Of a DNA stretch of 64,000 nucleotides, positions 1 through 64,000 are shown in pieces. How positions within the stretch are numbered: the first letter of the stretch is position 1; every line of letters begins with the position of its first letter. A model generated the notes under the pieces. It worked only from the letters and a program-made list of their open reading frames with translations, was not told where the DNA came from and ran no database searches. Both the position numbers and the translations under genes were made by a program. The DNA lies in NCBI GenBank assembly GCA_029959295.1, contig JASCOH010000010.1, positions 37,080 through 101,079 on the forward strand, written 5' to 3'. Source of the stretch: Flavobacteriaceae bacterium PS02334. Its GTDB lineage: Bacteria > Bacteroidota > Bacteroidia > Flavobacteriales > Flavobacteriaceae.

Positions 1-1
1 G

Positions 2-847
2 CGCATGCGGAAAGATGGGAGTGCATTTTGGGGGCATGTGGTGATTACTGCCCTGCATGACGAGAACCAAAATGTGATCGGCTTTACCAAAGTCACGCGA
101 GACCTCACCGAAAGGAAGCTTGCGGAGGAACAAAAAGAGAGGGATGCAAAAAGCATCGAGATGCAGAACAAGCATCTTGAGGAATTTGCCTATGTGACGT
201 CCCATGACCTTCAGGAGCCGATACGCAAAATCCGCACTTTTATCAACCTCGCAAAAAAAAATATTAGCAGCCAGGACAGTGTTTCCGCCTATCTCGAGAA
301 AATGGACAGAAGCGCTGAAAGGATGGTCCTGCTCATTAAGGACGTCCTGGCTTTCTCGAGGCTCTCACATGACCATTCGGAATTTACCGATGTAGATTTG
401 AATAAGATCCTTTCTGGCGTATTATCTGAGTTCGAGATACTAATAGGTGAAAAAAAGGCTAAAATCTATATAGGCGACCTGCCCACAATAAAGGGCATTC
501 CAATCCAGATCCACCAATTATTCAGCAACCTGATAAGCAATGCTATAAAATTCAACCGCAACGTTCCTGAAATCATAATATCATCAGCCATTGTTCCCGC
601 GGACAATATGCAAAAAGCTCCTGATTACTCAATTTCAATTACTGACAACGGGATTGGGTTCTCCCAGCAATATGCAGAGCAAGCCTTTCAACCTTTCAAG
701 AGGCTGACTTCCGAATTCGAGGGAACGGGCATCGGCTTGTCGCTCTGCAAAAGAATTGTAGAAAATCATAAAGGATCCATCGCCGTATTGAGCGAGCCGG
801 AAAAAGGCACTGCCTTTCAAATTTTATTGCCTGGAATCCAAATCTAA
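2..847 (+). CDS. Sensor histidine kinase, 3' part (PAC-HisKA-HATPase)
   Basis: This is the C-terminal part of a PAS-type sensor histidine kinase. The reading frame is open at the window edge, so the start and the sensory part lie upstream. Visible in order are the end of a PAC motif (residues about 1-40), a short coiled linker, a HisKA dimerisation domain with the phospho-acceptor in SHDLQEP (His67 of the visible part), and an HATPase domain with the N-box (SNLISNAIKF), the G1 box (DNGIGF) and the G2 box (GTGIGLSLCK). No membrane segment is seen in the visible part, so it is probably cytosolic. Kinases of this PAS-HisKA type are often orphan in Flavobacteria, and no response regulator follows it here. 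The closest receiver in the window is the broken one near 13.3 kb, and nothing links the two. The signal sensed cannot be read. Confidence 0.9.
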   Translation, partial: RMRKDGSAFWGHVVITALHDENQNVIGFTKVTRDLTERKLAEEQKERDAKSIEMQNKHLEEFAYVTSHDLQEPIRKIRTFINLAKKNISSQDSVSAYLEKMDRSAERMVLLIKDVLAFSRLSHDHSEFTDVDLNKILSGVLSEFEILIGEKKAKIYIGDLPTIKGIPIQIHQLFSNLISNAIKFNRNVPEIIISSAIVPADNMQKAPDYSISITDNGIGFSQQYAEQAFQPFKRLTSEFEGTGIGLSLCKRIVENHKGSIAVLSEPEKGTAFQILLPGIQI

Positions 848-956
848 TAATCGTTTGTTACGCAAACCCGGCATGGGAACCCTAAATTTATTTAAGGAAT
901 ACCTGTGTTGTAATACAAAAATTACTAATCATATATCAAATTTAAATTTTAAATTC

Positions 957-1253
957 ATGGAAACGTTCAAGGAAAAAACCGAGGCGCTTCTTAAGGATTT
1001 TATAGATGATACTCCCAATGATCCAAGAAGCCTATTCTATCAGAAAGAAAAATGAGGGCATATCGTTAAAGATGCGTTGAGGCTGCAGGAATACCTAGAT
1101 GTACTATGGAAGGAGTACAAAGAAAAAAATAAGATTACCAATCAGTGCACAAAATGTGCAAAAACGTTTAAAGTAGTTCGATACCGACAGTTAATATTTT
1201 TTGATAATCAACATTTTTGCGTATGTTTTAGTACAATGAACGATATCTTTTGA
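957..1253 (+). pseudogene. Small ORF interrupted by an in-frame TGA
   Basis: An ORF opens with ATG at 957 and stops at a TGA at 1053-1055 after 32 codons. The same frame stays open beyond that stop for 66 more codons, to a TGA at 1251-1253. The continuation looks protein-like: charged amphipathic residues, then a CTKC pair resembling half of a zinc knuckle. I read this as a roughly 98-residue gene inactivated by one nonsense codon, or less likely as a 32-residue peptide followed by chance openness. I do not recognise the family. The kinase gene ends 109 nt upstream. Confidence 0.3.
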
Positions 1254-1932
1254 TATGTAACAGTTAGAGTGGTTCTTATAATTAATCAAATTTAATTGGC
1301 GGACCAACAATGGTTGGGTCATTTTCCCAGGATTTGGGGAACTGTCCGGAAAGTGGTGTTGCATACCGGGTGGAATTTAAAAGAGAATTTACTAAATAAA
1401 TATATGGAGCTAAAGGGCTCAAACAGCATCGCTCGCTGTGAGGTAAATAGACCGAAGCTTTCATAACTTCGTCTTAGTTAGCAGAGACTACTCCGCTCCA
1501 GAGGCCCCCGACAGCTGCGGGAAGTCCGTATAAATTCAAGCTTAAGAGATCATACAGCCCATGCTTTAAATAACATTTTTTTAACGCTATTTTAAGAGAT
1601 TGTTAGCGGAGCCGAAATCTGGAGGAACGTTTTGTATCGTGCTGATGCGTTAAATCTTTTTAAGGAGGTTGTATTTAAATTTTAACCTTGTAACTTGTCT
1701 GCGCTTAACTTAAAGTGGCTGTCCACTGCTTGGGGTTTCCGCCTTGAGCATTCAGGCAAAAGTCCATGAGCCTCCAGAATGCCCGACACTGTCCATAGGC
1801 ATTCTGTATGGCTTGAAAACATATCATGGATGCTTTTATAATCTTTAGCAATCTGCTATTTCGACAAAGGCCCGCCCCCTGGTACTTAATGGAACTTATG
1901 AATTTTCTCATCCAGCTTTCAAAGCGGCACTG
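1254..1932. other. Gene-poor stretch, nothing recognised
   Basis: About 680 bases lie between the broken small ORF and the 3' end of the giant surface-protein gene. The short ORFs on both strands here (for example a 68-codon one on the minus strand at 1705-1911) show no recognisable motif and no start context. I see no tRNA, no strong hairpin with a T-tract and no long repeat. Confidence 0.5.
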
Positions 1933-4900
1933 CTAGAAGACAATCTTCCTGCTCACTGCCTTGTTTTCTTCGGTCATCACCTTAATGATCAGAACCTGAC
2001 TGGCGGCTGTCAGCCCATCAAGAATAATCGACTTGCCGTCTATGCCCCTTTTTGTGTAGATTATCCTTCCCTGCATGTCTGAAACCTCAACGGCAATAAT
2101 CATGAAGCGCGAGGAAACAATTTTTATATCTTCGCCATCCTTAAATGCAATGATGCTGTTGCCAGATTTAAAATCGTCTGTTGCTAATGAGCCATTTCTG
2201 TAAACGATTTCAAAACGATCGTCAAAAGTTCCGACTGCTGTGGCAAACGTATAGGCTGACTCTTTCAAGTCATGAAACAGCCCTAAAGCTCTATCATGTA
2301 AGAATATGCCTTGGTTTTCAAATAAGCCGTCAAGTTTATCTATAGAAATTGTATGGCTGCCAGCGGTACTCGACTTGAAGCCGAGCAGAACAATGCGGCT
2401 AGCATCGAAAGGCAGTCCGAAGGACTGGATTGAAAGCTTCTTTTCTGATCCTAGGGAATAAAGGGCAAGGCCGGCGCTTTCTGAATATAATTCGCTGTCG
2501 AGACCTCTGTCGAAAGATGCCGAAGCGCCACTTGCATAAGCGACAATCATTTGCTTGTAGGCACCCTGGCTATTGCCCGCGCTCAGCCATAATCGGTGTT
2601 TTTCAAAGGTGCTGTTCGTGGTATTTCTTGAATTTCTGAAAAACTGTGAATTGTTTGCACCGATCCGCATGCTGTCGTCAAAGCTGGCCATTCCTGGGGC
2701 AGTTCCTTTTACAAAAAAGCCCTGTCCTGAAGAAATCAGCCCTGTTGGCGTATTTGTCACGTCTGGAAATTCTTCAGAAGGTGCTGATGTTCCCAACGCT
2801 CCTACCAAATTGTAAACAGCAAAATCATCCGGAGAGTAGCTGTAGGTGCCGCCTCCAGAATTGGCCGGTGGGGAATTGTGCGTCCAGAAATACAGCGTGC
2901 CGTCAAGCACGGAGCTGTTTCCGGCGGCTGTCAAGAAATCATCCGCCGACAATGCTGACGGATAAGGATTCCCAAGGAAGTTTAAGGCATTCCCGCCTGT
3001 TACGGGAACATTGATTTTTCCGTTGTGCGGTTTTCCTGCAAACATTCCTGTAAAGGTTGCCGTAGCAGCAGGATCGGTAGAATAAGATTGCGGTGCGCGA
3101 ACAATATAGCCTATTCCGGCTGCCATAGACTGGTTTCCATTCAGGTAGGGAACCCATGCCGCCGTATTTGCATTCCAACCGAAATACTTATCAGCCAGCG
3201 TGCCAGGCGAAAGATTATAGAGACTGAGCCCTTCAACCGGAGACGACCAGTAGGTGTAGTCATATCTGTACATCGGCTGCGTATTTCTTTTCAATAGAAA
3301 ATTGGTACCTGAATTTACAGCATCATCATCGGTCTGGACCAGGCTTGCGCTGTCTTCCAAAGTGAGGCTGCCGCTATTGATAATCAATGCTCCATCGAGC
3401 GTTGCAGTATGGCCGCTCCCTATGGTGACCGGAGCATTGTTATTTATTATCATGCTGCAGGCCGTCATGTCGGCGGTTATGGCATACGCGCCCGAAAGAA
3501 TCACATTAGTAGCGCTATCTGCAGCTCCTGCGCTCCAGGCAGTACCGCTCCAGGTCGTCGTCTTGATGATTGCAGAAGTAGCCGCCGAATATACCTCACT
3601 GCAGGATCCGTTGCTTATGACGGCTCTGAAATAAACAGTGGCAGACACGGGGCCGATAGCTTGTCCGGTAAGTACGGGAGTCGTATTTGATAAATTAGTA
3701 GGCGTCGCAAAGTCTGGTGTTGGGGCGCTCTGCCAGTAGACAACATCACCTGTTTGTCCGGTAAGCTCGATATCATTAGGTTTTGAGCCGATGCAGATAT
3801 ATTGCGCACCGGTAAGCGTGCCGCCGAGCGCGGCAGGAAGCACCGTCACGGCTGCGGTGTCAGTTGAAACAAATCCATTGGCATCCCTTGCAGTTACGGT
3901 ATATGCTGTGGTGCCGACAGTACCGGTCGGCGCACTTGCAGTTGATCCGGTTCCAAGCCCTCCCGACCATGCAAAGGTGTAAGGTCCGTCGCCTCCGTCC
4001 AGCGCAGCGGAAAGAACTGCGGGCTGATCTTTGCAAAAAGAACCAAATCCCGTAACCTGCGCGGTGAAATCACCGCCTTTCAGGCCCGTAAAAAATGATG
4101 TCTGTCCCGCCGGAAGCAGTGCCCCCGCGGCAGTCAGCGTGTTATTTGAAAGAGGTGCAAACTTAATCCAAGGATTGGTCACCTGATTGAAGCTGCCTAC
4201 TAATTGGGCTGCGGCCATTGAAGCTTCGGGAACTAATACTTCTGCAGGGATATAGTTGGCCGAAATTGTAGCCACTGCTCCTGTAATTCCAGACTGGGTT
4301 ACTTTCCAATAGCGGCTGATGTAGTGCTGCGTGCTGCGATTGTCTGGATGAATTGCATCAGTGACCGAAACTCCTACATACGCATTTGAAAAAGACCCTG
4401 AAGTGAGGGCAACGGTTATCGGCGAATAGGCAGGATTGCTTGTTCTTTCTCCGATAGGAAAAAAATAACTGCCTGTAGCGGTAAACGGTCTTCGCACTTG
4501 GCCTGGGCCGTCCGCTGCGATCATCTTGGATACATCAAAAGTTCCAGCTACGGGATTGGTCCCGAGCGTCAGGCTGCTGCTGTTGATCGAAAGTATCCCC
4601 GATAAAAGCGTGAGGGTGCCGCTTACAGAGGCATTTGCGGCAAGGGAGACACCGCCGTCAGTATTATTAATGACCAGATTATCGAACTGGGGCGCGGTTG
4701 TTCCTCCGATTGTCTGCAGTGCCGGACCGTTCATTATTATTGTCTTTCCTGAAAAATCTACAGCATTGTTAATAGTAAGATCACCTGTAATATTAAGCGA
4801 TGCCGGGAAGACGGCACCGCTTCCAGAAATTATTAAATTATTATAAGCCGCCAGGGCTCCTGTCAGCGTAGCTACTGTCTGGTTGGAACCTCTGTATTCA

Positions 4901-7900
4901 ACGGTATTCGTTACCGCTCCAGCCGAAAAATTGCCAAGCCTTGAAAATTCTCCAGCAATTCTCATGACATTGCCGGTCAGCACGCGCAATCCTGCACCTG
5001 TATTGATTGAAATATTATTAAAATTAGTCTGGCCGGCTATCGTGGCATCCAGGTTCGTAAAAAGTACCCTGCTGGTGCCCGACCCGGGATTAAAGGTGCC
5101 GTTATTGATCCATGCTCCTGAGGCCGAATTGATAGTGAATTGCGAATTGTCTGGCGCAGTTAAGATGGCGCCGGAATCCATAGTCAGCGAACCCAGCAGC
5201 ACCGTATTGTTTAATATGGGATCATTGGGCGTCAGCGCTGCATCTGGAATCAAGACAGCAGTGTTATCGGACGGGGCTGCATTGGGTGTCCAGTTCAGGG
5301 CGGTTGTCCAGGACGAACTCTGCGAGCCGTTCCAGGTCAGAAATCCTGTAGCCATCTCGTCAAAAGAGAGTTCCACCTGCCCGAACGTGTTGGTAAAGAA
5401 TACCCCGACATTGGCGTTCGTTAGTTCTATCCAGTTTTCGGCCGTATTGAAATTCGACCTTCCCTGCTCCAGCGTGGTAGAAGAACTGATTATGTAGGCA
5501 AAATCGACAAGCTTTGCCTCTGCATTGCCATTGAGTTCCGAATCGAGGTAGTGCGCCTGAATTACCGCCTTGGTTCCCGAACCGCCTGATTGTATAAAAT
5601 CATAGGTTCTGGCTACAGCGCCTGCACGCCATGAAGGTACGGTCCCGATCTTGATTTTCAATCCCATAGAAGTTGGAAGCGTGCCGACATTTGGGAATAC
5701 GATGGAGGTATTTGCATGCCCGAAAGTATAAGTCTTGTTGGCAACGATGCTGTTTCTCGTTACTGTGCCTGTAACGTCACCCATGCCTGTATTTGTCGCA
5801 TCAGCGCCCATTGCAAGGGTATAGCTTCCCATGGAAAGGCTTCCTACAGTCGCCGAAGGGTTTGCTGCCGGCAAGTTTACGATTCCGTTCACGGTCAATG
5901 CACCGCCCGCAGTACCGCCCCCGGTCGAGGAAACGGTAAGGCTGTTGTAGGTTCCTGCCACAACCGTCTGTGCGCCGGCGGCGGCATTGTAATGCACTAG
6001 TCCATTTCCGCTCCATATTTTTCCAGGAGGGATCGGCTCTGCTGCAGTGTTCTGGGTCTGCAGCGTCCCATTTAGGCTTATCGAGGATAGTGTTCCCGAG
6101 AGGGCATTTGTTCCTAAATCCAATGTTTGGTTCTCCTCTATTGTAAGGGCGCCATTTACAGCAATTGGAGAGGCAATAGCTGTTGTTGCCGCTCCAGAAG
6201 TACTTATGGAAAGGCTGTTCAAGGCATTTGTAGTTCCGGGAGAAGCTTGGTCAAAGCTCAGGGCCGTGCTTGTATTTCCTGCCATGGCAAGATTGCTCAA
6301 GGCGCTTCCTGTCAAGCCTCCCGTGGTAGTGTTTGCCACAGTTCCATTTAGGGTAAGCGTCTTTCCGTTGATTGCAAGCTTGCCGCCATTGAATACGAGA
6401 TCAGAGGCAACGCTTAGATCTGCTGCCAGCATTACGTTGCCCAAAACTGCAAAGCTTTCTGCAGCGCCGCTGAAAGGCAGGAAAGTACTGCCCGGATTGG
6501 CGATCAGCACGATATCATCCAATGCAAATTCATCAGATTCGCCGGAAACGGCCGAACCGGTAAAGCGCAGGTAGCAGTAGCCGTTTGCTGCAACTGCAAT
6601 CGGAAATGTCACCGCCCTGTAGTAGGCTTTCCATTCGGGAGCCGCATCGGCTGGGGCCGGAGAAACGACATTTACGCCCGCAACCGCAGTATATGCTGCG
6701 TTGTCGGCAGAATAGCTGAAGCCAAGGCTGCTTGACGCTGGCTGGTCATTTCTTATATAAACTTTGTATCCGAGATTTATCGAGCTCATTGCAGCTCCGG
6801 TCTGGTTCTGCACCCTCAAGGTAATGGTCCCCGGGGCAAAATCTCCAGTGGAAGGCTGTACTCCCAATGAGAAATTGCCAGGTGCCGTTTCAAAAGCGTA
6901 AACGCCGCCTTCCGAGACGCCACCTTCTGAGACGCCCCGATCATAGTCGCCGTCTTCTGCATTGGTACCGTTGAAGGCGATAGGCCCATCGCTGAAACCT
7001 GCAATTGCCCACGCACGGGAATCGAGCTGGCCGGTTTGTAAATTTGGGGAAATTCCGTCTCCCTGGAATGTATCGCGGTTGACACCGTCGACGGTCGTAT
7101 CGAAATTGATGGCGTTCACGGTATTTGCGGCATAGATCTGCCATCCGACCGGAGAATTCAATGTAGTCCTGTTTCCCGTTGCTGGTGATGCCGTACGGTA
7201 ATTTTCAGTACCATTTATTCCATTGTACTCGTAAACTGCGACATGGTAAGCTAATGCAGGAGAGAGTCCTGTGACTGCGACTGAATTCCCTGTTCCTGAA
7301 TAAATCACATAATTTCCTGTTCCGGTTTCTGAGCCCGAACCAAATAGCGCAAGGGCATTGTAGCTCTGCCCATCTGCAGGGACCGCATTGACTGCGCTTC
7401 CCTGGCGAATCAGAACGATCCTTCTTGCCCCGTTCCCATTGGTCCAGTTTACCGTAAATCCAGAGGACGATACGCCTGTAAAGGTAACGGCCGTGCTCTG
7501 CACTGCAGGTTCCAATGCGATGGCTTTTCCTGACACGGCAACCTGTTTTTCTGTTGCCCCTGGAGCATTGTGCGTAATTGCCCCTGAATAGATTCCTGCC
7601 GTGGCAGATGCCTTTACCCTGGCGTACAGTGTCACCGGCTGGCCTGCCAGATTGTTTCCTGCACGGGCTAGTGAGAGGGAAGCCGCATACGAAGTCCCAT
7701 CTTTTGAAATTTCAAAATTTGCAGGCGCCGCAACAGTCGGATCTGAAGTCAGGTTTGCGCCGCTTACTGTGTAGGTGAGCGCGGCCGATGCGGTTCCTGC
7801 TACCGTATTTGCAAAGCTCAGGGAATTTGCCGATACCGTGAGCGTGGGCACTCCCGCCAGCTCGATTGCAAAAGGAAGTGAATTCGATACCGTCGTGCCG

Positions 7901-8943
7901 TTTGCAACGGTTACCGCGGCGCTGCCTGACGCAGCAATATCAGCCGCGGTGATGGCCGCCCGAATCTGGGTCGGGGAATTGTACGTTGTGGTCCTGCTGC
8001 TGCCATTCCACCTGGCCGCGCTGGCGGGCGTAAAACCGGTACCTGTGATTATTACTTCAAAAGCGCCCGTTCCCGCAGTCTTTGAGCTTGGAGAAAGAGA
8101 AACCAGTACCGGCGTCGCGACAGTGACCCTTGCATAATCAAAGAAAGCCGTCTGGCTTGCCGCTGTTCCCGCATTCTGATACCCTCCTAAAATTGGCAGG
8201 GATGCGCTGGTATACGTAGTATTCACCACGGCTGTTCCTTGCGGGGTAAGCGTTCCTGAATTTGGATCGGCGGCCGCGGTACCGTCATTTCTTAAAAAAA
8301 GCTGCCAGCTGTTGGCAGAAGGCGTATAGATCACCTTGACGCTGATGTACTGCGCGCCAAAATCTGCCAGGCCGCTGGTGCTTGACGCAATCAGGTTGGT
8401 AAAATTCCTTATTCCTGAATTGTAACGCACCAATCGCACGGGATCTGTCGTGCCGGAATTTCCTAATACTACTGCATAGCCTGTCCCCGTCACATTTGTC
8501 GTGCCGGCAGTACCGGCAAGAATATAGGCGACGCCATATTCTGCAGCGGCAAACCCGGAAGGGTTTGCGTTGCTCTGGCGCATGCTGAAGGTCCATGTCA
8601 CGATGCCGGGGTTGTTCGCCAGAATGGTGCTGTAAGGTGCTGGAAAATCGCTAGAATTGGTGTAGGCCAATACCCAGCCATTGCTGTTGGCGGTACCGCC
8701 AGTATCGTTAATCAGGGACAGATGGCTGTTGGCAATGCCTGAGCCGAAATCAGCGCCGCTGCGCACATTTCGCCAGACAGTGCTTGTACCTATGAATCCG
8801 TTTGCTGTCGTGTAGTAAAGCCCTTGCGCTGTTGAAAAATCATCATTAAAGACGGTAGTCTGGGCACTTGAAATTTGTACCGCGAAAAAAAGCGCGCATA
8901 TCGCGAACTTCTCTAAAATAAAAGATGGTAAAAATCGTATCAT
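1933..8943 (-). CDS. Giant T9SS-secreted multidomain surface protein (2336 aa)
   Basis: This is a very large exported protein, probably attached to or released from the cell surface by the type IX secretion system. Residues 1-28 form a signal peptide ending in SSAQ. The N-terminal 280 residues look like a beta-sandwich. An IPT/TIG-like domain follows around residues 280-360, starting at LVSLSPSSKTAG. Next come a BACON-like segment (TLTVSANSLSFANTVAG) and a fibronectin-like segment (VNWTNGNGARRIVLI). A long Gly/Ser/Thr/Asn-rich beta-repeat region with recurrent 'LTINxx' strands fills the middle, with a PKD/Ig-like stretch around the FCKDQPAVLSAALDG motif. The last 80 residues match the T9SS type A sorting domain: VSDMQGRIIYTKRG, then a terminal KIVF. 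Such proteins serve as adhesins or matrix proteins, but no enzymatic domain is visible, so the role is inferred. It stands alone, and a promoter-like sequence lies 70-100 nt upstream of its start. Confidence 0.88.
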   Translation of the reverse strand: MIRFLPSFILEKFAICALFFAVQISSAQTTVFNDDFSTAQGLYYTTANGFIGTSTVWRNVRSGADFGSGIANSHLSLINDTGGTANSNGWVLAYTNSSDFPAPYSTILANNPGIVTWTFSMRQSNANPSGFAAAEYGVAYILAGTAGTTNVTGTGYAVVLGNSGTTDPVRLVRYNSGIRNFTNLIASSTSGLADFGAQYISVKVIYTPSANSWQLFLRNDGTAAADPNSGTLTPQGTAVVNTTYTSASLPILGGYQNAGTAASQTAFFDYARVTVATPVLVSLSPSSKTAGTGAFEVIITGTGFTPASAARWNGSSRTTTYNSPTQIRAAITAADIAASGSAAVTVANGTTVSNSLPFAIELAGVPTLTVSANSLSFANTVAGTASAALTYTVSGANLTSDPTVAAPANFEISKDGTSYAASLSLARAGNNLAGQPVTLYARVKASATAGIYSGAITHNAPGATEKQVAVSGKAIALEPAVQSTAVTFTGVSSSGFTVNWTNGNGARRIVLIRQGSAVNAVPADGQSYNALALFGSGSETGTGNYVIYSGTGNSVAVTGLSPALAYHVAVYEYNGINGTENYRTASPATGNRTTLNSPVGWQIYAANTVNAINFDTTVDGVNRDTFQGDGISPNLQTGQLDSRAWAIAGFSDGPIAFNGTNAEDGDYDRGVSEGGVSEGGVYAFETAPGNFSLGVQPSTGDFAPGTITLRVQNQTGAAMSSINLGYKVYIRNDQPASSSLGFSYSADNAAYTAVAGVNVVSPAPADAAPEWKAYYRAVTFPIAVAANGYCYLRFTGSAVSGESDEFALDDIVLIANPGSTFLPFSGAAESFAVLGNVMLAADLSVASDLVFNGGKLAINGKTLTLNGTVANTTTGGLTGSALSNLAMAGNTSTALSFDQASPGTTNALNSLSISTSGAATTAIASPIAVNGALTIEENQTLDLGTNALSGTLSSISLNGTLQTQNTAAEPIPPGKIWSGNGLVHYNAAAGAQTVVAGTYNSLTVSSTGGGTAGGALTVNGIVNLPAANPSATVGSLSMGSYTLAMGADATNTGMGDVTGTVTRNSIVANKTYTFGHANTSIVFPNVGTLPTSMGLKIKIGTVPSWRAGAVARTYDFIQSGGSGTKAVIQAHYLDSELNGNAEAKLVDFAYIISSSTTLEQGRSNFNTAENWIELTNANVGVFFTNTFGQVELSFDEMATGFLTWNGSQSSSWTTALNWTPNAAPSDNTAVLIPDAALTPNDPILNNTVLLGSLTMDSGAILTAPDNSQFTINSASGAWINNGTFNPGSGTSRVLFTNLDATIAGQTNFNNISINTGAGLRVLTGNVMRIAGEFSRLGNFSAGAVTNTVEYRGSNQTVATLTGALAAYNNLIISGSGAVFPASLNITGDLTINNAVDFSGKTIIMNGPALQTIGGTTAPQFDNLVINNTDGGVSLAANASVSGTLTLLSGILSINSSSLTLGTNPVAGTFDVSKMIAADGPGQVRRPFTATGSYFFPIGERTSNPAYSPITVALTSGSFSNAYVGVSVTDAIHPDNRSTQHYISRYWKVTQSGITGAVATISANYIPAEVLVPEASMAAAQLVGSFNQVTNPWIKFAPLSNNTLTAAGALLPAGQTSFFTGLKGGDFTAQVTGFGSFCKDQPAVLSAALDGGDGPYTFAWSGGLGTGSTASAPTGTVGTTAYTVTARDANGFVSTDTAAVTVLPAALGGTLTGAQYICIGSKPNDIELTGQTGDVVYWQSAPTPDFATPTNLSNTTPVLTGQAIGPVSATVYFRAVISNGSCSEVYSAATSAIIKTTTWSGTAWSAGAADSATNVILSGAYAITADMTACSMIINNNAPVTIGSGHTATLDGALIINSGSLTLEDSASLVQTDDDAVNSGTNFLLKRNTQPMYRYDYTYWSSPVEGLSLYNLSPGTLADKYFGWNANTAAWVPYLNGNQSMAAGIGYIVRAPQSYSTDPAATATFTGMFAGKPHNGKINVPVTGGNALNFLGNPYPSALSADDFLTAAGNSSVLDGTLYFWTHNSPPANSGGGTYSYSPDDFAVYNLVGALGTSAPSEEFPDVTNTPTGLISSGQGFFVKGTAPGMASFDDSMRIGANNSQFFRNSRNTTNSTFEKHRLWLSAGNSQGAYKQMIVAYASGASASFDRGLDSELYSESAGLALYSLGSEKKLSIQSFGLPFDASRIVLLGFKSSTAGSHTISIDKLDGLFENQGIFLHDRALGLFHDLKESAYTFATAVGTFDDRFEIVYRNGSLATDDFKSGNSIIAFKDGEDIKIVSSRFMIIAVEVSDMQGRIIYTKRGIDGKSIILDGLTAASQVLIIKVMTEENKAVSRKIVF

Positions 8944-9012
8944 AGCAGGTTGAAATAAATGAGGAAGACAAAACTAGCTGTATTTTTTATATAATTCGCA
9001 GAAAAAATTCTA

Positions 9013-9042
9013 AAAAATTATTTATTTTGTAAAAAAAACAAA
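9013..9042 (-). promoter_or_regulatory. Candidate Bacteroidetes promoter of the giant surface protein gene
   Basis: On the minus strand TTTG (9039-9042) is followed after 18 nt by TAATTTTT (9013-9020). This resembles the Bacteroidetes pattern of TTG, a 17-23 nt gap, then TAnnTTTG, with the final G missing. It would give a leader of about 60 nt. The region is A/T-rich, so chance matches are likely. Confidence 0.35.
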
Positions 9043-9125
9043 CTTTAACTGTTTATACAAGAATATTCTCACTATAACGGATTATTCGCAAAACCAGAAT
9101 ACAAGCAAGAGTGGCCAAGGGTAAT

Positions 9126-9155
9126 GCCTGCCAAGGGAAGGCAGGCCTTTTTTTT
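9126..9155 (+). terminator. Rho-independent terminator without an obvious gene
   Basis: GCCTGCC (9126-9132) pairs with GGCAGGC (9140-9146) around an AAGGGAA loop, and C plus eight T follow. It is a textbook plus-strand terminator. The only gene to its left is transcribed away from it, so it must end either a short unannotated transcript starting between about 9050 and 9120 or a lost gene. Confidence 0.7.
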
Positions 9156-9491
9156 AATAATCTTAAAAAAAGCCCCATAACTTAATTTTTGCTTTTGCAT
9201 ATAACAATCTAAAGTACAAGTAACGCCAGTCGCAGTGTCCTTTCTACCGGCTGCTAAATCTTATTGCCGGCTGGTTAAAAGCACTGGATTACAATTGCAG
9301 CAATCGATCCGCGATCAATGTATCAATATCAAATCCTTGAAGATCTGCATTTCCAAAAAAACGGATACTTATTTCTAATGATTTTCCAAATATTTAAGAA
9401 AATCAAAAATCAGTATAAATTTTTGAGGAAATCCTGTAACCTGCAGACGAAAGATTAGCGCTAACTTTAGATAAACTAAAAATTAGGCGAC

Positions 9492-9701
9492 ATGGATACA
9501 AAAAATCAAAACCAGAACCAAGGACAGAACAATCCAAAAAACCGAGGTACCGACCACCGAAGCGATACGAGAAAGCACCAGTACAAGGATCATGAGGAAG
9601 TAAATACCAACGACGAAAACTACGATCCTGATACGCAGAAATTCGATGGCGAGGGGCCAGATTTCGACGACAAGAGGAACAACGAGGAAAAAAACAGTTA
9701 G
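9492..9701 (+). CDS. Small hydrophilic, probably disordered protein (69 aa)
   Basis: This short protein is made almost entirely of N, Q, D, E, K, R and H. It opens with MDTKNQNQNQGQNNPKNRG and becomes acidic towards the C-terminus (GEGPDFDDKRNNEEKNS). It has no hydrophobic core, signal peptide or transmembrane segment, so it is probably intrinsically disordered. Similar hydrophilin-like small proteins are associated with stress in other bacteria, but no family can be named here. The ATG is preceded by an A-rich leader, as is usual in Flavobacteria. The skewed composition supports real coding: a random ORF would rarely avoid all aromatic clusters and cysteines in this way. It appears monocistronic. 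Confidence 0.6.
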   Translation: MDTKNQNQNQGQNNPKNRGTDHRSDTRKHQYKDHEEVNTNDENYDPDTQKFDGEGPDFDDKRNNEEKNS

Positions 9702-9772
9702 CGGATAAAGTCTAAAAAAAAATACGCTGAACGAATTTTACCAACTGCAGTACGCAGAATGCACTTTCTTTT

Positions 9773-9806
9773 TTGAACAAGGCCGGCGGGCTTTCCGGCC
9801 GTTCAA
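9773..9806. repeat. Perfect 12-bp inverted repeat (hairpin)
   Basis: TTGAAC-AA-GGCCGG pairs with CCGGCC-GTTCAA around the loop CGGGCTTT, with a two-base bulge. The stem is GC-rich in an otherwise AT-rich spacer. A T-run precedes it on the plus strand rather than following it, so it is not a canonical terminator for the 9492 gene in either direction. It may still end or stabilise that transcript. Confidence 0.55.
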
Positions 9807-10298
9807 ATGCAATAAGACCACAATCGGAGGCTTTGCTCGGAATTCCGTTCAGCAACATGATAATACGTCGATAGGCATATCGTACTGCTTTAAGAAATTC
9901 GACCTTGCGATTATGGGTGCAAAAAGATATACTTGCAGGACTGGGTAGCGCTATTGCCGCTACTACGCAGTCTTTCAGATATAGCGCGAGACATATACTA
10001 ATTTCCGCTTTCCAGTGCCCCGATTACGCATTACAAAGTTATAACATATACTCTAGGAACAACATTGATTCTTTTACATCAAACGGCCACGATTGCATCC
10101 GTGCCAATTTTAGCGATTGCTTCAGCGCGGCCACCATGCAGGACCTCCTAGGGCGCGGTACTGTTTGAAAATTACGCAGGAATGGGAAGGATGCGCCATA
10201 CGCTCGATTATCCACTCCTAAATTTAAACCAGTAATTAAACCAGTAAAAAGAACGCAATAGGCTGCCAGGCAGATTAATACTCCAAACACGATTAGGA
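9807..10298. other. Gap with no supported gene
   Basis: About 490 bases precede the oxidoreductase gene. Two overlapping ORFs (plus 9905-10168, minus 10039-10290) lack any family motif. The minus-strand one begins with a hydrophobic stretch but has no supporting context. I see no RNA gene or repeat here. Confidence 0.4.
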
Positions 10299-11891
10299 AT
10301 GGAAAAATTTAATACAGTTGAGGAAGAAATTTCAAGCGGTTCCAATATTTCATATTGGACAGATTCCAGCGAACCGCTTATCTATCAAAAAATTGACGGC
10401 GATAAAGAAACTGAGGTTCTGGTTATCGGCGGCGGCATTGCAGGCCTTACGACGGCCTATTGCCTGGCAAGAAACGGAAAGAAGGTCATCTTGGTCGAAG
10501 ATGGCTATCTCGGAAGCGGCGAAACAGGAAGAACCACAGCACACATTACTTATGCCCTGGATGACAGATATTATGAAATTGAGTCGATTTTAGGAGAAGA
10601 GAAATCAAGGCTTGCTGCCGAGAGCCACAAGGCAGCAATTGATTGGATTTCAAGAATTGTAAAGCTGGAAGGCTTCGACTGCTGTTTCAAGCACGCAGAC
10701 GGCTACCTTTTCATCGATCCGAGCGACGATGCTGATAATTTGGACAGGGAATTCGAAGCTACCCGAAAGGCAGGGCTCCCCACAGAAATACGTACCGGGA
10801 TTCCGGGAGTGGCCAATAGTATTGATGAGAGGTACCTGTTGTTTCCGCAACAGGCACAGTTCCATGTTCTGAAGTACCTTGACGGGCTTGCAAAGGCTAT
10901 TGTCCGGATGGGAGGCAAAATTTATACCGAATCGAGCGCCCAGGATATCACCAGCGAGGGCGCGAGGGTCAATGAATTTACCGTACAGGCGCAAAATATC
11001 GTAGTGGCCACCAACACGCCCGTCAACAATAAGCTTGCACTTCATACGAAGCAGACCGCCTATAGGACCTATGTAGTGGCTGCGAAAATAGAAAAGGGCA
11101 GCTTGCCTTACTCAATGTGGTGGGACAGCGGCAACCAGAATTCAAAATGGCCAGCAAAACCGTACCATTACGCACGCCTTGAGCCCTTTGACAAAGAATA
11201 TGATCTGCTGATCTGTGGTGGCGAAGACCACAAGACCGGCCAGCCAGAAAAGGAAGACTGCACGGAAGAGGAGCGTTACCAGAATCTTGCCGCCTGGGCG
11301 CATGAAAAGTTCCCTTGCTTTTCAGAAATAATTTATAAGTGGTCCGGGCAGGTAATGGAGCCTGTCGACTGCATGGGCTTTATGGGGAAAAATCCGGGAA
11401 ACGATAATATCTACGTCATCAGCGGCGATTCCGGCAACGGCATGACGCACTGCACGATCGGGGCGCTGCTGATTACTGACCTTATAATGCAGCGCAAAAA
11501 CGAATGGGAGGAGCTCTACAGCCCCTCCCGGATCACCTTCAGCGAAACCGCAGCGTACTTATCAGAAATGGGCGGTATGGCCTACAATATGGCTAAAGAT
11601 TGGATTTCATCAGGCAATATTGAGGAATTGTCAGATTTAAAGCCTGGAGAAGGCGGCGTTATTTCAGACGGCTTCGAAAAGATTGCAGCTTATCGAGACG
11701 CAGATGGAACTTTGAAAGCCTGCTCAGCAGTCTGCCCGCATCTTGGCGGCATTTTAAGGTGGAATCCTGACGAAAAATCATTTGACTGCCCGCTGCACGG
11801 TTCCCGTTTCAGCACTGATGGCACGGTTATCAACGGGCCATCCGAAAAAGGACTGAAGACGATAGAAATTAAAAATAGAAATAACGGATAA
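10299..11891 (+). CDS. FAD-dependent oxidoreductase with C-terminal Rieske domain
   Basis: This 530-residue fusion has two modules. The N-terminal part is a DAO-type flavoprotein: the dinucleotide-binding motif VLVIGGGIAGLTTAY (about residues 40-54) is followed by the acidic end of beta-2 (VILVED) and a GRTTAHIT segment typical of this group. A Rieske [2Fe-2S] module sits at the C-terminus with CPHLGG and CPLHGSRF, giving the two Cys-X-His ligand pairs. Proteins of this architecture oxidise small amines or amino-acid-like substrates and pass electrons to the cluster, but the substrate cannot be inferred. There is no signal peptide, so it is cytosolic. It stands alone, with the decayed region beginning just downstream. 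Both ligand pairs and the FAD motif are intact, so it should be functional. Confidence 0.88.
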   Translation: MEKFNTVEEEISSGSNISYWTDSSEPLIYQKIDGDKETEVLVIGGGIAGLTTAYCLARNGKKVILVEDGYLGSGETGRTTAHITYALDDRYYEIESILGEEKSRLAAESHKAAIDWISRIVKLEGFDCCFKHADGYLFIDPSDDADNLDREFEATRKAGLPTEIRTGIPGVANSIDERYLLFPQQAQFHVLKYLDGLAKAIVRMGGKIYTESSAQDITSEGARVNEFTVQAQNIVVATNTPVNNKLALHTKQTAYRTYVVAAKIEKGSLPYSMWWDSGNQNSKWPAKPYHYARLEPFDKEYDLLICGGEDHKTGQPEKEDCTEEERYQNLAAWAHEKFPCFSEIIYKWSGQVMEPVDCMGFMGKNPGNDNIYVISGDSGNGMTHCTIGALLITDLIMQRKNEWEELYSPSRITFSETAAYLSEMGGMAYNMAKDWISSGNIEELSDLKPGEGGVISDGFEKIAAYRDADGTLKACSAVCPHLGGILRWNPDEKSFDCPLHGSRFSTDGTVINGPSEKGLKTIEIKNRNNG

Positions 11892-12134
11892 TACGATATC
11901 AGAAATTGTAATGCGGTGCGCCAGAGCCCTTGCCCGCCGCAAATCGAAAATCGCGTTCTTAGAAAGTAGCAGGGACGGCGGAAGACGCTACTAAGATCTT
12001 TAAGCGCGGGTTGCAATGCCAGTCACTGGACTTATGGCCCTGCGGCGGCGAGACCGGTCAAAAGCCTGCTTGAAAAATTTTACTATATATTTTATCTTTT
12101 ATAAGGCGAGGGCTGCATAGCGCATCAAGAAGTA

Positions 12135-12278
12135 TTGTTTGGGCTGAAAGACATAATTGATGCAGAACGCGCATTGGCAAAAATGCTTCCGAAGATGGCA
12201 GGCAGTGCATTTGATCCCGGACTGAAAGCTTCGATCGGGGGAGCATGCTGCAGCAAAATTAGATTTACTATAAAATAA
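12135..12278 (+). pseudogene. Remnant of a DUF892 (YciE/YciF-like) ferritin-like gene
   Basis: The frame reads LFGLKDIIDAERALAKMLP, then KMAGSAFDPGLKASI. This closely matches the intact DUF892 protein encoded at 19088-19681 (ELKDIVYAERALVKALP, then KMANNAFDPGLKASI). The match covers only about 36 residues. After SI the frame shifts: the frame-shifted continuation reads EHAAA, and then a stop follows. The first third and the last two thirds of the gene are gone. It is therefore a diverged, truncated paralogue. Confidence 0.75.
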
Positions 12279-12286
12279 GCTCTAGA

Positions 12287-12956
12287 ATGTCTCATGAAAG
12301 ACACGGTACTAGCTACAGGCTTTTCGAGTTTTAATACTAGGGACTGGTCAGGAATTTTTTATCCTGGAGACCTGCCACGCAGTAAGTTTTTCTAATTTTA
12401 CGCGTCGCATTTTCCAACGTGCGAACTTAACTCCACTTTTTATAATTTTCCAACTCTGAGAACTTTGCAGAACTGGCATACCAAGACCCCCGAAAATTTC
12501 CTGTTTTTGGTAAAAGCGACGAAGATCATAACGCACGTGAAAAGGCTTGAGAATCGCACTGAAGAATCCAGGCTTTTACAGGGCAGGCTGCGAAGGACTC
12601 AAAGACAGGCTGCAGCGCACCCTCTTGCAGCTGCCGCCGAGTCTTATTTCTACTCCACAAATATTATTCCTGCTCCTGCAGGATCTCCAGCCCCAATGTA
12701 ACGATGTCGTAGAATTTAGAAATGAAAGCGGTTGGAGACCTGATGTTTTTGAAGCCTTCAGGGAGACGGCACCAAGTTCTGTTGCCCAAATTATCCAAAT
12801 CTCCCTTCAGATATTATCCAAACCACTCCGATAGGATATATCCGTTTTCATGGGAATCCGAGGCCCTTTTATTCGCGTCATCCGCAGCACGAATTGCGGC
12901 GAACCTGCCAAGAAATCAGGAGAAAGGCATTCGGGAAAGTATTTATCTATTTATAG
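12287..12956 (+). pseudogene. DUF72 (YecE-like) gene destroyed by frameshifts and a nonsense codon
   Basis: Three frames joined together spell most of a DUF72 protein. The first frame gives WSGIFYPGDLPRSKFF, a TAA, then FYASHFPTCELNSTFYNFP and NWHTKTPENFLFLVKATK. A second frame gives FYRAGCEGLKDRLQRTLLQL and DVVEFRNESGW. A third gives GTKFCCPNYPNLPSDII, GYIRFHGNPRPFYS and KVFIYL up to the TAG at 12954-12956. These are the family hallmarks (FYP, ELNSTFY, KTP..F.F.VKA, VEFR..SW, R.HG). At least two frameshifts and one stop inside the body, plus a shift near GTS at the 5' end, show that it is dead. It sits directly after the DUF892 remnant. Confidence 0.8.
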
Positions 12957-13308
12957 GAGAATCTGCCAGCCTTTCGGATGAAATCGCCAAAGTGAAATGC
13001 TAGAACCGGGCCCTGCCCTGCCCATAAAATATCGATAGGATGACAATGGCACAAGCGCGGATACCTCAGAACATCCTTGCTCCCGCCACGCAGATCAGAA
13101 AAACCAGGCTGCTAAAGAACGGGCTGCCATCTCCAGAAGATAGCAGAAGAATAACATCCAAACGAGACGCTTCCTTCGCTGAGACAGCAGCATTTCAAGC
13201 CGGCGTATTCAGCGCCAGTATTAATTTTATGATAAATTAAACAGTGCAAATATTGCTTTTTGCGATCTAACACGTTAATTTATGACAGAAACACATTCAA
13301 TACACTAG

Positions 13309-13756
13309 ATGCGAGAGACAGCCAATTTAAAACTAGCATTGGCAGAAGACGATGAAGACGACAGGGAATTCTTTCAAGAAGTGCTGCTGACAATCGCTCC
13401 GGATGCCACTTTAAAGTTCTACAAGAACGGCCTGAAACTGGTCAACGGACTTTCAGAAAATATAGAGGAGCTTCCCGATATCGTTTTCCTGGACCTGAAC
13501 ATGGCGGTCATGAGCGGCATCCAAGCCCTTGAAGAAATAAGAAGCAGAGCGTTTTTCAAGAAGATTCCCGTGATCGCCATTTATTCCACATCGGCCCTAG
13601 AAACTGACCAGCAAACAGCGTTCGGATTAGGCGGACGCCTTTTTAAGCAAGCCAAACGATTACGGCGACCTGAAGTCGCTCCTCCAGCAGGTGCTCGACA
13701 TTGATTGGAAAAACAAGGGGCCCGGAAAGCTGAACTTCGTCACCACTCCTGGGTAA
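13309..13756 (+). pseudogene. Single-domain response regulator with a C-terminal frameshift
   Basis: The frame from ATG 13309 gives a CheY-like receiver: acidic pocket AEDDEDDRE, phospho-acceptor Asp in DIVFLDLNM, and the switch Ser/Thr in YSTSAL. Around 13631 the frame breaks. The original frame runs on into a nonsensical Arg-rich tail ending at 13704. A frame change there instead restores ADAFLSKPNDYGDLKSLLQQ and ends at TAA 13754-13756, which supplies the conserved Lys-Pro and the last helix. Either two bases were lost or one was gained in the GGCGGACGCC stretch. Without the Lys the receiver should not signal. Such receivers usually partner PAS histidine kinases, and none is adjacent. Confidence 0.78.
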
Positions 13757-14140
13757 CGCAGCATCCTCGCAGAAGTTTGTGCATTACCCAGGCCCGCCAT
13801 TTTATCACCCCAGAAAAAAAACAACCAGATTATAATCGAACGCCTAGGAGCCTAAAAGCGTGTCGGGCGATTATGCTGCTCCGGCCGCCCCGCTTTCAGC
13901 TCGCCACTGAATAGATACTGAGCGATGCAGCGGGAGCAGCATTCAGTGGTACAGCTGTTAGATAAACTTTTCCGCCACGCCGCCTCTCCCCCATGCCGTC
14001 CTAACCTCCTTCTCGACATCTGCAATAATTTTTAACATTTTGCTATAATCGGCAGTGGACAGATTTTCCTAACTTTATGTACAGACTTTCAAAAATGCCG
14101 ATGGCATTTGCAGAGTTTCTTAATAATCTGACTCAACGCG
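13757..14140. other. Gap with no supported gene
   Basis: Nearly 400 bases lie between the broken receiver and the SDR gene. Small ORFs here show no motif. A TAACTTTA stretch near 14072 loosely resembles a -7 element for the SDR gene, but it has no convincing -33 partner. Confidence 0.4.
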
Positions 14141-14890
14141 ATGGAAAAATTCAACGACTACCTTCCCCAAACGATCTCAGGGAAAAACGTGCTGGTAACA
14201 GGGGGCACAACTGGAATAGGCCGGGCGACGGCACTGCTGCTATCCAGTCTCGGGGCCAACGTTATTGTCGCTGGGCTCCAAAGGGAGCATCTTTTAGAAG
14301 CCCTCCACGATATCAAGCCGGTCGCCGCGGGAACAGTCCACGGCGTGCTGGCCGATCTGGCGACAGAAGGCGGCATCGGCAAGCTCTTTGCCGACACGGC
14401 CGCAAGTTTTGGAAAGCTCGACATACTGATAAATAATGCAGCGCTTCCCTATGGCACTACCGGGGAGGGAGACTATCAAGAGTGGCAGCGGGTAGTTTCT
14501 ACGAACCTGCTTGCCTATATGGCCTGCTGTGCGGAAGCCATAAAGCTAATGCCCGGCGGAGGCCACATCGTCAATATAGGCTCTATGAGCGCCGACGTTC
14601 GGGAAGAAACAGGTTCCGTTTATGTTGCAACAAAATCCGGAGTCCAAGGATTCTCCGAATCCCTCCGAAAATCTGCAAACAAGCAAGGTATCAAGGTAAC
14701 GCTCATAGAGCCTGGAGCTGTCGACACCGACATGCAGCCAGAGTCCGGACCAGAAAAATTGAAAAAAGTAAAGGCCATGGAAATGCTCGCTGCAGACGAC
14801 ATAGCCATGAGCGTGCTGTACTGCCTTTCACAGCCGAAGCGCTGCGACATCGTGGAGCTGAAAATCAGGCCGCACCTGCAGCTTATCTAG
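14141..14890 (+). CDS. Short-chain dehydrogenase/reductase (SDR)
   Basis: A classical SDR of 249 residues. The Rossmann cofactor motif TGGTTGIG lies at residues 20-27, NNA at 98-100, the catalytic Ser in NIGSMSA (about 148-150), and the YxxxK pair at Tyr161 and Lys165. The position after beta-2 carries AGLQREH rather than an acidic residue, which fits NADP(H) better than NAD(H). The closing segment lacks a membrane helix, so it is a soluble oxidoreductase of unknown substrate. The start gives a complete first beta-strand (KNVLVTGG). The next gene begins 33 nt downstream on the same strand, so the two may be cotranscribed. Confidence 0.9.
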   Translation: MEKFNDYLPQTISGKNVLVTGGTTGIGRATALLLSSLGANVIVAGLQREHLLEALHDIKPVAAGTVHGVLADLATEGGIGKLFADTAASFGKLDILINNAALPYGTTGEGDYQEWQRVVSTNLLAYMACCAEAIKLMPGGGHIVNIGSMSADVREETGSVYVATKSGVQGFSESLRKSANKQGIKVTLIEPGAVDTDMQPESGPEKLKKVKAMEMLAADDIAMSVLYCLSQPKRCDIVELKIRPHLQLI

Positions 14891-14923
14891 GCGCCTATAA
14901 TATACCAACTAAATAGAATAATT

Positions 14924-17152
14924 ATGAAGCCTATTGCAGCATGGACAGTATCCTCACAGGACAGTCTTGAAAACGGTGACCTGTTGATGGAAAAAAATAT
15001 AGGAGGATATCCCCTAAAGGTTATTTTCGACGGCTTCTCGCTGTGGTTCGTGTCACAATGGACGGCTGGGGGGCGCGTTGCCTTCCGAGGCGGGCTTCCC
15101 AGCAACGAGAGGCTGGAATTGAAGCATAGCCGCAACACTCCAGGTGGCGCCAATTTTACGCTTGAAGGCAGCAGCGCCAGCACAAAAATAACACTGCGGT
15201 TTCCCGATCCTGGAAAGCCCATATTTAGATATACCGTCTCCCTCGCCCCGTCTCTGGACCTTCTCGTACCTTACACGCCCAGGGATATTATGCCCTTATT
15301 TAATGGAAACGGAAGGACACAGAATACGGACGGGATTGTGCATGCAAGCCAGGTCGGGATGCGCTCAGGCCTGCTGTTCTTTACGCTGGAGCAGCCTGCA
15401 GGCGGTTCGGTGTTTTATTTCCAAAACCTTACGGCGCTTAACAAGTTCTGTGAAGCGACCGGTACTTCGGCTGGCGACCTTGTCGGCGGCTCCTGGCCCG
15501 AAATCGGCATGAAACTTCCTCCCACCGAGCCTGGCAGGCCGCTGAAAAAAAACGAGGAATATATAATTTCTGACGCGTTTGTAAAACTCAGTGACGACCT
15601 GCCCGCCAATAATTACGAAATGTCCGGGCAATTTTTAAATCATCTCGCCGACATTTACGAAATGCTTCCCCTGCCGCCGACCAGATACCACGACTGGCCG
15701 GACATCCTCCACAGGGGACTTGAAGGGCTGTCAGAGCACAAGGGCTGCTGGAAATTTGCTGACGGCCGTTCTTACCTAAATGCCTATGTCAGCGACTATA
15801 AGACGCCTCCAGAAAGCATGGTCCAGCTCGCAGTGCTTCTGCCTCTTACAGATTTTGACCAGTGGAGTGGCGAAGACCACCACCCCGTAATCGAGACGCT
15901 GCGCAATGGCCTCGAAAATTTTTTCGACCCGCAGCTGGGCACGGTCGTACGCTGGCTGCCCGCATTACAAAAGAACCTTGACTGGAGCGAGGAGCAGAAG
16001 GAGCCGGAAGTCATGGATTCCTGGTACCTGCACCATCCGCTTCTCAATCTCTCTAGATTGGCGCTGAAAGGTGACGCAAAAGCGGAAAAATTATTACTGG
16101 ATTCCATTGGATATGTCATCAAGGTAGCCCGCCATTTTAAATATCGATGGCCTGTCTTCTACAAGATGGCCACGCTGGAAGTGCTGAAAGAAGAGACGGC
16201 TCCGGGACAGGGCGGCGAAAAAGACGTTCCGGGCGCCTATGCGCACCTGATGCTGCAGACCTGGAAGCTGACAGGCAAGAAGGTATATCTTGAGGAAGCC
16301 GTCAAGGCTGCAAAAAAATTGGACGGGCTGGGGCTGGACATTTTCTATCAGGCCAACAATACTGCTTTTTCCGCTGGAGCATTGCTTAGGCTTTATAAAG
16401 AAACCGGCGATAAGCTGTTCCTTGACCTCAGCCATCTCTGCATCGCTGCGGTCATGAAAAATGTACAGCTTTGGGAATGCAATTACGGAAATGCAAAACA
16501 TTATCCAACTTTTTTTGCAGTCTACCCGCTTAAAGACGCGCCATATACGGCAGCCTACGAGGAACAGGAAGTTTTTTCAGCATTTCATGAATTTTTGCAG
16601 GAGGCCGAAGGTGTTGAAGAGGTGCTTCCTTCCGTAAGGCTGCTGCTTGCAGAATGCCTCCGCAATATCATCAACAGGGTCGCCTACTATTATCCGCCAA
16701 TGTTGCCCAGGGAGGTCATTGCGGAGGGCAAGGATGTGAAGACTGGGGAAATCGATCCGAATTTGTGGATAGCGCTTGAAGACCTGCAGGATGGCTGGAA
16801 CAGGTCGGGGCAGGTCGGACAGGAAGTATATGGTGCCGGAGTCGCATTCGGTATCGTGCCGCGCCAGTACCATAAAGTCCCGCAGGGCGGTTTCATGCTA
16901 TTTGCGGACTATCCCGCCGGCAATTTCAGGAGAAGGAAGAATTCGCTTGCTTTCCAGCTGAAAGGCGGCAGTTCGATGCATTGCAGAATAGCGATATTGC
17001 CTCTCGAGAAAGGAATGACGATGCCTGAAGTAAGGATACAAGCTGGAAGATCGGCAAAAGACAGGAAGGAAATAGCCCCCCTGTCAGGCATAAAGGGAAA
17101 ACGTGCAGAATACAGCATCAACGGAAACTGCTCGGTAAAAATAACCTGGTAG
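14924..17152 (+). CDS. Large hypothetical protein, possible alpha-helical-barrel carbohydrate-active fold
   Basis: This 742-residue cytosolic protein (no signal peptide) has no motif I can assign with certainty. The first 230 residues look beta-rich. Residues about 240-640 are a series of helical hairpins rich in aromatic and acidic residues (for example LNAYVSDYKTPPESMVQL, VMDSWYLHHPLLNLSRLA and DVPGAYAHLMLQTWKLTGK). This recalls the (alpha/alpha)6 barrels of six-hairpin glycosidases. The C-terminal 100 residues are beta-rich again. That beta-barrel-beta layout is known from glycoside hydrolases and polysaccharide lyases, but I see no diagnostic catalytic signature, so the enzyme class is inference. 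It lies 33 nt downstream of the SDR gene, consistent with one transcript. Confidence 0.6.
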   Translation: MKPIAAWTVSSQDSLENGDLLMEKNIGGYPLKVIFDGFSLWFVSQWTAGGRVAFRGGLPSNERLELKHSRNTPGGANFTLEGSSASTKITLRFPDPGKPIFRYTVSLAPSLDLLVPYTPRDIMPLFNGNGRTQNTDGIVHASQVGMRSGLLFFTLEQPAGGSVFYFQNLTALNKFCEATGTSAGDLVGGSWPEIGMKLPPTEPGRPLKKNEEYIISDAFVKLSDDLPANNYEMSGQFLNHLADIYEMLPLPPTRYHDWPDILHRGLEGLSEHKGCWKFADGRSYLNAYVSDYKTPPESMVQLAVLLPLTDFDQWSGEDHHPVIETLRNGLENFFDPQLGTVVRWLPALQKNLDWSEEQKEPEVMDSWYLHHPLLNLSRLALKGDAKAEKLLLDSIGYVIKVARHFKYRWPVFYKMATLEVLKEETAPGQGGEKDVPGAYAHLMLQTWKLTGKKVYLEEAVKAAKKLDGLGLDIFYQANNTAFSAGALLRLYKETGDKLFLDLSHLCIAAVMKNVQLWECNYGNAKHYPTFFAVYPLKDAPYTAAYEEQEVFSAFHEFLQEAEGVEEVLPSVRLLLAECLRNIINRVAYYYPPMLPREVIAEGKDVKTGEIDPNLWIALEDLQDGWNRSGQVGQEVYGAGVAFGIVPRQYHKVPQGGFMLFADYPAGNFRRRKNSLAFQLKGGSSMHCRIAILPLEKGMTMPEVRIQAGRSAKDRKEIAPLSGIKGKRAEYSINGNCSVKITW

Positions 17153-17229
17153 GCTTTACGGCTATTATGCAATGCAAAAAGATTTCCAGATACCGCTAAA
17201 AAAATTGGCAATGCACAAAAAGATACTGT

Positions 17230-17814
17230 ATGAAAAAGCGCATATACAACCAGATGTCACTTTTTGGGCCGCTCTACGCCTATCTAGCAGTCCTCTCACC
17301 GCCCGTATCGATCAGAAACCAAATCGCTTCGCTAAAAAGGGAATTGGATGCGATTGCCGGGATAGGAGAAAGGAATCTGCATTCGATCGGACATATCACG
17401 CTTATCGACAGCTTGACTGACGATTCCTGTTTCCAAAACACCGTAGCCAAAATGCTGCAGCCTGCGGAACCTTTCCGGGTAAGATTAAAAAATGCAAATA
17501 CATTCAATCATGGCCGGTACAGCACGCTTTATCTTGAAATTGAGGATCCCCTGCCGATTGTCGGCTTAATGGAGTCGCTTAAATCGCCCTACAAGACTCC
17601 GCACCTCAGCATAGCCAAGAGACTGCCGAACGACAGGGCAGAAATCCTAAAAAGCTACCTTCGGGACAAATGCTATGAGGCGGAATGGCTCTGCGCGGAA
17701 GTCAAGGTATTGAGAAAACGCATGTCTGAAAAGCACCTGGGATTCAGGGAATCATTTACAATACCACTTCAAAAGATACTTCCAGCCCGCAACCAGACTG
17801 GTGAAGGATTATAA
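17230..17814 (+). CDS. 2H phosphoesterase (2'-5' RNA ligase-like)
   Basis: This 194-residue protein carries the two signature motifs of the 2H phosphoesterase superfamily: HITL at residues 55-58 and HLSI at 125-128, each of the form H-x-(T/S)-h. Their spacing and the two-lobed layout fit the LigT/2'-5' RNA ligase-like group, which acts on 2',3'-cyclic or 2'-5'-linked nucleotides. The real substrate is unknown. No signal peptide is present. The ATG used gives a compact N-terminus, and an alternative upstream in-frame start would overlap the spacer after the preceding gene. It lies 77 nt after the large hypothetical gene, on the same strand. Confidence 0.72.
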   Translation: MKKRIYNQMSLFGPLYAYLAVLSPPVSIRNQIASLKRELDAIAGIGERNLHSIGHITLIDSLTDDSCFQNTVAKMLQPAEPFRVRLKNANTFNHGRYSTLYLEIEDPLPIVGLMESLKSPYKTPHLSIAKRLPNDRAEILKSYLRDKCYEAEWLCAEVKVLRKRMSEKHLGFRESFTIPLQKILPARNQTGEGL

Positions 17815-17894
17815 ATTTTATAATAAATACTTTGAGAAATGTAAAATTAACAAATGTATAATGTCGGAACTTTATTATTGTAAATAAAAAGAAA

Positions 17895-18551
17895 ATGAAA
17901 AAGTTTTTCCGGAATAATTCGCTATCCGTATGCTTCGCGGTACTTTTTATGCTGTCCCTATTTGGGCAGGCCTATTTTGGTTATGAGGAATATCTGAAGG
18001 AACTTTCAGACTTGGGTGGGGCGCCGGTTGGATTCTGGCAATATCTGTCGTCAGGCCATTTCCTGCAGGCCACTTTTGAAAACTGGGAGTCCGAATTTCT
18101 TCAGATGGCGCTCTTTGTCGTACTGACCATTTTCCTGCAGCAGAAAGGTTCTTCTGAGTCAAAAGATTTCGACAAGGAGGAAGAAGTCGATCGCGAGCCC
18201 GACCCTTCCCGAAAAGATGCGCCATGGCCCGTCAGGAAAGGCGGCTGGATGCTTGCGTTATACAGGCATTCGCTTACAATCGTTCTTTCATTCCTATTCC
18301 TGGCCAGTTTCGCAGGACATTTTTACGGCAGCCTGAAAGATGAAAACCTGCAGAGGGCGCTAAAGGGCCTTCCTGCTGAAAGTTCAGGAACTTACAGCGT
18401 CGACTCGCGCTTCTGGTTTGAGTCCTTCCAAAACTGGCAGAGCGAATTCCTCTCAATATTCGCAATCATAATCCTCTCGATATTCCTGCGCCAGAAAGGC
18501 TCTCCGCAGTCTAAGCCTGTCGATGCGCCCAATAGCGAGACAGGAGGATAA
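17895..18551 (+). CDS. DUF6766-type membrane protein
   Basis: This 218-residue membrane protein is built as an internal duplication. Each half has a transmembrane helix (SVCFAVLFMLSLFGQAYFG and LTIVLSFLFLASFAGHFYG), a soluble loop with FWxxxxxNWxSEFL (FENWESEFLQMALF and FQNWQSEFLSIFAII), a second helix and a FLRQKGS/FLQQKGS end. The spacer between the halves is charged. This pattern is that of the DUF6766 family, of unknown function. A plus-strand transcript starting in the AT-rich 80-nt leader is likely. CinA-C follows after 15 nt, so the two are probably in one operon. Confidence 0.78.
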   Translation: MKKFFRNNSLSVCFAVLFMLSLFGQAYFGYEEYLKELSDLGGAPVGFWQYLSSGHFLQATFENWESEFLQMALFVVLTIFLQQKGSSESKDFDKEEEVDREPDPSRKDAPWPVRKGGWMLALYRHSLTIVLSFLFLASFAGHFYGSLKDENLQRALKGLPAESSGTYSVDSRFWFESFQNWQSEFLSIFAIIILSIFLRQKGSPQSKPVDAPNSETGG

Positions 18552-18566
18552 TTAAATACTATAATT

Positions 18567-19061
18567 ATGCCATCAGAAAAAGTCAGGGCATGCGCAAAGG
18601 CCATTGCCGAAAAAGAGTGGAAAATTGCATTTGTGGAAAGTGCCACCGCAGGCCGGATGTGCTCTGAATTTTCGCTGACCGAAAATTCAGGAGATATACT
18701 GCGCGGGGGCATATCCTGCTACGAAGTATTCATAAAGGAAAACATCCTCAAGGTCCCGCATGAGCTGATTGAAAAGCATACTCCTGAATCTGCAGCAGTT
18801 ACCGAATCGCTTGCGCAAAACGCCCTGCCGCTATTCAAGTCAGAAATTGTTGTGGCCGTTACAGGGCTTGTGGCTCCCGGAGGAAGCGAGACGCCTGAAA
18901 AGCCTGTAGGGACAATGTTTCTCCATATCATGATGGCCGGCAGGGCTCTTTCCCACAGGGAAGTCTTCAAGGGAAAGCCTGAGGATATAGTGCTGCAGGC
19001 GATCGACAGGGCTGCAGGACTGATTACAGGCGCTCTGGAAAAATCAGGACTATCTATATAA
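18567..19061 (+). CDS. pncC: CinA C-terminal domain protein (nicotinamide-nucleotide amidase)
   Basis: This is a stand-alone 164-residue CinA C-terminal domain. Characteristic segments are ESATAG at residues 23-28, GGISCYEVFIKENIL, the PESAAVTESLAQNAL helix and VAVTGLVAPGGSETPEKPVG. Members of this family deamidate nicotinamide mononucleotide to nicotinic acid mononucleotide (PncC) in NAD recycling. It lacks the N-terminal pyrophosphatase domain of full CinA. The gene starts 15 nt after the DUF6766 gene and precedes the DUF892 gene by 26 nt. This makes a compact three-gene set of the sort seen in Flavobacterial stress clusters. Soluble, cytosolic. Confidence 0.85.
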   Translation: MPSEKVRACAKAIAEKEWKIAFVESATAGRMCSEFSLTENSGDILRGGISCYEVFIKENILKVPHELIEKHTPESAAVTESLAQNALPLFKSEIVVAVTGLVAPGGSETPEKPVGTMFLHIMMAGRALSHREVFKGKPEDIVLQAIDRAAGLITGALEKSGLSI

Positions 19062-19087
19062 TTCAATAATAATTAAACACAGCAATC

Positions 19088-19681
19088 ATGGCAAACCAGA
19101 AAGACCAAAGAAGTGACGGCAGGGGACAGCGAATCGTCCCGCCGAAATCGGCCGCGGCCGAAGGGCTCAGAGAATTATTTATCGATGAGCTGAAAGACAT
19201 CGTATATGCGGAACGCGCGCTGGTAAAGGCGCTTCCAAAAATGGCAAACAATGCATTTGATCCCGGCCTGAAGGCATCGATTGAAGAACACGTGGCAGTG
19301 ACCGAGGGCCAGGTGGCACGCCTTGTACAGGTTTTTGAAATCCTGGGCGAATCAGACAGGGGCAAAAAATGCGATGCGATGGAAGGCCTTATCAAGGAAG
19401 GAGAAAGCATCCTGGAAGAAACCGAACCGGGACCGGTAAGGGATGCCGGTATCATTTCTGCATCGCAGAAAATCGAGCATTACGAAATTGCATCCTACGG
19501 CACGCTGGCAGCATTCGCCAAGATACTTGGAGAAAATGAAGTTGCGGCGCTTCTGGAAGAGACGCTCGCTGAAGAAAAAGAAGCCGACCTCAAGCTCACC
19601 GATGCGGCCTACAACGGCATCAATCTCGAAGCCGCTGGTGGAGCCGCTGCAGATTCGCCTGATTCCGGCGCAATTTTATAA
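19088..19681 (+). CDS. DUF892 ferritin-like protein (YciE/YciF family)
   Basis: A 197-residue helical protein of the DUF892 family, four-helix bundles related to ferritin that are often stress-induced. The conserved opening ELFIDELKDIVYAERALVK is followed by LPKMANNAFDPGLK and EEHVAVTEGQVARL. The second half repeats the helical pair (KIEHYEIASYGTLAAFAKIL). Acidic and His residues suited to a di-metal site (E, EH, E, H) recur in each helix pair. The last 15 residues are Ala/Gly-rich and probably disordered. The first 30 residues are basic and hydrophilic. A truncated paralogue lies at 12135-12278. It closes the plus-strand run; a hairpin follows at 19687-19723. Confidence 0.88.
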   Translation: MANQKDQRSDGRGQRIVPPKSAAAEGLRELFIDELKDIVYAERALVKALPKMANNAFDPGLKASIEEHVAVTEGQVARLVQVFEILGESDRGKKCDAMEGLIKEGESILEETEPGPVRDAGIISASQKIEHYEIASYGTLAAFAKILGENEVAALLEETLAEEKEADLKLTDAAYNGINLEAAGGAAADSPDSGAIL

Positions 19682-19686
19682 CGGAC

Positions 19687-19723
19687 AGCTTGGCAGCTTG
19701 CCGTAATGTGCAGTTGCCAAGCT
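19687..19723. terminator. Hairpin between convergent genes
   Basis: AGCTTGGCA (19687-19695) pairs with TGCCAAGCT (19715-19723) across a 19-nt loop. It lies between the DUF892 gene and the oppositely oriented S24 repressor gene, and could stop both transcripts. No strong T-tract is present. Confidence 0.4.
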
Positions 19724-19750
19724 ATTCTTACCCGCATAAAAAATATAGAG

Positions 19751-20524
19751 TTAGGAAACTTTTTCCTTTATTTCCATAAGGTCCTGCTGCAGTTTTCGGA
19801 TGACCGCATCCAAAGGCTGCAATTCTTCAGCGTTCTGCTTGAAGACACCCCTTTCAATGCTGCCGCTGTACTCCCAGACCTCGGCAATTTCGGAAACCTT
19901 CACATCATAGGGAGCATAAAAGCTGTTATCCGACTGGAGCTCAATATCATTGTTCTTTTTCCGGCGCAGCCGCTTATAGACCATTTCCCTGTTTTTGGTA
20001 ATGACGATGTAGGTGCGGCCGCTGACAATGTCGCCAAGCTTTTCGATGTACCGCCCGACGATCGAAGAATCGCTGTTGTGCGGCGGCATGGAATCCCCGT
20101 CTATGGGAAATACGCGGTACTTCTCGTTTTTGCCCAGCCAGGGGAGCGAAATATGGTCCAGCTCGGAAATGAACCTGAAATCGGCATACCCGCCAGCAGA
20201 ATAGCCGGCCTTAGCCTTGTGGGTCACGACTTCGATCAGGTTGCTTCCGTCCCTATCGACGACTATCGGCATCAGTATCCTGTTGCTGTCCAATTTTAAC
20301 AGCTGTTCCGTCTTGATCTTGCTGAGATCTACGGTCAGCAGCAGCTCCATGCTGATCGCATAGAACCTAGAAATCACCAGCAGCGATTCGGCAGGAGGCG
20401 TATTTTTTCCATATTCGTACTTCTTGTACTGGTCAAGGCCAAATTTCATCGCATCGGCGGCCTGCAGCTGCGAGAGCTTCCTTTTGCTCCTAAGGTACTT
20501 GAGATTGTCAGAAATATACAACAT
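19751..20524 (-). CDS. LexA-like XRE/S24 repressor controlling the mutasome genes
   Basis: This 257-residue regulator has an N-terminal XRE helix-turn-helix (about residues 5-60) and a C-terminal S24 self-cleavage domain. The domain shows an Ala-Gly scissile pair in KAKAGYSAGG (A106-G107), the nucleophile Ser145 in GDSM and the general base Lys184 in MVYKRL. Proteins with this architecture are cut by the RecA-ssDNA filament and so act like LexA or UmuD-linked repressors. About 55 residues after the S24 core are of unknown role and end in a predicted coiled coil. The gene is divergent from the Y-family polymerase gene, with 98 nt between them. Both -7-like elements and an inverted repeat lie in that gap, so autorepression and control of the polymerases are likely. 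Confidence 0.85.
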   Translation of the reverse strand: MLYISDNLKYLRSKRKLSQLQAADAMKFGLDQYKKYEYGKNTPPAESLLVISRFYAISMELLLTVDLSKIKTEQLLKLDSNRILMPIVVDRDGSNLIEVVTHKAKAGYSAGGYADFRFISELDHISLPWLGKNEKYRVFPIDGDSMPPHNSDSSIVGRYIEKLGDIVSGRTYIVITKNREMVYKRLRRKKNNDIELQSDNSFYAPYDVKVSEIAEVWEYSGSIERGVFKQNAEELQPLDAVIRKLQQDLMEIKEKVS

Positions 20525-20541
20525 GTGTTAAAGGGATTTTT

Positions 20542-20572
20542 AATCACTACAAAAATAATAATTAAAGTGATT
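20542..20572. promoter_or_regulatory. Candidate operator of the S24 repressor (inverted repeat)
   Basis: AATCACT (20542-20548) and AGTGATT (20566-20572) form a perfect 7-bp inverted repeat with a 17-nt AT-rich spacer, placed between the two divergent starts. It overlaps the minus-strand -7-like element. The dyad symmetry suits a dimeric HTH repressor. Confidence 0.45.
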
Positions 20573-20591
20573 TAACGTCCTAATTTTGTAG
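20547..20591. promoter_or_regulatory. Overlapping divergent promoter elements with shared TTTTGTAG
   Basis: On the plus strand TAATTTTG-TAG (20581-20591) matches the Bacteroidetes -7 consensus TAnnTTTG. On the minus strand TATTTTTG-TAG (20547-20557) matches it too. Each would serve one of the divergent genes. Neither has a clear TTG at -33, which would fit weak promoters kept low until repressor is cleaved. Confidence 0.45.
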
Positions 20592-20622
20592 AAATATATT
20601 CCAAACCCAAACTTATAAATTA

Positions 20623-21783
20623 ATGGAACGCGCTATCGTACATATGGACCTGGACACCTTTTTTGTTTCCTGCGCCCGGCTGCAGAACTCGGAACTGAAC
20701 GGAATCCCCCTGATAGTCGGCGGGGGCGAACGCGGCGTGGTCGCTTCCTGTTCCTACGAGGCCAGGTATTTCGGGGTGCGGGCGGCAATGCCGATCAAGA
20801 TGGCGCTCCAGCTGTGCCCGCAGGCCAAGGTAATAAAAGGCGATATGGAACTTTTTTCCAACAAGTCGCATGAAGTCACGCAGATTATCGAAGAACGCGC
20901 ACCCGTGGTCGAAAAAGCAAGCATTGATGAGTTTTACCTGGATATCACGGGCATGGACAAATTCTACGGCTGTTATAAGTTTACCGAAGAACTGACTGCA
21001 AAAATCACAAAGGAAACCGGGCTTCCCATAAGCTTTGCGCTTTCCGTAAACAAGACCGTTTCCAAGATCGGGACTGGAGAAGGAAAACCCAAAGGAAACC
21101 TGGAAATTCCAGAAGCCATGGTACAGCCTTTCCTCAACCCTTTGTCCATAAGAAAGATTCCGATGGTGGGCGAAGTCACCTTCAACCTGCTCTCCAGGAT
21201 CGGGATACGGAATATCCAGACGCTGTCCGAAATGCCCCAGCCCTACCTGCAGAAGCTGCTGGGAAAAAACGGGCTGGACCTATGGAAAAAGGCAAACGGC
21301 ATCGACAATAATCCGGTGGAACCCTACACGGAAAGAAAATCAATCTCGACGGAAAATACCTTCGACCAGGACACCTTTGACATCCGCATGCTGAAATTCG
21401 TGCTGATCGGGATGGTCGAAAAACTGGCCTACCAGCTCCGTTCCGAGCAGTGGCTCACGTCAACGGTAGTGGTAAAGATCAGGTACAATAATTTCGATAC
21501 CGAAACCAGGCAGTGCCAGATTCCCTATGCCTCCTGCGACCACGTCCTGATAAAATATGTTTTGGAACTGTTTGAAAAGCTGTACCAGAGACGGATGCGC
21601 ATCCGCCTGGTCGGGATCCGCTTCAGCGGATTGGTCCGGGGCGACTACCAGATCAACCTATTTGAGGACACCGTAGAAATGCTCTCGCTCTACCAGGCCA
21701 TGGACAGGATCAAGAACCGCTTCGGCTATGATGCCGTGGCGCGTTGCGCCGGAGCGGACCTGAAAAAAAAACCTACCTCCTAA
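20623..21783 (+). CDS. Y-family (DinB/Pol IV-like) translesion DNA polymerase
   Basis: A 386-residue Y-family polymerase. The catalytic carboxylates are visible in MDLDTFF (Asp9) and SIDEFYLD (Asp102, Glu103). The palm/fingers segment CSYEARYFGVRAAMP is typical of DinB. The thumb HhH region (KIPMVGEVTFNLLSRIGI) and a little-finger domain (SISTENTFDQD, RIRLVGIRFSGL) follow. It inserts nucleotides opposite lesions with low fidelity. It is slightly longer than typical Pol IV. The divergent S24 repressor and the downstream DnaE2-like gene, 37 nt away, suggest a damage-inducible two-polymerase cassette, comparable in logic to imuA-imuB-dnaE2, although here the catalytic residues are all present, unlike in ImuB. 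Confidence 0.9.
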   Translation: MERAIVHMDLDTFFVSCARLQNSELNGIPLIVGGGERGVVASCSYEARYFGVRAAMPIKMALQLCPQAKVIKGDMELFSNKSHEVTQIIEERAPVVEKASIDEFYLDITGMDKFYGCYKFTEELTAKITKETGLPISFALSVNKTVSKIGTGEGKPKGNLEIPEAMVQPFLNPLSIRKIPMVGEVTFNLLSRIGIRNIQTLSEMPQPYLQKLLGKNGLDLWKKANGIDNNPVEPYTERKSISTENTFDQDTFDIRMLKFVLIGMVEKLAYQLRSEQWLTSTVVVKIRYNNFDTETRQCQIPYASCDHVLIKYVLELFEKLYQRRMRIRLVGIRFSGLVRGDYQINLFEDTVEMLSLYQAMDRIKNRFGYDAVARCAGADLKKKPTS

Positions 21784-21820
21784 CCGTAAGCCATTTACCT
21801 GATACCCTAAACCCAAAAAA

Positions 21821-24800
21821 ATGTACCTCAACTGCCATTCCTTCCATTCCCTCCGTTACGGCACCATTCCCTTGCAGGACCTGGTATCGGACGCCGCGGC
21901 ATGCGGCGCGAGGGCTATGGCCCTGACCGACATCACTACCGTGACGGGAATTTACGAATTTATAAAAGCCTGCAAGAAAGAACAGGTAAAACCTCTGGTG
22001 GGCATTGAGTTCCGTTCGCAGGGCAGGCTGCAGTACATTGGCTTGGCGAAGGATAAAAACGGCCTGGCAGAAATGAACCGCCTGGTAACCAAACACAATT
22101 TTGAAAATATTCCGTATGAAGACAGCGCGCCTGATTTCAGCGGAGCATTTGTCATCTATCCCATGGAAAATGCACCGGACCGGTTAAGGGAACACGAGTA
22201 CATCGGCATCCGCCCGGAACAGCTGGCCATGCTTTTCAGCAGGGATTGGAAAAGGCGCATGCATAAAATGGCAGTGCTCCAGCCCGTCACCATCCGCAAT
22301 AACAAAGAGTTCGCCCTGCACAAGATATTGCGCGCCATAGACCTGAATATTTTAGGTTCCAAGCTTCGGGAAGACCAGCGGTGCCGGCCTTCGGAAAGGA
22401 TGATGCCGCTAAAAGAATTGCTAGAGAGTTTCAGCAGCTATCCCGAAATCATTCAGAACACCCAGCACATAATCGATCAGTGCAATTTTGAGTACGAGTT
22501 TGGCATCCCCAGAAACAAAAAACATTTTACCAAAAACCGCAGCACCGACCTGGAACTGCTGGCACAACTGGCAGAAGAAGGGATGGCTTTCCGTTATGGC
22601 CATGACAATGAGGAAGCAAAAGCCAGGGTCAAAAAAGAACTGAAGGTCATCGACGAATTGGGATTCAGCGGCTATTTCCTGATTTCTTGGGATATTGTGC
22701 GCTACAGCATGAGCCGGGGCTTCCTGCACATCGGTCGCGGCAGCGGTGCCAACTCCATTATTGCCTACTGCCTGAGAATAACGGACATCTGCCCGCTGGA
22801 ACTCGACCTCTATTTCGAGCGCTTCCTGAACCTGAACCGCAAGACCCCTCCCGATTTCGACATCGACTGGTCGTGGAAGGAGCGCGACACGATGCTGGAA
22901 TATATCTTTGGAAAATACGGAAAAGACCACGTTGCCTTCTGCGGCACCAACGTCGAGTTCAAGTACCGCTCCATCTTCCGCGAAGTAGGCAAGGTTTTCG
23001 GACTGTCAAAGGAGGAACTTGATGCCCTGGCAAAAAACCCGATGGCAAGGCACGACACTAATGCTGTAGTCAAAATGGTACAGCAGTACGGCATGATGCT
23101 GGAAAAACACCCCAACCAGCGCAGCATGCATTCCTGCGGCATCCTGATTTCTGAAGAGCCGATTACCAACTTTACGGCCTTGGAAATGCCTCCCAAAGGT
23201 TTCCCTATTGTACAGTTTGACATGCACGTGGCAGAGGATATCGGCTTTGACAAGTTCGACATCCTGAGCCAGCGGGGCATCGGGCATATTGACGACAGCG
23301 TAAAGCTGATACGGAAAAATCAGGGCATCGACGTAGACATACGCGACACGGCAATTTCCAAGGATGAGCCAAAATGCAACGAGCTTTTGAGCCAGGGAAA
23401 TACCATCGGATGCTTCTACATCGAGAGCCCTGCCATGCGGGGACTGCTGCGAAGGCTGCAATGCGACAATTTCAAGGTATTGGTTGCCGCCTCCTCTATC
23501 ATCCGTCCCGGCGTGGCACAGTCGGGCATGATGAAGGAATACATTTTCAGGCACAATTACCCCGACCGGTTTGACTATTTTCATGAAGTCTTTAAAGAAC
23601 AGCTGGGCGAAACCTACGGAATCATGGTCTACCAGGAAGACGTGATCAAGATAGCCCTGCACTATGCGGGCGTCCCCGCATCTGACGGCGACATACTGCG
23701 CCGTGCCATGAGCGGGAAAGGACGCTCCAAGGAAGCGCTGCAGCGCGTAAAGGATAACTTTTTTGCCTGCTGCAGGGAAAAAGGCCACCCGCTGCAATTG
23801 AGCCAGGAAATCTACAGGCAGATCGAATCCTTTGCGGGCTATTCGTTCTGCAAGGCGCATTCGGCTTCTTATGCCGTGGAAAGTTACCAGAGCCTATATC
23901 TTAAGACCTATTATCCATTGGAGTTCATGACGGCCGTGATCAACAATTTCGGGGGCTTCTACCGTACCGAGGTGTACGTGCACGAGGCAAGGATGTCCGG
24001 TGCCAGGATCCACAACCCTTGCGTAAACAGGAGCAGTTGCGAGACTGTCATCTATGGAAAAAATATCTACCTTGGCTTCCAGCACCTGAAAAGCCTGGAA
24101 TCCAAACTGGCGCAGGCCATCGCAGCGGAGCGGGAAGCCTCGGGGGATTTCAGCTGCCTGGAAGACTTCATCAGCAGGGTTCCCATCGGCATAGAAGGCA
24201 TACAGACCCTGATCTTTATCGGGGCCTTCCGCTTCACGGGCAGGACCAAGAACGAGCTGCTGGTCATGGCGCGCATGCTCCTGGTCAATTTCAAGCCGGA
24301 AAACCGCAACCCGGTGCTGCTGCAGGAACCTGTTAAAGAATACAGGCTTCCGGTGCTGCCGCGCTCCGCCTTCGAGGATGCCTTTGACGAGATCGAGCTG
24401 CTGGACTTTCCGGTTTCGGTCACGCCCTTCAACCTGCTCCAGACCCCTTTCCGCGGCGACGTGATGGCCAAGGATCTGGAAAGGCACCACAAAAAGACGG
24501 TCCGGATGCTGGCCTACCTGATCTCCAGGAAGCACGTCCCCACCAAGATGGGCGATATGTTTTTCGGGACCTGGATCGATGCGGAAGGGCAGTTTTTCGA
24601 TACGGCGCATTTTGCCGGCTGCCTCAAGAAATATCCTTTCCAGGGAGGCGGCTGCTACCTGCTGCTGGGGCACGTGGAAGTGGACTACCACTTCCCTACC
24701 ATTACCGTATCAAAGATGGCGAAGATGCCTTTCATTCCTGATCCCAGATATTCTGATACGGATGAGAAGCGATTCCAGACGCAGCAGCAGATACGGGAGG

Positions 24801-24877
24801 ACGTCAGCATGACCCAGCGCCAGCCCTATCCGCAGGAACACGAGATCAATATTCCAAGACATAAAATGAAAATTTAA
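21821..24877 (+). CDS. Error-prone DNA polymerase III alpha subunit (DnaE2/ImuC-like)
   Basis: This 1018-residue C-family polymerase is shorter than the replicative DnaE. It begins with a PHP domain (NCHSFHSLRYGTIPL, LTDITTVTG). The polymerase palm follows with GRGSGANSIIAYCL and the catalytic PPDFDIDWSWKERD (about residues 340-355), and the fingers with SMHSCGILIS. In the PHP domain LTDI replaces the LTDH of a metal-binding site, so its exonuclease function is doubtful. A helix-hairpin-helix and an OB-like end are present, and the beta-clamp motif is not obvious. The gene lies 37 nt after the Y-family polymerase, so both are probably made from one repressor-controlled transcript. Its role would be extension across lesions. 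Confidence 0.92.
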   Translation: MYLNCHSFHSLRYGTIPLQDLVSDAAACGARAMALTDITTVTGIYEFIKACKKEQVKPLVGIEFRSQGRLQYIGLAKDKNGLAEMNRLVTKHNFENIPYEDSAPDFSGAFVIYPMENAPDRLREHEYIGIRPEQLAMLFSRDWKRRMHKMAVLQPVTIRNNKEFALHKILRAIDLNILGSKLREDQRCRPSERMMPLKELLESFSSYPEIIQNTQHIIDQCNFEYEFGIPRNKKHFTKNRSTDLELLAQLAEEGMAFRYGHDNEEAKARVKKELKVIDELGFSGYFLISWDIVRYSMSRGFLHIGRGSGANSIIAYCLRITDICPLELDLYFERFLNLNRKTPPDFDIDWSWKERDTMLEYIFGKYGKDHVAFCGTNVEFKYRSIFREVGKVFGLSKEELDALAKNPMARHDTNAVVKMVQQYGMMLEKHPNQRSMHSCGILISEEPITNFTALEMPPKGFPIVQFDMHVAEDIGFDKFDILSQRGIGHIDDSVKLIRKNQGIDVDIRDTAISKDEPKCNELLSQGNTIGCFYIESPAMRGLLRRLQCDNFKVLVAASSIIRPGVAQSGMMKEYIFRHNYPDRFDYFHEVFKEQLGETYGIMVYQEDVIKIALHYAGVPASDGDILRRAMSGKGRSKEALQRVKDNFFACCREKGHPLQLSQEIYRQIESFAGYSFCKAHSASYAVESYQSLYLKTYYPLEFMTAVINNFGGFYRTEVYVHEARMSGARIHNPCVNRSSCETVIYGKNIYLGFQHLKSLESKLAQAIAAEREASGDFSCLEDFISRVPIGIEGIQTLIFIGAFRFTGRTKNELLVMARMLLVNFKPENRNPVLLQEPVKEYRLPVLPRSAFEDAFDEIELLDFPVSVTPFNLLQTPFRGDVMAKDLERHHKKTVRMLAYLISRKHVPTKMGDMFFGTWIDAEGQFFDTAHFAGCLKKYPFQGGGCYLLLGHVEVDYHFPTITVSKMAKMPFIPDPRYSDTDEKRFQTQQQIREDVSMTQRQPYPQEHEINIPRHKMKI

Positions 24878-24899
24878 TTCCCTAATTTTAAAAGAAAAA

Positions 24900-25334
24900 A
24901 TGGACGCAATTTATGACCTGACTAGATTTTTAGAAGCACAGAACCACTCCTGCCTAAAGGCATTGGCAGAAATTAAAAACGGTAAAAAGGAAACCCACTG
25001 GATGTGGTACCTATTCCCGCATCTGGCAGGATTGGAAAAAAGCGATACGGCAAGATATTATGCGATTGCAGATCGGGATGAAGCGCATGCCTATCTCTCG
25101 CATCCTGTCCTGGGCAGGCACCTGGCAGAAATCAGCAATGCATTGATGGAAATTGATGGAAAATCGGCTTTGGAAATATTCGGAAGCCCTGATGACCTGA
25201 AATTGAAATCCAGCATGACCTTGTTTGCATCCCTTGAAAATACGGACAGCATTTTTCAAAAAGTACTGGAGAAATATTACGACGGAGAAACAGACGGTAC
25301 TACCCTAAAGCTGATAGATCAAAAAGAGCCATGA
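24900..25334 (+). CDS. DUF1810 family protein
   Basis: This 144-residue protein belongs to DUF1810. The family signature HWMWYLFPHLAGLEKS is followed by RYYAIADRDEAHAYLSHP and the conserved KLKSSMTLFA. Family members are small soluble proteins of unknown function, often near calpastatin-like or DNA-repair genes. It begins 22 nt after the polymerase gene, and its TGA overlaps the ATG of the AlkB gene (ATGA), so translational coupling to AlkB is likely. A fragment of a second copy of this family lies near 29.6 kb. Confidence 0.85.
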   Translation: MDAIYDLTRFLEAQNHSCLKALAEIKNGKKETHWMWYLFPHLAGLEKSDTARYYAIADRDEAHAYLSHPVLGRHLAEISNALMEIDGKSALEIFGSPDDLKLKSSMTLFASLENTDSIFQKVLEKYYDGETDGTTLKLIDQKEP

Positions 25335-25951
25335 TGCTGTTTGAAGACACAGAACTGTTTGCATCCGGAAACAGGGGCAAAAAAGTATTTGATCTTCCCG
25401 ATGCGGAAGTAATGCTGATCGACAATTTCTTTACCAAGCAGGAATCTGATTTTTATTACAGGGAACTTCTGGAGGGAACGGATTGGAGCGAATACGAAAT
25501 GGAAATCTTTGATAAGACGGTAACGGTACCCCGCCTGGTATCTTGGCATGAAGAAGATAATAAGCAAGACGGCCTAGATAACATTCCCAAATGGAATCCG
25601 CATCTATTGGATATAAGGAAGAGGGTTGAAAACGAGACAGCGCTGCGGTTCAATGCGGTGCTCCTCAACCTTTACCGCAACGGAAAGGACGGCGTGGCTT
25701 GGCACAGCGACCGGACACACAGGTCGGGAAAGGATCCCATAATCGCATCGGTCAGTTTCGGAGAAACCAGGATGTTCAGCCTGCGCCACAAATTTAGGAA
25801 AGAGCAGCCGCAGGTAGACATTCCCCTTTATCATGGATCATTTCTGCTGATGGCAGGAACGACCAACAGCTTCTGGCAGCACCAGGTTCCCAAGACCGCA
25901 AAAAACATACTGCCGAGGATCAATCTTACCTTCAGGATGGTCCTGCAATAA
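25331..25951 (+). CDS. alkB: AlkB-type 2-oxoglutarate/Fe(II) dioxygenase
   Basis: A 206-residue AlkB homologue that would repair alkylated bases (1-meA, 3-meC) by oxidative demethylation. The Fe(II) ligands are H125 and D127 in AWHSDRTH and H184 in FWQHQVPKT. The 2-oxoglutarate-binding arginines are R196 and R202 in PRINLTFR. The nucleotide-flipping loop segment SVSFGETRMFSLRHK is also typical. It overlaps the DUF1810 stop codon (ATGATG/TGA), and the exonuclease fusion gene follows 73 nt later. The gene extends the damage-response block started by the two polymerases. Confidence 0.93.
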   Translation: MMLFEDTELFASGNRGKKVFDLPDAEVMLIDNFFTKQESDFYYRELLEGTDWSEYEMEIFDKTVTVPRLVSWHEEDNKQDGLDNIPKWNPHLLDIRKRVENETALRFNAVLLNLYRNGKDGVAWHSDRTHRSGKDPIIASVSFGETRMFSLRHKFRKEQPQVDIPLYHGSFLLMAGTTNSFWQHQVPKTAKNILPRINLTFRMVLQ

Positions 25952-26024
25952 ATGCAGCCTTGAAAGAGACAGAAAAACGGTAAAACAAACGAGCAATAAG
26001 AGCGTACCGATAACGTTAATACAG

Positions 26025-27407
26025 ATGATGAAAAAGATGGAATATGCAATCGTAGATATTGAGACCACGGGAGGAAATGCGATGCACAGCCGTATCACGG
26101 AAATAGCCATACGCATACATGACGGAACCGAAGTGATTGACAGCTATGAAACGCTGGTCAATCCCCAGAAGGAAATTCCGGATGCCATATTTGCCCTTAC
26201 GGGCATAACAAATGAAATGGTCAGGGAGGCTCCCATTTTTGACGAGATAGCAGAAAAGGTCATGGAAATGCTTGCCGGCCGGATCTTTGTCGCGCACAAT
26301 GTGAATTTCGACTACTCTTTTGTGCGCCACCAGCTCAAAGAATCAGGCTTTGACTGGTCTGCCAAAAAATTATGCACTGTCCGTGCTTCAAGAAAGATAA
26401 GGCCGGGATTCCCGTCCTACAGCCTGGGAAGGCTTTGCGCCAGCTTGGACATACCCCTGAATAACAGGCACCGTGCCGGCGGCGATGCCGATGCCACGGC
26501 AATATTGTTTTCGCGCCTGCTGGAATGGGATCTGGAAGGTGAAATGGGAAAGATGCTCAAAAATAATGCGCAGGACCAGCGTCTGCCTCCCAACCTCCCT
26601 CCTGAAGATTTTGCAAGCCTGCCGGAAACGCCTGGCGTCTATTATTTTCACGACAGGGAAAAAAAAGTGATTTATGTCGGCAAGGCGGTCAACATCAAAA
26701 AACGCGTGGCATCGCATTTCACGGGCAACAATATCAGTTCCCAAAGGCAGAATTTCCTGCGGGATATCCATTCGATTTCCTTTGAAGCCTGCGCTACAGA
26801 ATTTATGGCGCTGCTTTTAGAATGCACGGAGATAAAAAAGCTATGGCCTGAATACAATAGGGCACTGAAGCGTTATGAGCCAAAATTCGGGCTTTATGAG
26901 TACGAGGCACGAAATGGCTACCGGTATCTTGCCGTTGCCAAGATCAGCAGGTTCCAGTCCTGCATTGAGGTTTTCAATAGCGAGTACGACGGGATCAATC
27001 TTTTGCTGGACTTGAGAAGGCAGTTCGAGATCGACAGCAGGTTCTGCAATTTCGGCTCGGCCCCGCTCAACGGCCAGGCGTACAGGGCTGACAATGCCGA
27101 TTGGCCAGAAGTCCGGCATCATAACCAGCAGGTCGAAAATGCCTTGGAACATTTAAGAAACACCAAGCAGAGCTTCGGCATCATTGACAAGGGAAGATGT
27201 GCTGAAGAGCGGAGCTGCATCTGGGTAGAAAAAGGCCATTTTTATGGAATGGGCTATCTCGCAGCAGATATTCCAATCAGCGATCCTTCTGAAATTAAGG
27301 AATACGTAACGCCCTACCAAAGCAATCATTACATGATGCAGCTGATCCGTTCCTACGCCAAAAAATTCCCGTCAAAGGTCTTTGGCCTTCAACGGAAAGG
27401 CACGTAG
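26025..27407 (+). CDS. DEDDh exonuclease fused to a GIY-YIG (UvrC/Cho-like) nuclease
   Basis: This 460-residue fusion has an N-terminal DEDDh 3'-5' exonuclease domain (VDIETTGG, with Asp11 and Glu13; HNVNFDYSFV; NRHRAGGDADATA, with the catalytic His-Asp). It is followed from about residue 204 by a GIY-YIG domain with TPGVYYF, VIYVGKAVNIKKRVASHF and the trailing Glu/Asn region. This is a known arrangement in Bacteroidetes and other bacteria, resembling DnaQ epsilon joined to the UvrC N-terminal or Cho nuclease. It is expected to act in repair or in replication-coupled incision. The start is the second of two adjacent ATGs. It follows AlkB closely and ends the plus-strand damage-response block. 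Confidence 0.9.
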   Translation: MMKKMEYAIVDIETTGGNAMHSRITEIAIRIHDGTEVIDSYETLVNPQKEIPDAIFALTGITNEMVREAPIFDEIAEKVMEMLAGRIFVAHNVNFDYSFVRHQLKESGFDWSAKKLCTVRASRKIRPGFPSYSLGRLCASLDIPLNNRHRAGGDADATAILFSRLLEWDLEGEMGKMLKNNAQDQRLPPNLPPEDFASLPETPGVYYFHDREKKVIYVGKAVNIKKRVASHFTGNNISSQRQNFLRDIHSISFEACATEFMALLLECTEIKKLWPEYNRALKRYEPKFGLYEYEARNGYRYLAVAKISRFQSCIEVFNSEYDGINLLLDLRRQFEIDSRFCNFGSAPLNGQAYRADNADWPEVRHHNQQVENALEHLRNTKQSFGIIDKGRCAEERSCIWVEKGHFYGMGYLAADIPISDPSEIKEYVTPYQSNHYMMQLIRSYAKKFPSKVFGLQRKGT

Positions 27408-27471
27408 CCCTATTGCTGCATCCTTTTTGCTGCGGTACCGTCATGCCCTTCGTCCGAATAGCTAGAATGAT

Positions 27472-29493
27472 CTAGTGCCCGCTTGGAAATACTGCAGAAA
27501 ATCTGATCCTGTTATCCTTCCTGCCGATATGAAAAGTGCCGCCATTGTTTTTGACGTAGTCTTTACAGAGCACCAGGCCAAGCCCCACGCCCAGTTCGTT
27601 TCCCGTGCCGCGCGTGGCATTTGCCATTTGATCCCCATTCATCCTGTCCATATCAAGATCAAGATTGCCTTCCGCCTCATTTTCCACCGAAAAGCGCATG
27701 CCTTCTGCCGCAGCTTGCAGGCTAAACCAAATCCGTCCGCCCGGCGGGGTGAACTTGATGGCATTGTCGACCAGATTCCGCAGCACCAGGCTTATCTGGT
27801 TGCGGTCGGCAGTAATTGCGCCGGAGTCATTGGCAAGCTGTTCCATCTGGATGCCTTTCTGTTTGGCCAGAGGAAGATAAAGCAGCAGCAATTCATCAAA
27901 TACGGGCTTCAATTCGAAACTTTCCCTGCTGGTTACCATGCCGCCCATCTGGCTTTGCGCCCAATACAATAAGTTATCCAGGGTACTATTTACAGATTTG
28001 ATCGTCTTTTTATTCTCTTCCAGGAGCTCCTGCAGCTCCTCGAAAGCCAGCAGCTTCATATCGCTCAGCGTCAGGATGCCCAGCAGGCTGTTCAATGGGC
28101 TTCTGAGATCGTGGGCGACGATCGAAAACAGCCTGTTCTTGACAGCATTGGAACTCTCGAGCTCCTCGATGGTACTGTTGAGCTGCAGCGTACGCTCGCC
28201 TACCTTTTCTTCCAGCCGCTGGTTCTGCGTCCTTACCAGGAACAGGTTCTCGTCCCTTGCCTTCTGTTCAGCCCTGATGATCATCTTGTACCGGTCTCCC
28301 AACGCGAAGGAAAGCAACAGCAATTCCAGGGTAGAGCCGATGGGCACCAGCTGGATCGTGAACTCGCTCGCCGGAATTACCCCGCCCAGGCTCAGGGTAA
28401 CGATTGCTACTGTTACCCAGATAAAGAACCAGGCGGCAATGTAATATTTTGCCGGCTTGTGCCCGTTCCTATAGGCTATCACGCCTGCAATCCATGCCGC
28501 TACTGCAACGGTAACTGTCAGCATCTGGGCAATTACAGTTGCCGCGTGCTTATATCCCAACGCACTCACAAGGAATAGGATGATTCCCGCGCCCCCGATT
28601 GCATAGAAGAGGCTCAGCATTTTAGGCGCCGTCCGCTTCAGGTGGAGGAACTTGCTGCAGAACAGCAGGGAGGCCACTACCGAAAAGCTCAGGAGCACAT
28701 GGGGATACTTGTTTAAAAAAATCCTCGCTTCATCGCCAAAAATGAAACCGTAGCCCCTGATGTAAATCAGCAGGTAGCTCGATAATGTCAGCACATATAG
28801 TGCATAATAAAGATAGGTGACGTCCCTGATGCTGACAAACAGGAAAAGGTTGAACAGCAGCAGGCCGACCAGCAGGCCGACATAGATATATTCGATGCCC
28901 AGTTTGGACTCCTGCCCCTGTATCACGCTTTCCGCGGAAGCAAGCTTTATTGGCGCCAGCAGGATATTGTCGGTCTTCAGCCTCAGATAGACAGCTTTCT
29001 TCTCCATCCTTGAGGCTTCCGGAAGATGCAGCATAAAGCTGTTCCGGACAAAAACATCGGGCGGCCTGGTCCTGAGGCATCCCGTTTTCATAACGACGGG
29101 GCGGCCTGTGCTGTCGGACGCGAATGCGTCGATATATTCGATATTGGGCGCATCGATGATAAGATAGAGCGGCAGGTCCCGCTGCGCGGTGTAACTGATC
29201 TTTATCCACCAAGCGGAAGAAGTATTGCCAAAATTCAGGATTTCGTGGCCGCCTCTCGTAAATGCCGCCTCGGGAAGCTTCTTGACATCCTCCAGCGACA
29301 TCGCCGCACTTCTGTCCTCCACATAGGAAAGCTCCTTGCCAATATTCTGATAGCTGAAGTCATTGCCCGACTGACCGCTGCAACACGGCGGGAAAAACAG
29401 CAAAAAAAAAGCCGCTCCGATAGTGAAGCGGACATTTGGCCTAAAGCTAATCTTATTTGTCAAACAGCCTTTCAAAAAATCTCCTTGCCACAT
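27472..29493 (-). CDS. 7TMR-DISM sensor histidine kinase
   Basis: A membrane sensor kinase. The N-terminus has a signal-like helix (IGAAFFLLFFPPC), then an extracytoplasmic 7TMR-DISMED2 beta-jellyroll (residues about 45-190), seven transmembrane helices (7TMR-DISM_7TM), a coiled coil, HisKA with VAHDLRSPLNSL, and HATPase boxes (LVLRNLVDNAIKF, GVGLGLVLCKDY). The domain is widely linked to sensing of carbohydrates or small molecules in Bacteroidetes. The frame could start farther out at 29646, but that part overlaps the DUF1810 remnant and codes for a non-signal-like stretch. I therefore prefer the ATG at 29493 (MWQGDFLKG). No receiver lies next to it. Confidence 0.9.
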   Translation of the reverse strand: MWQGDFLKGCLTNKISFRPNVRFTIGAAFFLLFFPPCCSGQSGNDFSYQNIGKELSYVEDRSAAMSLEDVKKLPEAAFTRGGHEILNFGNTSSAWWIKISYTAQRDLPLYLIIDAPNIEYIDAFASDSTGRPVVMKTGCLRTRPPDVFVRNSFMLHLPEASRMEKKAVYLRLKTDNILLAPIKLASAESVIQGQESKLGIEYIYVGLLVGLLLFNLFLFVSIRDVTYLYYALYVLTLSSYLLIYIRGYGFIFGDEARIFLNKYPHVLLSFSVVASLLFCSKFLHLKRTAPKMLSLFYAIGGAGIILFLVSALGYKHAATVIAQMLTVTVAVAAWIAGVIAYRNGHKPAKYYIAAWFFIWVTVAIVTLSLGGVIPASEFTIQLVPIGSTLELLLLSFALGDRYKMIIRAEQKARDENLFLVRTQNQRLEEKVGERTLQLNSTIEELESSNAVKNRLFSIVAHDLRSPLNSLLGILTLSDMKLLAFEELQELLEENKKTIKSVNSTLDNLLYWAQSQMGGMVTSRESFELKPVFDELLLLYLPLAKQKGIQMEQLANDSGAITADRNQISLVLRNLVDNAIKFTPPGGRIWFSLQAAAEGMRFSVENEAEGNLDLDMDRMNGDQMANATRGTGNELGVGLGLVLCKDYVKNNGGTFHIGRKDNRIRFSAVFPSGH

Positions 29494-29617
29494 AATCCAA
29501 GATCTAAAATTAGAAGACGACAAAAATAGCACAAAAACTGTATCTTCTCTGCAAGGTTCTATATTAAAAGATTCCCATAGGGCCATCTGCAAAAAACCAG
29601 CCATCATCCCTGCTTCT

Positions 29618-29770
29618 AAAGCCCTTGGGAAAAGCGGCATGGCCAACTTCTACGGTATCATAAACCTTAAAGAGGCAGAAGAGTATCTCGCCCATCCCGT
29701 GCTCAGGAACTTTTATATAACCTATCAAGCTGTCATTTGCATTTTGGGAAAAACTGAAGAGAGCGCTTAA
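29618..29770 (+). pseudogene. DUF1810 gene remnant
   Basis: The plus frame gives LGKSGMANFYGIINLKEA and EEYLAHPVL. This aligns with GLEKSDTARYYAIADRDEA and HAYLSHPVL of the intact DUF1810 gene at 24900-25334. The fragment covers roughly 30 residues of the domain centre, then degenerates and stops at 29770. Nothing upstream in frame resembles the N-terminal HWMWYLFP motif. It overlaps the outermost possible start of the sensor kinase gene. Confidence 0.7.
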
Positions 29771-30018
29771 AACGAGAAGAAGGGTGACTATTTTTTCATT
29801 ATAGGATTTGAGCAGGCGTCTTCCTGCAAACTTTTTCTACAAAAACAGCTGCCCTTCCCGCGCCTCTCGTCAGTTGCGAGCTTAGGAACTTTTATTTTCT
29901 ATTAAAGAAAAAAATTCTTGCAAAACGCTGACATGGGCTGGCCGCAAAATTCGAAATGGGGTGATGCGCCTGCTGGCCGCTGGCCAAATAGCTGCCGACA
30001 GTTTTTTCTATCCCTTTT

Positions 30019-30370
30019 CTACTGCTTCTCAAGTTGAAGCAGTTTGGTATAGCCGGTCAGTCCCGATCTGTTTCCAAATGGGTTGTTAAATTCAATGCTG
30101 ATTTCGACCAGAAATTAAATTCCTTTTTCTTGGAGTTCTTTATGCGCCTGCCGGACATTGTCAACGGTAAGCCAAATGGCAGGTCTTGCATTTTCGCCTT
30201 TGCGCAAAATGATAGCTGGCTCGTTATCGCAGACTTTAAAAGCGACCAGTCCCATTTCCGTAAAGTCAAACTTGATGTCGAGCCCGAGCTTGTTTTTGTA
30301 AAATTCCTTTGGCAGCGTCCAAGTCGTCGGACGGCAGAAAGAAATTGCCGTAATTGCTGATCGTGCTCAT
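30019..30370 (-). pseudogene. VOC/glyoxalase-family gene with a frameshift and a nonsense codon
   Basis: On the minus strand an ATG at 30370 opens MSTISNYGNFFLPSDDLDAA. One extra G in the AAAGG at about 30308 breaks the frame. Skipping it restores KEFYKNKLGLDIKFDF, LVAFKVCDNEPAIILRKG, RPAIWLTVDNVRQAHKEL and QEKGI. A TAA (an AAA-to-TAA change) then interrupts it, and FLVEISIEFNNPFGNRSGL to LLQLEKQ follows, ending at a TAG (30019-30021). The sequence fits a short vicinal-oxygen-chelate protein. The ATG overlaps the stop codon of the upstream ArsR-like gene, so they once formed an operon. Confidence 0.8.
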
Positions 30371-30579
30371 AATTTTTCGGGTTTTATCTGTGACAGGTCG
30401 AGTCCCATCTTGGCAAATTCTTTTTGTCCCTTTTCCGTGATATAAAAATGCTTGCTTACGGGGTTATCTTTAGCTATCCATTTTTTCTCGATAAATGTTT
30501 CTAGCAGTAGCTCGCCAAGTTTCCCTCCGATATGCTCAAAACAGCACTTTGCCGGTTTCATGTCATTAGTTGCATCCAT
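30367..30579 (-). CDS. Small ArsR-related/DUF-type protein (70 aa)
   Basis: This 70-residue protein reads as a shortened winged-helix-like module. The segment CCFEHIGGKLGELLLETF is followed by KHFYITEKGQKEFAKMG, where the latter resembles the beta-wing end of ArsR-type regulators. Short proteins like this often precede VOC-family genes in Flavobacteria. Here its TGA overlaps the ATG of the decayed VOC gene (ATGA). It keeps an intact frame, although its partner is dead. A full DNA-binding domain is not visible, so a regulatory role is inference. Confidence 0.55.
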   Translation of the reverse strand: MDATNDMKPAKCCFEHIGGKLGELLLETFIEKKWIAKDNPVSKHFYITEKGQKEFAKMGLDLSQIKPEKL

Positions 30580-30644
30580 TTTTTAGTTTTTTGCCAAAGA
30601 TATCCGTTTGCGGACCGGCCTGAAATGATATTTGTCATTATGCT

Positions 30645-30767
30645 GGTCGCTAACGTTCCGGTGCTTTGCGTTCGGGAAGGAAACGCAGTGCAGCGAAGCG
30701 AAATTGGAGCGCAAAAGCTGCCGGTGGATTTTGCACTCCAGCCCGCCTGGCGCAAAACCCCCGCTGT
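30645..30767 (-). repeat. Palindrome-rich element resembling a cassette recombination site
   Basis: Read on the minus strand, the element opens with ACAGCGGGGGTTTTGCGC 6 nt after a gene stop and closes with GGAACGTTAGCGACC. Between these lies a 12-bp imperfect palindrome: TGGAGTGCAAAA with TTTTGCGCTCCA. The size and the folded imperfect symmetry recall integron attC sites, but the core heptamers do not match the canonical consensus. A similar opening (ACAGCGGTTTTGCGC) occurs at 51101-51118, again just after a gene stop. Confidence 0.4.
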
Positions 30768-30773
30768 GCATAG

Positions 30774-31480
30774 TTATTTTTTTCGGACTAAGGTTTGTTC
30801 GCTCTTTTCTCCAGGCTGCTGTATTTTGAGCTTTTCCACTTCCCCATTCTCATCCAGAATGAATTCATACGTTACTTCTGGACGGAAGCCTATTACCACA
30901 AATTTAGTTTCAGTGACAGGCTTTAGCTGGAATTTGCTATTGGTCCACAACCGCCCAAACTCATAATATATTTTGCCGTCCTTTGCATTTTCGTACGCGT
31001 AGCTTCCCGCATATTTTTGGAGAATTTTTGCAGGCAGAACGATAGGCTTTTCAAGCGGCCGGCCATAGAGTATTTTGCGGATATTCCCGGGAATCAGCCT
31101 GATGTCTTCGGTGATGTTTGTTTCATTATTCTGTAGGATAATAATGGTTATGTCCTTGTCGATATCACGCTCAAAATCTGTCAAATAGCCTGCCCATCGT
31201 CCGGTATGGCTGACTGTCCTGCCATACAAGCTGTCCTGGCTGGCAAACCAGCCAAATCCATAGCCTGTTTCAAGGCCGTCTCTTGTCTTGTAGGATGAAA
31301 AATCATTTTTCTGTCTTCCTCGTTGATGAGATTATTCTTATACAGCGCCCTGTCCCATTTTAACAGGTCGTGCAGATTGGAATTGACCATTCCTTCTCCA
31401 TACATCCCGTCCAGATAACATACGGAGAGCTTTTGCCTTCCTCGTCGGGTAAGCTATTTCGTTTTAAGCTATCAGAGTAG
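30774..31480 (-). pseudogene. C-terminal fragment of a serine hydrolase (beta-lactamase family) with frameshifts
   Basis: Two minus-strand frames combine to YSDSLKRNSLPDEEGK, YLDGMYGEGMVNSNLHDLL, KWDRALYKNNL and RKMIF. A change of frame around a T-run near 31309 then leads to SSYKTRDGLETGYGFGW, YGRTVSHTGRWAGYL and a tail with FVVIGFRPEVTYEF. This is the second half of a serine-beta-lactamase-like hydrolase. The SxxK and YxN half is absent, and at least two frameshifts remain (near 31425 and 31309). The 3' end keeps a normal stop followed directly by the palindromic element. Confidence 0.75.
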
Positions 31481-32004
31481 AAACATTATGGTTATTAATA
31501 GGTGTTCGCTAAGCCCCGCACAAATTAAGTATAAACTAATCAAGACTAATCATAATACTAATTATAACAAGTGTCACAAAAAATAGTAGATACAAAATTT
31601 TCAGCACAATAGTTTAAAAATTGCAAATACTAATTTAAAATGCTTTATTTCAATCAAATAACTTTATTAAATAGTGTTAAAATAGGCACAAAGTGTTCGA
31701 CTGTAATCCCTGACACTCCATATATACTAAGGATACGCTGATCGATTATTTCTCTGTGCAGACACCTACACAAAATATGATCAGGCATGAGGCTAATGAT
31801 TCCTGGCTTCCTTGCCGAGCCCATTAACTATCAATGAATTTTCTGCCCGAATAAATTAATGACCTATCCGCCGGAACTTATTTTTAAATTTTGAGATTAC
31901 TAAAACAGCCCTGACATTTGTCGGGGCTGCTGTTTACTTCAATGATTTGCAGCATTGTAAATAAGTGCGATTTTAATTATTGAAACTTTTTGGACGGCTC
32001 AACT
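31481..32004. other. Gap with no supported gene
   Basis: About 520 AT-rich bases lie between two decayed genes. The only structure noticed is the minus-strand hairpin at 31901-31935. No ORF shows any family signal. Confidence 0.45.
31901..31935 (-). terminator. Hairpin terminator-like sequence
   Basis: On the minus strand AACAGCAGCCCCGAC pairs with GTCAGGGCTGTT (one bulge) and TTTAG follows. It lies about 70 nt downstream of the aminopeptidase remnant, which it once probably terminated. Confidence 0.5.
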
Positions 32005-32301
32005 TTATTTTGATCTGAGTAAAACGTCAACTTTCTTTTTAACCTTTTCGTTAGAACTCACTTTATAAAACTCTTTCAGTAAATCTAACGAAGTGGGTTT
32101 CTTAGGATACTGATTGTGCAAAAGAAAATTTTTAAGGGCTTTGTTTACCTGATCTTCACCGATTATTTCACTCAATTTTACCATCACCACTGCGCCTTTA
32201 GAATATGAAGTGTGCGTGTTTTCTCCCGTAACTTTGTAGAGTGGCTGAATCTCGGACAGTCCTTTTTCATTGTCGTAAAAATTATTGGTGAAAGGAGTTT
32301 G
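32005..32301 (-). pseudogene. C-terminal fragment of an M1-family aminopeptidase
   Basis: The minus frame reads NFYDNEKGLSEIQPLYKVTG, then THTSYSKGAVVMVKLSEIIG and QVNKALKNFLLHNQYPKKP, up to the stop at 32005. The YSKGA..M..L segment followed by the helical end is the typical C-terminal part of M1 (GluZincin) peptidases, often encoded next to ABC-permease genes in Bacteroidetes. A TGA at 32302-32304 closes the frame upstream. The HExxH catalytic part is absent, so only about 98 residues remain. Confidence 0.65.
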
Positions 32302-32360
32302 TCAAATTACCACAATTTTGGCGGGTCAAAAAATAGGGAAATTTATCCCAGGTACCACCT

Positions 32361-33707
32361 TTACATAACTTTTCTGCAAGCTATTGATCTCTTATTTTGT
32401 GTAAGCTTCATTCCGGTAACTTTGCCCCTTTTGTCTAAAATAAAATCAAACTCCGCATTATTTTTTCTTGCATAAAAATTATTTTCCCCCCTTCGCTCCA
32501 GTAAGACTTTCTCGCCATTTTTTCCGTCCTCATACATGCTCAAGAAAAGATAGTTGTTTGCCGCTTCGCTTATCTGGAACGTACCGACATTAATAAGTCC
32601 GATCAATTTTGCCTTGTATACGCCGCCATAAATTTTTGCCTGCGGCGAAGTTTCGCTTTTATACGTTGTAAAATCTGGATTCTGATATGCTATGCCATAA
32701 TACTTCGATGCAACGCCCAGCACGATTTCGTTGAGCTTAACATTATTTCCATTCGAGAGCACGCATATCGACATTCTGTCAGCTGGAAAATAGCCGACAA
32801 ACGAATGAAATTCGTCAATTTTCCCAGAGTGCCCGTAGCCAATTCGCCCATAAAATGGTGTTCTAAATAATCCATATCCTATCCCTTCACTATTGGTCTT
32901 TCCCATTTGCGCCAATGAATTTTCGGAGACCAAATTGCCTTTAAGAAGCTCATGCATCAGCTTTGATAAATCTTCAGCAGTTGAAACCACTGCCCCTGCG
33001 GCACATGTAAAACTAGGATGCGTCTCGGTTTCTCTAAGCCATTCTGCTCCATTGAATGAGTACGAGGTATTCCTGTCCTGATACTCTTTTACATCCGTCT
33101 CAAAGTAGGTGTCCAGTAATCCTATTTTATCTACGATTCTCACATTTAAGTTTTCCGCGTAGGGTTTTTGGGTTATATCTTCCATAATGTAACCCAGTAG
33201 CAGATAGTTAGAGTTGCTATACTCGCAATTTTCACCGGGCTTAAAAGCCGGTTTGCCTTGATTTATCAAATCGAGCATTTCTTTTTTTGTGAATTTTCTG
33301 GTTTTAGAGATATAATAATCTTCCCATTCTAGGTAATTGTAAATCCCGCTCGTATGGCTCAAAAGGTTTCCAATCGTAATCTTGTCTGCATTTTTGATAC
33401 CAGGGTAATATTGGCTGAGCTTAGTATCGAGTGCCAATTTGCCTTCCTCTATAAGCTGGAAAGTGATAATCGCTGTAAAAACCTTTGTGATAGAACCAAC
33501 CCTGTACTTGTTGGAAGCGTTTCCAAATTTGTTAAATTCACCTTTGTAGATCGCCTCTCCATTTTTTTGAAGCAGGACGCTGCCGGAAAAGGCATTATGC
33601 TGCTGGAAAGAATTCATGAGGCTGTCGATAGACTTTGCATATTCCGGATTTTGTGCTGGTGAAAAACCGAAGACATTTACCATAAGTAAGACAAAAATTT
33701 TTTTCAT
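32361..33707 (-). CDS. Serine hydrolase, beta-lactamase/penicillin-binding-protein-like, exported
   Basis: A 448-residue secreted serine hydrolase of the class C beta-lactamase/DD-peptidase fold. A signal peptide ends near SPAQ (residue 19). The catalytic SxxK is GSITK (S72, K75) and the YxN motif is EYSNSNY (Y163, N165). The later GYGHSGKIDEF segment supplies the HxG-like third motif (in place of KTG). The last 100 residues are a beta-rich extension typical of the Bacteroidetes members. It could act on beta-lactams, peptides or cell-wall muropeptides. Motifs are intact, unlike the two fragments downstream. The divergent LytTR kinase starts 131 nt away. Confidence 0.88.
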   Translation of the reverse strand: MKKIFVLLMVNVFGFSPAQNPEYAKSIDSLMNSFQQHNAFSGSVLLQKNGEAIYKGEFNKFGNASNKYRVGSITKVFTAIITFQLIEEGKLALDTKLSQYYPGIKNADKITIGNLLSHTSGIYNYLEWEDYYISKTRKFTKKEMLDLINQGKPAFKPGENCEYSNSNYLLLGYIMEDITQKPYAENLNVRIVDKIGLLDTYFETDVKEYQDRNTSYSFNGAEWLRETETHPSFTCAAGAVVSTAEDLSKLMHELLKGNLVSENSLAQMGKTNSEGIGYGLFRTPFYGRIGYGHSGKIDEFHSFVGYFPADRMSICVLSNGNNVKLNEIVLGVASKYYGIAYQNPDFTTYKSETSPQAKIYGGVYKAKLIGLINVGTFQISEAANNYLFLSMYEDGKNGEKVLLERRGENNFYARKNNAEFDFILDKRGKVTGMKLTQNKRSIACRKVM

Positions 33708-33838
33708 TGTTTTATGTTTTTAGCGCAAATAAAGTGAGTAGTCCTCATGTTTTATTTTAATTTTCACCAACGGTGCTTAAAATTGGACATAAAAAATTAT
33801 ATAGCGTTCGTCCACAAATAATCGCTGTTGGTGTAAAA

Positions 33839-34954
33839 ATGGCCGTTGTTTCCATAAAAAATTTAACTTTACACATTAAACAGACGCTAATGAGATCACG
33901 GCAAGGGTGCAATTTTTCAAGGCTGCTTCTAAATAGTGCTTTTACGGGCTTTATAGTATTTGCCGCTATAAATAATAACTTTAAAAATTTGCCGTCAGGC
34001 TATATTTTTCTTTATAACACATTGCTTATCCTGCCTGCGGCGGTTAACAATTTCTGGTTGCTTCCCGGCTTCCGAGTGCATAAAAGCATCTTGCGCTACA
34101 TGGCTGCAACGACAGCACTCTTTCTTACATCTGCGGCCCTGCTGGGACAGTATCTGAAGTGGCTGTATAATCGCTTTCAGGCAACGGAATTAACGGATTT
34201 CACCTCATTGGCCGTAACTTCTTCCGCACCTCAAATATTAGAAAACTACCAGCACTATTTTGATGCTTTTCCCGGAATCATTCTGGTGATGTCGGCACTG
34301 TCAATCGGGTACGTATTGCAGGAATATCTGCTAACTATCAAGAAAGAAGAATCTATAAAGGCGCAACAGATAAATGCAGAGCTTGTTCTGCTAAAATCTC
34401 AAATCAGTCCTCATTTTCTTTTCAACGTCCTGAATAGCCTGTATGCGCTATCGCTTAAAATGTCTGCACAAACGCCGGATGTCATATTACGGCTTTCCGA
34501 CATATTGCGCTATTCCCTATACGAGACGCAAGAGAAAGAAATATCCATCAGCAAAGAAATACATATCTTAAATACCTACATTGAGATTGAACGATTGAGA
34601 TTGCCTGCCAGCGCAAGCATAGCTTTTGATTATCGGCAAGCAGAAGATTCAGTTATGATTGCGCCAATGCTATTACTGCCACTAGTAGAAAATGCCTTTA
34701 AGCATGGCGCCGATTCTACTATCGGTGCTTCGCATATTCATGCTGCATTGTATTGCAGTGATAGTACGCTCCTATTTGAATGTGAAAACAGCTTTAAGGA
34801 ACAGGCGGTGAGCGATTTTGGAGGGATTGGGATAGAAAACATACGCAAACGCCTGCAATTGCTGTATCCTTCACGGCATTCATTGGATATTGATAAAAAT
34901 GAAAATACTTTTAGTGTAACTCTTGAAATAAAATTTAGGGAATGGCGAAAATAA
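33839..34954 (+). CDS. LytS-type sensor histidine kinase (LytTR partner)
   Basis: A membrane histidine kinase of the HATPase_c/His_kinase (PF06580) type that pairs with LytTR regulators. Four transmembrane helices lie in the first 170 residues (FTGFIVFAAI, FLYNTLLILPAAVNNFWLL, MAATTALFLTSAALLG, GIILVMSALSIGYVL). A linker with SQISPHFLFNVLNSLYAL follows (His about residue 192, the phospho-acceptor), then an ATPase domain with LPLVENAFKHG and GIGIENIRKRL. The frame extends upstream to a GTG at 33773, but the ATG at 33839, preceded by an A-rich stretch, is preferred; an ATG at 33890 is also possible. The stop overlaps the regulator's ATG by 13 nt, so the two are coupled. Confidence 0.88.
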   Translation: MAVVSIKNLTLHIKQTLMRSRQGCNFSRLLLNSAFTGFIVFAAINNNFKNLPSGYIFLYNTLLILPAAVNNFWLLPGFRVHKSILRYMAATTALFLTSAALLGQYLKWLYNRFQATELTDFTSLAVTSSAPQILENYQHYFDAFPGIILVMSALSIGYVLQEYLLTIKKEESIKAQQINAELVLLKSQISPHFLFNVLNSLYALSLKMSAQTPDVILRLSDILRYSLYETQEKEISISKEIHILNTYIEIERLRLPASASIAFDYRQAEDSVMIAPMLLLPLVENAFKHGADSTIGASHIHAALYCSDSTLLFECENSFKEQAVSDFGGIGIENIRKRLQLLYPSRHSLDIDKNENTFSVTLEIKFREWRK

Positions 34955-35652
34955 GATGTTTGGTAGTAGATGATGAAAAACTAGCTCAGGAAGTTTTAAT
35001 CCACCACATTTCAAAATTTGACAATTTGAAACTGGAAGGCACCTGCAATAATGTTTTTGAACTGATCAGCCATTTGAATAGAAATAAAGAAATCGACCTG
35101 ATCTTCCTGGACATCAAAATGCCTGAGATCAGCGGGATCGATTTTGTTACGATGTTTAACAATCCTCCTGCAATCATCTACACAACGGCGTATGACCATT
35201 ACGCAGTAAGTGCTTTCAATCAAAATGCTGTAGATTATTTACTGAAACCGATTTCCCTTGACAGATTTTCGAAAAGCGTACAAAAAGCCAGCCTGGCTTT
35301 AAGCCATACTCAAACAACTCCAACATCCGCTGAGGATGATTTTTTTTACGTAAAGAGCGATAAGCGCCTGATCAAGATCAACCCGGCGGAGTTGGTTTAC
35401 ATCGAAGGGATGCGTAACTATACCTGCCTTTATACAGAAACAGATAAAGCAGTAGTCCATGGCACGCTGCTTATGATTGAGCAAAATTTAAAACACTTAC
35501 ATTATATCTGCAGGGTGCATAAATCCTTTTTTATCAATTTAAATAAAATTAATTATGTTGAGCAGCATATGATCGTATTGACTAACAAAAAGAATGTTCC
35601 AATTGGATTAAGCTACCGCGACCAGGTATACGAAAAAATCAGAATAATGTGA
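34942..35652 (+). CDS. LytTR-family response regulator
   Basis: A 236-residue response regulator. The receiver has the acidic pair VVDDEKLAQ, the phospho-acceptor Asp57 in IFLDIKMPEISG and the switch segment TTAYDHYAV with Lys in LLKPI. The C-terminal 100 residues form a LytTR DNA-binding domain (FFYVKSDKRLIKINPAELVY, CRVHKSFFINLNKINYV). LytTR proteins bind direct repeats with a roughly 21-bp period. It is coupled to the preceding kinase gene. The target is unknown; the divergent serine hydrolase is the nearest candidate. Confidence 0.93.
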   Translation: MAKIRCLVVDDEKLAQEVLIHHISKFDNLKLEGTCNNVFELISHLNRNKEIDLIFLDIKMPEISGIDFVTMFNNPPAIIYTTAYDHYAVSAFNQNAVDYLLKPISLDRFSKSVQKASLALSHTQTTPTSAEDDFFYVKSDKRLIKINPAELVYIEGMRNYTCLYTETDKAVVHGTLLMIEQNLKHLHYICRVHKSFFINLNKINYVEQHMIVLTNKKNVPIGLSYRDQVYEKIRIM

Positions 35653-36081
35653 GCTAAGCTGTCTTTATATATAAATATTTTCAGGCCTTCAGCAAGTCAG
35701 TATATTAGGACTGCATACAATATAGCTGCACAGAAAAAGCATAGACGTTTAAATAATTGGATTTGCCAAGATGGTCAAGAAATCGAATGTACCCCTACAG
35801 AAAATAAGTTCAAATGCGGTCAAGAGCCAATTTTAGGCTGATTTTAATGATAACTTAAATGGAATAAAGACGGAAAGGATTAAAAACGGATTGGTAAATT
35901 CAAGCATATAAACGCCAAAATTTGAATAAGTTCATAAATACGGGCAGAGGATATAAATTCACAGAAGGAAGCTTAAAATAACGAAACCCTTGCAAAAGGA
36001 AATAGAAAAGCCGGCACCAACCTGCCAGCTTTTCCAGTACGAAACCGCAAAGCTGAAAGCCATCGCCCTGTAAGCTGCACG
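35653..36081. other. Gap between the LytTR regulator and RteC genes
   Basis: About 430 AT-rich bases carry no supported ORF. A hairpin at 36006-36033 near the end of the RteC gene is listed separately. Confidence 0.45.
36006..36033 (-). terminator. Terminator-like hairpin after the RteC gene
   Basis: AAAAGC-C-GGCA pairs with TGCC-A-GCTTTT around CCAACC. On the minus strand the stem ends in GGCTTTTC, so it can terminate the RteC transcript 50-70 nt after its stop. The symmetry means it could also stop plus-strand transcription. Confidence 0.5.
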
Positions 36082-36924
36082 CTAAAGGCCCTTATCCATG
36101 TAGCTTTCCAGAGACAGCTTGAGATGGTCTATAAAGGAAGTCCGCGTCCCCGACCTGTCCTTCATCCGGTGGAAGGAATGGTGGATATCGCCCAGGGGGA
36201 TGCGAAACAGGATCTGGAACACCAGCGCAATCTTCCGTATGCCTATCTTGCCATGCGATATCACGCCTGTGGCATGCAGGGCATAGATCAGCTCGATCAG
36301 CGCATTTTTGGAATCCGTCCAGAAAATTTCCTTGGCCGAATCTGAATTCGGCAGGAGCTGGCCTGCCGCCTCCCCAGTGCTTATCTTAGAGACCAGGTAG
36401 GCATAGGTCAGCTCATTGGCAATGATTCGCGCCACCTTGGAATCGTAATAGGTTGAAAACTCCCGGTCGATTTCAAAGACATAGCTGTCAAGCCCCTCCT
36501 TGAAGTTGATCCTCCCCCGCAGAAAGTAGTCGCCGTCCCGGTCGCTGCGCCCCGACCTGTAATAGCGGTAGAACTGAGTGCCGCAGGCATATTCCTTGAA
36601 TTCCTGCTTCAGTTCCTGCAACTGGCCAGCAAAAAATTTCTGGTATACCTTGCCTTCCCTTACCGGGCAGGCCGTCTCGATCCGGAATACCTTGTTGTAA
36701 TACAGCAGCCGTCCCAGGATATGGGGCTTAATTTCCCTGAAGAACTCGATTTCATCTGCCTCGCATTTAAATCCATGTGCCAGGATATGGTCGTGCAAGG
36801 TCTGCAGCAGTTCGCTCAGGTAGGCCGTCATCTGGCAGGCCTCGTCGATCGGATCTGAAGTGACCCGGGAAACGCGGTCTTCCCTGATCCGGATTTCGGA
36901 AAGTATTGAACGTAGTGATTTCAT
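36082..36924 (-). CDS. rteC: RteC-like regulatory protein
   Basis: A 280-residue protein of the RteC family, known from the Bacteroides conjugative transposon CTnDOT, where RteC activates excision genes. Family-like segments include FFREIKPHILGRLLYYNKVF, QFYRYYRSGRSDRDGDYFLR and LIELIYALHATGVISHGKIG. The helical C-terminus includes RIPLGDIHHSFHRMKDRSG. Many Bacteroidetes have chromosomal RteC homologues with no transposon, so its presence alone does not prove a mobile element. The window has no integrase or mobilisation gene beside it. An AraC regulator is encoded just upstream on the same strand, 68 nt away. Confidence 0.78.
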   Translation of the reverse strand: MKSLRSILSEIRIREDRVSRVTSDPIDEACQMTAYLSELLQTLHDHILAHGFKCEADEIEFFREIKPHILGRLLYYNKVFRIETACPVREGKVYQKFFAGQLQELKQEFKEYACGTQFYRYYRSGRSDRDGDYFLRGRINFKEGLDSYVFEIDREFSTYYDSKVARIIANELTYAYLVSKISTGEAAGQLLPNSDSAKEIFWTDSKNALIELIYALHATGVISHGKIGIRKIALVFQILFRIPLGDIHHSFHRMKDRSGTRTSFIDHLKLSLESYMDKGL

Positions 36925-36992
36925 GTCTCTTGGTTTTTATAGTTCCGTAAAAATTGGCGGTGAAGCCGCCTTGCGAGCGCAACTGAAAAACA

Positions 36993-37850
36993 TCACGGCC
37001 GCAGCCGTTTCCTGTACTGGCTGGGTGAAAGCTTGGCGTGTTTTTTAAAAAAGGCGCTGAAGGACGACAGGCTGCCAAAATCAAGGCGCTCGCCTATCTC
37101 CGTTACCGAAAGATCCTCGTCTGTAAGCAGCAGCAAGGCTTCAGCAACCAGCCCCGCTTCTATGAAATACTTGACTGTGCGCCCCGTCGCACGCCGCACG
37201 GCTTTCCGAAGGTGGCGGTGGGTAATGCAGAGGGCATCCGCATAGAAATTCACATCGCGGCGCCGGCCGGCATTCGCATCGACGAGCGCCAGGAAGCCCA
37301 TGGTGATTTTTTCGTCCCGGCTGTGAAAGGCTGTCTGGTTTTGGCTCTTTTTATGATACAGCGCGCCATACTCGCAGAGCAGTAGGTTCAGGCAGAGCAA
37401 CACCATCGCGTCCTGCAGCGGCTGTCTGCAGCTTCCGTCGATTTTTCGGCGCAGCATTCCCATAAGCTGGACCAGATGCCGGACCTCTGCATTCGACAGC
37501 GGAATTACCGAAACGGACTGCGCAGTGGCTTCCCCGAGGTGGCCGATTCCGTATCGTGCCACCCTGCTTTTGACGGCAAGCGCCCTCGTGCAGGACAGCA
37601 GATAGCAGCGCAGCGGTACTGCCACCCGCGAGACCCTTGCCCCGTCCGATAGCCAGCAGAGCCGGCCGGAGGAAAGCCGCAGCAGCGGCGCACTCCCTTC
37701 GAATTCAATCTGGATTTCGCCAGACAGCACCAAGATGAGGGAAAACCAGCCCTGCCTGAAAAACCCGATGAAGGCGTCGGCCGTGCAGGCCCCGGACAGT
37801 TGCCGCACCGCCAACTCTCCCTTCCAGGGGCTGTAATCTGCATTTTTCAA
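36993..37850 (-). CDS. AraC-family transcriptional regulator
   Basis: A 285-residue regulator. The N-terminal half is a cupin-like effector domain (SLILVLSGEIQIEF, LSSGRLCWLSDG). The C-terminal 100 residues are the double HTH of AraC/XylS (VNFYADALCITHRHLRKAVR, SVTEIGERLDFGSLSSFSAF then FKKHAKLSPSQYRKRL). The recognition elements are well conserved. The gene starts on the minus strand about 35 nt after the end of the lipoprotein gene. It precedes RteC, and the two may form a small regulatory operon. The effector is unknown. Confidence 0.9.
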   Translation of the reverse strand: MKNADYSPWKGELAVRQLSGACTADAFIGFFRQGWFSLILVLSGEIQIEFEGSAPLLRLSSGRLCWLSDGARVSRVAVPLRCYLLSCTRALAVKSRVARYGIGHLGEATAQSVSVIPLSNAEVRHLVQLMGMLRRKIDGSCRQPLQDAMVLLCLNLLLCEYGALYHKKSQNQTAFHSRDEKITMGFLALVDANAGRRRDVNFYADALCITHRHLRKAVRRATGRTVKYFIEAGLVAEALLLLTDEDLSVTEIGERLDFGSLSSFSAFFKKHAKLSPSQYRKRLRP

Positions 37851-37884
37851 AATCAGCTATTTTAGTTCATCGGGCAGGTCCCCC

Positions 37885-38592
37885 TTACTTCCGTATGCCG
37901 TTCTCCCTGCACAGGGCGACTGCCGCAGCCATCTTCAGCCTGGAGCATTGGCTTTCTGCCTCTCCAGAAACCACCGCGGCGATGCTGACAGAGGTCTCCC
38001 AATCCTTGTCTTTTCTCTTCTTTCTCTGTACGGAGTAGCGGACAACCGAAGCCGCTGCCAGCATCACCTCTTTTTCACCAGCACTGAAAGCACTGCTGTC
38101 CAGAACCCCTGCCTCATAGGCTATGATGGCCAGCCAGATATCGTCGTAGGAATCATCGCCCAGCTGCTCCATGCTGTTTGCAAACCCTGAAATACTTGCC
38201 TTGGCACCCGGCCCCATTGCCGAGGCCTCAAGGACACGTACCAGAGAAACACTGCCATCTGCCAGCGCCGTAATTTCAGGTACCCTGGCCGACAGCGGCG
38301 TATTGCCGCAAGCCAGGCCTATTGCCCGGCGCGTCGCGGCCACCGAATCGACAACAGCCGCGATCCCTGCCACGGACTTCACCTTAAGATCATAATCTTC
38401 CAGCGCATCCAGGATCTCATTGTGCAGGCGCCCCGCGCTGTCCTGCGGATTCGCGGGATTCGCAAACCCTGCAGCTGCTTCCCTGCCGCCATAAGCGATC
38501 TCTTTGGCTCCTGCCATTTCATCTGCCATTTCTTGCGAGCAGGAAATGCCCAGCAGCGACAGGATCAATAAAACCATCTTAAAATTTTTCAT
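37885..38592 (-). CDS. Lipoprotein of unknown function
   Basis: This 235-residue protein has a clear lipoprotein signal: LILSLLGISC, with the acylated Cys at residue 18, then SQEMADEMAG. The mature part is alanine-rich and helical, with regular Asp/Glu/Lys residues and a basic patch SVQRKKRKDKDW near the end. I recognise no domain. It is predicted to be anchored in the outer or inner membrane. It lies upstream of AraC and RteC on the same strand, 34 nt before AraC. The TPR-AraC gene is divergent on the other side. Confidence 0.65.
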   Translation of the reverse strand: MKNFKMVLLILSLLGISCSQEMADEMAGAKEIAYGGREAAAGFANPANPQDSAGRLHNEILDALEDYDLKVKSVAGIAAVVDSVAATRRAIGLACGNTPLSARVPEITALADGSVSLVRVLEASAMGPGAKASISGFANSMEQLGDDSYDDIWLAIIAYEAGVLDSSAFSAGEKEVMLAAASVVRYSVQRKKRKDKDWETSVSIAAVVSGEAESQCSRLKMAAAVALCRENGIRK

Positions 38593-38938
38593 GTGTGCGT
38601 TGTGTTAAATGTTACTGATTGCTTTTTTTCTCGTCAGTTCATTTTTCACCCGGGGAAAGCTGAACGGAATCGGGGACATGATCCCTGATTGTGCTTTGAA
38701 TTCGGAAGCAAAGCTATCTGCTGAAAACAACGCCCGCAAACTATTCCCTGCACCTTTCCCGCATTTTTACTGCACTTTTTCCGAAAATCGACACAGCTTT
38801 TTACACCGGTCCTGTAGAATTTTACCCGTATTATGATTAACTTTGATATGACCCATGTGCCTTGCGAACACTACCAGTTCCACGGTACCGAGAGATTGCC
38901 CAACACCGAAGTTCCCAGACTTCACTTACGATCCGCCT
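38593..38938. other. Divergent intergenic region
   Basis: About 345 bases lie between the lipoprotein gene and the TPR-AraC gene. It holds a TAACTTTG match to the Bacteroidetes -7 element on the plus strand and otherwise nothing I can support. Confidence 0.5.
38838..38845 (+). promoter_or_regulatory. Candidate -7 element TAACTTTG
   Basis: A perfect TAnnTTTG match on the plus strand lies about 94 nt before the preferred start of the TPR-AraC gene. The expected TTG at -33 is not seen, so the call is tentative. Confidence 0.3.
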
Positions 38939-40612
38939 ATGACTGTAAGATACCTGCTTATGGCTGCGCTTTGCTGCGCCCAGCCCATTCGAGCCCGCGC
39001 GCTGCCGGCCCAGATTCCCGACTCGCTGGAGCGCAAGAGCTACGACTGGCTATTTGAACGTATCGAGGAAAATAGCAGCGATGCCGAGCGGTCCGCCTAT
39101 CTCCGCACCTTCGTGCTGAAAGCCCAGAAAGAAGAAAACTGGGAAGAGCTCTCCAACGGCTACAAGAATTACGTCCACTATGCGCCGGACCGTCAGAAGC
39201 TTGCCTATGCCGACAGCATGGTCGCCGCGGCGAAAAGGTCCAACCGCAACGAGGTGATCGGATCGGCCTATCTTTCAAAAGGCATCGCCTACTACGGGCA
39301 GAAGCGCCTGTCCGAAGCCATGGACAGCTATCTGGTGGCCGACTGCTATATTGCAAAGACAGATGACAAGTACCTCATACACAAGACGAAATACCATATC
39401 GGGCAGATAAAATCCTACCTGGGCTATTACGACGAGGCCGTTTCCATCTTCAGGCAATGCATCGCCTATTTCAAGAAAAACAATACCAGAGCCTATCTCA
39501 ACTCGCTGCATTCGCTGGGCGTCTGCTACAAGATGGCGGGCAACCACGGCATGTGTACGCAGACCAATGAACTGGGCATTGCCGAAGGTATCCGCACAGG
39601 GAATCATGACATGGAGCCCTACTTTGTATTCTCAGAAGGCGTCAACCAGTGCCTGATCCACAATTACAAGACGGCCATCGACAAATTGCAGGCTTCCCTG
39701 CTGGGCATCCGATCCAACAAGGACTTCTCCAATGAGATGGTCGGGTATTTCTATCTGGGGAAAGCCTGCTGGGGCATGGGGGACAAGGAAAGAGCCGTAG
39801 CCTATTTCAAAAAATTGGATGAAATATACCGCCTGCGCGGCTACATGCGTCCTGACCTGCGCGGTGCCTATGAGCACCTGATTTCCTACTGCAAGGAAAG
39901 AGGATTGCTCCAAGAACAGCTGTCCTACGTAGAAAAACTGCTGGAGGCCGACAAAAAGCTGCACCTGACCCATGCCTACCTGCAGGCCAAGATCCAGAAA
40001 GAATACGATACCAAGGAGCTGCTTGCAGCACAGCAATCCCTCAAGCGCTCCTTGGACAACCGGAAATATAATGACCAGATCCTGGCCGCTGTCATAATAG
40101 CCCTGCTCCTGATTGTCGCTTACGGAACGGTACGCTATTACAAAAATAAAAAGGAAGCGAGAAAAAAATACGCGGCACTTCTTCAAAGAATAGAAGTTAT
40201 TTCCAAAACGAAAGCCAAAACCAGCGACCCTGAAATGGCGATGAGCCGCGATGCCGAGACAGCCGTCCTGCTCAGCCTGAAGAAATTTGAAAGCAGCACG
40301 AAATTTCTTGAAAAGGACCTAACCCTGACCAAGCTGGCCAGCCACTTCAATACCAACACGAAGTACCTCTCCCTGATCATCCTAAAGCACCGGAATAAGA
40401 AATTCAACGAGTATGTCAACGGCCTTAAAGTGGACCATATCGCACAGAGGATCCGAAACGAAAAGGCGCTTCAAAATTATACCCACGAAGCCCTCGCCGA
40501 CGAAGCAGGCTTCAGCAGCACCCGGCGGTTTGTAAACGCATTTACAGCAATTACAGGCATATCGCCAAAATATTTTATCGATGAATTGAAGAAATCCCCA
40601 GATAGGGAATAA
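38939..40612 (+). CDS. TPR-containing membrane-anchored AraC-type regulator
   Basis: This is a one-component signalling protein of the Bacteroidetes type. It has a signal peptide (MTVRYLLMAALCCAQPIRA), about ten TPR-like helical pairs outside the cytoplasm (for example GSAYLSKGIAYYGQKRLSEA, AYLNSLHSLGVCYKMAGNHG), a transmembrane helix (ILAAVIIALLLIVAYG), a short coiled linker and an AraC HTH at the C-terminus (LTLTKLASHFNTNTKYLSLI, ALADEAGFSSTRRFVNAF). It probably couples a periplasmic stimulus to transcription. The frame opens at 38855, but the stretch before 38939 is not signal-like, so I place the start at the ATG at 38939. Such proteins often control neighbouring export genes; the divergent lipoprotein gene is the nearest candidate. 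Confidence 0.88.
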   Translation: MTVRYLLMAALCCAQPIRARALPAQIPDSLERKSYDWLFERIEENSSDAERSAYLRTFVLKAQKEENWEELSNGYKNYVHYAPDRQKLAYADSMVAAAKRSNRNEVIGSAYLSKGIAYYGQKRLSEAMDSYLVADCYIAKTDDKYLIHKTKYHIGQIKSYLGYYDEAVSIFRQCIAYFKKNNTRAYLNSLHSLGVCYKMAGNHGMCTQTNELGIAEGIRTGNHDMEPYFVFSEGVNQCLIHNYKTAIDKLQASLLGIRSNKDFSNEMVGYFYLGKACWGMGDKERAVAYFKKLDEIYRLRGYMRPDLRGAYEHLISYCKERGLLQEQLSYVEKLLEADKKLHLTHAYLQAKIQKEYDTKELLAAQQSLKRSLDNRKYNDQILAAVIIALLLIVAYGTVRYYKNKKEARKKYAALLQRIEVISKTKAKTSDPEMAMSRDAETAVLLSLKKFESSTKFLEKDLTLTKLASHFNTNTKYLSLIILKHRNKKFNEYVNGLKVDHIAQRIRNEKALQNYTHEALADEAGFSSTRRFVNAFTAITGISPKYFIDELKKSPDRE

Positions 40613-40869
40613 TTTATGCAAGGGGCAACGCATGCATCCCATTTTAATACGGCCTGCTTAAAAAAAGTTCAATGTGAGATGTCAGCTGGTGTATTGATTT
40701 GCGCTTCTTCTCCCTATTCTAAAATAGAGACGCATTGACGGAAAGCTCTGATAATGGTACCGCCCCAAACGCCCCAGCGATAATAGCGATCGACAGTTCA
40801 TCCCGCCCAAGCGACTGCTAAACATTGCTTTTGAGCAAAGTAAGCTAAAAAACAGCAAGAATGTTAGCT

Positions 40870-40906
40870 ATGGACATGCAGTGTTCGAATCCCTCATCGC
40901 CCCGCT
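40870..40906 (+). repeat. Copy A of a tRNA-3'-end-like 37-nt repeat
   Basis: TATGGACATGCAGTGTTCGA continues as ATCCCTCATCGCCCCGC. The TTCGAAT plus ATCGCCC part looks like a T-loop and acceptor 3' strand, but the 5' half lacks a matching T-stem, so no complete tRNA exists. The sequence matches copy B (49807-49843, minus) at 31 of 37 positions. It is followed by AAAAGAAG...CTTCTTTT, a terminator-like hairpin, as expected after a tRNA gene end. Confidence 0.6.
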
Positions 40907-40907
40907 A

Positions 40908-40943
40908 AAAGAAGCTTAATGAAAATTGAAACTTCTTTTATAC
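40908..40943 (+). terminator. Terminator-like hairpin after copy A
   Basis: AAAAGAAG pairs with CTTCTTTT over a 17-nt loop, and TATA follows. It lies just after the tRNA-3'-like repeat. Copy B is also followed by a terminator on its own strand. Confidence 0.45.
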
Positions 40944-41199
40944 CGAAAACCCAGTAGATACAAGCCTTCATAATCTTACTAAAAATTTTAGGTTCCCTAA
41001 TAATAATTCTTAAAAATATAAATTAATTAGATTATAAACGAAATATAAATTACATAAGCATATAACTCAAAAATCATTTTAAGGAACTTAAATAAGAATT
41101 AAGTGCATTAAATCTTGTATTAGAAAAGGTATTAACTTCATTATCTTTTTTATCAAAATGGATGTACCCACACTACAAGGCCAAAAAAAGTATCATTTA

Positions 41200-41922
41200 T
41201 TACCTATTCAAAAGTTTCTTTGTTACAAATTCATTAAAGAAGAAATCTCTGTAAATATTTCCGATTGGTATTTCATTTTTTCCAATATAGACAGTATTAT
41301 TATCTACAGAATCTATTTTATTTACATTGATTATATAGGATTTGCTGACCCTGACAAGGAAATTTTTTGGAAGCAAGTCATGAATTGTCTTGATATTCAT
41401 CAGGGTAATTACTTTTTGATTTTCTATATAAATAACCACGTAATCTTTTAACCCTTCAATAAAAAGGATGTCACTGAAATGTACCTTAAACATTCTGCGG
41501 TCTGCCCTTACGAAAATATAGTCATCGGTTATGTTTTCTATATTGCTGTCTATATGGTCAGTGTGGAATAATTTGCAATAGGTCTGTGCTTTTCCGACTG
41601 CTTTTTGGAAGCGTTCTAATTTTACAGGTTTGATCAGATAGTCGACGGCGTCGATTTCATAACTCTCAGAAGCAAATTCATGAAAGGCGGTAGTAAATAC
41701 CACAAGGGTATTTTTAGGAATAGTCCTGGCAAAATCAATTCCGTTCACTCCCGGCATCTGGATATCAAGAAATACTAAGTCAACAGTGTTTTTTGCCAGA
41801 AACTCCCTGGTAGCTTCCGCTCCATTAAATGAAGCTATAACTTCCAGATTTTCTGTCTGATAAACCAGTTTTTGGATTGCTTTTCTTGCCAAGGGCTCAT
41901 CATCTACTATTATGCAGTTCAT
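41200..41922 (-). CDS. LytTR-family response regulator
   Basis: A 240-residue response regulator. The receiver carries VDDEPLARKA, the phospho-acceptor Asp53 in FLDIQMPGVNG and Lys in LIKPVKLERF. A LytTR domain follows (DYIFVRADRRMFKVHFSDIL, RVSKSYIINVNKIDSV). It lies 1 nt after the kinase gene's stop codon, in tight coupling. The pair is divergent from the TonB receptor gene. Direct repeats with the 21-bp period expected for LytTR binding lie in the shared intergenic region, so the receptor operon and the pair itself are its likely targets. Confidence 0.93.
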   Translation of the reverse strand: MNCIIVDDEPLARKAIQKLVYQTENLEVIASFNGAEATREFLAKNTVDLVFLDIQMPGVNGIDFARTIPKNTLVVFTTAFHEFASESYEIDAVDYLIKPVKLERFQKAVGKAQTYCKLFHTDHIDSNIENITDDYIFVRADRRMFKVHFSDILFIEGLKDYVVIYIENQKVITLMNIKTIHDLLPKNFLVRVSKSYIINVNKIDSVDNNTVYIGKNEIPIGNIYRDFFFNEFVTKKLLNR

Positions 41923-41923
41923 T

Positions 41924-42970
41924 TTACAATTTTAAAGTTAGGGTAATGCAGTAGGTTTCCGGATTGTCTTCTATTTTCAAATCATGTGTCGAAGGGAACA
42001 GGAGTTCCAATCTTCTTTGAATATTGGCGATGCCTAATCCACCTGGCTTATTAATTGCCTTTACGGCGGGTTTTGAGTTTATGCATTTGAAAAAAAGCTC
42101 ACTGCGGCGAACATCGAAGAACAGATTTACGTAGGATGACTTCGCTGAATCATTATTATGCTTTACGGCATTTTCTACGAATGAGATAAATAACAAGGGA
42201 GGAACCTGGACACCGCTCAATTCACCTTCCTTGGATATTAAAAAATTAAAATTATCCCGTCTGACTTTTTCCAGGTTCAAAAAATCTTCCAAAAAATGGA
42301 TTTCTGAAGTTAATAAGACTTTATCTCTCGAGCTGTCATAAAGCTGATAACGAAGCAGGTCACTTAATTTTATCAAAACCTGCGAAGCTTTTTTAGGATC
42401 ATCCTCAATTAAAACATTGGCATTATTGAGCATATTGAAAAGGAAATGAGGATTGATCTGATTCTTGAGCTGTTCCAGTTCGGCACCTGCCTTTGCCAGT
42501 TCCAGATCGTGAATCAGCTGGGCATCAGATATCCACTGCTGAAATAATTTAATTGCTGCCGATGCAATAATAAGCACCATGATCATAAAGGAATAGGTAA
42601 AAAAGTTAATATCGTCGTCCTCGTAAGGCAGCAGGTCAGGTTTGAAATAATAAGAAGCAATCTGGTGTATGACATACGCCAATATCATGCCTAAAAGCAC
42701 AGAAAGACCATAACTCAGGTATTTTTTTCTCAACAAAAATTTTGGTACAAAAAAATACATATTACTGTAGGCCAATAAAATTATCTGGAAAAAAACGACT
42801 ATTCGATTGTAGGTCTCAAAAGGCTGAACATAGTCCTGCGGACTGTAATACAAAACAACGATGCTGAATGCGATCAGCAGCAAATGGCGGTGAAACCGGT
42901 ACTTTTCTAAAATGAAAAACTCAGCCATCCAATTGGTATCCATAGTTTTTCTGTGTAAAGTTTTATTCAT
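41924..42970 (-). CDS. LytS-type sensor histidine kinase
   Basis: A 348-residue membrane kinase of the PF06580 type. Four transmembrane helices (LLLIAFSIVVLYY, IVVFFQIILLAYSNMYFF, GLSVLLGMILAYVIHQI, TYSFMIMVLIIASAAI) precede the phospho-acceptor His175 in QINPHFLFNMLNN. The ATPase domain has SFVENAVKHN and GLGIANIQRRLELLF. No sensor domain is seen outside the membrane, so it may sense a membrane-embedded signal or a partner protein. In-frame ATGs at codons 10 and 15 could be alternative starts. The regulator gene follows at once. Its own promoter probably lies at about 42992-42999. Confidence 0.9.
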   Translation of the reverse strand: MNKTLHRKTMDTNWMAEFFILEKYRFHRHLLLIAFSIVVLYYSPQDYVQPFETYNRIVVFFQIILLAYSNMYFFVPKFLLRKKYLSYGLSVLLGMILAYVIHQIASYYFKPDLLPYEDDDINFFTYSFMIMVLIIASAAIKLFQQWISDAQLIHDLELAKAGAELEQLKNQINPHFLFNMLNNANVLIEDDPKKASQVLIKLSDLLRYQLYDSSRDKVLLTSEIHFLEDFLNLEKVRRDNFNFLISKEGELSGVQVPPLLFISFVENAVKHNNDSAKSSYVNLFFDVRRSELFFKCINSKPAVKAINKPGGLGIANIQRRLELLFPSTHDLKIEDNPETYCITLTLKL

Positions 42971-42991
42971 GAGACAATTTTAGATTTTCAG

Positions 42992-42999
42992 CAAATGTA
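42992..42999 (-). promoter_or_regulatory. Candidate -7 element of the kinase/regulator operon
   Basis: TACATTTG on the minus strand is a perfect TAnnTTTG match about 22 nt before the kinase ATG. A TTTACTATA copy (43023-43031) lies just upstream, where a -33 element or activator site would be. Confidence 0.45.
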
Positions 43000-43022
43000 G
43001 CAATACGTGTAAATTATAAATT

Positions 43023-43220
43023 TTTACTATACAAAAGCTCCTTATTTATATACCAAAATAGGATTTTAAGATAGCAAACCTTTTCCATGCGCCTAAATAA
43101 TAACATACAGGCCCAAAAAAGGATATCCCAGTAATGAATTTTTGCTTTAAAAATCCGGCTTCTTTCGCTGCAATCTTGGTGTGCATTTTTTTTACTATAT
43201 GAAAAAGCGGCTTTACTATA
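43023..43220 (+). promoter_or_regulatory. Candidate LytTR operator repeats (TTTACTATA x3)
   Basis: The 9-mer TTTACTATA occurs at 43023-43031, 43191-43199 and 43212-43220. The last two are 21 bp apart, the spacing at which LytTR regulators bind direct repeats. The first lies 168 bp (8 x 21) before the second, near the kinase promoter. Each copy is followed by a short A-rich segment. The pair lies about 50 bp before a TACTTTAG element, 36 nt upstream of the receptor ATG. Confidence 0.5.
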
Positions 43221-43313
43221 TAAAGTAACGCATTTTGTATATATAAAATATGCGGGTTCGGCAAAAATATACTTTAGCCGGGAAATGTAACATTTAATCC
43301 TAAATTTTAATAA

Positions 43314-45689
43314 ATGAAAAGCAGAATCCAACCCTTTCTATTACTCTTTTTTGCCTTTGTAGTCAATACATATTCGCAGGAAAAAGTTACCCTCAGCGGC
43401 ACAATAGCCAATGAATCCAATACCGAAACATTAATTGGCGTAAGCATTTACATTCCGGAAGCCAAAGTAGGCATTACTACCAATTCTTACGGATTTTATA
43501 CCACGACACTGCCAAAAGGAACGTATACTGCTATCATAAGCTACATGGGTTTTGATACTATTGAAGAAACTTTCACGCTGACCGAAAACACAAAGATGAA
43601 CTTTGGGATGACAGAAGTCAGCAAGACATTGGACGAGGTTGTAATTAAAAGCAACACGACAAAAGCAAACATTCGAAAGCCTGAAATGAGTACCAATAAA
43701 CTCTCTATTGCCACGATAAAAAAGATGCCTGCCGTCTTGGGCGAAGTGGATGTCTTGAAATCGATATTACAGCTTCCGGGGGTTACCAATGCTCAGGAAG
43801 GCGCATCGGGATTTAATGTCAGGGGAGGTTCTGTTGATGGAAACCTGGTACTGCTTGATGAAGCCGTTGTTTACAATACCTCGCATTTATTCGGATTCTT
43901 TTCTGTTTTCAACTCTGATGTGATTAAAGATCTAAAACTTTACAAAGGAGGGATTCCCGCTAATTATGGAGGACGGATATCCTCAGTCCTGGATATTTAT
44001 CAAAAGGAAGGAAACAATAAGGAGTATCATGTCAATGGAGGTATCGGACTAGTCTCAAGCCGACTCCTTGTTGAAGGCCCTATTGTCAAAGAAAAAAGTT
44101 CTTTTGTGGTTGCAGGGAGAGGGTCTTACGCACACCTTTTTATGAAACTGGCAGATGAACCAAATTCAGCCTATTTCTACGATCTCAACACCAAGTTCAA
44201 TTACAAATTCAATGATAGAAATAATGTTTTCGTATCAGGTTATTTTGGCAACGACAATCTGATTTTTAATAACAGCTTTATAAACACGTACGGCAATAAG
44301 CTTTTTAATCTAAGATGGAACCATATATTCTCAGACAAGATTTTCTCCAATGCATCTGCCATTTACAGTGATTACGACTACCAGATCAAAGTGAAAACCG
44401 TTGGTCTTGACTGGAAATCAGATGTAAAAAATTATAATCTTAAATATGACTTTAGACATTATTTTTCAAACAACCTGACTTTAAATTATGGTTTAAATTC
44501 AATTTACTACAGTTTCAATCCTGGAACAATCAGTCCGTTTGGAGAGGGTTCAGCAATCAATCCAGACCAGCTGGCCAAAAAATATGCCTTTGAAAATGCC
44601 GCATACATCAGTGCAGAACAAAACCTTTCTGAAAAATTATCACTGAATTATGGACTTCGCTACAGTAACTTTCAAAGATTAGGCGCGCAGGAAGTGTACA
44701 CCTATGCCAATAATCAGCCCCTTGTTTTCAATCAGGAATTTCAAATTTATGAAGAGGCTGCTCCAACAGGGACAATAAAGTATAAGAAAAATAAAAAAAT
44801 AGCAAGTTTTGACAACTTGGAACCAAGAATTGCCGCGGCTTATTCGCTAAACAACGACCAATCCATCAAGGCCAGCTACATTAGAATGAGCCAGTATGTG
44901 CATTTAATTTCAAATACTGCTTCTGCAACCCCGCTTGATATATGGGCGCCTAGCGATCAATACCTTAAGCCGGAAATTTTAGACCAGGTAGCATTGGGTT
45001 ACTTTCACAATTTTAAAGACGATAAATATTCCCTGGAAGCAGAAACCTTCTACAAAAAAGTAAAAAACAAGGCAGACTATATTGACGGTGCAGATTTACT
45101 TGGAATTGATGCCGTAGAAAGCGTGCTGTTGAACGGAGAGGCAAGATCGTATGGCCTGGAACTGATGCTCAAAAAAAACACCGGAAAGCTGACGGGCTGG
45201 GTTTCCTATACTATTTCTAAAGCAGAACAAAGAACACCAGGCAGAAATGCAGATGAGCCGGGTATCAATAACGGGGAATGGTACAGGGCAAATTATGACA
45301 AACTGCATAATTTATCTGTTACGGGCGCTTATGCTTTAAATACCAAATGGACATTTGGGAGTATTTTTACTTTCCAGAGCGGAAAAGCTGCAACATTTCC
45401 TAATGGAAAATACCAATATCAGGGTATCACTGTTGCGAGTTATGGAGCAAGAAATGACGATTCTTTATCTGCATACCACCATTTGGATGTATCTGCAACT
45501 TATACTCCTAAACCCGACAAGAAAAAAGGATGGCAGGGTGAATGGAATTTCAGCATCTACAATCTTTACAGCAGAAGCAATGCAGCCTCGTACAGTTTTA
45601 GGCAGAACGAAGATACGGGAGCAAGCGAGACAAGAAGAACATCCATTTTTGGTATTGTTCCGAGTGTGAGCTACAACTTCAAATTTTAA
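43314..45689 (+). CDS. TonB-dependent outer-membrane receptor with CarboxypepD-reg-like domain
   Basis: A 791-residue outer-membrane receptor. A signal peptide ends near NTYS (residue 21). A carboxypeptidase-regulatory-like domain comes next (TLSGTIANESNTETLIGVSI), then the plug (VDVLKSILQLPGVT, GFNVRGGSVDGNLVLLDEA) and a beta-barrel ending in SVSYNFKF, with the terminal aromatic residue typical of beta-barrel assembly. It would take up a large or scarce ligand through TonB-ExbBD. DUF4249 lipoprotein follows after 35 nt, a recurrent partner in Bacteroidetes. The regulation from the divergent LytTR pair suggests a signal-dependent uptake system. The ligand is unknown. No SusD-like gene is present. 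Confidence 0.93.
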   Translation: MKSRIQPFLLLFFAFVVNTYSQEKVTLSGTIANESNTETLIGVSIYIPEAKVGITTNSYGFYTTTLPKGTYTAIISYMGFDTIEETFTLTENTKMNFGMTEVSKTLDEVVIKSNTTKANIRKPEMSTNKLSIATIKKMPAVLGEVDVLKSILQLPGVTNAQEGASGFNVRGGSVDGNLVLLDEAVVYNTSHLFGFFSVFNSDVIKDLKLYKGGIPANYGGRISSVLDIYQKEGNNKEYHVNGGIGLVSSRLLVEGPIVKEKSSFVVAGRGSYAHLFMKLADEPNSAYFYDLNTKFNYKFNDRNNVFVSGYFGNDNLIFNNSFINTYGNKLFNLRWNHIFSDKIFSNASAIYSDYDYQIKVKTVGLDWKSDVKNYNLKYDFRHYFSNNLTLNYGLNSIYYSFNPGTISPFGEGSAINPDQLAKKYAFENAAYISAEQNLSEKLSLNYGLRYSNFQRLGAQEVYTYANNQPLVFNQEFQIYEEAAPTGTIKYKKNKKIASFDNLEPRIAAAYSLNNDQSIKASYIRMSQYVHLISNTASATPLDIWAPSDQYLKPEILDQVALGYFHNFKDDKYSLEAETFYKKVKNKADYIDGADLLGIDAVESVLLNGEARSYGLELMLKKNTGKLTGWVSYTISKAEQRTPGRNADEPGINNGEWYRANYDKLHNLSVTGAYALNTKWTFGSIFTFQSGKAATFPNGKYQYQGITVASYGARNDDSLSAYHHLDVSATYTPKPDKKKGWQGEWNFSIYNLYSRSNAASYSFRQNEDTGASETRRTSIFGIVPSVSYNFKF

Positions 45690-45724
45690 AAAAATAAACA
45701 ACCGACTTTAAAAAAAGATATAAA

Positions 45725-46546
45725 ATGAAACTAGTACAAAAAATGCTCATACTATCCGCTGGACTGTTTTTGACAGGATGCGAAGATGTTATTACTGCCG
45801 ATCTTGATACAGCGCCAACAAGACTGGTCATAGACGCTTCTATAGACTGGGTAAAAAATACGGCAGGCAATGAACAAAAGATTATATTGTCGACAACAAC
45901 CGGTTATTACAGCCCCGAATTCCCGACTGTCTCCGGAGCCGTAGTTACTGTAACAAGCGCGTCCAATACGGTCTTTGAATTTATAGAAAATCCCGGAACA
46001 GGGCAATATGTCTGCAGCAATTTCCTTCCTGTTATCGGCCAGACCTATACCTTAAAAATTGTTTTAAATGGGCAGACCTATACTGCATCGGAAACATTGA
46101 CAGCTGTTCCTGAAGTTGAAGATCATATTGACCAGAACGACAAGGGAGGCGACACCGGTGATGAAATCGAAATAACATTCTACTATCAGGATGATGCAAG
46201 TCAGGCAAATGCTTATCTCAACAGTGTTACCCAGCCGCACACGCCGTTCCCCGAGCTTGAAGTTGAAGATGACGAGCACACTAATGGCAATGTAATGCAG
46301 GAGTCCTATTCTTCTGAAGATTTACAGCCTGGGGACCAGATAGACATAAGGCTGTACGGAATTTCAAAAAGCTATTACAATTACATGTACAGGTTAATAG
46401 TGGCTTCTGGCAATGATGGCAGCCCTTTCCCAACCATACCCAGCGCAGTGCGAGGTAATATTGTCAATCAGACCGATAGCAAAAATTACGCTTTTGGTTA
46501 TTTCAGATTGGCAGAAATGGATATTAAAAGCTATACCGTTAAGTAA
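45725..46546 (+). CDS. DUF4249 family lipoprotein
   Basis: A 273-residue lipoprotein. The lipobox LFLTGC gives acylated Cys19, followed by EDVITADLDTAPTRLVID, the typical DUF4249 opening. A carbohydrate-binding-like beta-sandwich with TVSGAVVTVTSASN and QTYTASETLTAVPEV follows. DUF4249 proteins are co-encoded with TonB receptors in Bacteroidetes and are thought to be the surface partner in uptake. It lies 35 nt after the receptor gene, in the same transcript. A hairpin at 46559-46593 closes the operon. Function is unknown, but the pairing is robust. Confidence 0.88.
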   Translation: MKLVQKMLILSAGLFLTGCEDVITADLDTAPTRLVIDASIDWVKNTAGNEQKIILSTTTGYYSPEFPTVSGAVVTVTSASNTVFEFIENPGTGQYVCSNFLPVIGQTYTLKIVLNGQTYTASETLTAVPEVEDHIDQNDKGGDTGDEIEITFYYQDDASQANAYLNSVTQPHTPFPELEVEDDEHTNGNVMQESYSSEDLQPGDQIDIRLYGISKSYYNYMYRLIVASGNDGSPFPTIPSAVRGNIVNQTDSKNYAFGYFRLAEMDIKSYTVK

Positions 46547-46558
46547 TTAAGTTCCTAT

Positions 46559-46593
46559 GAATGCGGTAAAATGCAGTTTTTTTTATCGCATTC
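46559..46593 (+). terminator. Terminator hairpin of the TonB receptor-DUF4249 operon
   Basis: GAATGCGGTAAAA pairs with TTTTATCGCATTC (13 bp with one G-T pair) around TGCAGTTTT. It begins 12 nt after the DUF4249 stop. It argues against starting the next gene at 46571 and favours ATG 46619. Confidence 0.6.
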
Positions 46594-46618
46594 TAACTTT
46601 TACAAATTCAGTTTAAAA

Positions 46619-47488
46619 ATGGACAAGATATTGGTAACCGGTGCAAACGGACATTTTGGAAAAGGGGTGCTGAAAGCCCTGCTCAATAATGGATTAGGAA
46701 AACAAAACATTTATGCAATGGTAAGGAACAAAGCCAAGGCAGCAGACTTGCAATCTCTAGGCATTCATGTTGTTTTTGGAGATTATGAGGATTATGATTC
46801 CTTACTCAAAGCATTTTCAGGTATAGACAAGCTTCTTTTTGTTTCAGGTAGTGATGTAAAGAACCGTGTAGCACAGCACAAACTGGTTGTCAAAGCGGCT
46901 AAAAATGCTGGGGTAAAGCATATTCACTATACCAGCCAGCAGCACAAAAGTGACGATAGGGACTCGCCTATTTATTTTATCATAAAATCACATCTGGCGA
47001 CAGAAACGGCTATTATGAACAGCGGCATGAACTTTACAATTCTGAGAAATGCCTTGTATATGGATATGCTTCCGGAATTTTTAGGTGAAAAAGTTGTAGA
47101 AGACGGTATTTTTCTGCCGGCAGGCCAGGGCAAAATAGCCTTCACGCTGCGAAGCGAGATGGCGGAAGCCGCAGCCGTTATTTTGACATCGCGGGGTCAT
47201 AAAAACAAGACCTATGAGATATCGGGCAGCAGTATTTCCTTTACAGAAATTGCCCAGAAGATTTCTGAAATAAAAGGACACAATATTACCTATCTGAGTC
47301 CAGATCCAAAAGTATTTATAAATGCAGCCGTAAAGAAAGGTGCACCAAGGATGCTGATAAAAATGCTGGCGGGCTTTGCACAGGCAGCCCGAATCGGAGA
47401 ACTGGACAGCGAAAGCCCGCACATGGAAAAAATTCTGGGAAGAAAACCCTCGCAGGTCAATGATTTTTTACAGCAGATTTACAGTTGA
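46619..47488 (+). CDS. NmrA-like NAD(P)-binding protein
   Basis: A 289-residue atypical SDR. The N-terminal cofactor motif is ILVTGANGHFGKG. A typical NmrA-family core follows: VVFGDYEDYDSLLKAF, LLFVSGSDV, KHIHYTSQQ, NFTILRNALYMDML and a C-terminal helical part. The group includes quinone reductases (QorB/YtfG-like) and redox-sensing regulators, and the exact role is unknown. I used the ATG at 46619 (MDKILVTG) because the upstream extension overlaps the preceding terminator. A possible C-terminal fragment of a related gene is seen at 50407-50610. It is monocistronic. Confidence 0.85.
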   Translation: MDKILVTGANGHFGKGVLKALLNNGLGKQNIYAMVRNKAKAADLQSLGIHVVFGDYEDYDSLLKAFSGIDKLLFVSGSDVKNRVAQHKLVVKAAKNAGVKHIHYTSQQHKSDDRDSPIYFIIKSHLATETAIMNSGMNFTILRNALYMDMLPEFLGEKVVEDGIFLPAGQGKIAFTLRSEMAEAAAVILTSRGHKNKTYEISGSSISFTEIAQKISEIKGHNITYLSPDPKVFINAAVKKGAPRMLIKMLAGFAQAARIGELDSESPHMEKILGRKPSQVNDFLQQIYS

Positions 47489-47539
47489 AAGAAATTATTC
47501 TGGCTCTTGATTTCACTATAAAGACTTCATATTTGTTTG

Positions 47540-47810
47540 TTACTTAAAAAAAACGCAATCATTAGCAATTTCACCAATTGTTTTTGATGGATTGTTCATT
47601 AAGTAAAAAAGAGATCTCTCTATCTTTGCCTTTTTAATAAATTCATTGATCGTTGTTCCTGTTACCGACTTAAAAATTCTATGGAAATGAAATTTGGAAA
47701 AATTAGAAAGACTAGCCAATTTTTCTAAGGAAAGTTCTTCATTAAGATTCTATTTAATGCAGTCTATACTCTTATTGATTCTAAAGTAATATTCTTTAAT
47801 AGACTCTTTC
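47540..47810 (-). pseudogene. AraC-family regulator remnant
   Basis: The minus frame shows YYFRINKSIDCIK, a TAG (47750-47752), NLNEELSLEKLASLSNFSKF and HFHRIFKSVTGTTINEFIKK. A shift in an A-run then gives SIKTIGEIANDCVFFK and a stop. This is a recognisable AraC double-HTH, including the start of the second helix-turn-helix, but with a stop and a frameshift, and without the N-terminal domain. It is adjacent to another fragment at 47824-47916. Confidence 0.72.
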
Positions 47811-47823
47811 TTCGTTATGCTTG

Positions 47824-47916
47824 TTAATCTGTAGATCCAGTAGGAGTATTTCCTTTCGCTAAATCTTTCAGCTTAGAAATATCTTCATTGCTCCAAGTTT
47901 TTCCTGCTTTTCTCAT
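47824..47916 (-). pseudogene. N-terminal fragment of a small SANT/Myb-like protein
   Basis: MRKAGKTWSNEDISKLKDL and AKGNTPTGSTD form a 30-residue fragment. I have the impression of a Flavobacterial ~65-residue family that starts K(A)GKTWS.EDI..LK.LA.GNTPT (Myb/SANT-like helix). Its C-terminal half is missing and the sequence runs directly into the AraC remnant. Confidence 0.45.
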
Positions 47917-48046
47917 ATTTAGTGTTTTAGAAATACTAATTTAGCAAAAAATTTAAAATCGGCGGAAAAGAAATTAAAAACAGTCAAAAAACCGCTCTAA
48001 ACTAATATATAGTTACCAAAATTTAAAATCAAAAAATACCGCTATT

Positions 48047-48394
48047 ATGGACAACACAAAAATTTTGCAGGATGCAAATCAACTCGTAAGAGAAGGAAAA
48101 TATGAAGAATACCTGTCCTATCTTACTGAAGACAGCAAATGGGTATTTGTTGGCGAGAGAACCCTTCTAGGAAAAGAAGCGGTAAGGCAGTATATAAAAG
48201 AATTTTATCTGGCGCCGCCGATATTTGATGCGGAAAGATACATCGCAGAAGGCAACTTTGTAACAGTAACGGGAAATATTTCCTTGAAAAATCGTGACGG
48301 CAGCTACAGCCATTACAATTACTGCGACATTTGGCGCTTTGACAACGGCAAATTAGCGGAAGTGACAGCCTATGTAATCCAGAAAAAACCGTAA
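48047..48394 (+). CDS. NTF2-like (SnoaL-type) protein
   Basis: A 115-residue protein of the nuclear transport factor 2-like/SnoaL fold. The helical start LQDANQLVREGKYEEYLSYL is followed by a beta-cone (DSKWVFVGERTLLGKEAVRQ, NYCDIWRFDNGKLAEVTAYV). Such proteins can be enzymes, stress proteins or substrate-binding domains, and no catalytic residues can be assigned. The ATG is followed by DNTKI and preceded by an A-rich leader. It is monocistronic and cytosolic. Confidence 0.78.
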   Translation: MDNTKILQDANQLVREGKYEEYLSYLTEDSKWVFVGERTLLGKEAVRQYIKEFYLAPPIFDAERYIAEGNFVTVTGNISLKNRDGSYSHYNYCDIWRFDNGKLAEVTAYVIQKKP

Positions 48395-48530
48395 CGGTTT
48401 GGAATACTGTAATTGAAATTACACTCCGGCCCGCTGCGTCAGGAAGCTTGCAGGGAGATTGCGGCCAAGAATGGAAGAAATAGTCGAGCGCATCAAAAAC
48501 AAGCTGTCTGGCATCGCCTGTCAGGATCGG

Positions 48531-49571
48531 TTATTTTTTTGGAAAGCTATATTTTTGGCCTTTCAGGATGGCTGTGATCGCATCTGATATTTCAAAAACT
48601 TTTCCATTATAATTGTTGCCTAATAGAATTATCGTAAACTTTTCCTCAATATCTGAAACTAAAATTGCTTCATAATTGCCAGCCCTTCCATCGTGCAGAT
48701 GCACGATTAAATCTTCGTTTTTAAATTTTGCTTGTCCTAAGGCCGATTGCGTTTCTGGCAGATCGAATTGCTGGCCTATTTTGCAAAGTGATTTTTTATT
48801 GACTACCTTATTGTCGTGAAGACAGTTTGCCCATTTTAATAAATCAACAGTTGTGAGGTACGTTCCACCTGTTATTGGCAGATCTGTTTTGTCTGGAACC
48901 AAATTGTTATTAAATCCCTTGGCTATATTTTCTTCATTTTCAAAAGGTGTCATAACAGAAGAATTCATTTTACAAGGCTTGAATATGAATTTTTCAACAT
49001 ACGTTTTATAATTCATTCCTGTTAACCGTTCCACAATGAACTGTCTTAAAAAAATATTATTATTGTTATAATCGTAATTTGTGCCAGGCTTGAAATCAAG
49101 CGTGTCAATGGCCATCAGACCATCAAAGAGGTCTTTGTCATTTTTAATAATTTTCCAATTTACATTAGGTATGCCGCTTGCGTATTGCAATAAATCTTCA
49201 ATCGCAACTTCATCTGCCCATTTTGGCAATTCGGGAATAAATTTGGAAACCTTATCGTTCAGTTTCAATTTACCCTGTTCCTGCAGCTGCATTAAGGCAG
49301 CTGCACTAAATTCTTTCGTGATAGAGCCAATATTAAATCGATAGCCGGCAGTTAGTTTATTCGTCTTATCGGCATCAGTAAATCCAAATGAAGCGTTGTA
49401 TATTATTTTATTATTTTTTGAAACAAGCACATTCCCGTTAAAAACTCCAATCTGGCTTGACCATTTCATTAAAGAGTCGATTTGTCTTATTTGCCTAGTC
49501 TGGGCAAATACATTATTTGTCAAAAGTAAGAGAATGGTAAAAATTGAGAATAGTTGTCTGTTATAATGCAT
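48531..49571 (-). CDS. Serine hydrolase, beta-lactamase/penicillin-binding-protein-like, exported
   Basis: A 346-residue secreted serine hydrolase. The signal peptide (FSIFTILLLLTNNVFAQ) ends near residue 24. The SxxK motif is GSITK (S83, K86), the YxN-type motif lies in TNYDYNNNNIFL, and the HDGRAGNYEA segment fills the third-motif position. I chose the ATG at 49571 because it gives a clean signal peptide. The frame could start at 49610. It resembles the serine hydrolase at 32361-33707, with a shorter C-terminal domain. Its substrate is unknown. Confidence 0.85.
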   Translation of the reverse strand: MHYNRQLFSIFTILLLLTNNVFAQTRQIRQIDSLMKWSSQIGVFNGNVLVSKNNKIIYNASFGFTDADKTNKLTAGYRFNIGSITKEFSAAALMQLQEQGKLKLNDKVSKFIPELPKWADEVAIEDLLQYASGIPNVNWKIIKNDKDLFDGLMAIDTLDFKPGTNYDYNNNNIFLRQFIVERLTGMNYKTYVEKFIFKPCKMNSSVMTPFENEENIAKGFNNNLVPDKTDLPITGGTYLTTVDLLKWANCLHDNKVVNKKSLCKIGQQFDLPETQSALGQAKFKNEDLIVHLHDGRAGNYEAILVSDIEEKFTIILLGNNYNGKVFEISDAITAILKGQKYSFPKK

Positions 49572-49765
49572 ATTGTAATTTCTTATTTCTTTATCGATTT
49601 TGAGCTGCAAACTAATTTATAGATAGCTGCCTACGTAATATCTCTTAAAGTCTTACAATACTACACAAAATAACAATACTTGGATTGACTTTTTTTGGTA
49701 AATGGAGATTTATTTTTTTTGACAAGTAAAAATTAAGCTAAGCATTTGTGAAGTAAATTAAGGAA

Positions 49766-49800
49766 CAAATAAAGCCACTGTCTTCCAGTGGCTTTATTTG
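49766..49800. terminator. Strong bidirectional terminator (15-bp stem)
   Basis: CAAATAAAGCCACTG pairs perfectly with CAGTGGCTTTATTTG around TCTTC. On the minus strand it follows the tRNA-3'-like copy B and could terminate that tRNA or the TetR gene. Confidence 0.8.
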
Positions 49801-49806
49801 TCTTTC

Positions 49807-49843
49807 TGTGGGCGATGAAGGGTTCGAACACAGAATGTCCATC
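49807..49843 (-). repeat. Copy B of the tRNA-3'-end-like 37-nt repeat
   Basis: On the minus strand GATGGACATTCTGTGTTCGA continues as ACCCTTCATCGCCCACA. The alignment to copy A is ungapped with 6 mismatches over 37 nt. Only the T-loop and acceptor part is tRNA-like. No complete tRNA exists on either side. The terminator immediately downstream suggests it was once the end of a tRNA gene. Confidence 0.6.
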
Positions 49844-49854
49844 TCTCATTAATG

Positions 49855-50415
49855 CTAATCTATAACCTGGCGCTCAATTATAGAAATAAGTTTTATCATC
49901 ATCTCAACTGCACTTTTCTTTGTCAGAGGAATAACATTATTAACAATGGTATACCCTTCTATAAATGGAATAAGAAAACTTACAATCTCTTCAGGCTTAG
50001 TACAAAATATAGAAATTAGATCTACCAGCCACAAGCAGTAGGTTTTATAATAGGTGTCTACAGCGTTTCGCAATTCCTTATTTCTGGCTGCTAAAGTCCA
50101 TATTTCCTGAAACATCAAAATTTGATGGCTGGACCTGCCATCGATGAGTAGCATATTCAATACTTTTCCCAAAAAGATGTTCTTGTCTGGTATACTATCG
50201 GCTGTCAAGAGCTTTATGGCTTTGGTGAGTTCTTCCTTGCAGCTTTCAAAATAAAACTCCACCGTTGCAATCAACAGCAGGTCTTTGTCCTTATAGTAAT
50301 ATTGAAGATTACTTAGTGACAAATTCGCAATTTTTGATACCTTTCTCCTAGAGAGATTCTCCGCACCCTCTTTAGTGCGTATAGCTATTGTTGCGGATAA
50401 GATCTCATGCAACAA
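49855..50415 (-). CDS. TetR-family transcriptional regulator, possibly N-terminally truncated
   Basis: A 186-residue TetR-type regulator. The HTH is intact (ENLSRRKVSKIANLSLSNLQ, YYYKDKDLLLIATVEFYF), and the ligand-binding half ends in KLISIIERQVID. The frame has no ATG before the HTH. The first possible codon is TTG at 50413-50415, and a TGA closes the frame just upstream. The first helix seems shortened by about five to eight residues. A fragment of another gene starts at 50407 on the plus strand, so the original 5' end was probably lost in a rearrangement. Function is uncertain. Confidence 0.8.
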   Translation of the reverse strand: MLHEILSATIAIRTKEGAENLSRRKVSKIANLSLSNLQYYYKDKDLLLIATVEFYFESCKEELTKAIKLLTADSIPDKNIFLGKVLNMLLIDGRSSHQILMFQEIWTLAARNKELRNAVDTYYKTYCLWLVDLISIFCTKPEEIVSFLIPFIEGYTIVNNVIPLTKKSAVEMMIKLISIIERQVID

Positions 50416-50610
50416 GCCTCAAAGGAAGACTATGTAAAAACACTTTTAGAACATCATGCATCCACTGAAGCATTTGCAAGCTCTTTGACAGAAATGCTGA
50501 CCGCGATCGGCAACGGCTTGTATGTAACAGAACATCGAACACAAGCAAGCACAACACCGACAACTATTAAAGAGTGGATGAGCGACAATCTGGTTTCAAA
50601 AATTAATTGA
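50407..50610 (+). pseudogene. Probable C-terminal fragment of a NAD(P)-binding oxidoreductase
   Basis: A 67-residue ORF reads YVKTLLEHHASTEAFASSL then TEMLTAIGNGLYVT and TTPTTIKEWMSDNLVSKIN. It resembles the C-terminal end of an NmrA-type oxidoreductase, beginning abruptly where the TetR gene ends. No cofactor motif is left. The ATG at 50407 lies inside the divergent TetR frame, so it is unlikely to be a real start. Confidence 0.4.
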
Positions 50611-50666
50611 GACCAACAAATGATACAGGTACCGCTACAATTGCATCCAACGTTTTACTATAAATA

Positions 50667-51041
50667 TCAATTCCCTTTTTCAGATTTCCGCATGATAATC
50701 CATGCCATTGAACAAGTCATGATTCCTGGAAGCACTGCATAAATTGGGAGCCAGACAAAAAGCAAGCCACTGGTAGACGATTTTGAAGCAATGCTGTTAA
50801 TATCAAAATACCACATAATTTGTGCTGCCAGCGGAAATGCCAGCAATATTAACAGGGAGAGCATATAGAATATAAAAGGTGCTGTTTGTGGGCGCTTTAT
50901 TTTTTTAAAAACTTTCAGTTGAAAAATATAAAAAACGACTATCGGAAGCAATTGGTATAAAGCAAAATAATTGAGACCTAAGATCAGGAAAGCTGCTACG
51001 GAGCACAAAAGACATAATAAAAATGCAGTTCTATTCTTCAT
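50667..51041 (-). CDS. Small four-helix membrane protein (124 aa)
   Basis: A short integral membrane protein with four predicted helices (AFLLCLLCSVAAFLILGL, ALYQLLPIVVFYIFQL, FYMLSLLILLAFPLAAQ, FVWLPIYAVLPGIMTC) and a basic C-terminus. No family is recognised. It lies between cassette-like sequences. The preceding small membrane-protein gene on this strand ends at 51131, 89 nt away, and the intervening part carries an ACAGCGGTTTTGCGC element. It could be a gene-cassette product. Confidence 0.55.
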   Translation of the reverse strand: MKNRTAFLLCLLCSVAAFLILGLNYFALYQLLPIVVFYIFQLKVFKKIKRPQTAPFIFYMLSLLILLAFPLAAQIMWYFDINSIASKSSTSGLLFVWLPIYAVLPGIMTCSMAWIIMRKSEKGN

Positions 51042-51100
51042 TACTTTCCGTTAAAGATAAAACTTCTTGCGAAAAAACTTTTACAACAGTAATAGCAGTT

Positions 51101-51118
51101 GCGCAAAACCGCTGTTAG
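51101..51118 (-). repeat. Second ACAGCGG-TTTTGCGC element
   Basis: On the minus strand TAACAGCGGTTTTGCGC begins 12 nt after the stop of the 51131 gene. It shares its core with the element at 30750-30767, which also lies just after a gene stop. Both belong to minus-strand genes. Confidence 0.4.
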
Positions 51119-51130
51119 TGGCTGTCTTGA

Positions 51131-51451
51131 CTACGCACAACTAAATTTTAAATATGTTTTGTTTGCGTAATATAAAATCGAAAAGCTTAAAAATGATAGT
51201 TGTACGGCAAATAGCAAAATAAATTCTTTAGACTTCCCGTGCTTTTGTATTGTATGTTCAAATAACAAATTAAAAAGCGTAATTAAAATTAAAAAAAGTA
51301 TGCATTCAGGAATAAGACTGATTGCAATATTTTTAACGGTTTGAAAAATAGTATGGCAATTTCCAACTTTAAATAAAGTGCTCGACAATTTTATGTGTAC
51401 TAACATTCCTAAAAATCCTATTATGTTAATTACAATTTTTAAAATCTTCAT
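51131..51451 (-). CDS. Small membrane protein (106 aa)
   Basis: This short protein has three hydrophobic segments (IVINIIGFLGMLVHI, ISLIPECILFLILITLFN, FILLFAVQLSFLSFSILY). No family is recognised. The gene is bounded by a GCGTTATGTGGC sequence just upstream of its start (51476-51488, minus) and by TAACAGCGGTTTTGCGC just after its stop, like a small mobile cassette. Confidence 0.5.
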   Translation of the reverse strand: MKILKIVINIIGFLGMLVHIKLSSTLFKVGNCHTIFQTVKNIAISLIPECILFLILITLFNLLFEHTIQKHGKSKEFILLFAVQLSFLSFSILYYANKTYLKFSCA

Positions 51452-51723
51452 GTTAAACGGTATTTCTTAAAGATTGCCACATAACGCCAGTCTGTAAAAA
51501 ACCTCAGTTAAATTACTTCCAAATATAAAAAACTATTTATATAAAAATAAGATGTATTGCTATTTCCTGATTTGAATAGTGGTGATGGTTTCGATTATGT
51601 CCGCTTTAAAGAAAACATAGCCCCATTGCTTACTATTGCGCATAACAATGGATTCGGATACCTCAATCTGCAGTAAAAAAGAAAAATTTTATTACTGAAT
51701 CGCCTTTTTGCCAGCGTTTGATT

Positions 51724-52518
51724 TTACAGCTCTACGTCTAAATTTCGAGGGTCAAAACAACGAACCGCAATACCCATTCTGCGGAACAGTAATATTTTAA
51801 CCCTTTTTCGAACCGCCTCATAGTTCGGATTGACTATTATGACTTCCCGAATTGTTTTGCTGCCTGCAAACGTCCCGTTTAGCAGAAGGCTGAGTTCTGC
51901 ATCCAGCGGATCGAGCGAAAGACCATAAAGGATAATACTGTCAGCTTCTTTCAGGAATTGAAGTGTTGCAAAGTGGTCATAGCCTACTTTCTCATTTTCG
52001 GAATAGCTACGGTAGTTTTCCATAGAAGTTTCAGACGGCAAATAAATATTTTCATACGCCTCGATGCTGCCGTGAATATGAAAAACTTTAGCACTTTCAG
52101 TATCCTTATACTTTTCTTTAATTAAGCGGTCGGCTTCAGCATCTATTACCGTATCCCAGTTTGTCGAGACAAAACCAAATAAACTACTTGGCTCTGCAAA
52201 AACAAATTTTTCCAACATGTCCTCAAATTCCTTTCTGGGCTTTAGCAATCCAGTTCTTTGGGCATGTTTGAGGGAATCGCAGATGACGTTCTTCATTTTT
52301 TTGACTAATTCCTGCTCTTCTTTTAACTGTTCAGTACCATTAGGCAATTTAGAATACAGCCTCATGGCACATACCGATTTTACAAATAAGAAGTTGGCCG
52401 TATCTGCATCGGTTTCATCTCCACTAATCGGCCTAAAACATTTAAGCACAGGCTCCCAGGCATTTTCAACTGCTCCTGCGCCCACGAGGATCGCTATTTT
52501 AGCGTGTTTAGTTTTCAT
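51724..52518 (-). CDS. SIR2-like protein (second SIR2 of the defence island)
   Basis: A 264-residue protein of the SIR2 fold. Motifs are a nucleotide-binding start LVGAGAVENAW (residues 11-21), FVSTNWDTVID with Asn120 (the catalytic Asn of SIR2 NADases), HIHGS with His149, ILYGLSLDPLDAEL and VIIVNPN. Defence SIR2 proteins hydrolyse NAD+ to cause abortive infection. It has no zinc-ribbon and only a short insertion, and is shorter than the 60935 SIR2. It lies downstream of the DUF262 gene, separated by 223 nt, so it may be a separate unit. No partner is certain. Confidence 0.75.
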   Translation of the reverse strand: MKTKHAKIAILVGAGAVENAWEPVLKCFRPISGDETDADTANFLFVKSVCAMRLYSKLPNGTEQLKEEQELVKKMKNVICDSLKHAQRTGLLKPRKEFEDMLEKFVFAEPSSLFGFVSTNWDTVIDAEADRLIKEKYKDTESAKVFHIHGSIEAYENIYLPSETSMENYRSYSENEKVGYDHFATLQFLKEADSIILYGLSLDPLDAELSLLLNGTFAGSKTIREVIIVNPNYEAVRKRVKILLFRRMGIAVRCFDPRNLDVEL

Positions 52519-52741
52519 AAAATAAATCGCTTTTTAAGTAGGGTAAATCACCTAATTAATCAATAACTCAATATTTCCAATTTGGACAATTTTAGAAGCT
52601 TATTAAAATTGTACTATAATGGATCATTTAAACTATGTAATGGATCTGTGCGCCGTCACAAATTTTATTTTTGTAATTTCTGCATCTGTATTGATACTCC
52701 TTTTCTGCCATTATATACGATGCCAATTAAAACACAATCTG

Positions 52742-55249
52742 CTACTTTAATTCTTTAATAAACGGTGTGAATGCTTTTTCAAATTTTGGCAGATTAGAAA
52801 CTAAGAATGTGTTCATAGTTTCCCAGTCAGATTCATTATAAATATTAACGCCTTGATCCTCTATTTTGATGCGGCTCATTTTATTATTGGGTAGTTCTTC
52901 CCAAACTAGTATGTTTCCAAAGGACCGCTCTATTGCTTCTTTGTTTTTATATAGTTTTTTAAAATAAATTTTATTTGTCTCCTTGCTCGAATTGAGAATA
53001 GTAAGTTCAATTCTTGCATAAGTCTTAGATATTACAAAAGTGTAGGAAACCCCCGCGATACCCGCTCCAGTGCCTAACCAATGATCTTTCGTCGGATTTA
53101 CATTAGAAAACAAACTAGTATTTTCGAGCAATGGCAACAGCTGTTGCCAATACCTTTTTCTGATATTAAAACGCGTTGGTTCTAATCCGTCCTCTGTTTC
53201 GGATGCAAATTTGATAAACAATTCATCTTCCATTTCGAATAAGGACAATAGCTTTTTTAAAACACTGAATTTAGAATTGCTATCTATATTAAATTCAGCA
53301 AACCAGCCATTGGCAATCTCTTGGGCTGATCTGAAATCAGCAGCATTTCGGGTGATCTTAAAAAAATCTTGATTGTTTACTAATAGCTGGGAGTTCTTTT
53401 GGTACAGGCTTTTAATTATATACAAATACATCTGGGCAATGACCGATTCCTCAACTCTTGTGTTTTCAAAAATGAAGTATTCCAGTTTTTTATTTCTCGG
53501 GCTGTCGGCATCGAAAATATTCTGTTCCTCTGAATCGTTGCTTTCTGGAATTATTACCTCCGGGTACTCCCAGATTTTCAGGAAGCGCTCATAAATGATA
53601 TTCAAGCGCTCTTCGTAATTCGAAACGCTCCAAGCATCAAGAGATTTAAGATAGGAGTTTAGCCATAGTCTGCTGTAGTTGTAGCCCTGCTCCTTTTCGT
53701 CATTATTCATTTCTTTTTTGGCAGCAAAAGATTTGTTACCCAAGGAACCATTATTGCCAGACAGCGTAAGGTTTCCAATCGTATTGAGATACTTTTCCTT
53801 AAATAGGAAATATTCTTCTTTTGCTAGGTCGGTAATCCAATCCTCATGAGGATTTCTCGGAAAGATATGCTCAACCGTTATGTCCTCATTGTGGGTATCG
53901 ACATACTCCCTGTTATTATAATTCTCCAGCAGCTCAAACAGATAATTTCTGTTTTTGGGCTGGGTATTGTACAGGTCCTTATCCCTTAATGCGGTTTTTA
54001 AATCTTCATTGGTTGGGAATTTGGCACTGCCTTTCTTTTTCAGCAATACCTTTGCCAGAGAATCAAAGTATTCCTCTTTGTCTATTTCCGAATAAAGGCT
54101 CATAAATATCTTATTCAATGCATTGGTCGGCAATCCAACTATGAATCTTCTCCAGGCGTAGCTCTGGATCAATCGCAATATCTGGATTAAGTCATTTTTA
54201 TCCAAAAGTCCAATTTCCAAATCTTCAAAAACCTGAAGCAGGAAAGGATAAGCTACATTTATCTCCAATCGGTTAATGTATTCCAATTCTTTTCTGATGG
54301 CACTGTCAGAAACTGTCGATGGATTGATTAACTTCTTATAATGAACCGATAATGATCTTATATTTTCGAGTTCTCGATGATAGGCCTCCTGTTTTTTATT
54401 TGGATATAGGCTTTTAAACTCCGCGTATACCTTGTTTTTATTGGGTATTTTTTTGTTGCGAAGTGTGAGGTAATCCCTTAAGAACTCAGAGACTAATGAA
54501 TTTTGTTTGACAATATCCTTCGCGTTTTCTTCAATGGGACTCCAGATGTTTTCAAATATTCTGTTTTGATCCCTTGGTGGCAGATCCATCAGGATAAAGT
54601 TTCTAATCAGGTCGGACTGGGATAAATCCAAACCTGTAGAGTTCAGGCTTTCAAATATGCGCTGCGGATCATCCTTACCCCGCTCCAATGAAATCTCCAC
54701 AAAAATCAATCGGTTTAATCCTCTTAGAATTATTTCAAAATTGTATTCATTAATCACACTTCTAAAATAGTTGTAGTTCTCAATAACATTAGAATAGTGG
54801 TCAAAACTTTTCTCTGTACCCAGCATAATAGCTTTAAATGCCAGTGAGTTGGTATCGGTTTGCTTTAGTTTAAGCTTGCTCGATTCATTTTGGACATACT
54901 GATTGGTCAAAAACATATTGTAAAGGCGTTCCACATCCTGTGTCCGGCCATTTTCTTTTGCAAATCGATATAAGGCGACATACAGAATGTTGATTGTTGT
55001 CAAACGTTGCTGTCCATCGATGATAACCAGCTCTTTCACCTCATTTGTACTGTAAGTTCCCTCATGGACAAAAACGATACTGCCAATAAAATGCGTACCC
55101 CTATCTTCTGATTCAACCGCAATAATATCGTCCAGCAATTCTTTGCATTCAGCATTTTTCCAATCGTAGTTTCGCTGGTAAACAGGAATTACAAATTGTA
55201 CATTTGGTGCCTGTAAAAAATTGATTATTTGTAGTTCGTTGGCTTTCAT
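52742..55249 (-). CDS. DUF262/DUF1524 (GmrSD-like) restriction protein with a C-terminal DUF4268
   Basis: An 835-residue fusion. The DUF262 (GmrS/ParB-like) part has VYQRNYDWKNAE (residues 23-34), VIIDGQQRLTT (75-85) and FESLNSTGLDLSQSDLIRN (199-217). The DUF1524 HNH nuclease has EDITVEHIFPRNP with His461 and IGNLTLSGNN with Asn493. The C-terminal 130 residues resemble DUF4268 (RKRYWQQLLPLLEN, ARIELTIL, IYNESDWETMNTFL). GmrSD-type proteins are NTP-dependent nucleases against modified phage DNA (type IV restriction). The GmrS and GmrD homologies are fused here. The gene starts 103 nt after the six-gene operon and ends 223 nt before the second SIR2-like gene. Confidence 0.9.
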   Translation of the reverse strand: MKANELQIINFLQAPNVQFVIPVYQRNYDWKNAECKELLDDIIAVESEDRGTHFIGSIVFVHEGTYSTNEVKELVIIDGQQRLTTINILYVALYRFAKENGRTQDVERLYNMFLTNQYVQNESSKLKLKQTDTNSLAFKAIMLGTEKSFDHYSNVIENYNYFRSVINEYNFEIILRGLNRLIFVEISLERGKDDPQRIFESLNSTGLDLSQSDLIRNFILMDLPPRDQNRIFENIWSPIEENAKDIVKQNSLVSEFLRDYLTLRNKKIPNKNKVYAEFKSLYPNKKQEAYHRELENIRSLSVHYKKLINPSTVSDSAIRKELEYINRLEINVAYPFLLQVFEDLEIGLLDKNDLIQILRLIQSYAWRRFIVGLPTNALNKIFMSLYSEIDKEEYFDSLAKVLLKKKGSAKFPTNEDLKTALRDKDLYNTQPKNRNYLFELLENYNNREYVDTHNEDITVEHIFPRNPHEDWITDLAKEEYFLFKEKYLNTIGNLTLSGNNGSLGNKSFAAKKEMNNDEKEQGYNYSRLWLNSYLKSLDAWSVSNYEERLNIIYERFLKIWEYPEVIIPESNDSEEQNIFDADSPRNKKLEYFIFENTRVEESVIAQMYLYIIKSLYQKNSQLLVNNQDFFKITRNAADFRSAQEIANGWFAEFNIDSNSKFSVLKKLLSLFEMEDELFIKFASETEDGLEPTRFNIRKRYWQQLLPLLENTSLFSNVNPTKDHWLGTGAGIAGVSYTFVISKTYARIELTILNSSKETNKIYFKKLYKNKEAIERSFGNILVWEELPNNKMSRIKIEDQGVNIYNESDWETMNTFLVSNLPKFEKAFTPFIKELK

Positions 55250-55352
55250 AATGTGTATTTACCTATTATTGGTTTTAATTCCCTTGCAAATTCTATTTCC
55301 AGCATTGCTATCAAATCTTTCATTTCTTCTTCAAAAACTATGTAATTTAAGG

Positions 55353-55784
55353 TTAGATTCCAAACTCATTCGGCTTATACCAATGGAATAATTGCATGCC
55401 TGCAGTATCTTTATTTCTAGAATACCCTAAATGGGTTACCAATCTTAAATGAAAATCTTTCTTTACTTTATCTACATACAAAGTTTTTGAATTAATATCT
55501 AGACAAGGCTTACAGGCCGGACTATTTCTAGGAGATTTTGAATCTTTGAATTCTAGATACTTGCTCCGTAAGATTGTTGCGTTTGTAATTTCATCATCAA
55601 TTGAAAACCAATACAATACTGGTCTGTTTTTAATTCTTCTGAATTCACTAAATGCTTCATTATCTTCTTTACATGTTGTGATATTTGAGTTTTTAATATA
55701 TACTTCCCTAAACAATTCAGACGTAATCACAACTGGTTTTCCTTCTACAAACCTTTCGAGGTTCCTTTCAACATTTTCAAGCAT
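55353..55784 (-). CDS. GIY-YIG-like nuclease (last gene of the defence operon)
   Basis: A 143-residue protein. The C-terminal half is GIY-YIG-like: RPVLYWFSIDDE (residues 54-65), TLYVDKVKKDFHLRLVTHLG (101-120), and MQLFHWYK (130-137). In the classical motif the middle reads LYVGK; here an Asp replaces the Gly (Asp105), and the first motif has LYWF instead of the usual (G)hYhh. The Arg (Arg114) is retained. The frame could start at 55865, but the ATG at 55784 overlaps the end of the upstream small gene by 8 nt, in the manner of coupled genes. It may act as the nuclease effector of the operon, or may be inactive. Confidence 0.6.
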   Translation of the reverse strand: MLENVERNLERFVEGKPVVITSELFREVYIKNSNITTCKEDNEAFSEFRRIKNRPVLYWFSIDDEITNATILRSKYLEFKDSKSPRNSPACKPCLDINSKTLYVDKVKKDFHLRLVTHLGYSRNKDTAGMQLFHWYKPNEFGI

Positions 55785-56046
55785 TTTCTTGAAAACGATA
55801 TTTAATTTTGCTTTCCTTTTTATGTTTCCTATCAGCTCTAACTTGTGGCAATAAAAACAATTCATTTCTGCTACCTAAGTCTCTTAAAATTGCTCTTAAC
55901 GGCAAACCATCTCGATGGTCTTTTTTAAAAAAGCCTTTTTCAATAAGTAGTGCCACTAAGTCTTTAGGTTTTGCATCAATTAATTTTTCTTTTTCAAGAA
56001 ATGATTGAATGACATAACCCATCTTTATGATTTCTGAGTGTTGCAT
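55777..56046 (-). CDS. Small protein of unknown function (89 aa) in the defence operon
   Basis: An 89-residue basic protein (IIKMGYVIQSFLEKEKLI, VALLIEKGFFKKDHRDGLPL, then a lysine-rich tail). A helix-turn-helix-like pattern can be suspected around residues 15-60, but I cannot name the family. It begins 5 nt after the HNH gene and overlaps the GIY-YIG-like gene by 8 nt, so it belongs to the same transcript. Such a protein could be a DNA-binding or adaptor subunit for the nuclease. Confidence 0.5.
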   Translation of the reverse strand: MQHSEIIKMGYVIQSFLEKEKLIDAKPKDLVALLIEKGFFKKDHRDGLPLRAILRDLGSRNELFLLPQVRADRKHKKESKIKYRFQENA

Positions 56047-56051
56047 ATATT

Positions 56052-57026
56052 CTATATCAGTTTTAACTGTTTTGCAATGTCTTGCGTAAACTTTGCCATT
56101 GGTCTTTTATGAATATCCTTGACATTTGTATAATTACCAACTAATAACCTTTCTGCCATTGGAATTTTGTTTGGGTATAATCTTTTGAAAGAGTTTCTTA
56201 AAGACTTTAAATATGTCTCATTATATATAATTGATTTTAGAACAAGCTCTTCAGCTAAATCTTTTTGTGTCGAATATATTCCCTGTATGTCAAAACTTTT
56301 GTTAAAACTTTTATTTAATGGATCATCAAATAGTATTACAAGACTATCTTTATTTCCATTAACTCTGTAAGAAACAATTGATCTTTTATCTAATCGAAAT
56401 TTGAAGGGAGAATCCTTTAAATCATTATAATCATCAGAATATATATTAAAGTCTACAGCCCTTGCTTGTTTCTTTCCATTACAAGGACCACAAACTGGCA
56501 ATAGATTGAAAAATGAGATACTAAAACATGGATACTCAGATTTAGGTAAAAAATGATCAACTTGAAATTTGGCTGATTTACCTCCTTTATAAGATCTTAC
56601 ACTAACTGCTAATTGAGAATTACAATATAGACAAGCTTTTAAGCCAGTTGACTCAAAGTAGCCTGCATATAAATTATCTCTTAACTTTGAATAACCCATT
56701 CTAATCAGTAATTCATTTTTAAATTCCTTATTATGTCTTGCTAAATTTTCTCCGGTAATAATAGCATCAAATTCATCTTTTAAATCCTTAAGCCCTGCCG
56801 GTTCAGTCTTAACGATGTTTTCAAATTCACCTATTAATTTATTCAAATAATTTATTTCAGTTTGTTGTAATACAATCGGAATTCTAGGATTATTTTTACC
56901 TCCAAATTTATCTGGTGTATTTCTAAAATCTATAACAGAATGTTTTGCTAAAGCAATTAATGAATCAATCTCAATAGAATTTGTTTCTAAAATTTTAGAA
57001 ATAATATTTTGATTAATTGATATCAT
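56052..57026 (-). CDS. HNH endonuclease (PtuB-like)
   Basis: A 324-residue HNH nuclease. The zinc cysteines are C132-x2-C135 (CLYCNSQ) and C179-x2-C182 (VCGPCNGKKQ). Between them are the catalytic QVDHFLPKSEYP (Asp157, His158) and Asn174 in SFFNLLPV. This layout matches the HNH module of Septu PtuB. The gene overlaps the AAA ATPase gene by 4 nt (ATGA), the signature arrangement of the PtuA-PtuB pair. The N-terminal 120 residues are helical and probably contact the ATPase. In the known system the nuclease degrades phage or host DNA or RNA once the ATPase is released. Confidence 0.82.
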   Translation of the reverse strand: MISINQNIISKILETNSIEIDSLIALAKHSVIDFRNTPDKFGGKNNPRIPIVLQQTEINYLNKLIGEFENIVKTEPAGLKDLKDEFDAIITGENLARHNKEFKNELLIRMGYSKLRDNLYAGYFESTGLKACLYCNSQLAVSVRSYKGGKSAKFQVDHFLPKSEYPCFSISFFNLLPVCGPCNGKKQARAVDFNIYSDDYNDLKDSPFKFRLDKRSIVSYRVNGNKDSLVILFDDPLNKSFNKSFDIQGIYSTQKDLAEELVLKSIIYNETYLKSLRNSFKRLYPNKIPMAERLLVGNYTNVKDIHKRPMAKFTQDIAKQLKLI

Positions 57027-59230
57027 TGATTTTTTCGTTTTAATTCTTGAAGTCTTTCTATTTCTTCATCAATCTTCTTTTCATTATAAAACTTGCTTAG
57101 ATAAAGTTCTTTAAGATCATATTTTAACAATGGCTCTCCAATAATTTGAATAAATTCTTCAGCTAAAATAGGATTCCAATTTAATTCTGGCTTTTCATTA
57201 TCGACTATATTACCTTTACTTTCATCGTAAGTTAAAAATTTAAGCAAGTCTTTAATTTTTAGCTTGGTATACTCCCCCATAAATCCATTTTCTAGAAAAA
57301 AATCATTTGCTAATAAATCGTGGACATTAGCGGCATAAGTTTCTTCATCTATATTATTATTTTGAATATTTCCTTTATCTAGCTTTAAAATATTAGATTT
57401 TGGGATATCAGAAAGAATAAAAGGTGAATGCGTTAAAAAAATAATATTGTATTTATAATTAAAACCTTTAAGATAATTTATTGATTTAATCAATTCATAA
57501 ATAAATATTCTTTGAAATTCAGGATGAAAATATAGCTCTATTTCATCTAAAACGACATTAAAATATTTATAAGAAAGCCCATCTTCTATATCCATAGAAT
57601 GAATAGAGTCAAGATTAATTAAATGATATATAACAGAATTAATACTATAAATTATCTGTTTCTCACCAGAACTTAAGTCCTTAAAATAACCTTCATTTTT
57701 AAACTCAAAATCAACCTCAAAAAAAGATGGGGGCAAATAATTAGTTAAACTATGCTTTCTATAACTAAAACCATCATTATAGGCTAAATCATTCATTCCA
57801 GGATCTAATTCCCAAAGTTTATTATTTCGCTTAAGTTCTTCATTTAAAAGAGTTTTTCTTTTTTTATTAACTTTATCTGCAATCCCAGTTTTTGAAGTTG
57901 TCGAAAGGTTATAAGTAATATTACTCTCATCTTTTATATTATATAAATCATAAAATAAAAAATTAAGAGCTTGTCTAATTTTAAAAGTACTATGTGTAAA
58001 ATCTTTAGCTAAAGTTTCGAAGTAACTTTCTATAGTTTCTTCCTTCGCATTTGAGCGAAACACACTATTTTTATAAGCCTTAAACTGTGGATATTTTTTA
58101 ACTACATCTTCTACTTTCTTTAAAATATATTCTTTACAAATTCTTTTAATTTTACTGTTTGAAAAGGACACATCTACAAAGTTATTTTCTGGATAAAATG
58201 CTTTTATTAATAATCGAAAATAATCGTGCTTATATATATTTTTGTTTTTCGCAGTAAACTCTAAATAAATTGATTTACTATCAATGTGAATAAAATCAAG
58301 TGCTCCTGGTTTTAAATTATTTTCATCTAGAACAGTGAATTTTGAAAAATCTAATTTTAAAATTATTTTTTTTACAACTTTATTATTAACTAAACTTCGT
58401 AAACTCTCTTCATCTATCTGTCCTTCTTCTAGTTCTATAAAGACATTTCCTAACAATCTAGATTTAGATAAATATGTAAGTCGATTTATATCGATTATAC
58501 CTTCGGTCCGCATTGGATTTAAAACGATTGGAGTTTGATATCCATCATTTTTATGGAAAATAGACTTTAACCAAATTCCTGTTTCATTTGTATTCAAACC
58601 ATATAATGAATAGTTTGCCAAAATTGAATAAAAAAATGAACCAGATAAAAATTCATCCCTTGAATCAAGAAATAGTTCCTGTTTAGATTCAAATTTGAAT
58701 AAAATCTCATTTGCCTCTGTAGAAGGAGTATATGTAAAAGATATACTATAAAATCTCTTATTATTCTTAATTATTCCAAATATCTTATTATCAATCAAAA
58801 AATAAATCTCACAATTGAATAATTTAAAACTTTCTAATTCAGTGTCTAAACGATTTTGATCCTTCTCAGAAAGGCTGTGAGATTCTTTGAAAATTTTTAT
58901 ATTTATTAAATCTAAATGTTCAGCTAAGCAAAAAACAAAAAGACTAAAAATCTCTACAATAGTACTTTTACCGCTACCATTTCTTCCAACAACTGCTGAA
59001 ACATTGATGTTATCTCCATAAAGGCTTTTTGGAATACTTGAAATATGATTGATCTGTAATACATTTTCTTTTTTTTCATCAGTTTTAAAATCATAATCTT
59101 GATAAAACTTATAAAAATCACCTTGATTTAAGTTCTTTAAAAATTGTTTATCACAGTCGTTTGAAGGACGTATTGCTAATAATTTAAATCCGTTATACTT
59201 AATTGATTCACTCATAATATTAGTTTTCAT
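57023..59230 (-). CDS. AAA ATPase of the SMC/ABC type (PtuA-like)
   Basis: A 735-residue ATPase with Walker A VVGRNGSGKSTI (residues 82-90), an ABC-like signature LSSGEKQIIYS, Walker B VVLDEIELYFHPEFQRI and the switch histidine in FLTHSPFILSD. The insert between Walker A and the signature contains long helical segments. In Septu the ATPase forms oligomers with the HNH subunit and senses low nucleotide levels. An alternative ATG lies at 59218. The gene begins 15 nt after HerA, so the three genes are likely to be one transcript. Confidence 0.85.
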   Translation of the reverse strand: MKTNIMSESIKYNGFKLLAIRPSNDCDKQFLKNLNQGDFYKFYQDYDFKTDEKKENVLQINHISSIPKSLYGDNINVSAVVGRNGSGKSTIVEIFSLFVFCLAEHLDLINIKIFKESHSLSEKDQNRLDTELESFKLFNCEIYFLIDNKIFGIIKNNKRFYSISFTYTPSTEANEILFKFESKQELFLDSRDEFLSGSFFYSILANYSLYGLNTNETGIWLKSIFHKNDGYQTPIVLNPMRTEGIIDINRLTYLSKSRLLGNVFIELEEGQIDEESLRSLVNNKVVKKIILKLDFSKFTVLDENNLKPGALDFIHIDSKSIYLEFTAKNKNIYKHDYFRLLIKAFYPENNFVDVSFSNSKIKRICKEYILKKVEDVVKKYPQFKAYKNSVFRSNAKEETIESYFETLAKDFTHSTFKIRQALNFLFYDLYNIKDESNITYNLSTTSKTGIADKVNKKRKTLLNEELKRNNKLWELDPGMNDLAYNDGFSYRKHSLTNYLPPSFFEVDFEFKNEGYFKDLSSGEKQIIYSINSVIYHLINLDSIHSMDIEDGLSYKYFNVVLDEIELYFHPEFQRIFIYELIKSINYLKGFNYKYNIIFLTHSPFILSDIPKSNILKLDKGNIQNNNIDEETYAANVHDLLANDFFLENGFMGEYTKLKIKDLLKFLTYDESKGNIVDNEKPELNWNPILAEEFIQIIGEPLLKYDLKELYLSKFYNEKKIDEEIERLQELKRKNQ

Positions 59231-59245
59231 GTAGATGTAGATATT

Positions 59246-60922
59246 TTATACTCTAGATTGTTTCCTTAAAGCTTCCACTGCCAAATCTAAGTTCGTACTA
59301 TCTTTTAATTTTGACCACTCATCCCAAAAATCAATTGTTGCACTTTTCGGTTTAATTGTAGGCTTATCAATTTGAACTCGACTAGGAAGTAATGAAGCGT
59401 CTCCAACGATTAATGCTTCACCAATATCTAAAATCGGTAGCAAATTTGCAAAATCTCCTAAATTATCTGGAAATAATCGTTTGATTACATTTTGATCATC
59501 CGGATTTGTAAGTCGCATTGCTATAAAATTTCCACATTGGCTTAAAATTGTTTTACTGACATCTGAAGGACGTTGACTTATAACGACCAAAGAAACTCCA
59601 TATTTTCTTCCTTCTTTACTTATCCTTTCAAAACTCTGTAAACCTTTTTCATCTATTGAGCCTTTAGGATTCGCAGGTAAATATAAATGCGCTTCGTCGC
59701 AAAAAATAGAAATTGGATGTCTATTACTTTCGTCTGTCCATTGTTGAATAGAAAAAACCAATCGTGCAAGTAAACCTGTTATTAAAGGTAAAATATCTGA
59801 TGGAACTTCTGAAAAGTCAATAATTTTAATTCCACTTCCTTTCCCAAAATCCAATAATTTTTTAATCAAAACACCAAACCAATCATATTCCAACAGAATC
59901 GGATCTTCATTAAATAAAAAGTTTAATCTTTTATCTTCTTTTTTACTTGACAAACGTTGAACAAATCTTGTTAATTTACCAAATAATGGACCTTGTTTTT
60001 CTGTACCTGCTCTTGCTCCTTCAATCATTTTCTGATCTTCATCATCTAATTCTTGAAGTAATTGAGCAATGGAAAAAGGAATCGGGCTTTCAACAGTAAA
60101 ATTGTTTAAGACTTCTTCTTTGCCTTCAGACTCTAATTTGTCTTTTTTTAATTTTATAATTAAATCAAAAAGAGCTCTTGACTGATTAGGTGCATTGCTA
60201 TCACTTCTATCTAATAATAAAGATTCAATTTCTTCATATGATAAAAGCCAATAGGGAAGAAAAATATTATCAGGATTAGAACAATTATCTGATGGACCCG
60301 CAATTTTTAAAAGTGAAACATTATCTAAGTCACTTAATGGAGTGTACTCTCCATGCAAATCAAGAACGATACTGTTGACTGATTTTAATTTTGATGCACT
60401 TTCAAGAACATTTGCAACAGTCCATGACTTACCTGAACCAGTTCCTCCAACGATAACAGCGTGTCTTTGAAAGAATTTGTTACCATCCAGGTTTACATCT
60501 GATTCTTCTGCAATAGTATAAGTTCCAACCTTAAGTGGATTTTCACTGCTAGAAGAAATTGTCTTCATAAATTCGGTTAATTCAGCTCCAATAAGTAACG
60601 AGCAGTCTGAATTAATACTGGGAACAGTGTTTAAAGTTCTTTTAAAAAGATTTTTCGCTGTTCCTTGTGTTTCTATAAAAGTACCAACCAAGTTTACCTT
60701 TATTACATTTTCAATGATAAAATCAGCATCCTCACTTTCATCAATTTTTTCAGATAGAGCTTTTCTTAGAATCTTCGAAATTAATCCAATAATCTTTTCG
60801 CCTGTTTTAGTTGAGCGAATTTGGATTATTTGATTAACCTGTACACTATTTAATAAATCTTCATTATCTACTTTAACAGTAACATTTCCCGTGTCTACAC
60901 TTTGAACTTTTCCTAATTGCAT
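59246..60922 (-). CDS. herA: HerA-type hexameric ATPase
   Basis: A 558-residue HerA ATPase. The N-terminal HAS-barrel-like part (residues 1-60) is followed by Walker A VGGTGSGKSW (159-167), Walker B SIFCDEAHLYLP, the sensor VVISQRPSDVSK and the arginine-finger segment AMRLTNPDDQNVIKR. HerA proteins are DNA-translocating or remodelling hexamers. In the Sir2-HerA defence system (also called Nezha) HerA assembles with SIR2 into a large complex needed for NAD+ depletion. It is encoded 12 nt after SIR2. The last 40 residues are hydrophilic. Confidence 0.9.
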   Translation of the reverse strand: MQLGKVQSVDTGNVTVKVDNEDLLNSVQVNQIIQIRSTKTGEKIIGLISKILRKALSEKIDESEDADFIIENVIKVNLVGTFIETQGTAKNLFKRTLNTVPSINSDCSLLIGAELTEFMKTISSSSENPLKVGTYTIAEESDVNLDGNKFFQRHAVIVGGTGSGKSWTVANVLESASKLKSVNSIVLDLHGEYTPLSDLDNVSLLKIAGPSDNCSNPDNIFLPYWLLSYEEIESLLLDRSDSNAPNQSRALFDLIIKLKKDKLESEGKEEVLNNFTVESPIPFSIAQLLQELDDEDQKMIEGARAGTEKQGPLFGKLTRFVQRLSSKKEDKRLNFLFNEDPILLEYDWFGVLIKKLLDFGKGSGIKIIDFSEVPSDILPLITGLLARLVFSIQQWTDESNRHPISIFCDEAHLYLPANPKGSIDEKGLQSFERISKEGRKYGVSLVVISQRPSDVSKTILSQCGNFIAMRLTNPDDQNVIKRLFPDNLGDFANLLPILDIGEALIVGDASLLPSRVQIDKPTIKPKSATIDFWDEWSKLKDSTNLDLAVEALRKQSRV

Positions 60923-60934
60923 GATTTTAGTTTT

Positions 60935-61888
60935 TTATATTATTTCGACAAAATTATTTAAAGACCAATAATTGCCTTCAAGAATGAATGCCTGTTTATC
61001 CAAATTTCTCTCTTGGATAGTTACTTTAGTACAATCCCCTTCGTGTTCTTCTAACAAAACATATTTTTCAGCTCCTTCTATTTCTTTCAAACAAGTTTCA
61101 GAAATTGATTTTGTAATTATTACTATTGGAATACCCTTTTTGATTTTTGCTCTAATTCTTGGCGTAAGATGTTCATCATTAAATCCGAAACCAACAACAA
61201 GAAAACTACTAGCAGATGTAATGAATGAATCTGATTTCTGAATCAGTTCTCGATAGGGACTTTTATAGGTCTCTTGATATTTATTTTTTCCTGGACAAAT
61301 TATCTGTGAAATCGAGTTTTCAGTATTATTTTGTAAATAGCGAATATCTCCACCTACTTCAAACCAATTGAGCGAACCATGAACTTTTACAATATTCACA
61401 TTGTTTTTATTAGAAAATAAGTTTTCATCAAACACAGAAAGATCTTTTCCTAAAAAACCATCCGTAAAAGCAATATCATGAAACGAAAGTACATTTTCAA
61501 TAATTCGATCATAGTTGGTTGTGATGATATTTGTTACTTTAGGATGTGCATCACTAATCTTTTGCACCAATTTCTTTATTCCTATAAAATCAGCAGTGCT
61601 TCCTGACAAAAGCTTTTGTAGCACTTCTTTGTCTACTTTTGAAATAGCTTCCCAAATTACATTTCTTATTTGCGGAATCAGTTCAATATATTTTTCTTTT
61701 CCCAGCTCCACTTCTAGATTATCACAATCTTTATCAAATTCCGGCACTTTTTGCTTAATGATTTCATTTAAGGCCCACATGCTTGGCAAACCAAATGGAA
61801 CTGTAGCTCCTGAACCCCAAATTATTACGGGAGGATTTTTTAGGTAATTCTGAATAATCGTAAAAATTCTCTCTTTGTCTTTTTCCAT
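60935..61888 (-). CDS. SIR2-family NADase (partner of HerA)
   Basis: A 317-residue SIR2 protein. The glycine-rich start is GSGATVPFGLPSM (residues 25-37). The NAD site has TTNYDRIIENV (123-133, Asn125, Asp127) and VHGSLNWF with catalytic His170. VVGFGFNDEHLTPR contributes the cofactor end. There is a helical insert between these (residues 40-115). The family hydrolyses NAD+ upon infection. In the Sir2-HerA system, HerA gates that activity. It is the first gene of the operon. Intact Asn and His suggest an active enzyme. Confidence 0.88.
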   Translation of the reverse strand: MEKDKERIFTIIQNYLKNPPVIIWGSGATVPFGLPSMWALNEIIKQKVPEFDKDCDNLEVELGKEKYIELIPQIRNVIWEAISKVDKEVLQKLLSGSTADFIGIKKLVQKISDAHPKVTNIITTNYDRIIENVLSFHDIAFTDGFLGKDLSVFDENLFSNKNNVNIVKVHGSLNWFEVGGDIRYLQNNTENSISQIICPGKNKYQETYKSPYRELIQKSDSFITSASSFLVVGFGFNDEHLTPRIRAKIKKGIPIVIITKSISETCLKEIEGAEKYVLLEEHEGDCTKVTIQERNLDKQAFILEGNYWSLNNFVEII

Positions 61889-61958
61889 AATTTGGAGTTT
61901 TCTTTATTATCAACCGACAATAGCTATTATTTTCAAGGTACTTATTTCAATAATTTAC

Positions 61959-61969
61959 TATACTGTATA
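61959..61969. promoter_or_regulatory. Short palindrome upstream of the SIR2 operon
   Basis: TATACTGTATA is an 11-bp odd palindrome about 70 nt before the SIR2 start. It could be a binding site for a regulator, but the AT-rich setting makes it a weak call. Confidence 0.2.
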
Positions 61970-62065
61970 CATTATGTAATTCTATATTACGATTTCCGTA
62001 CGTCCAAAAATTAACAAAAACAAATATAATCGGATTTTCAATTGAAGTAAGAAAATTCATATAAT

Positions 62066-62719
62066 TTAAATTATCGTAATAAAAAAAATAAAAACAGGAG
62101 GCAAAATTATTATCAGCGAGTACCATCCGTAACATTCCCACCAGTATTGACGATTGATTCGTTTCACATCCTTTTTTTTCAGTTTGTCAAAATAAGACAA
62201 TTTGGTCAGCATGAATTTTTCATAGTCAATTTTATTATGGTTCTGGTAAAGTGCCAAAATAGTTTGATATTCTATGGAAAGATTCTCACAAAAAATTAAT
62301 ATTTCATTCTCGGTTGCCGTGGAATTTAATGTTTTGAAAGTGCGCAACTTATTATACAGTGTGCTGAGAGCCAAACTGCAGTCATGGAAATTTTTAGCAC
62401 GTAATTTATAATCTTGGCTGTTTTCAAATTGTGCAACCACTAATTGGATGATGGAAAGAGCTGTAACATAATAATTAACTAAATTTAAATTGGCGTCATC
62501 ATTCTCAATATTATATACTGCAAGCAGTCCTGCAATAATCAAATAGGCTGACAGAATATTAAAGCTAATATTCGACATATTAGAGATGGTAGTCAATCTT
62601 CTATCGGCTTGAAACCTGGCGCCCTTGGTAGACCAAATTTTATAATTTAATTCTTCTAGAAAACTTTTCTCTAAATACTCTTGTGAACCTGTAAAAATAG
62701 ATGCTATTTCTGCACTCAT
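62066..62719 (-). CDS. SLATT-domain membrane protein
   Basis: A 217-residue protein of the SLATT type (SMODS- and SLOG-associating two-transmembrane effector). A short N-terminal helical part with KIWSTKGARFQADRRLT precedes two adjacent transmembrane helices (about residues 51-70, ISFNILSAYLIIAGLLAVYN, and 81-97). A long cytosolic coiled part with FENSQDYKLRAKNFHDCSLA and LSIEYQTILALYQNHNKIDY follows, then a third helix at the C-terminus (WYSLIIILPPVFIFFITI). SLATT proteins are pore-forming effectors of nucleotide-signalling or reverse-transcriptase-linked defence. No cyclase, SLOG or RT gene is seen beside it, so it looks orphan. It is separated from SIR2 by 177 nt. Confidence 0.8.
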   Translation of the reverse strand: MSAEIASIFTGSQEYLEKSFLEELNYKIWSTKGARFQADRRLTTISNMSNISFNILSAYLIIAGLLAVYNIENDDANLNLVNYYVTALSIIQLVVAQFENSQDYKLRAKNFHDCSLALSTLYNKLRTFKTLNSTATENEILIFCENLSIEYQTILALYQNHNKIDYEKFMLTKLSYFDKLKKKDVKRINRQYWWECYGWYSLIIILPPVFIFFITII

Positions 62720-63143
62720 AATCTTTTCGAATTAACTTTTCAACATATAGATTTTAAACCTTCCAAATTTCAACACTAAGAATAAGCAATTTCAAAAGTA
62801 TTGTAAACTATTGATTCAAAAATTGAAAATTTTCCCTTGCTCGCAACTCATTGCTAAAGTGTTTACTTGCATAAAAAAATAGTCTTCATCTTCACCCACA
62901 TGCTATTTTCCTTTTCATAATTTTCACACTTTACACATTGAACATCGCCTGCAATGATAATGAGTGTCCTATTTATTACATTACGGTTTTCCGCATTTAC
63001 CTAAAATAAATATTTTCAATATAGCCTTGTAAAGTAAACTTTTAAACCAACACAAAAACCAAGTAGATTTACCTGTTTTTTTAACATGCCTCTTTAAAAA
63101 TTCGATCAAAAATCCAATAGCTTTATCAATATAGAAAAGTGAT
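62720..63143. other. Gap upstream of the SLATT gene
   Basis: About 420 AT-rich bases lie between the divergent SLATT gene and the decayed zinc-ribbon gene. I see no gene or strong repeat. Promoters for both directions probably lie here. Confidence 0.45.
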
Positions 63144-63377
63144 TATGTCTTTACTTGAATTCGATAGCATCTGGATAGATTTAGAATGCACCACAAATGT
63201 GGATATACCGTTGATGTGCAGTTAGTGGATGTAAAATCAGAAATGACAGTATATTGCCACAACTGCAAAATACAGATTCAGTTAGCAGATGGTGAAGCTT
63301 CCACTAATGTTGGCATTGACAATATGCAAAATGCACTTAATAAACTCGAAGAAAGCTTTAAAAAATTTAAACGATGA
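63144..63377 (+). pseudogene. Zinc-ribbon gene with a 2-nt insertion
   Basis: The frame from ATG 63144 reads MSLLEFDSIWIDLEC and then departs. After dropping two bases near 63186 the sequence reads EC-HKCGYTVDVQLVDVKSEM, then YCHNCKIQIQLADGEAS and LNKLEESFKKFKR. This restores the pattern CxxC (CHKC) ... CxxC (CHNC), a small zinc ribbon. The insertion duplicates an 'AC'. A 63-codon ORF (63186-63377) remains from the downstream part but lacks the first Cys. The TGA overlaps the next ATG. Confidence 0.6.
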
Positions 63378-63893
63378 ACTACGCAAACCACAGCTTACGC
63401 ACCAATCTGCAGGAATAGAAGAACCGTTTATATAAGGCAACTTATGAACAGTTCGGTTATCAGTTAAAATATTTATTAGACAACCTTGAAAATAACAAAC
63501 AGCTAAAATCTCTTATTGAAGAATCGATAAGGCAATACCCTTTTGAAAAAGAAGAATTTGAAAAAACTGTAAACAATCACAGGCAAGAAATAAAAGCATT
63601 TGAAAACAATGAAAATCAAGCGGCTTATTGCTACCAGTTTTTAAATCACTTTGTGCAAATGACGAGTAATTATAACCTGCACAATTACACCTTTTTCGCC
63701 GGAAATTTTAGTGAAAAGAAATCTGACATCATTGAAGACTATATTTCTCCCATCTTCTATTATCTGCACGATAAGCTTGACAAAGTCAATTCCACAATAT
63801 ACCTTCTTGAAAAAATAAAAAACGCACAGAATGGTTCACTAGGGATGAACTCTATAAAAAGTATACTGTTGCTACTGTAAATCGTCAGCAAAA
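63374..63893 (+). pseudogene. Helical gene with an amber codon and a frameshift
   Basis: ATG 63374 overlaps the stop of the zinc-ribbon gene (ATGA). The frame carries a TAG at 63416-63418 (MNYANHSLRTNLQE stop KNRLYKATYEQFGYQL). After that it runs on cleanly (KYLLDNLENNKQLKSLIEES, FVQMTSNYNLHNYTFFAGNF, IYLLEKIK). A missing A near 63820 causes a shift. The corrected frame reads TEWFTRDELYKKYTVATVN and ends where an insertion sequence appears to begin. The protein is helical and not recognised. Confidence 0.5.
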
Positions 63894-64000
63894 AGTGGAC
63901 TGATTTAAGTCAAAACTAAGAGAGTGTTTTCAAAATCCTTAAATTTGAATTATGAGAACACCCAAGAAAAAAACAGCAGAGAATTTCATTAAAGACATTC
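63894..64000 (+). mobile_element. Start of an insertion sequence with transposase (partial)
   Basis: The bases from about 63894 (AGTGGACTGATTTAAGTC...) resemble an IS left end. An ATG at 63952 opens MRTPKKKTAENFIKDI before the window ends. That basic start resembles IS3-family OrfA proteins of Bacteroidetes. The element abuts the decayed gene, so insertion into or next to it is likely. Only the first 16 codons are visible. Confidence 0.45.

Follow-up and report, generated by a model that had tools for sequence, protein, structure and literature searches.

Six closely spaced frames lie on one strand of a 64,000-nucleotide stretch of Flavobacteriaceae DNA (hereafter the window, meaning the whole stretch analysed), raising the question of whether they form a single layered defence system with linked effectors, as an earlier note suggested, or separate modules packed side by side. 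Recomputation returned the six minus-strand frames (55353-61888) and the gaps of 12, 15, -4, 5 and -8 nt between them as the note had listed. The right-hand limit of its proposed operon proved arbitrary, since a gene for a GmrSD/DUF4268 protein carries the same-strand run past the last frame, orf6 (Table 1).

Same-strand neighbours no more than 30 nt downstream were found at 27 of 86 SIR2-HerA loci, indicating that tight spacing by itself is not above background; the gene caller was a simple longest-ORF method, and the 27 include short, perhaps spurious frames. The 86 are 85 distinct loci (L076 and L128 are one Flavobacterium cheniae locus) and include L077, whose neighbour was unrecognised as SIR2; one HerA locus, L130, starts at a contig end. 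A Pfam scan of 18 of the 27 tight neighbours matched 14 at E 0.001 and left 4 with no match. Tight upstream neighbours were likewise present at 15 of 41 ATPase-HNH pairs. A scan for promoters and terminators gave 5 terminator-like sites versus 5.4 in shuffles, and 70 promoter-like sites versus 56 (sd 8).

Table 1. Features of the same-strand run, in window coordinates
Feature	Positions	Strand	Basis
SIR2 (predicted NADase) subunit of SIR2-HerA pair, 317 aa	60935..61888	-	PF13289, PADLOC PDLC04092, motifs
HerA ATPase subunit, 558 aa	59246..60922	-	DUF87, PADLOC PDLC04105, motifs
ABC/SMC-type ATPase of Septu-like pair (PADLOC PDC-M62A), 735 aa	57023..59230	-	AAA_21, PDLC04737, motifs, family profile
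HNH nuclease (predicted), same pair as ATPase (PDC-M62B), 324 aa	56052..57026	-	PDLC04743, alignment of 14
orf5, N-terminal fragment, ~78 residues	55810..56046, frame open down to 55777 (55777-56046)	-	alignment with ~250-aa family
orf6, broken GIY-YIG-like gene	55255..55814 (open frame 55353-55784)	-	alignment with intact relatives
GmrSD/DUF4268 protein, 835 aa, directly after orf6; adjoining module outside both pairs	52742..55249	-	Pfam

Two intact gene pairs

The first two genes encode a SIR2 protein, which matched PF13289 (SIR2_2, E 5e-13) and the PADLOC SIR2 profile (E 3e-170) with residues N125-Y126-D127 and H170 all present, and a HerA protein, which matched DUF87 (E 2e-30) and the PADLOC HerA profile (E 3e-225) and carries a Walker A motif (GGTGSGKS, 159-166) and a DEAH motif (409-412). 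The locus thus has the features of a SIR2-HerA system: a SIR2_2 protein with catalytic N and H and, across a 12-nt gap, a DUF87 ATPase with Walker motifs. SIR2 adjoined HerA in 79 of the 80 HerA loci examined, drawn from 155 relatives. This pair also stands as a unit in Chryseobacterium piscicola (L083), where 89.8% DNA identity is confined to window positions 59241-61892 and ends within 5 bases of the limits of the pair, and where an AAA_13 ATPase of another family follows 16 nt after SIR2-HerA. Among plasmid HerA matches (2 of 659 records inspected), the annotated neighbours on the Catenovulum plasmid included no defence genes, and the Aliarcobacter pair had a large AAA-family ATPase gene and DUF6602 as tight flanking neighbours. 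By its motifs and neighbourhoods, SIR2-HerA in the window is an intact, widespread pair that is found as a unit in other company.

The third and fourth genes encode an ATPase with Walker A, signature, Walker B and H-loop motifs, which matched AAA_21 (E 2e-11) and the PDC-M62A profile (E 1.5e-50), and an HNH protein, which matched the PDC-M62B profile (E 9e-45) and in which D157, H158, N174 and four Cys are conserved. The SIR2, HerA and ATPase products all passed Pfam; the HNH product fell under the cut-off (17.8 vs 22 bits). Both PDC-M62 subunit profiles match adjacent genes, an assignment made by E-value with no PADLOC cut-off applied, and in the wide sense the pair is Septu-like, combining an ABC-ATPase and an HNH protein with intact Walker and H-N-H residues. 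For Septu EcB88, the available part of one report describes loss of defence on mutating either the Walker-type or the HNH-type motif (PMC13096335). Scores for NCBIfam-curated Septu stayed below the cut-offs for PtuA (37.4/500 bits), PtuB (25/150) and TIGR02646 (19.2/52.15). By profile and motif, then, the window ATPase-HNH is an intact Septu-like pair, PADLOC PDC-M62. Such pairs also occur in other settings, as in Bernardetia, where the pair had no defence neighbours (plasmid HNH matches: 1 of 26 records inspected). Searching 395 genomes for the ATPase, with a maximum of two candidates scored per genome, gave at least nine positive genomes; one new place (G212) was left out of the fetched loci.

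Comparison of the ATPase and HNH trees revealed that they conflict with each other, a result in which the clades tested were named after the FastTree result was known, the HNH tree has long branches, and two loci with short ATPases (L041 and L160) were left out. This conflict provides evidence that the ATPase and HNH of Septu-like pairs can swap partners.

Fragments beside a GmrSD gene

Neither orf5 nor orf6 had a family match in Pfam, PADLOC or NCBIfam. The product of orf5, which the earlier note had called a small basic protein, aligns with no more than the N-terminal ~78 residues of relatives 246-260 aa long; the second half of one of these is weakly similar to PvuRts1I-type nucleases. Homology of orf6 begins where that of orf5 stops. 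Its relatives are intact at 187-192 aa and show a LYVG...R...H...E pattern, which we take to be the GIY-YIG core; in orf6, the motif glycine (YVG) is replaced by Asp, the start codon is absent at the homologous position, and a frame change near 55359 places the last 35 aligned residues, including the Glu-bearing C-terminal stretch, in another frame within the supposed intergenic gap. Misassembly might explain the frame change, but not the lost start or the Gly to Asp replacement. What had been read as a GIY-YIG-like gene is better described as a broken copy of one, and on these alignments both orf5 and orf6 are gene fragments. For orf6 itself there was no match in the phage and plasmid collections, and the orf6 family profile gave a single, chance-level match to solved structures (E 0.8).

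The product of the next gene matched GmrSD_N (E 2e-35), GmrSD_C (E 4e-17) and DUF4268 (E 7e-36), and its start codon closes the old orf6 frame, consistent with orf5 and orf6 being functionally tied to it as the nuclease accessory of a now partly decayed restriction cassette. In line with such a cassette, one of six orf6 relatives (L075) is separated by 3 nt from the DUF262/GmrSD pair that follows it, GmrSD-like genes come directly after two (L072 and L073; not L074) of the three orf5 relatives for which long flanks were retrieved, and in L175 the next frame opens with sequence that we presume to be DUF262-like. Against it, no GmrSD match adjoined four other intact orf6 relatives (L169-L172) or the same-genome paralogue (L173), and the GC3 of the GmrSD gene stands apart (0.409 vs 0.21-0.26). 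We regard this tie as possible though doubtful; it is compatible with the explanation that we prefer below.

Neighbourhoods of the two pairs in other genomes

The six-gene order was absent from 84 HerA loci (80 + 4, genes listed) and from 41 ATPase-HNH pairs, and in the loci examined no relative of orf5 or orf6 stood beside an ATPase-HNH pair or beside the other's relatives. A true six-gene layered system, with the orf5 and orf6 proteins as working extra parts, would account for six open, closely spaced frames on one strand; given that orf5 is a fragment, that orf6 lacks its start, motif glycine and in-frame C-terminus, and that the arrangement does not recur, we consider it highly improbable and rejected it as a functional unit. 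The same two observations, fragments and lack of recurrence, count against the linked effectors proposed by the earlier note.

The two intact pairs were also largely found apart. Relatives of SIR2, HerA, orf5 and orf6 were found near none of the 41 ATPase-HNH pairs recovered without HerA bait (14-20 kb fetched each). Five other genomes of 150 searched had both HerA (E <= 1e-20) and HNH (E <= 1e-3) matches, and in these the two were separated by ~200 kb or sat on separate contigs; on viral contigs, HerA (16 loci, 4 with recognised SIR2) and the ATPase (1 locus) never shared a locus. An ATPase-HNH pair directly followed SIR2-HerA at 2 of 83 loci with a downstream gene, in a Fibrobacter MAG (L093) and in Flavobacterium endophyticum (L160), at 16 and 17 nt. 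A single gene intervened in F. agrisoli (L084), and in L132 an ATPase match lay three genes upstream of SIR2. That the halves rarely adjoin elsewhere is therefore largely borne out (0/41, 2/83), with two direct tandems and one near tandem as exceptions.

These exceptions raise the possibility that SIR2-HerA and a downstream ABC-ATPase-HNH form a recurrent four-gene unit, whose single transcript would supply both NAD+ depletion and a nuclease attack and in which one arm might sense that the other has failed. The window, L093 and L160 share gene order and spacing (15-17 nt), the slot is taken by the AAA_13 ATPase in C. piscicola and the pair sits one gene further in F. agrisoli, and the two direct adjacencies have P 0.019 under a crude placement model applied post hoc to 3 pairs. 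However, L093 and the window share 71% identity in HerA but 28-29% in the ATPase, and L093 takes 15th place of 42 in ATPase tree distance, after pairs that lack SIR2-HerA; the L160 ATPase is short (378 aa); and the zero count among the 41 pairs and the conflicting trees also argue against such a unit, which we judge quite improbable. In a related reading, which appears unlikely, SIR2-HerA would have captured a downstream ABC-type ATPase, mostly together with HNH, more than once to form a single operon. NAD+ depletion and nucleic-acid cleavage would then be successive barriers of an abortive system with two effectors, and the window would represent just one of several separate origins of the SIR2-HerA/ATPase pairing.

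The GC3 of the two pairs showed no clear difference (0.192 vs 0.159, z 1.9), and base composition was dropped as proof of separate origin because this value fails to separate SIR2-HerA from ATPase-HNH.

A probable mosaic island and its known counterparts

We propose that the locus very probably holds two independent abortive-infection modules, perhaps co-transcribed, together with gene fragments, in a mosaic defence island and not one six-gene system. The SIR2-HerA and ATPase-HNH pairs would have been set end to end by recombination, each acting alone. From what is known of these families, a SIR2 oligomer docked on a HerA hexamer would hydrolyse NAD+ upon infection, the ATPase would restrain the HNH nuclease until a trigger lets it cut DNA or tRNA, and each pair would halt phage through abortive infection. 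The 15-nt spacing may allow one transcript across both pairs; no tie between their activities was found in this sequence analysis. The fragments would be debris of two other genes, joined to one another and decayed, with a GmrSD restriction gene coming next.

Of the two possibilities that the earlier note raised, the layered six-gene system with linked effectors does not match these findings, whereas the second, a composite locus in which expression of the parts may be shared, does. In weighing this explanation, we counted the intact catalytic motifs of both pairs in its favour, and the L093, L160 and L084 tandems, L132, the P value, the C. piscicola ATPase in the same slot and the GC3 similarity against it.

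Overall, the locus looks like known kinds of gene pair in ordinary, though tightly packed, defence-island crowding, and it neatly shows how tightly packed genes in such an island can mimic a new multi-gene system when the contents are separate modules and gene fragments. Side results are a candidate recurrent SIR2-HerA/ATPase-HNH tandem and the evidence for partner swapping in Septu-like pairs.

Among known systems, the first pair resembles the SIR2-HerA anti-phage system (8uae/8uaf and 8wld/8woc, both chains each) in pairing a SIR2_2 protein with a DUF87 HerA encoded after it, with full-length PADLOC matches. The N125-Y126-D127/H170 residues resemble those (N/Y/D/H) given for DSR2 and Sir2-HerA in the available text of PMC11263360. 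The pair does not reach the NCBI equivalog cut-offs (SIR2_antiphage 43/500 bits, HerA_antiphage 318/850 bits). Among solved chains, the best score of the window HerA is to 8xau, which we take to be the HerA partner of DUF4297, and not to those of SIR2-HerA. The likeness of orf6 to GIY-YIG nucleases is carried by the pattern of its family and by a same-genome paralogue, which barely passes PF01541 (22.7 vs 22.6 bits, E 1.2e-4), whereas orf6 itself is a broken copy in which the motif glycine is gone.

The second pair resembles Septu PtuA-PtuB and retron PtuAB in that an HNH gene comes after that of an ABC-type ATPase, and its ATPase family profile matched the Ec83 ATPase (9e8z, E 8e-14) and PtuA (8ee4, E 6e-11) among solved chains. 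It differs in size (ATPase 735 aa, against 465 aa in PtuA 8ee4; HNH protein 324 aa, against 227 aa in the best HNH match, 9n69_F) and, in comparison with retron PtuAB, no reverse transcriptase match was found in the nine gene products scanned. PDC-M62, a PADLOC candidate system that is often called as Septu too and that accounts for 203 of 244 Septu double calls in a B. cereus survey as given in the available portion of PMC11811056, is the best match for both window proteins, whose genes overlap by 4 nt; compared with it, the window pair has diverged in sequence, and the closest relatives of its ATPase are not those of its HNH.

Two gene pairs and their neighbourhood

Re-reading the sequence bore out the six minus-strand frames and the gaps between them, which the earlier note had taken for a possible layered defence operon. 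The locus holds two gene pairs, SIR2-HerA and a Septu-like ATPase-HNH pair, which retain their catalytic motifs and are separable in nature, together with two broken genes, orf5 and orf6. The source genome comprises 4.59 Mb in 69 contigs and the window corresponds to C1:37080-101079; because the window ends with the contig, the far side of the island has no assembly here. GC3 did not separate the pairs (0.192 for SIR2-HerA versus 0.159 for ATPase-HNH, z 1.9), whereas GmrSD, at 0.409, was set apart from both. The SIR2/AbiH-like product is an additional defence candidate in the island.

Features of the locus, in window coordinates
Feature	Coordinates	Strand or position	Evidence
SIR2/AbiH-like protein, 264 aa	51724-52518	beyond GmrSD	below Pfam cut-offs
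GmrSD	52742-55249	103 nt downstream of orf6	
orf6	55353-55784	minus	
orf5	55777-56046	minus	
HNH	56052-57026	minus	
ATPase	57023-59230	minus	
HerA	59246-60922	minus	
SIR2	60935-61888	minus	
SLATT_5	62066-62719	same strand as SIR2, 177 nt upstream of it	Pfam E 1e-48; PADLOC RT-associated SLATT profiles

SIR2 and HerA gave full-length matches to the PADLOC SIR2-HerA profiles (E 3e-170 and 3e-225), and the motif residues of SIR2 and the Walker motifs of HerA were present. Searching genome contigs with a HerA alignment yielded 155 relatives, 80 of which were kept; SIR2 adjoined HerA in 79, the remaining locus starting at a contig edge. The pair occurs in differing gene company. HerA of Chryseobacterium piscicola (L083) is 97% identical to that of the window, and DNA identity (89.8%) was confined to 59241-61892, covering both genes and at most 5 bases on each side, with no match to the rest of the window. 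There, an AAA_13 ATPase gene follows the pair after 16 nt, and the preceding gene encodes a 991-aa protein lacking a match to any window query. The 79.6% DNA match of Flavobacterium agrisoli (L084) likewise stopped at the edges of the pair, and its sole other window match was a 204-base stretch of an ATPase gene. On a Catenovulum plasmid the annotated flanking genes are non-defence genes, and on an Aliarcobacter plasmid the pair is tightly packed with neighbours on both sides. In six loci (L120, L124, L143, L146, L149 and L151), SIR2-HerA is closely preceded by a couple of large genes, of 962-1036 and 534-670 aa, apparently forming a larger cassette that recurs. In another locus, L132, a 675-aa gene precedes SIR2 and, from a motif, presumably encodes a DNA methyltransferase-like protein.

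For both ATPase and HNH, the PADLOC candidate PDC-M62 was the best match, and D157, H158, N174 and four Cys of HNH were conserved in an alignment of 14 proteins. Among 150 relatives searched, HNH matches fell in 30 genomes, including the window's own. We examined 42 loci (34 other places with HNH matches, six around ATPase matches, one plasmid and one viral); 41 contained the ATPase-HNH pair, and blastp (E <= 1e-3) found no relative of SIR2, HerA, orf5 or orf6 in the fetched stretches. A same-strand gene lay within 30 nt upstream in 15 of the 41 and downstream in nine. Five other genomes (G012, G013, G040, G068 and G083) matched both HerA and HNH; about 200 kb separated the two matches in one genome, and in the other four they lay on different contigs. 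Three loci, L036, L039 and L084 (14307-16355), carry a second ATPase gene directly after HNH, slightly closer to the window ATPase than the first, possibly a three-gene Septu variant.

Recurrence of the tandem

Downstream of SIR2-HerA, 86 loci (85 distinct) showed a same-strand neighbour within 30 nt in 27, an opposite-strand neighbour in 18 and none in two. Pfam matches were obtained for 14 of 18 tight neighbours scanned: HsdR or its N-terminus (2), HsdM, MjaI endonuclease, Abi_C, Fic, AlbA_2, reverse transcriptase, DUF6602, nucleotidyltransferase, metallo-beta-lactamase, AAA_13 and AAA_21/15 ATPases (2). The frequency and variety of these neighbours indicate that close packing beside SIR2-HerA is usual. 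The chief result against pure chance is that ATPase-HNH recurs there, following SIR2-HerA directly in a Fibrobacter MAG (L093, 16 nt) and in Flavobacterium endophyticum (L160, 17 nt). One gene intervenes in L084, and in L132 an ATPase match lies three genes upstream of SIR2. A crude placement model, applied post hoc to only three pairs, gave P 0.019 for two direct followers.

The window and Fibrobacter tandems look like separate assemblies, since their HerA proteins are 71% identical and their ATPases only 28-29%; six ATPases lacking SIR2-HerA ranked higher, at 33-37% identity to the window ATPase. Tree conflict is a further sign of shuffling. The HNH tree grouped the window protein with L198, L032, L033 and L034 (98), with long branches in some HNH rows; ATPase data rejected that clade (AU p 6e-5), and HNH data rejected the weakly supported (0.2-0.35) clade of the window ATPase and its nearest neighbours (p 5e-37), the clades having been named after a tree had been seen. 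Partner exchange thus seems to have affected the window's pair, and Septu-like pairs may swap partners, although distances correlated at 0.66 across 43 pairs, indicating that most do go together.

The orf5 and orf6 remnants

The earlier note had read orf5 and orf6 as a small basic protein and a GIY-YIG-like protein; both are fragments. Over their initial ~78 residues, five proteins 246-260 aa long were 34-43% identical to orf5, whose homology stops at 55810-55822. All six non-window matches lay within open frames of 198-270 aa, and an 89-aa gene standing alone was not among them. Of three orf5-family proteins scanned, one resembled PvuRts1I-type nucleases in its second half (E 3e-4, below the Pfam cut-off). 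The proteins to which orf6 aligned are intact and 187-192 aa long, L169 being the best match (63%). The alignment ran from residue 2 at 55814 to 55359, beginning upstream of the ATG previously chosen; the last 35 residues of homology continue in another frame (55359-55255, 77% identity). The glycine of LYVG is Asp here, with YVG or YLG in all six aligned relatives. The homology of orf5 ends where that of orf6 starts: two genes have been joined, with loss of parts of both. The GIY-YIG-like assignment of orf6 was sound, as a paralogue in the same genome scored just above the Pfam GIY-YIG cut-off. Intact copies occur elsewhere, among them this paralogue (L173:9016-9591, contig C68), followed directly by a gene whose start we take to be AbiH-like.

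The remnants may belong with GmrSD: the old orf6 frame terminates on the GmrSD start codon, a DUF262/GmrSD pair lies just after one of six orf6 relatives and GmrSD-like genes follow two of three orf5 relatives. However, no GmrSD match adjoined L169-L172 or L173.

Comparison with known systems

SIR2 proteins of such systems are described as hydrolysing NAD+ (PMC11263360), and a Sir2 dodecamer and HerA hexamer as forming a complex (PMC12198126). Published work describes cutting of phage DNA by PtuAB, with depletion or cleavage of tRNA-Tyr reported for other PtuAB (PMC12198126, PMC11555353, PMC13096335). SIR2-HerA and ATPase-HNH would each work as an abortive module of its own, and the two may be co-expressed; no finding at the locus supports the shared ATP or NTP signal proposed to link them. 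The titles and abstract openings returned by a literature search, and likewise passages of PMC10121019, yielded no description of the tandem. PDC-M62, one of the unpublished PDC candidates, is reported to account for 203 of 244 Septu double calls in one survey (PMC11811056).

Solved SIR2-HerA complexes are related by sequence to SIR2 and HerA of the window, but the top-scoring solved chain for HerA was another HerA, 8xau. The window ATPase and HNH scored far below the NCBI PtuA and PtuB cut-offs. A profile of 14 HNH proteins gave one weak TIGR02646 match among solved chains (E 0.009), and one built from 14 ATPases matched solved retron and PtuA ATPases.
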